The notes beneath the pieces were generated by a model. The model was not told where the DNA came from, ran no database searches, and saw only the letters and a list, made by a program, of their open reading frames with translations. A stretch of DNA of 39,792 nucleotides from Lachnospiraceae bacterium. GTDB taxonomy: Bacteria > Bacillota > Clostridia > Lachnospirales > Lachnospiraceae. The translations under genes and the position numbers were made by a program. Positions within the stretch are counted from its first letter, which is position 1, and the number at the start of each line of letters is the position of its first letter. Positions 1 through 39,792 of this stretch are shown here, piece by piece. The stretch covers positions 1-39,792 of the forward strand of contig JAHAYJ010000044.1 in assembly GCA_018384375.1 (NCBI GenBank), written 5' to 3'.

Positions 1-33
1 TTGCTGCTGGGGAAGCTCTGACTGTTCCGGCAT
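1..33 (-). CDS. N-terminal 11 codons of a gene cut by the left edge
   Basis: A minus-strand ATG at 33-31 opens a frame that runs off the window; the visible residues are MPEQSELPQQQ. A GGGAGG ribosome site lies 7-8 nt upstream (around 40-45). Too little is visible to assign a family. The upstream context (promoter, 30-codon leader ORF, intrinsic-terminator hairpin) suggests expression controlled by attenuation. Confidence 0.55.
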   Translation of the reverse strand, partial: MPEQSELPQQQ

Positions 34-71
34 GGTACACCTCCCTTCCAAGTTGCCAAAATCGACAAACT

Positions 72-111
72 AAAAAACGGTCAAAAACTCGCATTGAGCT
101 TTCGACCGTTT
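72..111 (-). terminator. Intrinsic terminator / attenuator hairpin in a leader
   Basis: On the minus strand the arms AAACGGTC (111-104) and GACCGTTT (82-75) pair, with inner AAA/TTT and CTC/GAG pairs, and the stem is followed by a T6 run (77-72). It lies between the stop of the leader ORF (141) and the start codon at 33, so transcripts would end before the gene unless the hairpin is prevented from forming. Confidence 0.7.
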
Positions 112-140
112 GGTTCAGATTAACTAGAGAAAGATACTTG

Positions 141-233
141 TTATGAACACAACGCAAAAAGCCCATTGTCAGTTTTAACAATAAGCTGCTGTTGCTGGTT
201 CATTTTGTTCATACTGATTAATAATCTAATCAT
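141..233 (-). CDS. Putative 30-residue leader peptide
   Basis: ATG at 233, TAA at 143-141. An AAGGAAGG ribosome site sits about 7 nt upstream of the ATG and a near-consensus promoter lies just beyond. The peptide contains four consecutive Gln (residues 13-16) and is followed by a terminator hairpin, the layout of ribosome-mediated attenuation. The RNA arms AAGCCCAT (239-232, covering the start) and ATGGGCTT (166-159, near the end of the ORF) are complementary and could form an alternative structure. The peptide may have no function beyond being translated. I know of no homologue. Confidence 0.45.
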   Translation of the reverse strand: MIRLLISMNKMNQQQQLIVKTDNGLFALCS

Positions 234-259
234 GGGCTTATCCTTCCTTTATTTGTGTA

Positions 260-288
260 ATTCTATCAATAGTGATTTGCATTGTCAA
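260..288 (-). promoter_or_regulatory. SigA-type promoter of the leader
   Basis: Minus strand: -35 TTGACA (288-283), 17-bp spacer, -10 TAGAAT (265-260). Transcription would begin near 253, about 20 nt before the leader ORF. Confidence 0.75.
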
Positions 289-310
289 TATAAAATATCC
301 ATCTTTTACA

Positions 311-1894
311 CTAAATAATTATTTCAACAACCTTCAAATCCTGCTTTCCGCTAACGATAAAGCCAATATCCTTTATGCTTTCACCGGCTGCAATATTGCC
401 GTTATAGTCCTTGCAGGTAATGTGCAGAGTACAGCCATCCACGCTGTATTCTCCGTTCCATCCGTCTGAAAGTACAATGTCACCGTTAAAGAGTAAATCG
501 ATTTCCCAACTGTCACAATTACTGCCTGAGGTATTTTCTATTGTCAGTTCATATTGGTAAAATGTCTTCCCCTCCGACTCCCAGTTGTTCTTAATCTGTA
601 CCTCCGCGGAAAGAGAATCGTTGTTCAGGTCTGCTTTTATACTATTTGGCGATTTGTCTTCCGTCTTTTTTCCGATTCCGGAAGCCGTACTGCTACCAGG
701 TTTTTCTTCGCTTCCTGAAGCTGTGCTCCTGCCCTGTTTTCCCTCATTTCCGGCAGGTTTCACATCCTGTTTTCCGGTAAGCATATGATAAAGCCATTTG
801 CCGGATGCACTTAAATCACTCTCCGAGAACCCGGACACCTTTTTACAGCTGCTGTTAAATATTGCAGAGGTCTCATTCTTGTTGGAGATATTCCATGCCA
901 CATAACTGACTCCATAGTCATCCAAGGCATTTATCCATTGCTCCGCTTGATATTCATCTATCGCGCCGTTTCCGCTAGCATCACAAATGCCAAATTCAGA
1001 CACAAAAATCGGCAATCCGGCAGCAATAGCAGACTTCATGCCCTCCCTCAGCCAATCGGTATGAGTGGCAGCATAAAAGTGCAGGGTATACATGATATTG
1101 TCATAGCCGGTAATGGGATCTGCTGCTGCCTGGTCCACATACTGAGACCAGTTAGGGGTTCCCACCAGAATGATTCCGTCATCATCATTGGCCCTTATTG
1201 TCTCAATCACTTTCACGGCATAGGATTTGACATCACCCCAGCTTGTTCCTCCATTGGGCTCATTACAGATTTCATAAATTACATTGTTATAGTCCTTATA
1301 TTCCTTTGATACTTCATCAAAAAAATTCTTAGATTCTTCAAGATATGTGTTAGGATTATTGTCTGACAAGGTATGCCAATCAATAATGACATACATATCC
1401 TGGTTTGTAGCATATTCCACACCGTTCCGAATTAAGGTTCTCAGGCTTTCCCTGTTACCGTCCGTACAATATCCGCCACCTTCTGCAGTATACATAGCAA
1501 GCCGGATCACGTTCACATTCCAATCTTCACGGAATTGCCGAAAGCACTCCTCATTGATATAGTCGGGGAACCAGGCAAGTCCGTGGGTACTAAGCCCTCT
1601 TAACTGAATGGGATTCCCGTTAACATCCACCAGTCTGGTACCCTCCACATGCAGGGCTCCTGTTACCCTTGGTGTTGCCAACTCAGTCGTTGGGGAATCC
1701 TGCTCTCTATGTAACTCCGTATTACTTTCTTCTGTATTGCTTTCTTCTGCTTTCGTTGTTTCAACTGATTCCATCGTTATCTCTGTGTTCGTTTCTTCTG
1801 TAGCATCTGCGGGCATTTTCCTGCCGCACCCTTGCAAAACCAGAGCTCCGGCTGACATTATGGCACATGCTGTTGCTATCCCTCTTCCTCTCAT
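311..1894 (-). CDS. GH5 (subfamily 2-like) endoglucanase lipoprotein with CBM2-like cellulose-binding domain
   Basis: Probable endo-beta-1,4-glucanase of 527 residues, exported and lipid-anchored. Start chosen at 1894 because GGAGG lies 6 nt upstream and the frame then opens with a lipoprotein signal (lipobox LQGC, Cys23); the upstream in-frame ATG at 1990 would bury it. Residues ~25-80 are a Thr/Glu/Ser-rich stalk. The catalytic barrel (~85-380) closely follows bacterial GH5_2 cellulases (LRGLSTHGLAWF, IIDWHTLSDNNPN). The acid/base Glu is E212 in ICNEPNG and the nucleophile is E300 in FVSEFG. A Ser/Gly/Lys linker follows, then a ~95-residue C-terminal beta-sandwich (NNWESEGKTFYQYELTIENT; WNGEYSVDG; YNGNIAAGESI) like CBM2. 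It appears to be a single-gene unit; a terminator-shaped hairpin lies upstream at 2050-2081. Substrate (cellulose, beta-glucan or mannan) is inferred from family only. Confidence 0.9.
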   Translation of the reverse strand: MRGRGIATACAIMSAGALVLQGCGRKMPADATEETNTEITMESVETTKAEESNTEESNTELHREQDSPTTELATPRVTGALHVEGTRLVDVNGNPIQLRGLSTHGLAWFPDYINEECFRQFREDWNVNVIRLAMYTAEGGGYCTDGNRESLRTLIRNGVEYATNQDMYVIIDWHTLSDNNPNTYLEESKNFFDEVSKEYKDYNNVIYEICNEPNGGTSWGDVKSYAVKVIETIRANDDDGIILVGTPNWSQYVDQAAADPITGYDNIMYTLHFYAATHTDWLREGMKSAIAAGLPIFVSEFGICDASGNGAIDEYQAEQWINALDDYGVSYVAWNISNKNETSAIFNSSCKKVSGFSESDLSASGKWLYHMLTGKQDVKPAGNEGKQGRSTASGSEEKPGSSTASGIGKKTEDKSPNSIKADLNNDSLSAEVQIKNNWESEGKTFYQYELTIENTSGSNCDSWEIDLLFNGDIVLSDGWNGEYSVDGCTLHITCKDYNGNIAAGESIKDIGFIVSGKQDLKVVEIII

Positions 1895-2049
1895 AAAAGC
1901 CTCCATATAGTATACCAGATTCCCTGCTCTGGGAAATAGTAATTCTCCGTTTCCATTAGTCCAAATCTGGCAATTCCGCACCAAACTCAACGTCTAATCA
2001 AGACACCTTTCATTCCATGTCTAACATTATGCTTTATAGTTCATTATAC

Positions 2050-2081
2050 CAAAAACACTCCCAGGCTTCCACCTGAGAGTG
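2050..2081 (-). terminator. Terminator-shaped hairpin upstream of the cellulase
   Basis: Minus strand: CACTC-T-CAGG (2081-2072) pairs with CCTG-G-GAGTG (2065-2056) with one mismatch and a 6-nt loop, followed by T5 (2055-2051). No minus-strand gene ends just to its right, because the next gene (yczE) is on the other strand. It may be an attenuator in the cellulase leader or a remnant. Confidence 0.5.
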
Positions 2082-2143
2082 CTCTGCTTTCTCCTATACA
2101 ATCACCTAATATTACTGAGTTTTTAACCAATCTATATTTTCAT

Positions 2144-2172
2144 TTGTAACAATGCACTTCCTATTATATAAT
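2144..2172 (+). promoter_or_regulatory. Promoter of the YczE-type gene
   Basis: -35 TTGTAA (2144-2149), 17-bp spacer, -10 TATAAT (2167-2172). It overlaps an upstream in-frame ATG at 2152, which excludes that ATG and supports the start at 2209. Confidence 0.7.
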
Positions 2173-2208
2173 CATTTTATAACTCTCGTAAAAAGGATAC
2201 TGCAAAAG

Positions 2209-2841
2209 ATGAAAACAAAACTTTTCATAAAAAAAATTGTCATATTACTGATTGGTCTGATCATTGCCCACCTGGGAGTCACCCTGTTTATTCAGACCAA
2301 TTTAGGTTCTGATCCATTCAATGTCTTTATTCAGGGATTATTCCGCAGCATCCCCTGGCCTGCCGGTCTGCCGATTACCCACGGAAGGACTCATATGTTG
2401 ATCTGCTTTCTGATCATCCTTGTTCTTCTCGTTGTCGATAAAAGCTATATCCGCATCGGAACCATCATCTGTATGTTTTTCGGTGGTCCGATCATTGACT
2501 TTTTTACATGGCTTCTTGGTGGCTTTATCAACGACAGGCTTGCGCTTCCGCTCCGCCTGATCCTTCTTGTTGCCGGCTGCATCATCTTAGCTCTCGGTAT
2601 GACCATTGTCATACGCTCGGAAGCGGGAACCGGTCCTAACGATCTGGTGGCGATTGTAGCTGCCGATAAGCTTCATAAGCCCTTTGGGATCATTCGTGTC
2701 ATTGTGGATATTTGCTTTGTTGTAACAGGCTTTCTGCTTGGTGGTGTTTTCGGCATCGGAACCATCATCTGTGCCTTTTTGGTTGGTCCCGTTGCCCAGT
2801 TCTTTTTAAACCGTATTCACTTTTCGTTCAGTGAGTCCTGA
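2209..2841 (+). CDS. YczE/YitT-type integral membrane protein
   Basis: Polytopic membrane protein of 210 residues, similar in length to YczE of Bacillus. About five hydrophobic segments are visible. Two internally similar stretches stand out: GSDPFNVFIQG near the N-terminus and GTGPNDLVAIVA in the middle, and IGTIICMFFGGPIIDFF is repeated as IGTIICAFLVGPVAQFF, so the protein has an internal duplication. The function of the family is not established; transport is commonly assumed. Start at 2209 is supported by AAAAGGA at 2191-2197 and by the promoter at 2144-2172. It converges on the choloylglycine hydrolase-type gene, with a perfect 12-nt palindrome (2839-2850) spanning the stop codon. Confidence 0.8.
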   Translation: MKTKLFIKKIVILLIGLIIAHLGVTLFIQTNLGSDPFNVFIQGLFRSIPWPAGLPITHGRTHMLICFLIILVLLVVDKSYIRIGTIICMFFGGPIIDFFTWLLGGFINDRLALPLRLILLVAGCIILALGMTIVIRSEAGTGPNDLVAIVAADKLHKPFGIIRVIVDICFVVTGFLLGGVFGIGTIICAFLVGPVAQFFLNRIHFSFSES

Positions 2842-2850
2842 CAGCTGTCA

Positions 2851-3825
2851 CTAATTCTGCATCCGAATCTGCTGTCCGGTGATCAGCGGATAAGTCACTA
2901 CACTGTCGCCATCCAGATTCTCTCTATGCATGTCCACGCCGGTAATCTGACTGTTTTCATAGGTAGTATAATAATAAATCCCTTTATCGGTATTACAGCA
3001 GGAGCTGTAAATGGTAATCTCATATTTCCCCTCTCCCATATGCACCAGTCCCCGCTGCTGCTCCACAGAAGTCAGTATATGGAAAAACTGGCTGACACTC
3101 TCGGATTCCGAATCTCCGGAAAGAGAATTCATTTTGGTAAAGGCAACCTTCACAAAGCGCGACTGTGAGGATAGATCCCCGGGCAGTCCCATTGCCCCCA
3201 TACCGCGGCTGTAGGTTTTAAGCTCCAGCCCCTTAGCAAAAAGATTTTCCGGATTGTCGGTAGACAGATTCCGATAATTACTCAGGTTAAACATCTGCAT
3301 ATCAAAAGGCGGATTGTTCGTCAATACCTGAACCGGGTTCTCATAGACCTTCAGTCCTTCCTGAACTGCCTCAACGGTGATGGAGCCTTCCCGGTCTGAG
3401 ATCATCCAGTGAAGCGGAGAGAGCGGAAGTTCCTCGCTAAACGGAATATTCACCAAATTAATTTTTTCAAGAAGTGCCTTTGTCTCCTTCAAATCTGCAC
3501 ATTGTCCCAATATCCACGGAATAAATTCAAAAGGTGTCACATTGTCCTTGCCTTCCGCCTCCGGCTGAAATACCGCATTTCCTGCAAAAAGCAGTCCCGC
3601 CATGCTGAGCCCTTTTTCGTTGGTTGCATCATAATAAAGAGGATAACCTCCCACAACCGTTGCCATGCCGATCATAGCATAGTGGCTCTCCAAATCTTTT
3701 ACTTTTCGAAAGGAAAAAGGATAATTTCTTGGAGTGATCGCAATTTTTTCTCCATAAGAAATATCGAAATCCAAGTTGCGTCCGAAATAATGATCCTTCG
3801 TCTTATAGACCGCTGCTGTACACAT
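2851..3825 (-). CDS. bsh: Choloylglycine hydrolase family protein (bile salt hydrolase type)
   Basis: Ntn-hydrolase of 324 residues, the usual size for bile salt hydrolases, with no signal peptide (cytoplasmic). The nucleophile Cys2 would be exposed after Met removal (MCTAAVY). R16 and D19 in GRNLDF, the VLTNNP Asn and the Arg in SSQSRF are present, and the C-terminal half (GIYYYTTYENSQI, DMHRENLDGD) closely resembles the Clostridium perfringens enzyme. Oddity: the Asn that follows AGL in bile salt hydrolases (N82 in C. perfringens; Tyr in penicillin V acylases) is Leu78 here (AGLLFAGN). The selectivity loop reads YSRGMG (residues 205-210), the S-R-X type. The ribosome site AGGAGGG is 6 nt from the ATG. 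It starts 34 nt after the HerA-type gene and may be co-transcribed with it. Acyl-amide hydrolysis is likely; bile salt specificity is less certain. Confidence 0.85.
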   Translation of the reverse strand: MCTAAVYKTKDHYFGRNLDFDISYGEKIAITPRNYPFSFRKVKDLESHYAMIGMATVVGGYPLYYDATNEKGLSMAGLLFAGNAVFQPEAEGKDNVTPFEFIPWILGQCADLKETKALLEKINLVNIPFSEELPLSPLHWMISDREGSITVEAVQEGLKVYENPVQVLTNNPPFDMQMFNLSNYRNLSTDNPENLFAKGLELKTYSRGMGAMGLPGDLSSQSRFVKVAFTKMNSLSGDSESESVSQFFHILTSVEQQRGLVHMGEGKYEITIYSSCCNTDKGIYYYTTYENSQITGVDMHRENLDGDSVVTYPLITGQQIRMQN

Positions 3826-3859
3826 GTAAGTCCCTCCTGTCTTATTCCACCTTTATCAT

Positions 3860-5536
3860 TTACTTCTTAAATAATGTACTCAGAATTCCTCTTCCCAGCG
3901 AAGCTCCCACATTGCCACCCAGCTTCTTACCAAAGCTGCCGCCGATGGATTTGCCGAGCTGATTGCCAAGCTCCCTTCCGATCGTACCTCCTGCAGAGCT
4001 TGCCACACTTCTGGCTGCACTCTTAATCTGCTTATCTCTGGCAGCAAGCTTCTTTTCTTCAGCCTTTTTAGCCGCTTCCTCTTCCTTCATGCGCTGCTTT
4101 TCCAAGGCTGCCGCCTCCTTCTGACGAAGCTTTTCCTGCGCTGCTTCTTCCTTCAGGCGTAGCTTTTCTGCCTCCGCCTCTTCCTTCAAGCGCTGCTTTT
4201 CTGCTTCTGCAGCCTCTGCTGCCTTCCTCTCTTCCTCATCCTCAGCCACAACTCTCTTTTCCAAGATCTCGTAAGCGGATTCCCGGTCAATGTACTGTGT
4301 ATACTTTGTATAAAGCAGATGATCTGTGATCTGTGCTTTTCTCACTTCATCCTCCAGTGCCCCCATCTGGCTCTGAGGCGGAAGAATGCTGCACTTCTTC
4401 ACCACAGTGGGAATACCCTCTTCATCGAGCACGGAAATCAGTGCTTCTCCGATTCCCAACTGTGTCAGCGTTTCAAAGGTATCAAATTCCGGATTTTCGC
4501 GGAAGGACTGTGCTGCTGCCTTTGCCGCCTTCTGCTCCGACGGCGTATAGGCATGAAGCGCATGTTGAATCTTATTTCCCAGCTGCCCCAGTACGCCATC
4601 CGGAATATCTCTGGGATTCTGTGTAATAAAGTAAATACCCACACCCTTAGAACGGATCAGCTTCACCACCTGCTCGATCTTATCCAACAATGTCTTTGAA
4701 GCAGAATCAAAAAGAAGATGCGCCTCATCAAAGAAAAAGACCATCTTGGGCTTTTCCCGGTCTCCAGCCTCCGGCAATACCTCAAACAGTTCAGACAGCA
4801 TCCAAAGCAGGAAGGTGGAGTACATCGTCGGACTGTTGATCAGCTTCTGGCAATCCAGTACCTGAATGACACCCTTTCCGTTACAGTCTGTACACATCCA
4901 GTCAGAAATATTCAGCGCCGGCTCCGCAAAGAAGGTTTCTCCTCCCTCAGCCTCCAATGCGATCAGTGCACGAATAATTGCTCCCAGACTCTGCTTGGAC
5001 ATATTTCCATACTGCTGTGCGTAATCCTTCGCATTTTCACTGATATATTGAAGCAGGGAGCGCAGATCTTTGGTATCAAGAAGTAGCAGCCCCTCATCAT
5101 CCGCTATCTTAAAAATAATGGTAAGAATATCTGTCTGAACCTCATTCAAGCCCATGATCCTGCTAAGAAGTAGCGGGCCCATTTCAGAGATCGTGGTGCG
5201 AAGGGGCAGGCCCTTTTCCCCGTATACATCCCAATAAGTGGTAGGATAAGAGCGGAACTGAAATCCCTCTTCCGAAAGTCCCATGCCATCGATACGCTTT
5301 TGCAGACTTTCACTTACCACACCCGGTTTACACATGCCGGCCAGATCTCCCTTTACATCCGCTAAAAACACCGGCACGCCACAGTCACTGAAGGACTCTG
5401 CAAGTACCTTAAGGGTAATGGTTTTTCCGGTTCCCGTTGCACCTGCGATCATTCCGTGACGGTTTGCCATCTTCGGATATATGTATACCTTCTCATCTCC
5501 TGATTTTCCAATCCAGATTTTGTTGTCCTGAAACAT
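3860..5536 (-). CDS. HerA-like ATPase, DUF853 family (YjgR type)
   Basis: P-loop ATPase of 558 residues. Walker A is GATGTGKT (residues 32-39) and Walker B is MVFFFDEAHLLF; the motif YFITQNPRDIPDGVLGQLG is typical of HerA/FtsK-type translocases of the DUF853 branch. After ~400 the chain becomes a long charged Glu/Lys/Ala coiled coil with a repeated AEKxRLKEEA pattern, ending in a Gly-rich tail (GRELGNQLGKSIGG). The start at 5536 (MFQDNK) has GGGGAGG about 10 nt upstream; the open frame continues further upstream without another ribosome site. Cellular role unknown; DNA translocation is inferred from family. Confidence 0.85.
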   Translation of the reverse strand: MFQDNKIWIGKSGDEKVYIYPKMANRHGMIAGATGTGKTITLKVLAESFSDCGVPVFLADVKGDLAGMCKPGVVSESLQKRIDGMGLSEEGFQFRSYPTTYWDVYGEKGLPLRTTISEMGPLLLSRIMGLNEVQTDILTIIFKIADDEGLLLLDTKDLRSLLQYISENAKDYAQQYGNMSKQSLGAIIRALIALEAEGGETFFAEPALNISDWMCTDCNGKGVIQVLDCQKLINSPTMYSTFLLWMLSELFEVLPEAGDREKPKMVFFFDEAHLLFDSASKTLLDKIEQVVKLIRSKGVGIYFITQNPRDIPDGVLGQLGNKIQHALHAYTPSEQKAAKAAAQSFRENPEFDTFETLTQLGIGEALISVLDEEGIPTVVKKCSILPPQSQMGALEDEVRKAQITDHLLYTKYTQYIDRESAYEILEKRVVAEDEEERKAAEAAEAEKQRLKEEAEAEKLRLKEEAAQEKLRQKEAAALEKQRMKEEEAAKKAEEKKLAARDKQIKSAARSVASSAGGTIGRELGNQLGKSIGGSFGKKLGGNVGASLGRGILSTLFKK

Positions 5537-5629
5537 AAGCAGAATTCCTCCCCTGAAACAATAGATGATTTCGTAGATAACTATAATTAATGTATCACGC
5601 AAAGCCCTTTTTCGCAACCGCAATACCAC

Positions 5630-5657
5630 TTGACTTTCTTTTCTTTTCCAGTATAAT
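5630..5657 (+). promoter_or_regulatory. Promoter of queT
   Basis: -35 TTGACT (5630-5635), 16-bp spacer, -10 TATAAT (5652-5657). It predicts a leader of about 110 nt containing the candidate riboswitch. Confidence 0.75.
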
Positions 5658-5703
5658 AAACCTTTGGAAAATTCTATAGAATCAGGTTTTTCCATTAAAT
5701 AAC

Positions 5704-5767
5704 CGGTCAGTTCGAGACCTTCCTGACCGCATCGCAATCTGCGAAGAAAAAAACAAAACTAAAGGAG
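5704..5767 (+). promoter_or_regulatory. Candidate preQ1 riboswitch (class II-like pseudoknot) controlling queT
   Basis: A perfect 7-bp hairpin CGGTCAG (5704-5710)/CTGACCG (5723-5729) has a 12-nt loop ending ACCTTC. A second small hairpin TCGCA/TGCGA (5732-5744) and an A-rich stretch lead to the ribosome site AAAGGAG (5761-5767). Loop bases CCTT (5718-5721) can pair with AAGG (5762-5765) of the ribosome site, giving a translation-blocking pseudoknot. This order (hairpin, embedded hairpin, loop pairing with the Shine-Dalgarno) is the preQ1-II layout, and the downstream gene is a queuosine-precursor transporter. Classes I or III are not excluded; the loop sequence is not an exact match to what I remember of the class II consensus. 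Confidence 0.6.
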
Positions 5768-5775
5768 AAAAGAAT

Positions 5776-6300
5776 ATGAAAGAAACCAAACATACGGCTC
5801 CGGTAACAGCCGTATCATCCCGTCATGTGTTACCACTCGCCCAGGCGGCTATGATTGCTGCCATCTACGTTGTTCTCACCTATCTGGCAAATGCTCTGGG
5901 ACTTGCCAACTATGCAATCCAGGTTAGGTTTTCTGAGGCATTAACCATTCTGCCTTACTTTACTCCCGCTGCCATACCCGGTCTGTTCATCGGATGTCTG
6001 TTATCCAACATTCTGACAGGCTGTGCGATTCCCGATATTATTTTTGGCAGCCTTGCTACATTGATCGGTGCTGTTTTCACACGAAAGCTACGCAAATACA
6101 AATGGCTTGCACCTGTTCCGCCTATAGTGGCAAATGCCCTGATTGTTCCTTTTGTACTGCTGTATGCCTACGGGATCAGACCCCTTTGGCTTTCCTTTAT
6201 CACGGTAACGGTCGGAGAAATCATATCCTGCGGTGTTCTCGGAATGCTCCTGCTATTCTCCCTCCAGAAATACAGTGCAAAGCTTTTCAATCCCAGTTAA
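5776..6300 (+). CDS. queT: QueT, queuosine-precursor ECF transporter substrate-binding subunit
   Basis: Integral membrane protein of 174 residues with about five to six hydrophobic segments. The QueT hallmark QVRFSEALTILPYF is present near residue 50, followed by PGLFIGCLLSNILTG. It is expected to be the S component of an ECF transporter for preQ1/preQ0 and to work with a shared energising module encoded elsewhere. Start at 5776 with AAGGAG 8-9 nt upstream, inside the candidate preQ1 riboswitch. No queuosine biosynthesis gene is seen in the window, consistent with salvage. Confidence 0.92.
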   Translation: MKETKHTAPVTAVSSRHVLPLAQAAMIAAIYVVLTYLANALGLANYAIQVRFSEALTILPYFTPAAIPGLFIGCLLSNILTGCAIPDIIFGSLATLIGAVFTRKLRKYKWLAPVPPIVANALIVPFVLLYAYGIRPLWLSFITVTVGEIISCGVLGMLLLFSLQKYSAKLFNPS

Positions 6301-6440
6301 TAGTCCATGAAGCCTAGGATACTATATTAATATTTTGAACTTTCAATGTTCGAAAGCAAATATTGCAATAATAACTATCATGAGGATTTTGTGAACTCAT
6401 CTGGTACAAGTACAGATTACTATCCTTTGAGAAACTCAAA

Positions 6441-6642
6441 ACCACCTTGCTATGTATCTATCTAGAGGTCTTAAAGGACTCTGTGAAAAATCAATCACCC
6501 CATTTCAGAAAATTTACAACCCGATTTCTTTGTTCGAAGCGAAGCAAGTTTGAAATCGGGTTGTATATAAAAATTCTGAAATGGGGTGATTAGATTTTTC
6601 CAGAGTACTTTATTGATCCTCTTGATAGATACATGCAAGGTG
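6441..6642. repeat. 200-nt near-palindromic element (long inverted repeat)
   Basis: The arms are about 88-91 nt and mostly complementary. The left arm runs from ACCACCTTGC (6441) to the ACAACCCGATTTC block (6516-6528); the right arm from GAAATCGGGTTGT (6552-6564) to GCAAGGTG (6635-6642). The best block is 18 nt perfect (6493-6510 with 6574-6591). The central loop is about 23 nt (6529-6551). It fills most of the 427-nt gap between the convergent queT and DUF4097 genes; no ORF or transposase is present. Much larger than a terminator; a MITE-like element or a folded non-coding RNA are the options. The outer flanks (6301-6440, 6643-6727) are AT-rich and show only weak further complementarity. Confidence 0.8.
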
Positions 6643-6727
6643 TTTTTCATGTATTTTCCTAAGTAGTATTATTATTGTAATTACTGTTTCTTTAATAAAC
6701 AAATACTATTCTGGTTTATTGTATTTT

Positions 6728-7723
6728 CTAGTCAATTACAATTCTCACATTCCCACTGTTTGCTCTCATGGAAATGTTGACCGCAGGGTCCGTTCCTACG
6801 CTTCCCTCTGCCTGATTTCCCTTCTGATTAAAGGTCAGGGCATCATCAAAATCGGTATTGATATTTCCGCTTCCGGTCTTAGCCTCAAATCGGAAGGATA
6901 AGCCTTCCGGAATCTCCAGCTTATTGTTTCCACTACCGGTTTCTATTTCAATATCGTCTGTTATATTATTGGCGACTATTTTGATATTTCCGCTTCCCGC
7001 AGTGGCACTTCCGCTTCCGCAAAACTCATCTATCGTAATATTTCCACTGCCGGCCCGGACATCAGTTACTCCTGTTATTCCTTCGCAGGTTATATTACCA
7101 CTTCCGGTCTTAATTTTGATATCGCCCGTTATTTCATTTAATCTGATATTGCCGCTTCCTGCCTGAAAACTGAGGTCTTTTGCCAGCGCTTTATCCCAAT
7201 TGATATTTCCGCTGCCGGCCTGAACCGATAAAATTCCTTCTGTATTTGCAAATTCCACATCTGATGCAATGTTACCGCTTCCACTGATTATAGAAAGCTC
7301 TTTCAGATCCGTTTCCGGGATATAAACCTCAATCCGCTCTCCCATTCCCATAAAAATGCCGAATAACACAAAATGATTGGTCTGACTTCCCCGCACAAAA
7401 ACCTCGCCGCTCTCCGTGCCGGTTACGGTTGCCTGCGCTGCAGGGTCATCACTGAACAGATATTCCTTAATTACAATTTTATCTTCCGAAGCCGGATAAA
7501 CATAGATGTTTTTGCTTCCATATTCTACTGTAAGTGCATCTACTTCAGAAGTAGGAAGCTCAATAGTGTTTCTAAGCTTTGCCTTTCCACCGACTGAAAA
7601 AGCGAAAACTCCGTTTGCGCCATTTATACTCCTTGCCCCCTTCACACTTCCGATGCTGATTAACAAAGCAAATAAAAGGATTACCACAGCACCAATCCAA
7701 AATGCCATTTTATTCTTATTCAT
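6728..7723 (-). CDS. DUF4097-type surface beta-repeat protein
   Basis: 331-residue protein with an N-terminal membrane segment (MAFWIGAVVILLFALLISIG) and an extracellular repeat domain. From about residue 160 the motif xGSGNI recurs roughly nine times at ~20-residue spacing (IISGSGNI, QAGSGNI, KTGSGNI, RANSGNV), as in DUF4097 right-handed beta-helix proteins. Start at 7723 chosen because its ATG overlaps the stop of the XRE gene (ATGAATAA) with AGGTG just upstream; a farther ATG at 7768 lies inside the XRE gene and has no good ribosome site. Function unknown. Translational coupling suggests it works with the membrane-bound regulator, perhaps in envelope sensing. Confidence 0.75.
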   Translation of the reverse strand: MNKNKMAFWIGAVVILLFALLISIGSVKGARSINGANGVFAFSVGGKAKLRNTIELPTSEVDALTVEYGSKNIYVYPASEDKIVIKEYLFSDDPAAQATVTGTESGEVFVRGSQTNHFVLFGIFMGMGERIEVYIPETDLKELSIISGSGNIASDVEFANTEGILSVQAGSGNINWDKALAKDLSFQAGSGNIRLNEITGDIKIKTGSGNITCEGITGVTDVRAGSGNITIDEFCGSGSATAGSGNIKIVANNITDDIEIETGSGNNKLEIPEGLSFRFEAKTGSGNINTDFDDALTFNQKGNQAEGSVGTDPAVNISMRANSGNVRIVID

Positions 7724-8555
7724 CTGCTTCACCTGATCCTTCTTCACGGCTTTCCTGTTCATTTTCATCCCGGTTCTGCCTTCTTCTGTGTCCCGCCTTC
7801 AAATATTCCACGAAAGAATAATAGAGCGGAATCGTCAAAAATATCACCCAGCCGGGATGCCATGCAAAATGAAAGAATCCGAGGCACAGGAAAATCAGCG
7901 TTACCAAAACCGGATAGGCAAAATGACTGGCATTTCTTTTTTCAATGGCATCCACCAGGGAATACCAGATAGGAATTAAGAAGAACAAAAGCCAGCCGGG
8001 ATGCCATGCGTTCCATACACATCCGATCACAACATAAATTACCGTGATGAGTAATCCCATCGGGAAATGTCTGTGATGAGAAAACCATTCCTTATCATAT
8101 TTTTGTCCATTGACATACACACCGTTCTTATCAATATGAACATTGTCACCTTTTTTCTTATCATCCACATGAATGCCGTCCCAGCCTACATGAACCTCAC
8201 CATTCTGGTCCTTCACATGAACACCCTGAAATCCAACGTGAACATATTCCCCTTTCTCCTGATTGCCTGAATAGACACCATCGCCCCAGGTCTCCTTTTC
8301 GCTGTAGTTACTTTCCTCTGACTGTTCATTTTCTTCCGGCATGGGGATCTCGTCCTCTGTCTTGAGCAGTTCATCTAAAGATACACCATAAAGTCTCGCC
8401 AGCAGAATCAGATTATCTGTATCCGGAGAAGCCTCAGCCCTCTCCCATTTGCTGACTGCTTGACGACTGATTCCAAGCTTTTCTGCCAGTGCTTCCTGGG
8501 ACAGATTGTGTTCCTTTCTTAAATTAACAAGTCTGTTTGCAATTTCAATATTCAT
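7716..8555 (-). CDS. Membrane-anchored XRE-family regulator with beta-repeats
   Basis: 279 residues. Residues ~5-60 form a Cro/CI-type helix-turn-helix (LSQEALAEKLGISRQAVSKW). A Glu-rich linker follows, then a segment of repeated G-[VI]-HV units (GFQGVHVKDQNG, GWDGIHVDDKK, NGVYVNG), then two membrane hairpins that duplicate each other (AWHPGWLLFFLIPIWYSLV and AWHPGWVIFLTIPLYYSFV), and a charged tail. This suggests a DNA-binding protein held at the membrane. Start at 8555 (MNIEIAN) with GAGAGGG just upstream; a GTG four codons earlier is less likely. A GCCGC/GCGGC hairpin (8572-8585) lies directly before the ribosome site. Overlaps the DUF4097 gene by 8 nt. Confidence 0.8.
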   Translation of the reverse strand: MNIEIANRLVNLRKEHNLSQEALAEKLGISRQAVSKWERAEASPDTDNLILLARLYGVSLDELLKTEDEIPMPEENEQSEESNYSEKETWGDGVYSGNQEKGEYVHVGFQGVHVKDQNGEVHVGWDGIHVDDKKKGDNVHIDKNGVYVNGQKYDKEWFSHHRHFPMGLLITVIYVVIGCVWNAWHPGWLLFFLIPIWYSLVDAIEKRNASHFAYPVLVTLIFLCLGFFHFAWHPGWVIFLTIPLYYSFVEYLKAGHRRRQNRDENEQESREEGSGEADE

Positions 8556-8742
8556 TTTCCCTCTCACTTCTGCCGCCTAAGCGGCCCTTATCCTTTTTTT
8601 ATTTTCCGCTTGTTGAAATACGGAAGATTTTCGGCCTGCCTCATGGGAACGATTTAATCAAATTTCCCTCGGTTGCACTACCAACTCTGGTTTGAAATCC
8701 GGAAACTATTGGTTGCAAACGCCGGAAAATCACCCTTTTTTC

Positions 8743-11277
8743 TTATTCTTCGCTCCTGATATAAGTAATAAACCGATTCCCGTTCTGCTCAAACCATTCT
8801 GTAGAATCATTCATTCCAACCTTATATATAGTTCCTGATTCAGGATTCATAACAACTGTATTTTTTTCATTAAAGCCTATGAGCAAAACTGCGCTTCCAT
8901 CCTGCATCATGACAAGCACAGGAATATCCCGGTTCACGTAATAGAGTACCGCATCCAGAGAGCAGCCTGTCAGATCAAGGATTTGTGCTCCTTCCAGGCT
9001 CTCCTCCAGAATGTTCAGAACAGAATCTCCTTTCTTAAGCATATATTCGGAGTTTCTGACAATGCCCTCATAGGCCAGCATGGTATCCAGACAAATTGCC
9101 AGTGAGCTTCTCTCCTCACTTTCTTTTTCTCCCTGAATCGCCATGATCTGATTCCTCAGGCTCCTGTTACCCTTTCTCCAGATATAGCCTCCGTCTTCAC
9201 CGACAACAACCCCGGAGATACTGTCTGCAAGCTTTACTGCCATTCCCACATCGGTGTAGCATGCCTCTATGCCATATTTTCCATATACATAATAGCTTTC
9301 CAGTCTCTCCTCTGCTCCTGTCAAAGTAATGTTTCTTCCGCCTTCAAACAGGACCTCTTTGGGTGTAAGATGCTTAATTGTCGCTGAATCAATATTACTC
9401 TTTAATGCAATCTGTGTCAGCTTCTCATATTTATCCACAGCAGCAATCTCAATGGTATTCTTGTTGTCAAGGGTACTCTCCGCATTCATGATCTGATCAT
9501 CGGCAGCTGCCGTGTAAATACCATCCTCTTCCTTTTTGAGCCGCTTTAAAATGATCTGATTCCCGATTACCTCTCCGGAAGAGATGTAAATACCTTCCTG
9601 CTGGTACTCCATCAGCACTCCTTCTGTTTCATTTTCGATCCGCACACAATACATGGGAAATATGATATTACCTGCATAATCCGCTACAATATCGCTTTTC
9701 CTGGCAATGCCATAAATCAGATCTTCTCCCATAAATCCGATCGGCACGATCACCTCATTGACATCTGCCTTAATACTTTTCTGATTTCCGGTCGTCAGAT
9801 TCATGAGCACCAGTTCCCGGCTGTCATATTTTCTCCCGTCCTTTTGCCATACGACCATTTTATTACTTTCAGATACCTTTATGCTCTCTTCGTCCAGGTC
9901 CTTCACAATCACTTCGTAGGTCCGATTCATTACGTTGATTGCATAGAATTGATTTTGCCATTTTAAATACAACATGCCGTTCTTATTCACGTAGGAAAGC
10001 TGATCCACCTCCTCAATCAGCAGCTCCTGTGCCTGATTGCAAGGAATATAAACCAATTCCTCCACAGTATTTACCGTACTGTCATAGAAATAGACGGATA
10101 TCCCCACCTGACCTTCGTGACGTCCTCTGTTCATATATCCGAAAACCAGAAATGTCACATTCCCGCCTTCATCCAGATTCAGAATCTTAATCTGATGCCC
10201 ATCATAAAGCGTTCTCTCATCCAGATTGTCTTTATCATAAAAGCCGAACAGCAATGCCAGTTTATTATCTGCTACATTATAGCTGAATAAGCGGTTTCCC
10301 GTCTCAAAGGCGATCACATTGCCTCCGTCACTTTCCAAAAGCGGCGTATCCCCACTGGTAATTCCCAGCAAGATCTTATTATTAGCATAAACATTTCCCT
10401 TTTGATCAAAGATCTGATCCATCGTTCTTTCGTAATCCAAAAGGTACATTCTGTCTGTGGTATAACGCACCCGGTAATATTCCTTGACTCTGTAATAAGT
10501 GGTTTCTCCTCCGTAAGGCATGGATACGTAATATTCCATTACAAAGTTTCCGGTCTGGGGGCCGAGATCCTTGATCATGATCTCCGGTTTACTCTCTCTG
10601 GTAATTTCCAGATCCCCCCAGGTTACCTGCTTAAAGCTGCTGTGAATGGTCACGCGTCCAAAATTTGTATTGTCCCCCTCTGAATTGGATTCCAGATATT
10701 TTGTCAGATCCTTTGCAGCCTCCTTATCAAAGGTTTTGTTTGAAAAATCTACAATATAATCCAGCTTATCAATCACATAATATTCTTCCGGATAGATTAC
10801 TCTGGTGTAATAGCGGATTTCTTCCCCATCTTCCAATGTCAGAAGTATTACAAGAAGATACTCCTGATTATTTTCAATCAGATCCTTCAGTCCGAAGGAG
10901 GCCTCGATTCTCTCCTCTGTCTGCTCAAATTCCTGAATGATTGTATTCTCAATAAGCCTGCTCCCATCAACACTTCTGACCTCAAAAGCAATCTCATTGA
11001 TCTCATTCCCGTAAGAATCCACGATCAGGTTGATCTTTCTGCCGGATGATAGGGGCGTGATGCTCTCCCTCATCTGGCTGGGCTCCATCGCCTCATGATA
11101 GCCATGCATTTTGTTGATTTCATGGCCTCCATAATTTACAGAGACCACCGGATAAGTGGCTTTCGCCATCTCCGTCGTCATATCCGTGTTTCCCTTATTC
11201 ATTATGCTGCTTATTACAAACAGAGCCGTAATAAATATCAGAACTACAATAGCTCCCTTAATGATTGTTTTTTTCAT
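8743..11277 (-). CDS. Large membrane-anchored protein, C-terminal degenerate C39-like peptidase domain
   Basis: 844 residues, one N-terminal membrane anchor (IIKGAIVVLIFITALFVISS), the remainder predicted outside the cell. I do not recognise the family. The middle (~300-640) has recurring strand-rich units (NRLFSYNVADNKLALLFGF, NQFYAINVMNRTYEVIV, RELVLMNLTTGNQKSIK) suggestive of a beta-propeller. The C-terminal ~150 residues resemble a papain-like C39 fold (GYIWRKGNRSLRNQI, LDLTGCSLDAVLYYVNRDIP, AVLLIGFNEKNTVVMNP), but the catalytic His position before AVLLIGF is Ser and no Cys is seen at the usual site, so proteolysis is unlikely. Ribosome site AGGAGAAGC. It follows the methyltransferase by 28 nt and is probably in the same operon. 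Confidence 0.7.
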   Translation of the reverse strand: MKKTIIKGAIVVLIFITALFVISSIMNKGNTDMTTEMAKATYPVVSVNYGGHEINKMHGYHEAMEPSQMRESITPLSSGRKINLIVDSYGNEINEIAFEVRSVDGSRLIENTIIQEFEQTEERIEASFGLKDLIENNQEYLLVILLTLEDGEEIRYYTRVIYPEEYYVIDKLDYIVDFSNKTFDKEAAKDLTKYLESNSEGDNTNFGRVTIHSSFKQVTWGDLEITRESKPEIMIKDLGPQTGNFVMEYYVSMPYGGETTYYRVKEYYRVRYTTDRMYLLDYERTMDQIFDQKGNVYANNKILLGITSGDTPLLESDGGNVIAFETGNRLFSYNVADNKLALLFGFYDKDNLDERTLYDGHQIKILNLDEGGNVTFLVFGYMNRGRHEGQVGISVYFYDSTVNTVEELVYIPCNQAQELLIEEVDQLSYVNKNGMLYLKWQNQFYAINVMNRTYEVIVKDLDEESIKVSESNKMVVWQKDGRKYDSRELVLMNLTTGNQKSIKADVNEVIVPIGFMGEDLIYGIARKSDIVADYAGNIIFPMYCVRIENETEGVLMEYQQEGIYISSGEVIGNQIILKRLKKEEDGIYTAAADDQIMNAESTLDNKNTIEIAAVDKYEKLTQIALKSNIDSATIKHLTPKEVLFEGGRNITLTGAEERLESYYVYGKYGIEACYTDVGMAVKLADSISGVVVGEDGGYIWRKGNRSLRNQIMAIQGEKESEERSSLAICLDTMLAYEGIVRNSEYMLKKGDSVLNILEESLEGAQILDLTGCSLDAVLYYVNRDIPVLVMMQDGSAVLLIGFNEKNTVVMNPESGTIYKVGMNDSTEWFEQNGNRFITYIRSEE

Positions 11278-11305
11278 GCTTCTCCTATCCGGTTCCTATC
11301 ACATA

Positions 11306-12478
11306 TTATTCCTTGAACAGTTTCTGCAGAGTGGTTTCCACATGCAATGCATCCGTAAGCTGACGAATGCCTGAATTCTTTCTGCTCGTACCGTCTCTAC
11401 CGGCATCAGTCTCTCCATCCCGCTTGACTGCTCTTATCAGTATATTCTTGGGTGTATGCTCCATATCAATAAATTCCAGGACCTGTGTATCATATCCCGC
11501 CTCTTCCAGCAAATTTGCCCGGATCCCATCTGTCAGAAGCGCTGACATTCTTTCCTTCAAAAGACCATACCGGAGCACCGGAGAAAGCAGCTCGTTTTCG
11601 ATCTGCTTATTGACCTCATGCTGACAGCAGGGCACCGTAAAGATCACCCCGGCATTCCAGTCCACTGCCTTTTTGATCGCATAATCCGTAGCAGTATCAC
11701 AGGCATGGAGAGTAACCACCATATCCACCTGATCTGCTCCCTGAAAGGTGCTGATATCTCCCTGGTAAAACTGAAGATCATCATATCCATATTGCTGTGC
11801 CAAACTGTTACACTTATCAATAACATCTGTTTTTAAATCAAGTCCTGTGATCCTTACCTCCATTCTTTTCAGCTCATGAAGATAATAATACAGGGCAAAC
11901 GTCAGATATGATTTCCCACAGCCAAAATCAATAATATGGACGGTTTCTTTTTGGGAAAGCACCGGAAGTATGTCCTCAACAAACTCTAAATAACGATTGA
12001 TTTGTTTGAATTTATTATATTTAGATTTAATTATTATACCATCTCTCGTCTGTACACCAAGGTCGATGAGAAAGGGAACAGGAACGCCCTCCTTCAAAAT
12101 ATACTGCTTGGTACGATTGTGGGACATGTCAGGCATGATGGAGGAAGCCTGTACAGCTGCCTTTTGCAACTTGATAGTCACCTTTCCCTTTTTACTTATT
12201 AGAACATGAATTCTACCATCCATGCTCTGAGCCTCCAGCTGTCTGAATTCCTCTCTCATGTAATCCAAAAGTCTTTCCAGCATTCCGTCTTTCTCATAGT
12301 TTTCATGGAACACCTGTGTTCCCCTGGAAACAGACTCCTGAAAATAAAGCTTTCCTTTGATCATGATCGGTCTGATCTTCACTTTCAATGCTCCATCTCG
12401 TTTTCTCGGATTACTGATAATTACCTGATATAATCTTTCCGACAGAAAATCTTCCAGCTTGTCTCTTAATTCTTCCAC
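11306..12478 (-). CDS. SAM-dependent methyltransferase (Methyltransf_32 type)
   Basis: 390 residues. An N-terminal ~150-residue substrate-side domain of basic beta-strands is followed by a Rossmann methyltransferase domain: motif I DFGCGKSYLTFALYYYL (~185-200), motif II GLDLKTDVIDKC, and the signature VTLHACDTATDYAI plus VPCCQHE seen in the GSTCD-like/Methyltransf_32 group. Substrate not determinable; RNA is a common guess. Starts with GTG at 12478 preceded by GAGGAAAG. The C-terminal ~30 residues are a charged tail. Probably co-transcribed with the 844-residue gene downstream. Confidence 0.82.
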   Translation of the reverse strand: MEELRDKLEDFLSERLYQVIISNPRKRDGALKVKIRPIMIKGKLYFQESVSRGTQVFHENYEKDGMLERLLDYMREEFRQLEAQSMDGRIHVLISKKGKVTIKLQKAAVQASSIMPDMSHNRTKQYILKEGVPVPFLIDLGVQTRDGIIIKSKYNKFKQINRYLEFVEDILPVLSQKETVHIIDFGCGKSYLTFALYYYLHELKRMEVRITGLDLKTDVIDKCNSLAQQYGYDDLQFYQGDISTFQGADQVDMVVTLHACDTATDYAIKKAVDWNAGVIFTVPCCQHEVNKQIENELLSPVLRYGLLKERMSALLTDGIRANLLEEAGYDTQVLEFIDMEHTPKNILIRAVKRDGETDAGRDGTSRKNSGIRQLTDALHVETTLQKLFKE

Positions 12479-12494
12479 GTTCTTTCCTCACATA

Positions 12495-12529
12495 AATATA
12501 GCCATAACTTTGCGTCATGACTATATTTT
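12495..12529 (-). terminator. Hairpin between the small protein and the methyltransferase
   Basis: AAATATAGCCAT (12495-12506) pairs with ATGACTATATTT (12518-12529) with one mismatch and an 11-nt loop. It is AT-rich with a short T-run only on the plus side, so termination is uncertain; it may be an mRNA-processing or stability element. Confidence 0.3.
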
Positions 12530-12564
12530 ACTTATTTACCTGTAAAACCACAACAAAAACTTTA

Positions 12565-12954
12565 TCAGAACCTGAGAATCCCGCGTCTGGAATTATGTCT
12601 TCTCTTATAGATCTCATAAAACAACAGGATCTGGATCAAATCCCCCAGCCACTCCCACTTTTCAGGAGAAGCCTTCTGATCCGGCTCATCTCGTTGCTCC
12701 TCCCGCTTAATTCGCTCCAAAATATCATTAGAAAGCTTATAAAGCTGCAATTTATCGGGATATTCATCATAGATCATGCTTCCCTCATAGTCAAGCTGAT
12801 CCAATATCCCTGCAATCGTCTTCTGATATTTCTTCGCCTCCGCCGGATACATCTGCTGAAGATATTCCAGATCACGGATAATGGCGTCTTCCTCCTGATA
12901 ATACATGGGAAGCGGGTATGTCATATAAAAAGGCAGAATTTTGCGTTCATACAT
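12565..12954 (-). CDS. Small conserved-looking hypothetical protein
   Basis: 129 residues, acidic and basic patches, no membrane segment. The N-terminus MTYPLPMYYQEEDAIIRDLE is rich in Tyr/Met/Pro, followed by helical charged sequence and a C-terminal Arg cluster (YKRRHNSRRG). I do not recognise a family with certainty. The tyrosine-rich start and length resemble small spore-associated proteins of Clostridia, but that is only an impression. The best ribosome site (AAGGAAG) is rather far (~12 nt) from the ATG at 12954, so the start is uncertain. It sits between the DUF4129-type gene (97-nt gap) and the methyltransferase (86-nt gap). Confidence 0.6.
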   Translation of the reverse strand: MYERKILPFYMTYPLPMYYQEEDAIIRDLEYLQQMYPAEAKKYQKTIAGILDQLDYEGSMIYDEYPDKLQLYKLSNDILERIKREEQRDEPDQKASPEKWEWLGDLIQILLFYEIYKRRHNSRRGILRF

Positions 12955-13050
12955 ATGGATAACTTCCTTATATCTTTACAGCTATCATATGCATCTTAAC
13001 GCATATCTGTTCTGTTTTGTCTGCTTTCTTTCTATCAGCCCTGCCATTCT

Positions 13051-14382
13051 TTACGCCTGCAACAGCTGTGCCAGGCGTCTTGCCTCTTTCACATCCTCAC
13101 TATGGCAGCAACCCTGTCCGTATCTTGCTTTTTCATATAATCCTGCAAAGGCTGTTGCCGCCTTCTCATTTTCCGGGAAAAGTGCCATACAACATTCTCT
13201 GGCAGTTGCCTTTTGAAAAAGCTGCTGCTTCTTTTCTCCTTCCCAGGAAGGAACGCTTTTTCGTAATGTCCTTCGGTAAATTCTTCTGATTTTTTCCTCC
13301 GGGGAAAGAAGCCTTTCCATATTCTCTAGCAGGGATGTATTGCCCTTGTGTTTCTGCTCTCTTTTCTCCTTTTTCAGATTTTCAATCAGATCCTCCTGGC
13401 TCCCGTTTTCAATCTTCCTGCTCTTCTTCTCTCTGGCAAAGCCGTCACGGATCAGTCTGACGACATTAACTACTGTCTTAAATAAAATCGTTACCAGGAT
13501 AACAACACCCGCCATATATAAGAGGATATCCACTATTTCCATGAACAGTGACTTCTCCGTCGCTGCTCCCACAATTTCCTCAAAATTTATACTGCCGCCG
13601 CCCATGTTGGCTGTGACTCCCATGTTTGTGCTTCCTTTCGGAAGAAGTGAGAAGAGAAAGGTTATCCCCTTAGCAATCATTCTGCTTATGGCCGCGCCTG
13701 CTTCATCCAGAAGTTCCCTATCTGAAATTGCTACCGTGATTGCTGTCATGATACAGATAAATCCAGAAGCAAGTCCGGCAGCCGAATAGAAAACATGATC
13801 CACCGGAATATTCTCGGTCGTCCGATTGTTTACGTCAATGTAATGCAAAAACTGCCGCAGGAAATAGTAAATGAAATAACCTGCCATAAAGCAGATAACT
13901 CCGTAAAGAAGAGGTACGCCAAGTTTCCCTTCCCCCTGGCTTGCGTCGAGCAGATAGAGCACCCAGAATCCACCAGCCGCCACAGGTGGCAGTGCCGCCT
14001 CCATTTCCGAACCACTTCCCTTCATTCTCTTGACCATGCTGACAGCAGCAAAAAAGAATGCCAGCAAAAATAGGATCAGCTTTTGTCCGATGCTTCCCTG
14101 ATAAAACACAAGAATACCAACCGGTGGCAAAAGATGAAGGAAAAGAAAGAAAATCAGATGCTTAACCTTCTCCCTGAATAAATAATTGAGAAGTGGCACC
14201 AATCCCAAAAAACAGATGCTTCTCCAGTCAATATCACTCTTTACCAAATCTGCAGTGAGTGTGACAGCAAACGCCGCTGCCAGCAGATAGTTCAGCAGTT
14301 CTGCAACGATTCCCGCTGCAATTTCAATGATTCTGTTTATTCCGGGCCTGCAGACCTCCCTGCTTGTTTTCCTGGCTCTCAT
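13051..14382 (-). CDS. Multi-spanning membrane protein of a MoxR-DUF58 operon (DUF4129-type C-terminus)
   Basis: 443 residues with about seven to eight membrane segments in the first ~310 residues and a cytoplasmic C-terminal ~130-residue domain (EEKIRRIYRRTLRKSVPSW; ARECCMALFPENEKAA) that resembles the helical DUF4129 domain of transglutaminase-operon proteins. Its ATG overlaps the DUF58 stop (ATGA, 14379-14382), so translation is coupled. No transglutaminase core is seen in this protein or its neighbours. The role is presumably in assembling or tuning a membrane or surface complex with MoxR and DUF58; the target is unknown. Confidence 0.7.
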   Translation of the reverse strand: MRARKTSREVCRPGINRIIEIAAGIVAELLNYLLAAAFAVTLTADLVKSDIDWRSICFLGLVPLLNYLFREKVKHLIFFLFLHLLPPVGILVFYQGSIGQKLILFLLAFFFAAVSMVKRMKGSGSEMEAALPPVAAGGFWVLYLLDASQGEGKLGVPLLYGVICFMAGYFIYYFLRQFLHYIDVNNRTTENIPVDHVFYSAAGLASGFICIMTAITVAISDRELLDEAGAAISRMIAKGITFLFSLLPKGSTNMGVTANMGGGSINFEEIVGAATEKSLFMEIVDILLYMAGVVILVTILFKTVVNVVRLIRDGFAREKKSRKIENGSQEDLIENLKKEKREQKHKGNTSLLENMERLLSPEEKIRRIYRRTLRKSVPSWEGEKKQQLFQKATARECCMALFPENEKAATAFAGLYEKARYGQGCCHSEDVKEARRLAQLLQA

Positions 14383-15506
14383 GAAGCTTCCTCCGCAATA
14401 TACACTATCCTGCCCTCCAGTCCTTCCTCTTCCTTCTCCTCAGAGGACTTCTTCACAGGGCAGATCCACACAAAATTTCCGTTTGTTCGTATTCCATATT
14501 CTTTCAGGATGTTCACATAATCACTGTGCCTGTCAGGGGAAAGAAAGATCGTGAAAAGTGGCTGCTTATCCTCAAACAGTTCTCTTTGAAAGCATTCTCC
14601 AAAACTTTTCATAGGCGTATCAAGATCCAGTCTTGCAAGTGCTTTGTATATGGCATCCATTCCCGCTATATGCGTCTGTTCATCGATACGAAGCTCCTGC
14701 CGTGTGAGGCAATCTTTTGCATTTGCAAGAATACTTACCCTTACCCCCTGTGACAGAAGCTCCCCGGCGAGTCCGGCACAGATACTGATACTCATTTCCA
14801 ATAGCTCTTCTCTTCTTAATATTCCGTGATCCTCCAGATTCATCAGTATCCTCACGCAACTGACAGCTGTATGTTCCCTGACATTTACTTTTAACTCATC
14901 CGTTTTCGCAGTTGCCTTCCAGTTGATCTGCTTCATCTCATCAAATGGTTCATATTCTCTGATCCCCCTGTAGGTAAAGGGATCCTTGAGAGCATGGCTT
15001 CTGACCGCCAGTTCACCATTGATTCGTCGTATTGCCGGCTCCAGCCTAGCAATCGGCAGTGCAGGTGGAATGACATACAAGGAAGCATCACTTTCCCTGC
15101 TATCCATCATTTCCTGTGAAAAGAAGAGATCTGCGCCAACCAGGTCAATTCCATGAATACCATAATATCCCCGTTTCGGGCAAAGAATCCGATGAGTTCT
15201 TGTGACGCGGTGGTACGGCATGATGGAAAACAGATCATTTCGATAGTATTGATCTGTGACATTTCCGTTTTCTCTGTCAGAAAAGATCAGATGTCTGGAG
15301 CATTGAAATTTTACTTTTAAAGAAGACAGCGGAAGCTTCTTATCATTTTCGACAACCTCAAAAAGCTTTATTTCATCTCCGGCCTGTACCATTTCCTTTT
15401 CAAAGCTGAGCTGAACCTGAACGCCTTTATTCCAGAAATGAGCATAGAGAATTCTTTGCAAAAGAAAGAAGACTCCTCCAAACAGTGCTACAAAAATAAT
15501 CACCAT
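14379..15506 (-). CDS. DUF58 domain protein
   Basis: 375 residues. One or two N-terminal membrane segments (MVIIFVALFGGVFFLLQRIL), a beta-rich exposed region, then the DUF58 core with the hallmark YRGIREYEPFDEMKQINWKATAKTDEL (about residues 185-210; I quote only its parts: IREYEPFD and INWKATAKT) and a degenerate von Willebrand-A-like C-terminal half. The start at 15506 follows the MoxR stop by 4 nt, with GAGGG of the ribosome site lying in the last MoxR codons; longer in-frame starts would overlap moxR. Works with MoxR ATPase in family precedent. Confidence 0.85.
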   Translation of the reverse strand: MVIIFVALFGGVFFLLQRILYAHFWNKGVQVQLSFEKEMVQAGDEIKLFEVVENDKKLPLSSLKVKFQCSRHLIFSDRENGNVTDQYYRNDLFSIMPYHRVTRTHRILCPKRGYYGIHGIDLVGADLFFSQEMMDSRESDASLYVIPPALPIARLEPAIRRINGELAVRSHALKDPFTYRGIREYEPFDEMKQINWKATAKTDELKVNVREHTAVSCVRILMNLEDHGILRREELLEMSISICAGLAGELLSQGVRVSILANAKDCLTRQELRIDEQTHIAGMDAIYKALARLDLDTPMKSFGECFQRELFEDKQPLFTIFLSPDRHSDYVNILKEYGIRTNGNFVWICPVKKSSEEKEEEGLEGRIVYIAEEAS

Positions 15507-15510
15507 ACTT

Positions 15511-16464
15511 CTATCCCTCAAAATTTTCCGTAGGCGTCTGTACACTTTCCAGGATTTCTTCTATCACCTTTCGGGAATCGTCCTCCGTCTGATAACCATA
15601 ATTTACCTTCAATCGATGGGAAAGTACCGGAACAGCCAATGTCTTCACATCATCAGGAATACAATAGCTTCTGCCTGAAAGTGCTGCATAAGCCTTTACC
15701 GCCCGGAGCAGCGCAAGCGTTCCCCTGGGGCTCACTCCCATAATTACCTTATCCTTTTTCCTGGTCATGGCTACAATCTCAACCATATATTTCTCTATTT
15801 CCGGATGGACATAAACTTCTCTCACGGCATCTCTCATCTGCGCCAGTTCGTCAAGGCTGACCACAGCCTCAAGTTCCTCACCCGGATCCTTCTTCATAAA
15901 TCTGTCCAATATGGCAATTTCCTCTGCCTCAGACGGAAGCCCCACAGACAGTCTCATCATAAAACGATCCAGCTGCGCTTCCGGAAGAGGAAAGGTTCCC
16001 GCGGTTTCAACCGGATTCTGCGTGGCAATAACAAAAAACGGGTTTTCCAGCTTAAAAGTCACGCCATCGATCGTGACCTGTCTCTCCTCCATGCTCTCCA
16101 GAAGTCCCGCCTGCGTTCTCGGTGTTGCACGGTTAATCTCATCCGCTAACAGAATATTCGTAAATACAGGGCCTTTATGTAATTCAAATTCTCCTGTTTT
16201 CCGGTTGAAAATATTCATACCGGTGACATCGCTGGGCAAAAGATCCGGTGTAAACTGAATTCTTGCAAATTTTCCATTAAGTGAAGCTGCCAGACTTCTA
16301 GCCAGCCTCGTCTTTCCGGTTCCCGGCATATCCTCAAGCAATACATGTCCATCCGCAATAAGCGCTGTAACAAGCAGCTTGATCACCTCTTCTTTCCCAA
16401 CGATCACCCTGCTGATATTCTCTGTTAATTTCCTTCCATTTTCCTCAAATTGTTCCAAATTCAT
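15511..16464 (-). CDS. MoxR-family AAA+ ATPase
   Basis: 317 residues, typical length. Walker A GTGKTRLAR near residue 45, Walker B ILLADEINRATPRTQAGLLE, sensor 1 FFVIATQNPVE, arginine finger region ETAGTFPLPEAQLDRFMMR, lid with GVSPRGTLALLRAVKAYA. Cytoplasmic chaperone-type ATPase; first gene of the moxR-DUF58-DUF4129 set. Ribosome site AAGGGG 7 nt from the ATG. It begins about 30 nt past the atp operon terminator, so it needs its own promoter or read-through. Confidence 0.93.
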   Translation of the reverse strand: MNLEQFEENGRKLTENISRVIVGKEEVIKLLVTALIADGHVLLEDMPGTGKTRLARSLAASLNGKFARIQFTPDLLPSDVTGMNIFNRKTGEFELHKGPVFTNILLADEINRATPRTQAGLLESMEERQVTIDGVTFKLENPFFVIATQNPVETAGTFPLPEAQLDRFMMRLSVGLPSEAEEIAILDRFMKKDPGEELEAVVSLDELAQMRDAVREVYVHPEIEKYMVEIVAMTRKKDKVIMGVSPRGTLALLRAVKAYAALSGRSYCIPDDVKTLAVPVLSHRLKVNYGYQTEDDSRKVIEEILESVQTPTENFEG

Positions 16465-16496
16465 CTGTTTTCCCCTTTACATTTCTGCAAATCATA

Positions 16497-16533
16497 AAAG
16501 CGCCTTGCGTTCTTTAAGAGCACAAAGCGCTTT
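16497..16533 (-). terminator. Terminator of the atp operon
   Basis: Minus strand: AAAGCGC (16533-16527) pairs with GCGCTTT (16503-16497), extended by TTG/CAA pairs, ending in T4. It lies just downstream of atpC and before moxR. Confidence 0.8.
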
Positions 16534-16551
16534 ATCTCATTTTATCATATC

Positions 16552-16956
16552 TTAATCAATGACATGGATACGGGCAAGTGCTCTCTGCAGAGCTGTCTCT
16601 GCACGAAGGACATCCGTCTCCGGTGTTTTACTGCGTAACCGCTCTTCGGCACGCTCTCTTGCTGCCTCTGCCCTTTTTAAATCAATCTCTTCCGGCCATT
16701 CCACAATTTCAGCCATAATCACCACTTCATCCTGCAGAATCTCTGCGAATCCGGCATGAAGCGCTGCTTCCTTCGTTCCGTCCGTCTCTGTTATGGTAAG
16801 GATTCCGGGACTGATAATCACGGTTGTAGGGACATGTTTTTTGTAAATACCGATCTCGCCTTCCGTGGTATTGAATTCCACCATGGAGACCTGGCCTTCA
16901 TAAAACATGCGGTCCGGTGTAATGATTTTCAACGAAAATAAATTGTTCTCAGCCAT
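16552..16956 (-). CDS. atpC: ATP synthase epsilon subunit
   Basis: 134 residues. N-terminal beta-sandwich (FSLKIITPDRMFYEGQVSMV; EGEIGIYKKHVPTTVIISPG) and C-terminal helical hairpin (LKRAEAARERAEERLRS). Rotor stalk subunit and possible ATPase inhibitor. Start at 16956 chosen for GGAGGG 7 nt upstream; a GTG two codons earlier is inside the ribosome-site spacing. Last gene of the atp operon, 15 nt after atpD. Confidence 0.95.
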   Translation of the reverse strand: MAENNLFSLKIITPDRMFYEGQVSMVEFNTTEGEIGIYKKHVPTTVIISPGILTITETDGTKEAALHAGFAEILQDEVVIMAEIVEWPEEIDLKRAEAARERAEERLRSKTPETDVLRAETALQRALARIHVID

Positions 16957-16971
16957 TTGCACCCTCCGTTG

Positions 16972-18414
<1,443 letters not shown>

Positions 18415-18468
18415 TCATATTCTCTTTCTATCATGGAACCACCTGTATGCAGTTCCTTTCGCATTTAC

Positions 18469-19341
18469 TTATGAGATTGCATTTGCACCTGCAATAATCT
18501 CTGTCAGTTCCTGCGTGATAGAGCCCTGACGTGCTCTGTTATAAAGCAGAGTCAGACTGTCTATCATCTCCTCAGCGTTGCTGGTAGCAGAATCCATTGC
18601 CTGCATTCTGGCACCATTTTCACTTGCTACCGATTCAACCATTCCGCCATAGATCAGACTGGTTATATATTTGGGTATGAGCAGATTTAAAGCTTCCTCA
18701 TCCTCCGGTTCAAAGTTCATAGGGACCTTGCTCTCCGCGGCGTCCTCACCCTCTGCATCAACCTGCGTCTCCTCCTTGATTTCCACAGGGAGAAGTTTTA
18801 AAAGTGTAGGAATGTGCACTACCGTGTTCTTAAATGCCGTATAGGCAAGATAGATCTCACTGATCTCACCATTTGCAAAAGCCTCTAATATTTCTTTACT
18901 GATTACCATTGCATCTGCATAAGCCGGCTCCTCTATCACATCGGAATAGTCTGCCTTAACCTCATACTTGCGCTGCAATGCTTCTTTTCCCTTCTTACCG
19001 ATTGCATAGATCGCCAGATCTTCATTTGCCAGTTCCCCTCTGGTGATCAGCTTGATCACGTTGGAGTTATAGCCTCCTGCCAATCCTCTGTTAGATGTAA
19101 TGACAATCACTGCCTTCTTTCCTGTCTCACCGGATTTCAGGTATTTGTGATTCAGGTTCTTCGTTCTTTTCAGAATCGAATTGACCGTATCATACATATA
19201 TCGGAAGTAGGTTCCGGATTTTTCTGCATTCTGTTTTGCTCTCTGCAGCTTAACAGTGGAAACAAGCTTCATGGCCTTGGTAATCTGTTGGGTGCTTTGT
19301 ATACTGCCCTTACGCCTCTTTATGTCTCGCATTGAAGCCAT
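18469..19341 (-). CDS. atpG: ATP synthase gamma subunit
   Basis: 290 residues. Central stalk rotor: N-terminal helix MASMRDIKRRKGSIQSTQQI and C-terminal helix MDSATSNAEEMIDSLTLLYN with RQGSITQELTEI are the conserved coiled coil; the middle carries VITSNRGLAGGYN. A short acidic insertion (QVDAEGEDAAESK) near residue 200 is unlike the classical subunit. Ribosome site AAGGTGA. Confidence 0.96.
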   Translation of the reverse strand: MASMRDIKRRKGSIQSTQQITKAMKLVSTVKLQRAKQNAEKSGTYFRYMYDTVNSILKRTKNLNHKYLKSGETGKKAVIVITSNRGLAGGYNSNVIKLITRGELANEDLAIYAIGKKGKEALQRKYEVKADYSDVIEEPAYADAMVISKEILEAFANGEISEIYLAYTAFKNTVVHIPTLLKLLPVEIKEETQVDAEGEDAAESKVPMNFEPEDEEALNLLIPKYITSLIYGGMVESVASENGARMQAMDSATSNAEEMIDSLTLLYNRARQGSITQELTEIIAGANAIS

Positions 19342-19373
19342 AATATCACCTTATCCTTATCTTAATTCCATGA

Positions 19374-20942
<1,569 letters not shown>

Positions 20943-20945
20943 TTA

Positions 20946-21491
20946 CTATAGCTGTACCTTTAGCAGCTCACGCTGCAGTTCGAACAGCTTGGTTCTCACA
21001 CTGCTGTCAACCACACGGTCTCCAATCCGGATAATCATGCCTCCAATCAGATCTTCATCCACCTGATAGTGCATCTCCATCTTCTGAAAGGAAGTGGTGG
21101 AAAGCAGCTTCGCCTCAACTTCTTTTCTCTTTGCTTCGTTTAAGTCTGCCGCCGTAGTCACATAGGCAATTCCTATCCCCTTAAGCTTTTTCACTTCACT
21201 GATAAAGAAGTCCAGAATCTCATCAATATCGCCGTATCTGTCCTTATTTACCACCAGATATAAAAAACCAAGCAGCTCTTTGGAAATTCTTCCTTCAAAA
21301 ACCTCCTCCAGAACCTTAAGCTTTTCTTCCTTCAGGATCTTGGGGTGATTCATCAGTTTTCCAAAATCAGGATTTGCATCGAGCAGTTCTTTCAGCTGCG
21401 CAATCTCACTTAAGAACTCATCCTCTCTGCCCTCCTCGACAGCCAGTTCAAACAAAGCCTCTCCATATGTTGTAGAAACTAGCTTTGCCAT
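20946..21491 (-). CDS. atpH: ATP synthase delta subunit
   Basis: 181 residues. Peripheral-stalk OSCP/delta protein: helical N-domain (YGEALFELAVEEGREDEF) and C-terminal GGMIIRIGDRVVDSSVRTKL signature. Start overlaps the end of atpF by 13 nt, so translation is coupled; AGGTGAG lies upstream within atpF. A 63-nt gap separates it from atpA. Confidence 0.95.
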   Translation of the reverse strand: MAKLVSTTYGEALFELAVEEGREDEFLSEIAQLKELLDANPDFGKLMNHPKILKEEKLKVLEEVFEGRISKELLGFLYLVVNKDRYGDIDEILDFFISEVKKLKGIGIAYVTTAADLNEAKRKEVEAKLLSTTSFQKMEMHYQVDEDLIGGMIIRIGDRVVDSSVRTKLFELQRELLKVQL

Positions 21492-21997
21492 GTGCTCTCA
21501 CCTATTTCCTTTAACGTTTCGTTTACCAGGCTCTCCTGTACGGTTGTATCGATAGATGCTTTCACTACCTTACCTGCCATCATGGAAGCAAGCACGATCA
21601 TTTCACGCTTCATATCATCTGCAGCTTTCTGCTTTTCAAGCTCTGCCTCAACCTTCGCCCTTTCAATAATCCTGGCTGCTTCTTCCTTCGCATCAGCCAC
21701 GATTCTGTTTTCATTTTCCTGAGCACGCTTTCTCGCATCACTCAAAATCTCTTCTGCTTCCTTGTCGATGTTTTTCAGCTTATCCTCGTACTGTTTCTTT
21801 AAGCCTTCTGCATCTTCCTTGTCCTTTGCCGCAGTGTCCAGTTCATCCTTAATCTTGGCCTGCCTCTTCGCCAGCATCTCTCTAACCGGATTAAAAAGGA
21901 AATAAGATGCTACGAGAAAAAGTACAAAAACCGAAATGATCATAAGCACTGAATCTGCCAAAAGCTGCAGGTCAAGGTCAAACAATCTGGGTTCCAT
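21479..21997 (-). CDS. atpF: ATP synthase b subunit
   Basis: 172 residues. One N-terminal membrane helix (SVLMIISVFVLFLVASYFLF) then a long charged dimerisation coiled coil (NPVREMLAKRQAKIKDELDT, AKDKEDAEGLKKQYEDKLKN). Peripheral stalk. AGGAGG 8 nt from the ATG. Confidence 0.95.
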   Translation of the reverse strand: MEPRLFDLDLQLLADSVLMIISVFVLFLVASYFLFNPVREMLAKRQAKIKDELDTAAKDKEDAEGLKKQYEDKLKNIDKEAEEILSDARKRAQENENRIVADAKEEAARIIERAKVEAELEKQKAADDMKREMIVLASMMAGKVVKASIDTTVQESLVNETLKEIGESTWQS

Positions 21998-22057
21998 CCG
22001 TAAGCCTCCTTTCTATATATTTTCGTTCAGCCCGAAAGGACTGTTCCCAGACGCCTT

Positions 22058-22369
<312 letters not shown>

Positions 22370-22403
22370 TCATTAGATATAAGTTTTGGTTCCGCTACTG
22401 TGG

Positions 22404-23126
22404 CTATTCACCCGTATTACATGCATCTGTAATGTATGTCATTGTCAGCATACAGAATACATAAGTCTGAATCGCCCCTGAAAACAGATCAAAATATACA
22501 TGCAATGCTGCCGGCCAGATAATGGCGAACTTATTGAGCAGTGCATAGATCAGTGCCATGATCGCTGTTCCCGAAAGAATATTGGCGAACAGACGAAGCG
22601 ATAATGAAACCGGAACCGCAAGGTCACTGACGATATTGATCGGAGCCCAGATCGGCCACGGATCGCAAAGTCCCTTCAGCACACCGGATACCTTTTGATA
22701 TTTGAATTTATTAAAGTGAATCAACGTAAAGGTAATAATTCCAAGCGCAAAGGTCACACCATAATCTGCAGTAGGTGGGCGCAAGCCCAGCAATCCGGAA
22801 ATGTTACTGATCAGAATAAAGATAAAGATTGTTCCAATATAGTTTCGGAACCTCACAGCCTGCTTATCCATAACACCGCCGACCATACCGTCCAGCTTCT
22901 CAACGATCAGCTCTACCACATTCTGAAATGCACCCGGAACCTCTGTCGCATGCTTTACGGCGCGATTTGCCGCAATGCAAAAACCTATAATGATCAACAT
23001 GACCATAAGCACACAGACGTGCGTCGTTGTGATCCATAATGTCTGTCCAAACAATTCATAAGAAAAAACCCCATGAATCATAAAGTCAACACTAGTCTCT
23101 CCCGATAGTAAAATTCCCTGTCCCAT
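22404..23126 (-). CDS. atpB: ATP synthase a subunit
   Basis: 240 residues, about five to six membrane helices. The essential Arg lies in SLSLRLFANILSG; the C-terminal helix has the usual ALHVYFDLFSGAIQTYVF. Forms the ion channel against the c ring. Ribosome site AGGAGGTGAAGAG. 12 nt after atpI. Confidence 0.96.
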   Translation of the reverse strand: MGQGILLSGETSVDFMIHGVFSYELFGQTLWITTTHVCVLMVMLIIIGFCIAANRAVKHATEVPGAFQNVVELIVEKLDGMVGGVMDKQAVRFRNYIGTIFIFILISNISGLLGLRPPTADYGVTFALGIITFTLIHFNKFKYQKVSGVLKGLCDPWPIWAPINIVSDLAVPVSLSLRLFANILSGTAIMALIYALLNKFAIIWPAALHVYFDLFSGAIQTYVFCMLTMTYITDACNTGE

Positions 23127-23138
23127 CTCTTCACCTCC

Positions 23139-23585
23139 TTACCTATCCTGTTCCTCAACAGGTTCTTCTACCAGCGGAGGAAGAATTTCCTCCCCATATA
23201 CCAGATAACTGATTTTTTTGGTAATAAACTGCATATAGGCAGATGCTTTAAGGCTCATGATTCCCAGAAATGCAGAAAGCGGATTTGCAATCCTGCTGAC
23301 TGCAGTCAGCGCAAGAACAATTGTTATGGCAACATAGCGCAATATATTATGAGTGCTCATTTTGCTCACTGCCGCCTTTTCATCAAGATCCAGTGCGCGG
23401 TCTAATGACCACCACATATGAAAGGCGCCTGCCATTGCTGTCAGTATACCAATCCACAGTCCCAGGCTATACTCTGCCTTGTCTTTCACAGGAAAGACAA
23501 AAAGCTGACACACCATGCCAAAAAGTAAAATGCCTGTCTCCAGTTCAAACAGTGTCCTGTTTATTCTGGTGATTCTTTCTTTCAT
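23139..23585 (-). CDS. atpI: ATP synthase I subunit (AtpI-like)
   Basis: 148 residues with four hydrophobic segments in the arrangement of AtpI proteins (FELETGILLFGMVCQLFVF; LGLWIGILTAMAGAFHMWWS) and an acidic C-terminus. A likely assembly factor for the c ring. Start at 23585 (MKERITRINR) has AGGAG ~9 nt upstream; the longer in-frame ORF reaching 23636 has none. The start lies inside the end of atpZ (41-nt overlap), coupling the two. Confidence 0.8.
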   Translation of the reverse strand: MKERITRINRTLFELETGILLFGMVCQLFVFPVKDKAEYSLGLWIGILTAMAGAFHMWWSLDRALDLDEKAAVSKMSTHNILRYVAITIVLALTAVSRIANPLSAFLGIMSLKASAYMQFITKKISYLVYGEEILPPLVEEPVEEQDR

Positions 23586-23850
23586 TTTTATTGCTCCTGT
23601 TCTTCCTGCCTTCATGCAGATAAGCAGACTGCTCACTGCCCTTCATGTAAATTCTTCTGGCAAACCGGAATACATTCCATCCTCCTGCCAATGCTCCCAC
23701 AAAAAAGAATATGACTATCAGGAAATCTGTTCCCAGCTTTTCATCCAGAAACATACCCAAAAAGGAACAAATAAAAACAGGGACCAACATGTTGATTCCA
23801 AACTGCCCGATCATCATCAGTGCCTGATATACGCTACGGTTGAACTTCAC
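23545..23850 (-). CDS. atpZ: AtpZ/AtpI-family small membrane protein
   Basis: 101 residues, two membrane helices (QFGINMLVPVFICSFLGMFL and FLIVIFFFVGALAGGWNVFR) separated by the conserved DEKLGTD turn, then a basic Lys/Asn-rich tail. First gene of the atp operon. Starts with GTG at 23850 preceded by GAAGGGAGAGG. The AtpZ/AtpI pair is associated with atp operons in Firmicutes. Confidence 0.82.
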   Translation of the reverse strand: MKFNRSVYQALMMIGQFGINMLVPVFICSFLGMFLDEKLGTDFLIVIFFFVGALAGGWNVFRFARRIYMKGSEQSAYLHEGRKNRSNKNERKNHQNKQDTV

Positions 23851-23914
23851 ATGCCTCTCCCTTCAAAAAATCCGGTGTTTATAACATCTTTCACCTATAA
23901 ACCCTCATTTTTAA

Positions 23915-23943
23915 ATTATACCCATTTTTTCTATTCCTGTCTA
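23915..23943 (-). promoter_or_regulatory. Promoter of the atp operon
   Basis: Minus strand: -35 TAGACA (23943-23938), 17-bp spacer, -10 TATAAT (23920-23915), about 65 nt before the atpZ start. Confidence 0.75.
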
Positions 23944-23999
23944 GGAAAATAATGTTGAAAAAGCGGTTAATTTTTCCGCCTCCAGTTTCTATAAATCCG

Positions 24000-24028
24000 T
24001 TGACTTTCCTCTTAATTAATAGTACTAT
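24000..24028 (+). promoter_or_regulatory. Promoter of the DUF402 gene overlapped by a palindrome
   Basis: -35 TTGACT (24000-24005), 17-bp spacer, -10 TACTAT (24023-24028). A perfect 12-nt palindrome AATAGTACTATT (24018-24029) covers the -10 and could be an operator. Confidence 0.55.
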
Positions 24029-24113
24029 TTCCATAACTCAATATAGCACGTTTTTATAGAAATGTTTTCTTAACACTTTTTAACACGAATTTCATTTCGT
24101 GGAAGGAGGCTTC

Positions 24114-24584
24114 ATGACAAATCCCATTTTGTATCGCAGACGCATCATTCCTGAGGAATGCATTTTGCTGAAGGACGACATCATTCAGTCCTGTGACGAA
24201 GAACGGATTGTCACCACCTGGAACGCTCTCCATCCCAAAAAAGATCTCCACCACGGTTCTTCCTGCTATTTTCTGAAGGAAGGCTTTAAGGTTAGCAAAT
24301 TCTGCCGTGAAGACGATTCCCTTCTATACTGGTATTGTGATATTGTGGATTTTAACTATGATTCTGCCAAGAACACGATGATCGTAACAGATCTTCTTGC
24401 CGATGTGATCATTTATCCTGATGGGTTTGTGAAGGTAGTTGATTTGGATGAACTGGTTACTGCTCTGGAATCCCGCTCCATCTCCCTGGATACACTGAAA
24501 ACCAGCCTGATAAAGCTGGATAAGCTGCTAAGCATCATTTATGCGGGGAACTTTGACTGCTTAAAAGCCTGTTTGCCTGAATAA
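24114..24584 (+). CDS. DUF402 family protein (possible nucleoside tri/diphosphatase)
   Basis: 156 residues. The DUF402 core is clear: WYCDIVDFNYDSAKNTMIVTDLLADVIIYPDGFVKVVDLDEL lies at about residues 75-115 (key parts YCDIVDF, TDLLADV, YPDG, DLDEL). Some family members hydrolyse nucleoside tri- and diphosphates (Ntdp); whether this one does is inference. Start at 24114 follows AAGGAGG by 4 nt. Monocistronic, with its stop abutting the stop of the converging SleB-type gene. Confidence 0.8.
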   Translation: MTNPILYRRRIIPEECILLKDDIIQSCDEERIVTTWNALHPKKDLHHGSSCYFLKEGFKVSKFCREDDSLLYWYCDIVDFNYDSAKNTMIVTDLLADVIIYPDGFVKVVDLDELVTALESRSISLDTLKTSLIKLDKLLSIIYAGNFDCLKACLPE

Positions 24585-25751
24585 TTAATAGAAAATATGT
24601 CCCCCTATCTGTATTCCTGTAAGCCCCTCGATCGGCGTTCTGAAAAACAGACAGTTTCCGACCGTTGTCGCTCCTGCCATCGCCTCATCGGCTGCCCGAT
24701 AGCATGCTGCTGTTGCATGATCCTCGGCAAGTGCCAGCGCCAGTCGGCCGCTTGCCACCGGTGAAAACTGTTTATTCTGATAGATAACCCCTACTACCGT
24801 GTCCGGAAATACGGAACTCATCACACGATTCATAACAACCGCGCCTACCGCCACCTGTCCTTCATAGGGCTGATTTCCGGCTTCACAGTAAATTAAATTT
24901 GCAAGCAGATATCTGTCACCATCCGCAAAAGAGATCTCCGAAATATCTCTCCACGCAGAACGGGCTGCCAGTGCGGAAAGTCTTCTCTCCTCCTCAAGCT
25001 GTTTTTGAAGTTCCTGCAGACTGCTGTTTTGCTCGGCAAGCTGCTGTTCGTAAGCAAGCATTTCCTCCTCTGTGCTTGCAATCTCATTCTGATAGCTGGT
25101 AATTTTCCCGGAGGTTTGACTTACAAGTCCGGCCACACGGCTCTGTTCCGCTTCCACATCTACCTTCAGCGCATCCAGCTCCTCTTTTTCCTTTTCCAGC
25201 TGTGCTTCCTTTTCTTCGATTCCTTTTCTGGTCTCTTTAAACTGTTCCAGCTGATTCCTGTCATATTCTGACAGCTTTTCAATATAATTATTCCGATTCA
25301 ATAGATCCGAAAAGCTGGCAGAGCCAAAAACCATTTCCAGCATAACGTAATCCCGCTTTTCATACATGAACTGGATTCGTTTTTTCATGGCGGCATACTG
25401 CTCCTCCTCCACCGTCCTTGCTTCTTCCAGTTCGATATTGGTCTGCGAGATCTCATTGTTTTTTATTTCTATTTTTTCCTCTAGATCCGAAAGGTTATTG
25501 CTGACTTCCGTAAGGTCCTGATTCAAGCTGTTCAGCTGTCCCTTAAGGCCTTCCGTGGTCTGCTGAAGTCCAGCCAGTTCCTCCTTGCTCTCGTCAATCT
25601 TACCTTCCGTTTCTTTCTTTTCTTCCTTTTTCTGTTGAATCTGCTCCTCCAGTTCGGAAATTTTGTCAGCGTAAGCAGTTATGGGAAAAGCGCACACCAA
25701 AAGAACTGCTGCCATAAATACAGCAATCTGTTTTTTTCCCGCTTTTCTCAT
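24585..25751 (-). CDS. Secreted coiled-coil protein with SleB-type cell wall hydrolase domain
   Basis: 388 residues. Signal peptide (QIAVFMAAVLLVCAFPITAYA), then a long coiled coil (~30-265) of the CwlO/PcsB type, including the MKKRIQFMYEKRDYVMLEMV segment typical of those proteins. The C-terminal ~120 residues are a Hydrolase_2/SleB-like domain (YLLANLIYCEAGNQPYEGQV; AVVMNRVMSSVFPDTVVGVI; YQNKQFSPV). The catalytic Glu is expected to be in IYCEAGNQ. It probably cleaves peptidoglycan glycan strands, with the coiled coil regulating it. The ATG at 25751 sits behind AGGTGAG; a GTG three codons upstream is possible. Confidence 0.87.
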   Translation of the reverse strand: MRKAGKKQIAVFMAAVLLVCAFPITAYADKISELEEQIQQKKEEKKETEGKIDESKEELAGLQQTTEGLKGQLNSLNQDLTEVSNNLSDLEEKIEIKNNEISQTNIELEEARTVEEEQYAAMKKRIQFMYEKRDYVMLEMVFGSASFSDLLNRNNYIEKLSEYDRNQLEQFKETRKGIEEKEAQLEKEKEELDALKVDVEAEQSRVAGLVSQTSGKITSYQNEIASTEEEMLAYEQQLAEQNSSLQELQKQLEEERRLSALAARSAWRDISEISFADGDRYLLANLIYCEAGNQPYEGQVAVGAVVMNRVMSSVFPDTVVGVIYQNKQFSPVASGRLALALAEDHATAACYRAADEAMAGATTVGNCLFFRTPIEGLTGIQIGGHIFY

Positions 25752-25785
25752 CTGTCTCACCTGCCTTTATCTGCTCTACGTTATC

Positions 25786-26214
25786 TTATTCCTCGATCTT
25801 GCCGATTCTGCGCCTATGGTTTTCTCCTTCCGAGAATTTTGTATCAAGGAAGGTATCCACAATTTCAAGTGCCAGGTTCCTTCCAGTTACTCCGCCGCCC
25901 AATGCCAGCATATTTGCATCATTGTGAAGTCTTGTCATTTTTGCCAGATACGGGTCTGTACAGAAAGCACATCTTATCCCCGGTACCTTGTTGGCTGCTA
26001 TAGAGATTCCGATTCCGGTCGTACACACTACAATCCCTCTGTCACACTCTCCCGAAGCCACAGCAGCTGCCGCTGCCTTCCCAAATTCAGGATAATCACA
26101 GGACTGCTTATCAAAGCATCCGAAATCCTTATATGCAATTCCTCTTTCCTTCAGGTGTTCCATCACCTGACATTTCAGATCATATCCGCCATGATCACTG
26201 CCTAACGCTATCAT
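25786..26214 (-). CDS. rpiB: Ribose-5-phosphate isomerase B
   Basis: 142 residues, normal length. ALGSDHGGYDLK at the N-terminus, the active-site loop IVVCTTGIGISIAANKVPGIR with Cys in VVCTTG, and HNDANMLALGGG are diagnostic of RpiB/LacAB isomerases. Interconverts ribulose-5-P and ribose-5-P. Ribosome site GAGGAGG; 22 nt after the Sua5 gene, so in the same operon. Confidence 0.95.
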   Translation of the reverse strand: MIALGSDHGGYDLKCQVMEHLKERGIAYKDFGCFDKQSCDYPEFGKAAAAAVASGECDRGIVVCTTGIGISIAANKVPGIRCAFCTDPYLAKMTRLHNDANMLALGGGVTGRNLALEIVDTFLDTKFSEGENHRRRIGKIEE

Positions 26215-26236
26215 CTTTCTTTCCTCCTCAATTTTC

Positions 26237-27286
26237 TTACAGCCGAATCACCTGATGGCCTGCCGCCTTCAGAAGTCTGTTCATAATGGCACATCCCATT
26301 CCACGGCTATCAAAGCTTTCCGCATAAATAACCTGTACGTTCTCGTCATCAAATTCCCTCAGAATACGGAACAAATGCTTCGCAATCACTTCCTCATCCG
26401 AGCGTTTTCCCACACTCTTGACACAATCCGCAAGATATTTTTCTTTTGTCTCATCTGTGGCTATCACTCCCGTTTTGATGCCTTTTTCCGCACAAGCTTC
26501 TAACTGTGTATTAATATATTCCGTAACAGCCAGCGAATGCCCCTCTACAATAGTCAGGCTTCCCTTTGGCGCGTAATGTCTGTATTTCATCCCGGGCGCT
26601 TTCGGCGGCTGGCTGGAATTTCCATCAATGACAGTCTTGTCCATCTCTACGCTTCCCAGGGTATCCTCGAGCATCTCCTCTGTGATATAACCCGGTCTTA
26701 ATATGATAGGTCTTTCTCCGGTCAGATCTATGATGGTGGATTCAAGTCCGATATCTGCCGCACCGCCATCAATGATCATATCGATCCGTCCGTTCATATC
26801 CTCAATCACATACCTTGCCTCTGTAGGACTAGGTTTCCCGGATAGATTCGCACTCGGTGCCGCAATATATCCGCCCGAAGCTTCTATCAGTGCTCTTGCT
26901 ATTTTATTGGATGGCATCCTCACCGCCACCGTATTAAGTCCACCTGTTGTAGCATAAGGTACACAGTCTGTTTTTTCAAAAATCATGGTAAGCGGTCCGG
27001 GCCAGAAACGCTCAGCCAGCTTTTGGGCTGCCACTGGAATCTTTCGGGCAATCTTTGGAAGTGCCTCCATCCCTGCAATATGAACGATCAGCGGATTATC
27101 AGAGGGACGTCCCTTGGCTGCATATATCTTGCCGGAGGATGCCTCATTCAGCCCATCTCCCCCCAGGCCATAAACGGTTTCCGTAGGGAAAGCCACAAGG
27201 CCGCCTGACCGAATGATCTTCCCGGCCTCCTCTATCATCTCTTGATCAATATTGTCTTCCTCTATCTTAACAATTTTTGTGTCCAT
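26237..27286 (-). CDS. sua5: Threonylcarbamoyl-AMP synthase (Sua5 type)
   Basis: 349 residues: YrdC-like domain (1-~205) with FPTETVYGLGGDG, KGRPSDNPLIVHI and SANLSGKPSPTEA, followed by a linker and the C-terminal Sua5 domain (from ~230; PGMKYRHYAPKGSLTIVEG). Makes threonylcarbamoyl-AMP for the t6A37 tRNA modification. The two-domain length identifies the Sua5 rather than short TsaC form. Upstream neighbour is the LCP gene. Confidence 0.95.
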   Translation of the reverse strand: MDTKIVKIEEDNIDQEMIEEAGKIIRSGGLVAFPTETVYGLGGDGLNEASSGKIYAAKGRPSDNPLIVHIAGMEALPKIARKIPVAAQKLAERFWPGPLTMIFEKTDCVPYATTGGLNTVAVRMPSNKIARALIEASGGYIAAPSANLSGKPSPTEARYVIEDMNGRIDMIIDGGAADIGLESTIIDLTGERPIILRPGYITEEMLEDTLGSVEMDKTVIDGNSSQPPKAPGMKYRHYAPKGSLTIVEGHSLAVTEYINTQLEACAEKGIKTGVIATDETKEKYLADCVKSVGKRSDEEVIAKHLFRILREFDDENVQVIYAESFDSRGMGCAIMNRLLKAAGHQVIRL

Positions 27287-27390
27287 CTTTCCTTTTCTCC
27301 AAAAGGCTGTTCCCTTATCACTTTACCATACTTCCCATATTTTGGCTACTTATTTGGAAGGCAGACTTACCTCTGCTCCGCACAATCTTC

Positions 27391-28353
27391 TTATTTTCCG
27401 GCTGCGATCCGGTGCAGATACTCTCTGTTTGCTTCAAAATCAATTTCCAGCACCGACATTCCCCGGATGGTTGCATCTTTATAAGTTCCCTCCAGCGGAA
27501 CAGTTCCCTGTTCAATATGATAGAGAGCAAGTTTTCCTGCCTGAAAGCTCAGGCTGAAGCATTCACCCAATTTCAGATTTGTTGTCAGATTGGGCAAAAT
27601 CCCATTTACAAGCTGTCCGGGATTTTCCACAAATGCCGCCGGAAGATTTCCGATCACAGCTGAAAGCACCTTCCTTTGACGCTCTGTTCTTCCAAAATCC
27701 GTCCCGATATAGCGGTTTCTGCTGTAAGCCAGTGCCTGTGCACCATTCAGATGCACCGTTCCCTGGGCAGAAGTATCCATATAATCGGTCCCCTCTTCTC
27801 TTCCGGTAAGCATATTGTACTCTACCAGATATCCATTCACATATTCCAGTTCTTCCGTTGACAGCTCCAATTCCACGCCGCCCACTGCATCTACAAGGTT
27901 TGCAAATGCCTCAAAATTTACCTGCACATAGCGGTTTACATCGATACCAAAATTCTGCTCAACGGTTTGCATCAAAAGCTCCGGACCGCCATAAGCATAT
28001 GCCGCATTTAGCCGGTTTCCGTCATGACCCGGGATTTCCACATAAATATCTCTCAGGATGGACGTCATATAAATTTTCTTTGCCCTGTCATTGATCGACA
28101 GCAGGATCATGGCATCCGACCTGCCATCCTCCCCTTCCTGTCTGGAATCATTCCCGATCAGAAGAATATTGACTACTCCATCGCCCCCAAGAGACTGGTT
28201 CGTATAGGTAGATGCTTCCTCGTAGTGTACCTCCTGATAAAGTTTTCCGAGAAGGAAATACCAGCCTGCTGCCAACACTGCCAAAAACACCAGTACCATC
28301 AGACATAATCTGAAAAATCCTGATTTCCTTTTTCTTTTTTCTTTTCTGCTCAT
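27391..28353 (-). CDS. LytR-CpsA-Psr family envelope ligase
   Basis: 320 residues. Basic N-terminus, one membrane helix (FRLCLMVLVFLAVLAAGWYF), then the extracellular LCP domain: NILLIGNDSR, GRSDAMILLSINDRAKKIYM, SILRDIYVEIPGHDGNRLNAAYAYGG (positions ~98-123; key residues R and NRLNAAYA), ALAYSRNRYIGTDFGRTERQ. Transfers polyprenyl-phosphate-linked glycopolymers to peptidoglycan in the family. The ribosome site before the ATG is weak. Upstream is the amidase gene (59-nt gap). Confidence 0.93.
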   Translation of the reverse strand: MSRKEKRKRKSGFFRLCLMVLVFLAVLAAGWYFLLGKLYQEVHYEEASTYTNQSLGGDGVVNILLIGNDSRQEGEDGRSDAMILLSINDRAKKIYMTSILRDIYVEIPGHDGNRLNAAYAYGGPELLMQTVEQNFGIDVNRYVQVNFEAFANLVDAVGGVELELSTEELEYVNGYLVEYNMLTGREEGTDYMDTSAQGTVHLNGAQALAYSRNRYIGTDFGRTERQRKVLSAVIGNLPAAFVENPGQLVNGILPNLTTNLKLGECFSLSFQAGKLALYHIEQGTVPLEGTYKDATIRGMSVLEIDFEANREYLHRIAAGK

Positions 28354-28412
28354 TTTGATACATCACTCTCCATTCCTGTCTATAGCATTAACAGGATGTC
28401 TGGATTGTATCA

Positions 28413-29132
28413 TCAAACATTATTTTCTGCAACCGCTGAGGTATTCAGATATTTCATAATCCCCATATGAATATTCCATGCCAGTTTTTCCTGATAAAGC
28501 GGTGTAGAGAGCTTTTCCGCCTCCTCCCGATTAGACAAAAAACCACATTCTACGATCACGATCGGTTTGGCTGTTTTTTTCAACAGGAAATAGCTGTCAT
28601 TTCCCTTTGCCTCTCGCTTATTCTGGGGATCAAGCTCTCGCAGCCGCTCCTGCAGGATCTCCGCAAGCCCTTTGCTGTTTGCACTGGTTGCATAATAAAA
28701 AACCTGGGCGCCTTTTACATACTCCTCATGGTAGCTGTTTTGATGAATACTCACCACCAAAACAGGATCAGCCTTCTCAATCGTTTCCAGCCTCCGCTTC
28801 ATATCCTGCACCTTTTTATTCGAAGCGTTCTCATCGTAAAGTCCCTCTTCTCCCTGTCTGGTCATAACCACCTCGATTCCCTCTGCCTGCATAAACTGTT
28901 TCAGATATCTGGCTATTTCCAGATTAATATCCTTCTCCAACTGACCATTTATCCCTACCTTTCCCGGATCAAAACCACCGTGCCCGGCATCTATCACAAT
29001 ACATTTTTTCTCTTTGCTTTTTATCTGCATGGAATTTACACAGACAGCTCCCTCCCTTGCCACAATAAACATAGAAACGAGCAGAATGCCTGCCATGACA
29101 ATCTGTAAAATGCGGTTTTCTCTTTCCGTCAT
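28413..29132 (-). CDS. N-acetylmuramoyl-L-alanine amidase (CwlD-like, Amidase_3)
   Basis: 239 residues. N-terminal membrane segment (ILQIVMAGILLVSMFIVA), then an Amidase_3 domain with zinc ligand H51 in DAGHGGFDPG, the second His in VVSIHQNSYH, and the catalytic Glu in IVIVECGFLSN. Size and layout match CwlD, which makes muramic lactam in spore cortex, but a vegetative role is equally possible. Ribosome site GGGAG. Confidence 0.9.
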   Translation of the reverse strand: MTERENRILQIVMAGILLVSMFIVAREGAVCVNSMQIKSKEKKCIVIDAGHGGFDPGKVGINGQLEKDINLEIARYLKQFMQAEGIEVVMTRQGEEGLYDENASNKKVQDMKRRLETIEKADPVLVVSIHQNSYHEEYVKGAQVFYYATSANSKGLAEILQERLRELDPQNKREAKGNDSYFLLKKTAKPIVIVECGFLSNREEAEKLSTPLYQEKLAWNIHMGIMKYLNTSAVAENNV

Positions 29133-29171
29133 CTTATCCGCTCCCGACCTGAGTACTCCCTTATATATATG

Positions 29172-29202
29172 AAAAAAAGCTGCAGGGAATTCCCGCAGCT
29201 TT
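29172..29202 (-). terminator. Terminator of the GH18 gene
   Basis: Minus strand: AAAGCTGC (29202-29195), palindromic GGGAATTCCC, bulged T, GCAGCTTT (29183-29176), ending in T7. It lies 17-45 nt past the GH18 stop. Confidence 0.9.
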
Positions 29203-29218
29203 CTCTTTCATCTTTCAT

Positions 29219-30916
29219 CTATCGGTTCAGGTATGCTTCAATCACATCCCATATTTCCGGTTTTTCAAAACCAAGCCTCCAGCTTGCCACTCCTGCCAGC
29301 TGGTATTTATCCATAATGCTCAGCTTCACCTCAATGGAACTGTCATCTTCAAGCCAGACTTGGTAAAGAACACCATCCTGTGTATATTCACCATAATTCT
29401 GACAGGTCTCATCATTCCACTCCACCGGAATATTGTGAGCCCGCACATATTCATCAGCCATTTCCATGCCTACTGCCTGGGAACTTACCCCCTCATCACT
29501 GGTCTCCCAGATTCTTGTATAAAAGGGGATGGCATTGATTACCTTGCTTGCAGGAACCTCTGCCACCGTCTGGCTGATTCCCTTCTCCACGAAATCAATA
29601 GACGCTACACTTCCTGCCTCTTTGCTTCCCGCATAGTGTTCATCATATCCCATGATAATCACATAATCAGCAACTATACCCTGTTCTTCCCTGTCATAAT
29701 GATTGGTGCCGCCCATAGGTACATAATTGTCTATCGACAGTACAAGTCCATTCTGTCTGCAGGGAATTGAAAGTTCACGGATAAATTGTATGAAGTGTTC
29801 CCCACAATCTGCGCTGATTTGTTCAAAATCCACATTGATTCCATCCATTCCACAGGAGAGTGCGGCATTCACCAAACCCTCAATCAGCTTTGTTCTTATT
29901 GTGGTTGAAGAAAGAATTGCATACATATCCAGGCTGTCTTTATACTCAATATTCTCGACAAGTCCCCAAACCTCCATTCCCATATTGTGGGCCTGTTCCA
30001 CGTAAGATGCACTTGCAAAGCTGGTAAAATTACCCTCGTTATCGCTCAGCTTAAACCAGGTAGGCGAAATCACATTCAGTCCCTTCGTATTCGCTGTCAC
30101 AGCACTGAGCGTATCATTTCCCGCTTCTCCGGCCACCACATGCCAGCCCAGATTAATCTTATAATCTCTGGTAAGACTGGTATACTCCGGTTCTTTGTAA
30201 TCTGTAACCGGAATCGGAAGCTCTGTCCGGATATTTGTCAGCCTTTTATTCTCTACATATCCGATAACGGAGTCCCCTGTCTTTACTTTGCTCCACGTCT
30301 CCATCTGCTCCAGAACGGTAACCTTGTCCCCCGCCTTCACATCCTCAAGGATTTCACTCTTTACTCCCCCCAGGATCCGCACAGCCGTATTTTTCTTTAT
30401 TTCGGCAACCTGACGCTCATCCCACTGCGTGTAAATCTGCAGACGGTCTGGCTCGGCAAACCCTTCATAAGAAAAATTAGTATACAGCTTCACGTAGTCA
30501 ATCGCCAGATATAGCATTTCTCCCTCATACCTGGCAGGAATATAACCAAGCCCTCTCGTTCCGTCCTTATCAGTCATTTCATCGGTTCCGATCACCGTTC
30601 TGATTATATCATCAGAAACCGTATAGAGCAGCAGACCTTCACCCTTATCCTCATAGAAACGATCATTAAAATATTTATGAACCGTATTTAAATCCAGATA
30701 ATACACACCGTCAAAAAGCCGCGCTCTCTCTTCTATTATTTCATCCTGCAGTACGATCGCTACATCCGTCTCGCCCGACATTCCATAATAGTCATTCAGA
30801 TCAGCACGTTCCTTTGAGTAGGAATATTTTTCCACAATCTTTGCCCCGAAGCTTACGCCCCCGATTATGATAATAAGGACGATTGCTATCAGAACAGGCA
30901 TTATTTTTTTCTTCAT
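29219..30916 (-). CDS. Membrane-anchored GH18 glycosidase with SH3 domain
   Basis: 565 residues. N-terminal membrane helix, a copper-amine-oxidase-N-like stalk (~45-165), an SH3-type wall-binding domain (~175-230; TAVRILGGVKSEIL, KAGDKVTVLEQMETWSKVKT) and a C-terminal GH18 barrel from ~255. The GH18 motif is D358-G-I-N-V-D363-F-E365, with E365 as the acid catalyst. This resembles SleL/YaaH/YdhD-type N-acetylglucosaminidases acting on cell wall or spore cortex. Ribosome site GGAGG 7 nt from the ATG; own promoter and terminator. Confidence 0.9.
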   Translation of the reverse strand: MKKKIMPVLIAIVLIIIIGGVSFGAKIVEKYSYSKERADLNDYYGMSGETDVAIVLQDEIIEERARLFDGVYYLDLNTVHKYFNDRFYEDKGEGLLLYTVSDDIIRTVIGTDEMTDKDGTRGLGYIPARYEGEMLYLAIDYVKLYTNFSYEGFAEPDRLQIYTQWDERQVAEIKKNTAVRILGGVKSEILEDVKAGDKVTVLEQMETWSKVKTGDSVIGYVENKRLTNIRTELPIPVTDYKEPEYTSLTRDYKINLGWHVVAGEAGNDTLSAVTANTKGLNVISPTWFKLSDNEGNFTSFASASYVEQAHNMGMEVWGLVENIEYKDSLDMYAILSSTTIRTKLIEGLVNAALSCGMDGINVDFEQISADCGEHFIQFIRELSIPCRQNGLVLSIDNYVPMGGTNHYDREEQGIVADYVIIMGYDEHYAGSKEAGSVASIDFVEKGISQTVAEVPASKVINAIPFYTRIWETSDEGVSSQAVGMEMADEYVRAHNIPVEWNDETCQNYGEYTQDGVLYQVWLEDDSSIEVKLSIMDKYQLAGVASWRLGFEKPEIWDVIEAYLNR

Positions 30917-30939
30917 CCTGCATCCTCCAATCGTCCTAT

Positions 30940-30968
30940 ATTATAACAAACTATTCCTACACCGTCAT
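30940..30968 (-). promoter_or_regulatory. Promoter of the GH18 gene
   Basis: Minus strand: -35 ATGACG (30968-30963), 17-bp spacer, -10 TATAAT (30945-30940). Confidence 0.55.
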
Positions 30969-31133
30969 TATCATTTTTGACTTTTTCCAACAATTTACTC
31001 GTTGTTTCACATGCCCGATAAGCAGCATGCAGTCCGGTACCCTGCAGTTCGCTATAAGGGGTTTCTGCTTCTGCCCAAAACAGTACCTGACTTTACGCAT
31101 GCTGACTTTTCGGATGTTCCTGTGAGACTGGCA

Positions 31134-31502
31134 TTAATGCAGAGAGATCCTGTCGTATCGTACTTCTTTGATTTTTCCATTCCCGTCCATAACATAGTCA
31201 GGCATATATACTGTATCCTCTTCCACACAATTTCTGATGATGTACTCCGTAGTGGACGGAACGCCATTCAGGTACAGTTTTACCCCTTCCCTTTCCAGAT
31301 CTTCAAGCTGCGATTTCAGGGAATCATAATTTTTGTTTGTCTTCACGAATTCTCCCATCTGTTCCGGGATCAGGCAAATTCCAAAAGGATTCGTGGTATG
31401 TCCTGCCAAAAAATAAATCCCAAAACTGATTATAGTTTTACTAATAATGACGATAATAAAAACAGGTAAGATGCCAGGTACGTATCTAATAATAAAAATA
31501 GG
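31134..31502 (-). CDS. Small membrane ORF without a clear start
   Basis: The frame is open from 31502 to the stop at 31134 (122 codons). The upstream part is strongly hydrophobic (PGILPVFIIVIISKTIISFG, IYFLAGHTTNPFG) and the rest is soluble and acidic (QLEDLEREGVKLYLNGVPST; TVYMPDYVMDGNGKIKEVRY). It has the look of a real two-part membrane protein, but no ATG is present; the only standard start in frame is TTG at 31409, which would remove the membrane helix and has no ribosome site. It may be an eroded or 5'-truncated gene. Family not recognised. Confidence 0.4.
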   Translation of the reverse strand, partial: PIFIIRYVPGILPVFIIVIISKTIISFGIYFLAGHTTNPFGICLIPEQMGEFVKTNKNYDSLKSQLEDLEREGVKLYLNGVPSTTEYIIRNCVEEDTVYMPDYVMDGNGKIKEVRYDRISLH

Positions 31503-31560
31503 TTACCGCTGCGAAATTCCAATGAGGGTGAATTATAACAAATGAAAATCTTTTTGAAAT

Positions 31561-31696
31561 ATCCGCGACAAGCACAAAGCCTGCAAGACATCTCTCCATG
31601 TCAGGGATGACCCGGACGGGTCTTAAGCAAACTGCCCATATAGGAGAGAATAGATCAGCCGTGTCCAATCACTGCTTCGATCGGAACGGTTTTATT
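31561..31696 (+). ncRNA. Candidate structured RNA of unknown type
   Basis: In the 515-nt gap before mecA, two perfect hairpins lie close together: GACAT/ATGTC (31587-31602, loop CTCTCC) and GACCC/GGGTC (31609-31622, loop GGAC). The first loop CTCTCC (31592-31597) is exactly complementary to GGAGAG (31643-31648), a 6-bp pseudoknot. Downstream, CCGT-CC/GG-ACGG (31659-31689) followed by TTTTATT could be a terminator. The base composition is more GC-rich than the flanks. It matches no riboswitch or housekeeping RNA consensus I can recall. A short ORF covering it on the other strand lacks a ribosome site. The rest of the gap (31700-31890) is AT-rich with nothing else recognised. Confidence 0.4.
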
Positions 31697-31890
31697 GATT
31701 TATTGCTTAGATTCGTCGTAAATAAGACTATGTATTATGCCTCCTTCTGATACAGGATTTACCTGGAAGCATCTCACATGCTCATTATAGTTGTTTTCAC
31801 CAATTATTTCAAGTCTGATTTTATATTTTTTATTTATTTTTCACAAATATGTAAAATTATTAAATTTTTTTAAACTGTTTTCCTGTACTA

Positions 31891-31922
31891 TTGACTTAAA
31901 TTCGCGCAACGTATAATATAAT
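31891..31922 (+). promoter_or_regulatory. Promoter region and structured leader of mecA
   Basis: TTGACT (31891-31896) precedes overlapping TATAAT hexamers (31912-31917 and 31917-31922); the spacings of 15 and 20 bp are not ideal. The leader contains a 7-bp hairpin TATGCGT/ACGCATA (31943-31960) and the small dyad GGTGTCACC (31966-31974) before the ribosome site. Confidence 0.55.
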
Positions 31923-32018
31923 TCTAAGTGAATACCTTATTCTATGCGTGTCGACGCATATTTGCGGTGTCACCAAACAGCAGGATAACAGTATCTTATT
32001 AGTAAGGATGTGATATAT

Positions 32019-32804
32019 ATGAAAATAGAAAAAGTAAATGATCATCAGATTCGCTGTACCCTTACCAGAGAAGATCTGGCTGACCGAGAGTTAAAGCTCA
32101 GCGAACTTGCTTACGGTACCGAAAAGGCAAAAGATTTGTTCCGCGACATGATGCAGCAGGCATCTTTTGAATTTGGTTTTGAAGCGGAAGACATTCCATT
32201 AATGATAGAAGCCATTCCACTAAATTCCGAATGCATTGTCCTGATCATTACCAAGGTTGAGGATCCTGATGAGCTGGATACACGCTTTTCAAAATTTGCA
32301 CCCTCTGTTCACGAAGAGGAAAGCACATTAGATGACGTACTGGATACCATCAGTGAAGGAGCTGATGATGTTCTTGATCTGTTCCGGAAAATACAAAACG
32401 GACGTACCTCCTCCGCTGCGGAGGGCAGCGCAGAGAGCGTAGATGGTGAAGCTGCCAAGCGTACCTTTAAGGATGCCCTGCAGAAAAAGCTCTCCGATAC
32501 TGCATCGGCTGTAGAACTGACCAAGATTTATTCTCTTTACAGTCTCCGCGAAGTTACTACAGTTGCACATGTACTTTCAGGATTTTATGACGGTGTAAAC
32601 TCTCTTTATAAACAAAAGGACGGAACCTATCTTCTGGTAATCTCCAAGAGTGGGCATGCACCTGTAGAGTTTAATAAAGTATGTAACATTCTTTCCGAGT
32701 ATGGAACCTGTATCCGTTCCGTCTCCGCTTCCGAAGCATATTTGGAAGAACACTTTGAACCAATTATTAAAAATACTGCTTTGCAGTCGTTATCCTGTAT
32801 TTAG
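32019..32804 (+). CDS. mecA: MecA-type adaptor protein for the ClpC protease
   Basis: 261 residues. N-terminal substrate-recognition domain (MKIEKVNDHQIRCTLTREDL; DLFRDMMQQASFEFGFEAED), a Ser/Asp/Ala-rich linker (~105-150), and the C-terminal ClpC-binding domain (VTTVAHVLSGFYDGVNSLYK; YLLVISKSGHAPVEFNKVCN). Expected to bring substrates to ClpCP. Start at 32019 behind AAGGATGTG; a GTG three codons upstream is not preferred. Monocistronic with its own terminator. Confidence 0.92.
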   Translation: MKIEKVNDHQIRCTLTREDLADRELKLSELAYGTEKAKDLFRDMMQQASFEFGFEAEDIPLMIEAIPLNSECIVLIITKVEDPDELDTRFSKFAPSVHEEESTLDDVLDTISEGADDVLDLFRKIQNGRTSSAAEGSAESVDGEAAKRTFKDALQKKLSDTASAVELTKIYSLYSLREVTTVAHVLSGFYDGVNSLYKQKDGTYLLVISKSGHAPVEFNKVCNILSEYGTCIRSVSASEAYLEEHFEPIIKNTALQSLSCI

Positions 32805-32811
32805 TATCTTT

Positions 32812-32840
32812 AGAGCTGCCGTAAACCGGCAGCTCTATTT
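32812..32840 (+). terminator. Terminator of mecA
   Basis: AGAGCTGCCG (32812-32821) pairs with CGGCAGCTCT (32827-32836) and is followed by ATTTT. Confidence 0.9.
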
Positions 32841-32939
32841 TCAAAAACAGTTTTTTCATCTCTTATTTATAAAATTCCCCCAAAAATCTATCGAAATACG
32901 AATTGTGCACAATTTTGTCCTTTTTCGACAGTAAAACGC

Positions 32940-32968
32940 TTGGTTTTTGTCTCCTTTAATGCTAAAAT
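32940..32968 (+). promoter_or_regulatory. Promoter of nhaC
   Basis: -35 TTGGTT (32940-32945), 17-bp spacer, -10 TAAAAT (32963-32968). The ribosome site AAGGGGG follows 20 nt later. Confidence 0.6.
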
Positions 32969-33000
32969 ATCTAAAACATTAACATCAAGGGGGTCAAACA

Positions 33001-34617
33001 ATGAAAAACCTAAAAAAAGGATTTCTTGCAGGTGCAAGCATCCTTTCCATTTTATGTCTCTTAATGCCTCTCAGGGCTCTGGCAGCCGGTGAAGAAGCCG
33101 CACAGCCGTCCATGTACGCAACCTTCTGGGCTTTGGTACCTCCCATCGTTGCGATCGTGCTTGCCTTAATTACAAAGGAGGTCTACAGTTCTCTGTTCAT
33201 CGGTATTCTGGTTGGTGGTCTTTTCTACTCCAATTTTTCCTTTGAAGGAACCGTCACTCATATTTTCAATGATGGCTTTGTAGCTGTTCTTTCCGACAGT
33301 TATAATGTAGGAATATTAATTTTCCTGGTTATCTTAGGTGCCATGGTCAGTCTGATGAACCGTGCAGGCGGTTCCGCTGCTTTCGGACATTTTGCCAAGG
33401 AAAAGATCAAGACCCGTGCCGGGGCTCAGCTTGCCACAGTTGCACTGGGGGTTCTGATTTTTATAGATGATTATTTTAACTGTCTTACGGTAGGAAGCGT
33501 TATGCGCCCTGTTACGGATGAGCACAAGGTCTCCCGCTCTAAGCTGGCATATTTGATCGATGCCACAGCCGCACCGGTTTGCATTATTGCTCCAATCTCC
33601 TCCTGGGCCGCTGCTGTTTCCGGTTTCGTGGAAGGCGAGGATGGCTTTTCTATCTTTATCCGGGCAATTCCCTATAACTATTATGCACTCCTCACTATTG
33701 TCATGATGATCACCATCATTCTTCTTAATATTGACTTCGGTGCAATGCGCACCCATGAAGCAAATGCCTTAAACGGTGATCTTTTCACTTCAGGGGATAT
33801 AGCTGCAAGTACGGAGGAAGCACCCAACAGTGCAAAAGGGAAAGTAATTGATCTGGTCATCCCTATCATTACACTGATCCTCTGCTGTGTCATCGGCATG
33901 ATCTATACCGGCGGATTTTTCAGCGGCGAAGGCTTTATTTCTGCATTTTCCAACAGTGATGCCTCTGTGGGACTTGCTCTTGGCAGCATTTTTGCCATGA
34001 TTATCACTATTATTATCTATTTATGCAGGAGAGTCCTTACCTTTACGGAATGCATGGATTGTCTGCCTGCCGGCTTTAAGGCAATGGTTCCCGCTATTCT
34101 GATTTTAACCTTTGCATGGACTCTGAAGGCAATGACCGATTCCCTGGGAGCTGCACAGTTTGTAGCCACAGCTATGGAAAATTGTGCCGCCGGATTGATG
34201 AATTTCCTTCCTGCCATCATCTTCCTTGTAGGCTGCTTCCTCGCCTTTTCAACAGGAACCTCATGGGGAACCTTCGGTATTCTGATTCCGATCGTTGTTG
34301 CCGTATTTGCGGAATCCAATCCTCAACTGATGATCATTTCCATCTCCGCATGTATGGCCGGTGCTGTATGTGGTGACCATTGCTCGCCAATCTCAGATAC
34401 CACCATTATGGCAAGTGCCGGTGCACAGTGTAACCATGTCAATCATGTGACCACACAGTTACCTTATGCTATTACGGTTGCGGCAGTGTCTTTTGTAACT
34501 TATGTTATTGCAGGATTTACCCAGAATCCATGGATCTCCTTACCGATAGGCATTCTTCTCCTTCTTGGGGTTTTGTTTATCATTAAAAAAATGGGAAGCA
34601 AGCCCGCCAAGGCCTGA
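33001..34617 (+). CDS. nhaC: NhaC-family Na+/H+ antiporter
   Basis: 538 residues, about 11-12 membrane segments preceded by a signal-like N-terminus (ILSILCLLMPLRALA). Family features include LIFIDDYFNCLTVGSVMRPV with the paired acidic residues in IDDYFN, DATAAPVCIIAPISSWAAAV, and near the C-terminus FSTGTSWGTFGILIPIVVAV and GDHCSPISDTTIMASAG. NhaC/DUF-type antiporters exchange Na+ for H+; some relatives move amino acids or organic anions, so the substrate is probable rather than proven. Monocistronic. Confidence 0.88.
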   Translation: MKNLKKGFLAGASILSILCLLMPLRALAAGEEAAQPSMYATFWALVPPIVAIVLALITKEVYSSLFIGILVGGLFYSNFSFEGTVTHIFNDGFVAVLSDSYNVGILIFLVILGAMVSLMNRAGGSAAFGHFAKEKIKTRAGAQLATVALGVLIFIDDYFNCLTVGSVMRPVTDEHKVSRSKLAYLIDATAAPVCIIAPISSWAAAVSGFVEGEDGFSIFIRAIPYNYYALLTIVMMITIILLNIDFGAMRTHEANALNGDLFTSGDIAASTEEAPNSAKGKVIDLVIPIITLILCCVIGMIYTGGFFSGEGFISAFSNSDASVGLALGSIFAMIITIIIYLCRRVLTFTECMDCLPAGFKAMVPAILILTFAWTLKAMTDSLGAAQFVATAMENCAAGLMNFLPAIIFLVGCFLAFSTGTSWGTFGILIPIVVAVFAESNPQLMIISISACMAGAVCGDHCSPISDTTIMASAGAQCNHVNHVTTQLPYAITVAAVSFVTYVIAGFTQNPWISLPIGILLLLGVLFIIKKMGSKPAKA

Positions 34618-34650
34618 TTTACGTTGCTTGTAAATATTATTAAGCTTAAA

Positions 34651-34687
34651 AATACCGGGCATCCTGCTACAGGATACCCGGTATTTT
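34651..34687. terminator. Bidirectional terminator between nhaC and the DUF1858 gene
   Basis: AATACCGGG-ATCCTG (34651-34666) pairs with CAGGAT-CCCGGTATT (34670-34685); TTTT follows on the plus side and a T-rich run on the minus side, serving both convergent genes. Confidence 0.88.
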
Positions 34688-34726
34688 ATGAATCAACTCA
34701 CAACACGTCTGAAACAAAAACGATTT

Positions 34727-34918
34727 CTATAAAGCCTCAATTTTAGCCATCAGATCGTTAATATTCATTCCGTGAACCATTGCTGCCTCCTCAAGGCTCT
34801 CTGCCTGAGCAGAAGGGCAACCCAGGCAATGCATGCCTGCTTCCATCAGAATAGGGGCAACATCCGGATTGGTTCTTAAGATTTCGCCAATTGTCATTTC
34901 CTTGGTAATCTGTGCCAT
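34727..34918 (-). CDS. DUF1858 small cysteine protein
   Basis: 63 residues. DUF1858 pattern: helical N-terminus ([20 protein letters not shown]) then [19 protein letters not shown] with a C-x-x-C pair. These proteins occur alone or fused to redox domains and are often labelled disulfide oxidoreductase-like; a thiol or metal function is plausible but not shown. Ribosome site AAGGAGG 8 nt from the ATG. Divergent from the pyruvate formate-lyase locus, sharing a 247-nt intergenic region. Confidence 0.85.
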
Positions 34919-35062
34919 TTCAACAACCTCCTTCTAGTGTTTCCAGTATAATACTTTCCCCTGTTTCTTGCAAGTATAAACCCTTCTGAACAATTCCCAC
35001 AAAAACTTTTTAAAAAATCGCCAAAATCCGTACTTTGTTCATAAAAAAGTACACTCCCTGCC

Positions 35063-35092
35063 TTGACTGTCAATCACTTTCTAACATATAAT
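35063..35092 (+). promoter_or_regulatory. Promoter of the split pyruvate formate-lyase operon
   Basis: -35 TTGACT (35063-35068), 18-bp spacer, -10 TATAAT (35087-35092). The leader carries a 6-bp hairpin GCATAG/CTATGC (35108-35122) and a strong AGGAGG (35152-35157). No clear operator for an anaerobic regulator was found. Confidence 0.7.
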
Positions 35093-35165
35093 GATAGTAC
35101 GGTAATAGCATAGTTTCTATGCACAAATATATCAAACAAATTATTAATTTAGGAGGCTCACGCAA

Positions 35166-37205
35166 ATGAAACCAGAATGGAAAGATTTTGTAGGCGGCAA
35201 GTGGGAGAACGAAGTTAATGTACGTGACTTCATTCAGAAAAACTATCATCCTTATGATGGGGATGAATCCTTCTTAGCAGAACCTACCCAGGACACAAAA
35301 GACTTATGGCAGATGGTACTTGATCTGCAGAAGAAGGAACGTGAAGCAGGCGGCGTTCTTGATATGGATACCAAGGTTGTATCTACAATCACTTCACACG
35401 CTCCCGGATATCTTGACAAGTCCAAGGAAAAGATTGTCGGATTCCAGACAGATAAGCCCTTCAAGCGTTCTCTGCAGCCTTATGGCGGTATCAGAATGGC
35501 AGAAAAGGCTTGCGCTGACAACGGTTATGAAGTAGATCCTGAAATCAGCGAGTTCTTCTCAACTCACAGAAAGACTCACAATGCAGGATGTTTTGATGCT
35601 TACAATCAGGAAATGAGAGCTTGTCGTTCCGCACACATCATCACAGGACTTCCGGATGCATACGGACGTGGACGTATCATCGGCGATTACAGACGTGTTG
35701 CTCTGTACGGTATCGACTTCCTGATCGAGGACAAGCAGGCACAGAAGGATTCCACCGGACGTGTTATGACTGATGATGTTATCCGTCTTCGTGAAGAGCT
35801 TTCCGAGCAGATGGTTGCTCTGAAGATGATGAAGGAAATGGCTGCTTCTTACGGCTGTGATATTTCCAAACCTGCTACTAACGTTAAGGAAGCTATCCAG
35901 GCTACTTACTTCGGATACTTATGTGCAGTTAAGGAACAGAACGGTGCTGCTATGTCTCTTGGACGTACCTCTACCTTCCTTGATTGTTATGCTGAGAGAG
36001 ACCTTGCTAACGGTACTTTCACAGAAGAAGAAATTCAGGAATTTGTTGATCATTTCATCATGAAGCTGCGTTGCATCAAATTCGCTCGTACTCCTGAATA
36101 TAACCAGATCTTCGCAGGTGACCCTGTATGGGTAACAGAGTCCTTAGGTGGTGTCGGCGTTGACGGACGTCATCTTGTAACAAAGATGAGCTTCCGTTAT
36201 ATGCATACATTAACCAACTTAGGCCCCAGCCCTGAACCCAACTTAACAGTTCTTTGGTCCACAAGACTTCCTGAGAACTGGAAGAAATACTGTGCTAAGA
36301 TGTCTATCCAGACCTCTTCTATCCAGTACGAAAACGACGACCTGATGAGAGTAACACATGGTGATGACTACGGTATTGCTTGTTGTGTATCTTCCATGGT
36401 TATCGGTAAGGAAATGCAGTTCTTCGGCGCAAGAGCAAACGTTGCCAAGTGCTTACTGTACGCATTAAACGGCGGTGTTGATGAAGTTACCAAGAAGCAG
36501 GTTGGACCTAAGTATCGTCCTGTAACCGGTGATGTTCTTGATTATGATGATGTTATGGATAAGTTTATCGATATGCTGGAGTGGCAGGCAGATGTATATG
36601 TAAATACACTGAACATCATCCACTATATGCATGACAAATACTGCTATGAGAGAGCAGAAATGGCTCTCCATGACAGAGATGTTAAGAGATACTTCGCAAC
36701 AGGTGTTGCAGGTCTTTCCATCGTAGCTGACTCCTTATCAGCAATCAAGTATGCTAAGGTTGAAGTAATCAGAGATGAGGACGGCATCATCGTTGACTTC
36801 AAGACAACAGGTGACTTCCCTAAATACGGTAATGATGATGACCGTGTTGACAGCATTGCTCAAGAAATTGTACACAAGTTCATGACAGCAATCAGAAGAC
36901 ATCATACCTACAGAAATGGTGTTCCTACCACCTCCATTCTTACCATTACCTCTAACGTAACTTATGGTAAGGCAACAGGTAACACACCTGACGGACGTAA
37001 GAAAGGCCAGCCTTTCGCTCCCGGTGCTAACCCGATGCACGGACGTGATACTCATGGTGCAGTAGCATCTCTTGCTTCTGTTTCCAAGCTTCCTTTTAAG
37101 GATGCACAGGATGGTATTTCTAATACCTTCACAATCATCCCCGGAGCTCTCGGAAAAGAGGATCAGGTATTTGCAGGAGATATCGAAATCGACTTAAACA
37201 AATAA
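35166..37205 (+). CDS. pflB: Pyruvate formate-lyase core subunit lacking the glycyl radical domain
   Basis: 679 residues, a bona fide PFL by sequence over its whole length ([73 protein letters not shown]). The active-site pair is C406-C407 in [20 protein letters not shown], equivalent to C418-C419 of Escherichia coli. The chain ends at [16 protein letters not shown], where one-piece PFL continues directly into the glycyl radical domain; no RVSGYAV-type loop remains. It cannot carry the essential radical itself and must use the 80-residue protein encoded 262 nt downstream. Reaction: pyruvate + CoA to acetyl-CoA + formate. Codon use looks biased as in a highly expressed gene. No activating enzyme gene is in the window. 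Confidence 0.95.
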
Positions 37206-37240
37206 TTAAACGATAATCCATTTTCAGGAGGTACAATGCA

Positions 37241-37444
37241 ATGGACGATAAAAAGATGATTGATGATCTTGTAAAAATGCTGGATTCCGGCATGGCTATG
37301 GGCGTTGGACATGTAAATGTGGACTACGACGAAGAGAGTAAGCAGTCAAAAAATGTTCAGACAATGGGTTGTACGGATTGTTCCAGAACACCTCTTGCCT
37401 GCAGTGTACCTACCCTGGAAGATGGTTTGGATGATTTTCATTGA
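37241..37444 (+). CDS. 67-residue cysteine protein related to the N-half of the glycyl radical domain
   Basis: Second gene of the split PFL locus, 35 nt after the core, with AGGAGG 9 nt from the ATG. Residues 7-27 (IDDLVKMLDSGMAMGVGHVN + V) align without gaps to residues 8-28 of the 80-residue radical-domain protein ([20 protein letters not shown] + V), sharing L-V, L-D, G, H and N-V positions. After Y29 the homology stops: instead of the glycine loop there is a polar linker and a tail GCTDCSRTPLAC with C44, C47 and C54 (C-x2-C-x6-C), then an acidic end. No known function. It could occupy the radical domain's docking site on the core, bind metal or sense oxygen or redox state. Not a pseudogene by appearance: good start, ribosome site, no damage. 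Confidence 0.85.
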   Translation: MDDKKMIDDLVKMLDSGMAMGVGHVNVDYDEESKQSKNVQTMGCTDCSRTPLACSVPTLEDGLDDFH

Positions 37445-37466
37445 TTAATTGAAGGAGGTAATTACC

Positions 37467-37709
37467 ATGGCAGCTAGTGCAGCACAGGTAAACAACTTAG
37501 TATCATTATTAGATGGTTACGCAGTTAAGGGCGGACATCATCTTAATGTAAACGTATTAAACAGAGATACCTTATTAGATGCTCAGAAGCATCCCGAGAA
37601 CTATCCTCAGCTTACAATCCGTGTTTCCGGATACGCTGTTAACTTCATCAAGTTAACACCCGAACAGCAGGCTGACGTTATTTCCCGTACTTTCCACGAG
37701 TCACTCTAA
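37467..37709 (+). CDS. Stand-alone glycyl radical domain subunit of pyruvate formate-lyase
   Basis: 80 residues, matching only the C-terminal end of PFL and of the GrcA/YfiD spare part: [60 protein letters not shown]. The radical-bearing residue is G55 in RVSGYAV. Together with the 679-residue core it makes 759 residues, the length of one-piece PFL. Unlike E. coli GrcA (127 residues, a repair part next to an intact PflB), it has no N-terminal extension and is the only radical domain here. Start at 37467 preceded by AAGGAGG (37452-37458); an in-frame TTG at 37449 overlaps that site and is rejected. 22 nt after the 67-residue gene. Confidence 0.93.
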
Positions 37710-37721
37710 TACGTTAGTATG

Positions 37722-37753
37722 AAAACACCCGCTTATTATGGCGGGTGTTTTAT
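37722..37753 (+). terminator. Terminator of the split pyruvate formate-lyase operon
   Basis: AAAACACCCGC (37722-37732) pairs with GCGGGTGTTTT (37741-37751) around an 8-nt loop and ends in a T-rich run. It lies 13 nt past the radical-domain gene and can also serve the convergent GGDEF gene. Confidence 0.92.
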
Positions 37754-37756
37754 TCT

Positions 37757-38524
37757 TTATTCTATTTTCATTAAATCCTCTCTTCGCATCTTATCCTTCT
37801 TCTTCTGCATATACATTCTTTTATCAGCTAATTGCATACATGACATGAGAGATAATTCATCTTCATCCGAAACACAGCACATTCCAAAGCTTGCACAAAA
37901 TGGATAGGGCTTGGGATTTTTCTCTTCTTCCTCCTTCATTGCCCGGTTAAATTGTTCTGTAAATTCCAGTTCCCGTTCTCGGTCATCCGAATATAGCAGA
38001 ATAGAGAACTCATCCCCGCCTACTCTTGCACATATTTCTTCTCCCCCAACCAATGTCTCTAAAATTCCTGCCAGTCTGCAAAGAGCCGCATCGCCCTCTG
38101 AATGCCCGAAATGATCATTGATATACTTTAAGCCATTCATGTCTATGCTGACAATACTTAAAAATTTGTTTTCTTCTCCATACCTTTCATAAAGACTTCG
38201 AAGATGCTTTTCAAAGCCTCTCCGATTATAAATACCTGTCAAGGCGTCCTTATGATACAGAATTCTGATATTTTCCAAATCAGCTATCTGCTTATGTACT
38301 TCTGCTTCTTCGATCGCGTTTGCAAGACCCATCAGATATGCCTGCACATAGCTGCCCGGCCAGTCCTCACCTTCAAAAACCATAGCCATATAACCATAGC
38401 ATTTATTTTTGTAGTGAACCGGAAAGACCAGATAAGCCTGGGGCATTTCCTTATCCAGTATCTCCTGGGGCAAAATACTGGTTCTGGCAAACCTTACATC
38501 ATATTCTTCTCTCTTCTGATCCTT
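37757..38524 (-). CDS. GGDEF (diguanylate cyclase) half of a frameshifted sensor protein
   Basis: About 255 codons in the -1 frame relative to the LacI-type ORF. First a GAF-like piece (MPQAYLVFPVHYKNKCYGYM; AYLMGLANAIEEAEVHKQIA), then a complete GGDEF domain: DALTGIYNRRGFEKHL, SIDMNGLKYINDHFGHSEGD, the active site ARVGGDEFSIL, and SFGMCCVSDEDELSLMSCMQ. Predicted to make cyclic di-GMP. No ATG or ribosome site precedes it (the first possible start is TTG at 38473). The frame runs without a stop up to the T7 tract at 38525-38531, where one added base, or a -1 shift, fuses it to the upstream sensor. It is therefore best read as the 3' half of one gene. Confidence 0.8.
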   Translation of the reverse strand, partial: KDQKREEYDVRFARTSILPQEILDKEMPQAYLVFPVHYKNKCYGYMAMVFEGEDWPGSYVQAYLMGLANAIEEAEVHKQIADLENIRILYHKDALTGIYNRRGFEKHLRSLYERYGEENKFLSIVSIDMNGLKYINDHFGHSEGDAALCRLAGILETLVGGEEICARVGGDEFSILLYSDDRERELEFTEQFNRAMKEEEEKNPKPYPFCASFGMCCVSDEDELSLMSCMQLADKRMYMQKKKDKMRREDLMKIE

Positions 38525-39651
38525 AAAAAAATTCTTTTCAGTATCATTTCATCGGAATAAAATTCATCTCTTTCCTTTACTTCAGAACTTTTTTCTTCTT
38601 CGCTGCACATACATAAATATGCCTTACTGCATCTGACGTTCTGCAAATATCTTTCTGCGACTCTTAAATATTCATCTTCCTCAAAAGCATCCTGATATTC
38701 TGTTGTTAAGAGTACCAATTGCTTTGTATCATCCTCCTGAACAAAAACCTTATGGAGAAGTGATGACCAGTCATCCACTATCTCCTGTTTTCCACAGCCA
38801 CAGCTCCTGCGCAGTTGGATTTCCGGCTTCAGCCATTCAACACGCTTTTGCTCAACACCCTTTCTTACTCTATCGATAATCTCCACTGCCTTCTCGCCCA
38901 TCGCCGCAAACGGAGCTTTAATGCTTGTAATTGATGGATGATATCTACGAACCTCCAAAATATCATCATAGCCGGATACACAGATATCTTCGGGAATACG
39001 TATGCCTCTCTTTTTCAACTCATCGCAGATGGAAAGCGCCATATAGTCATTTGAGCAGATAATCGCCTGCGGATAAGTATCTCTGCCTTCCAAAAACCAA
39101 TCTACAGCTTCCTTGCCTTTTGACCTCCAATAATCCCCCTCAAAGACCATGTGATCCGTCACAGGAATTCCCTCTTCCTCCATTACGGTCAGAAACCCTT
39201 TATGCCTTACCAGCGCATCTTCGCTTCTCATATCACCTGTCATAAAGCAAATATCGCGGAAACCATGATCTTTGATAAAATGTCTTGTGATATCAGCAAT
39301 TGCCTCACCATCTTCCACAAGCACATTATAAAAACCCTCTTTAGGGTTTCGAATATAAACAACCGGACATTCCGCCTGCTGCCTCAGAAGAATAAACAAT
39401 TCATTCTCCATCCCGTCAATATCAAAAGTATCCTCACCTACAATAATTCCGTCAAGCCTGGAAATATCCGGTATCCTGATAGAGCTTTTTTCGCCTTCTG
39501 CATAAAGCACATTATTTCCATAAGCCCCAAAATTGCAGAATACAAAAACATCATAATTCAGTTCTTTTGTCTTCCTGAATATTGCCTTCAGAATGACCTC
39601 CTGATACTCTGACGTAACCTCCCCTATAAAAATACCTATTTTCTGTCTCAT
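38494..39651 (-). CDS. LacI/PBP1-type sensor half of a frameshifted sensor-GGDEF protein
   Basis: 385 residues. There is no helix-turn-helix: the chain begins directly with a periplasmic-binding-like sugar-sensor fold (KIGIFIGEVTSEYQEVILKA; LDGIIVGEDTFDI; HGFRDICFMTGDMRSEDALV; AIICSNDYMALSICDELKKR; DICVSGYDDILEVRRYHPSI) with no signal peptide, so it is cytoplasmic. A short GAF-like region follows (KQLVLLTTEYQDAFEEDEYL). The frame ends nine codons after the sequence T TTT TTA (38530-38524); the continuation in the -1 frame is the GGDEF ORF. This sensor plus GGDEF order is a known architecture of one-piece proteins (about 631 residues here). Start at 39651 behind GAGGAAAG; an ATG at 39678 has no site. 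Confidence 0.8.
   Translation of the reverse strand: MRQKIGIFIGEVTSEYQEVILKAIFRKTKELNYDVFVFCNFGAYGNNVLYAEGEKSSIRIPDISRLDGIIVGEDTFDIDGMENELFILLRQQAECPVVYIRNPKEGFYNVLVEDGEAIADITRHFIKDHGFRDICFMTGDMRSEDALVRHKGFLTVMEEEGIPVTDHMVFEGDYWRSKGKEAVDWFLEGRDTYPQAIICSNDYMALSICDELKKRGIRIPEDICVSGYDDILEVRRYHPSITSIKAPFAAMGEKAVEIIDRVRKGVEQKRVEWLKPEIQLRRSCGCGKQEIVDDWSSLLHKVFVQEDDTKQLVLLTTEYQDAFEEDEYLRVAERYLQNVRCSKAYLCMCSEEEKSSEVKERDEFYSDEMILKRIFLRIRREKNMM
38524..38531 (-). other. T7 tract / U UUU UUA slippery heptamer at the frameshift
   Basis: In the sensor frame the codons are ATT TTT TTA, so bases 38530-38524 form T TTT TTA in the exact register of a -1 slippery site. The seven-T run is also a candidate for replication or transcriptional slippage or a sequencing indel. 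No clear downstream hairpin or upstream Shine-Dalgarno stimulator was seen. Confidence 0.7.
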
Positions 39652-39679
39652 CCGACTTTCCTCATCCATTAAATTCAAG

Positions 39680-39708
39680 GTCAGCAGACAAAAAAACTGC
39701 CTGCTGAC
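39680..39708 (-). repeat. Hairpin in the leader of the sensor-GGDEF gene
   Basis: GTCAGCAG (39708-39701, minus strand) pairs perfectly with CTGCTGAC (39687-39680) around a T-rich loop of 13 nt. It sits between the promoter and the start at 39651 and has no trailing T-run, so it looks like an mRNA leader structure or operator rather than a terminator. Confidence 0.5.
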
Positions 39709-39747
39709 GTAATTCTCTGTACAAAAAACAAAAGATTCTTTTTCTTT

Positions 39748-39776
39748 ATTTTATCGTTTTTCGACATTTTTTTCAA
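39748..39776 (-). promoter_or_regulatory. Promoter of the sensor-GGDEF gene
   Basis: Minus strand: -35 TTGAAA (39776-39771), 17-bp spacer, -10 TAAAAT (39753-39748). Confidence 0.65.
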
Positions 39777-39792
39777 CAGGCAGCTTCCTGAA

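Follow-up and report, generated by a model that had tools for sequence, protein, structure and literature searches.

Organization of the locus

The window is the whole 39,792-nucleotide stretch analyzed here, contig C72 of a draft Lachnospiraceae genome (3.11 Mb, 125 contigs, 96% complete). Three consecutive genes on its plus strand are referred to as CORE, MID and RAD. CORE (35166..37205, +) encodes a pyruvate formate-lyase (PFL) of 679 amino acids without a glycyl radical domain; its catalytic cysteine pair, C406-C407, lies at 36381..36386 (+). MID (37241..37444, +) encodes an accessory protein of 67 amino acids, and RAD (37467..37709, +) a glycyl radical protein of 80 amino acids with the NCBI name GrcA3. 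The codon of the expected radical glycine of RAD, G55 in the motif RVSGYAV, is at 37629..37631 (+).

AGGAGG ribosome sites precede both MID (37226..37231, +) and RAD (37453..37458, +). A promoter-like site, TTGACT-18-TATAAT (35063..35092, +; 11 of 12 consensus matches, identified by consensus only), is located 5' of CORE, and a sequence scan found an intrinsic-terminator-like stem of 12 pairs 3' of RAD (37722..37751, +). The region has 5 promoter-like sites, fewer than the mean of 7.4 in shuffled sequences, and 4 terminator-like sites vs. 2.0. We infer that CORE, MID and RAD form a tricistronic operon, with a single transcript bracketed by the predicted promoter and terminator. Two minus-strand genes follow RAD (37757-39678, -; GGDEF-like and LacI-like by eye), and a small Cys-containing protein, which we take to be DUF1858-like, is encoded divergently from the operon (34727-34918, -).

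CORE and RAD as the two parts of PFL

CORE exceeds the TIGR01255 equivalog cut-off by itself (1106.4 vs. 994.2 bits; PF02901, 728.9 bits) and covers profile positions 2-665 of 744. The match stops there, the glycyl radical domain being absent from CORE's own chain and encoded separately; RAD fits positions 665-744. The same division is seen against E. coli PFL (1h16, 759 residues), with CORE residues 4-669 aligned to 10-681 and RAD residues 8-79 aligned to 682-758. An earlier note, made from the sequence alone, had described a 679-residue core with C406-C407 and no radical domain, together with an independent 80-residue protein with G55 in RVSGYAV. Both descriptions hold, and RAD is the stretch of E. 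coli PFL that CORE is missing. The note's sum of 679 and 80 residues does give 759, as in one-piece PFL, but the agreement is partly coincidence because about 10 residues of the CORE tail are unmatched to E. coli PFL.

RAD is barely over the cut-off of the GrcA3 model NF038360 (158.4 vs. 158 bits), and in the whole-genome search the same gene scored 157.3 bits, just below it; all 40 RADs scanned matched this model at E 1e-10 or better. Median omega against named relatives was 0.046 for CORE (71 of 75 pairs with finite Ks), 0.064 for RAD (70/73) and 0.109 for MID (38/73). All three genes are under purifying selection, consistent with the note's argument against decay. AlphaFold2 predictions for read-through chains of a relative had mean pLDDT values of 45.4 (core-MID) and 47.6 (core-MID-RAD), too low for the models to speak for or against docking.

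Distribution of split PFL

Most of the 80 nearest named relatives carry the title Lachnospiraceae and some Acetatifactor; many are metagenome assemblies. The locus continues past the core in 74 of the 80; MID is present in all 74 (one with a 24-residue insert) and RAD in 73, the exception being a contig end. For the family as a whole, we sampled 150 genomes, one per genus code, of which 112 were over the PFL cut-off: 56 have a split PFL, 59 a one-piece PFL and 3 both, leaving 53 that are split only. Within these 56, the G099 and G110 matches extend beyond stops, and the cut-off is reached by G061 and G042 only when neighbouring matches are counted in. MID and RAD are also present in two more genomes, G129 and G060, whose cores are truncated by contig ends.

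Our set of split loci comprises 58, i.e., 57 fetched loci and the window. In all 58, RAD is found 3' of the core and in the same orientation. MID occurs in 35 and is absent from 23, and in the stretches fetched pflA shares the core's strand in 55 of 58 (here the 57 plus L102; the window is not included). In the survey of Lachnospiraceae for the three-gene order that the note had proposed, the three genes occur together in 73 of the 74 named relatives that continue past the core and in 35 of the 58 family loci. SGYAV is kept in 58/58 RADs, and the Cys-pair pattern in all 56 split cores long enough for testing.

In a sample of the class, 12 of 122 genomes over the cut-off are split; they belong to seven family codes, and three of the 12 are Lachnospiraceae. 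As judged by these profile matches, split PFL occurs in at least seven families of the class. Outside the Lachnospiraceae it is a minority form (9 of the 12 split genomes, among the 122 over the cut-off, in six other families). Ten of the 12 class loci were fetched, with RAD in 10, pflA in 8 and MID in 4 (three of these outside Lachnospiraceae). The split core of L211 (G736), from another family, is broken by a TAA in its own frame and followed by RAD and pflA frames; it was excluded from the core tree. In a phylum sample of 398 genomes, GrcA3 was matched at E 1e-40 or better in nine; only two of these matches are stand-alone frames, both in Lachnospiraceae, and the other seven are radical domains of one-piece enzymes. 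The MID profile matched in 8/398, and in six of these it had picked up the radical domain of a long frame.

A different glycyl radical enzyme is likewise split from its radical protein in two genera (L206:3010-5526, -; L207:about 3040-5649, -). The best NCBIfam match of the L206 enzyme is a PFL2-3 subfamily (590.7 bits, below the cut-off of 678.2); its radical protein (82 amino acids) adjoins the enzyme gene on the same strand and has its own ribosome site.

MID and the cysteine tail

The earlier two-subunit account was right that CORE and RAD are separate subunits, but it missed MID, a third component that is itself related to the radical domain. For the MID family, Pfam, NCBIfam and PHROG gave no match of useful score (best NCBIfam hint, GrcA3 at E 0.091), and Pfam PF01228 matched three of 35 members (best E 0.01, weak alone). 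Aligning 35 MIDs with 40 of the 58 RADs by hhalign matched residues 2-34 (33 columns; 37244..37342, + in the window) with a probability of 95.5% (P 1.5e-8). On this alignment, the first half of MID is a Gly-less relative of RAD's first helix and strand. The Gly loop RVSGYAV has no counterpart, with no SGY in 35/35 MIDs.

Further along, MID carries the motif C44-x2-C47-x6-C54-x2-P57 (37370..37411, +). The window MID has three Cys, of which two are nearly invariant across the family; C47 and C54 are mostly kept, and ACxxP is found in 33/35, the two MIDs without the second Cys motif being those of L046 and L054. A [4Fe-4S] accessory subunit of the benzylsuccinate synthase (BSS) type has four cluster Cys; MID was rejected as such a subunit, its conserved Cys being too few. 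In 20 of the 23 split loci without MID, two close Cys are found in a tail at the end of the core itself. MID tail and core tails are homologous (probability 96.3%, P 2e-9, with 13 of 21 tails of at least 20 residues); the remaining eight tails, outside this alignment, have a shorter Cys motif of the DCACCEP kind, or adjacent Cys (L064).

A third component or a Cys tail is present in 55/58 split loci. Neither is strictly required, because L069 has neither (order core-pflA-RAD) and L084 has neither as far as its contig goes. MID can also come after RAD (L168, L209). From the exchange of MID and tail between loci, the Cys tail would seem to be the working part, and the radical-domain-like half a tether to CORE; the two MIDs without the second Cys motif speak against this. 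Searches of the PDB with MID gave three unrelated matches only (best E 0.2), and with the core tail no match; in plasmids no MID was found. A 68-amino acid relative of MID (26.4 bits) is encoded on another contig of the same genome, C124, right after an AICAR formyltransferase gene (L117:2344-2547, +). Within the genus, 33/36 genomes contain a match to it, five with a stop inside the matched frame, as against 0/24 other genomes of the order.

History of the split

A quick tree of 112 cores with SH-aLRT support united 71 split and five one-piece rows in one branch (support 100), with one split row, L216, outside. MID presence or absence requires 11 changes among the split rows, and the MID-less rows are all labelled tail, including L069, L084 and L216. 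A single clade of MID-bearing cores was rejected (AU test, p 5.6e-7). Re-fusion is a likely origin for the five one-piece PFLs inside the split branch, although a clade of split rows (without L216) that excludes them is not rejected (AU test, p 0.073). The one-piece PFL of L019 (G096) has a Cys-rich insert exactly at the site where the split forms are cut, and is possibly a re-fusion or an intermediate.

Proposed mechanism and the role of MID

We consider it likely that the three genes form one operon and encode a PFL functioning in separate parts, namely CORE and RAD with the accessory MID. CORE would hold the barrel, the substrate site and the Cys pair. PflA, encoded on another contig, would install the radical on G55 of RAD, and RAD would occupy the usual place of the radical domain on CORE, from where the radical would pass to the Cys pair. 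MID would bind CORE via its radical-domain-like helix and strand and present its Cys-bearing tail. RAD cleaved by oxygen could be replaced without making a new core of ~75 kDa, because it is a separate gene with a second, lone copy in the genome. From the one transcript to the complex, the radical on G55 and the replacement of RAD, these steps are what we infer for this locus.

Passages of Andorfer et al. 2021 (PMC8683613) report that an E. coli PFL core truncated after residue 695 equals the wild type in activity once it has been activated, and that YfiD restores cleaved PFL. In vitro, however, the truncated core binds YfiD poorly and its activation is 32-fold lower, for which reason residues 696-733 were proposed as a recognition element. 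The laboratory-made tPFL:YfiD pair in these passages resembles the present locus in combining a radical-domain-less core with a separate Gly protein, and differs in its poor binding and activation, a difficulty that natural systems may overcome by means of MID or the Cys tail. Poor binding of the truncated core implies that a natural split core would need extra binding features, and by analogy MID or the Cys tail may replace the recognition element absent from natural split cores. Recruiting or holding RAD, as residues 696-733 do for YfiD binding in E. coli PFL, would be the most likely task of MID, although with regard to its exact role this is a guess that we put forward tentatively. A passage of PMC12338860 adds that in E. 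coli GrcA passes its radical in trans to C419 of PflB. The earlier note had held that all known radical chemistry in the family has the Gly loop in one chain with the Cys pair, GrcA/YfiD being a repair part for an otherwise complete PFL; given the in-trans supply described for E. coli in these passages (PMC8683613, PMC12338860), that was too strong. Half-of-sites asymmetry, with RAD on one protomer and MID on the other, was set aside; PMC12338860, in the passage seen here, argues against half-site reactivity in E. coli.

A wider reading is possible though rather doubtful. The three-part PFL would be a standing design in Clostridia, in which MID, a copy of the radical domain that has no Gly, has become a docking subunit. 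It would sit in or beside the site on CORE where the radical domain belongs, carry a working Cys tail and cede that site to charged RAD. The Cys tail would have moved repeatedly between MID and the core C-terminus, and the radical cofactor would be exchangeable, with extra copies as spares.

That MID is instead an antagonist of CORE seems unlikely. MID would then be a plug in the radical-domain site, or its Cys would quench stray radicals, keeping CORE safe until charged RAD arrives. The mimicry of a radical domain without Gly loop in the first half of MID fits such a role, as do its conserved Cys and the shortened radical lifetime attributed, in a passage of PMC12590467, to BSS-beta, an accessory subunit of another glycyl radical enzyme. 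A removable plug could not be general, however, because in 20/23 MID-less loci the Cys-pair tail is part of the core itself. A PFL of separate parts, in which MID may assist RAD, is the reading preferred here.

Is the radical subunit obligatory?

A search of the genome with the Pfam PFL-like models found three places. One is CORE; the others, L001 and L003, are different glycyl radical enzymes, both with the radical domain in the same open frame and an activase-like gene adjoining. The split CORE is the single match over the TIGR01255 cut-off. Both searches found no one-piece PFL in this draft genome (96% complete, 125 contigs), and the PflA activase is encoded at the start of contig C119 (298.7 bits, cut-off 231.75). 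The search for an intact pflB and for pflA that the note had called for thus found only the latter, in keeping with its view that the radical subunit is obligatory. RAD should be obligatory in this genome because the draft holds no complete PFL that we could find. Within the genus, 29 of 37 genomes are over the PFL cut-off; 27 of these matches stop before the radical domain (one of them extends past two stops), two are truncated by contig ends, and no one-piece PFL is listed among the 37. MID is present in 33/37.

In the nearest relative, L118, pflA is immediately 3' of RAD, where the window has the minus-strand gene pair. The stretch after RAD in L120 resembles that of the window (73% identity), and in L119 pflA follows RAD by ~3 kb, behind a stretch unlike the window's. 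Insertions probably parted RAD from pflA in this lineage, a reading that spans a contig gap.

A second strong RAD is encoded on another contig in nine of the 56 split genomes. The one in G097 has pflA behind it at the edge of a contig, could belong to a second copy of the operon and was left out, giving eight genomes with a lone extra RAD, among them the one studied here. Its lone RAD (L116:2536-2778, +; contig C85) follows the gene of a Crp/Fnr-like regulator, with a gene for a FocA-like transporter nearby; the regulator matches Crp/Fnr models and the transporter FocA, all below cut-offs. A Crp/Fnr-like gene adjoins the lone RAD in four genomes including this one, and a spoIIIA-like cluster lies on its other side in three (both named by eye). 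The earlier suggestion that the radical piece could be exchanged accords with this second gene.

It is very improbable that RAD is a mere spare part of the GrcA/YfiD type while a complete PFL elsewhere does the work. The NCBI name of RAD, autonomous glycyl radical cofactor GrcA3, would suit that role; three of the 56 split genomes also have a one-piece PFL, and a draft in 125 contigs might hide one. Against it stand the genome and genus searches above, together with the 53 of 56 split family genomes that have no one-piece copy over the cut-off.

Decay, assembly error and recoding

A broken or mis-assembled one-piece gene, favored by nothing beyond the split itself, is scarcely credible: the same break recurs in the 74 named relatives reaching past the core and in the 57 loci fetched from other genomes, a separate gene often lies in between, ribosome sites are present and omega is far below 1 for CORE, MID and RAD, so that both pseudogene and the sequencing or assembly error contemplated by the note are rejected.

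Recoding, by stop readthrough or programmed frameshift, that fuses core and RAD into one chain is just as remote. CORE and RAD do share a frame in the window, by chance, with MID in a different one. Across the 58 loci, however, the RAD frame relative to the core is spread over all three frames (24/18/16), and RAD starts 0-1038 nt after the core stop, the far end being L069 with pflA between. RAD begins with ATG in 58/58, with five or more Shine-Dalgarno core bases in 52, and MID or pflA can stand between core and RAD. Frame spread, gap range and start signals rule recoding out. The smallest gap among the 58 is in L063 (G097), where RAD begins right at the core's stop codon.

Relation to known systems and significance

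The locus shares with one-piece PflB (E. coli, TIGR01255) a core that is over the cut-off alone, the Cys pair and the Gly loop; it differs in having the radical domain encoded by a gene of its own and in the addition of MID or a Cys tail. RAD belongs with GrcA3 by its narrow margin over NF038360. In contrast, GrcA/YfiD (TIGR04365) serves a complete but damaged PFL, none of which was found here, and YfiD matches RAD residues 19-80 only, RAD's first helix being missing from it. The small Cys-bearing subunits BSS-beta and BSS-gamma of benzylsuccinate synthase, as described in passages of PMC12590467, likewise serve a glycyl radical enzyme, but have [4Fe-4S] clusters and a HiPIP-like fold, whereas MID is a radical-domain relative with two nearly invariant Cys.

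The best solved relatives of CORE are the PDB entries 38lb and 38la ('Formate acetyltransferase'). With no match to RAD at E 0.01 in either chain, both seem to lack a radical domain; beyond the core, 38lb continues into a stretch containing two Cys. The two entries may represent split cores that occur in nature, or else constructs that were shortened; the E. coli entry 1qhm (624 residues) is also shorter than 759. In the open literature (titles, starts of abstracts and passages, with most subscription journals outside this scope) we found no description of a natural split PFL. The split is partly known already, given the NCBI name GrcA3 for RAD and the two PFL chains without radical domain in the PDB; the least known part is MID with the movable Cys tail.

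In the gut, PFL is one of the main steps by which sugars are fermented and formate is supplied. Half of the PFL-bearing genomes in the family sample encode the radical cofactor as a protein of its own, and the name given to the core alone, formate C-acetyltransferase, conceals the split. Truncated E. coli constructs have been used so far; the split enzyme of the Lachnospiraceae would offer a natural system in which to follow a glycyl radical from its installation through its transfer to its replacement after oxygen damage.
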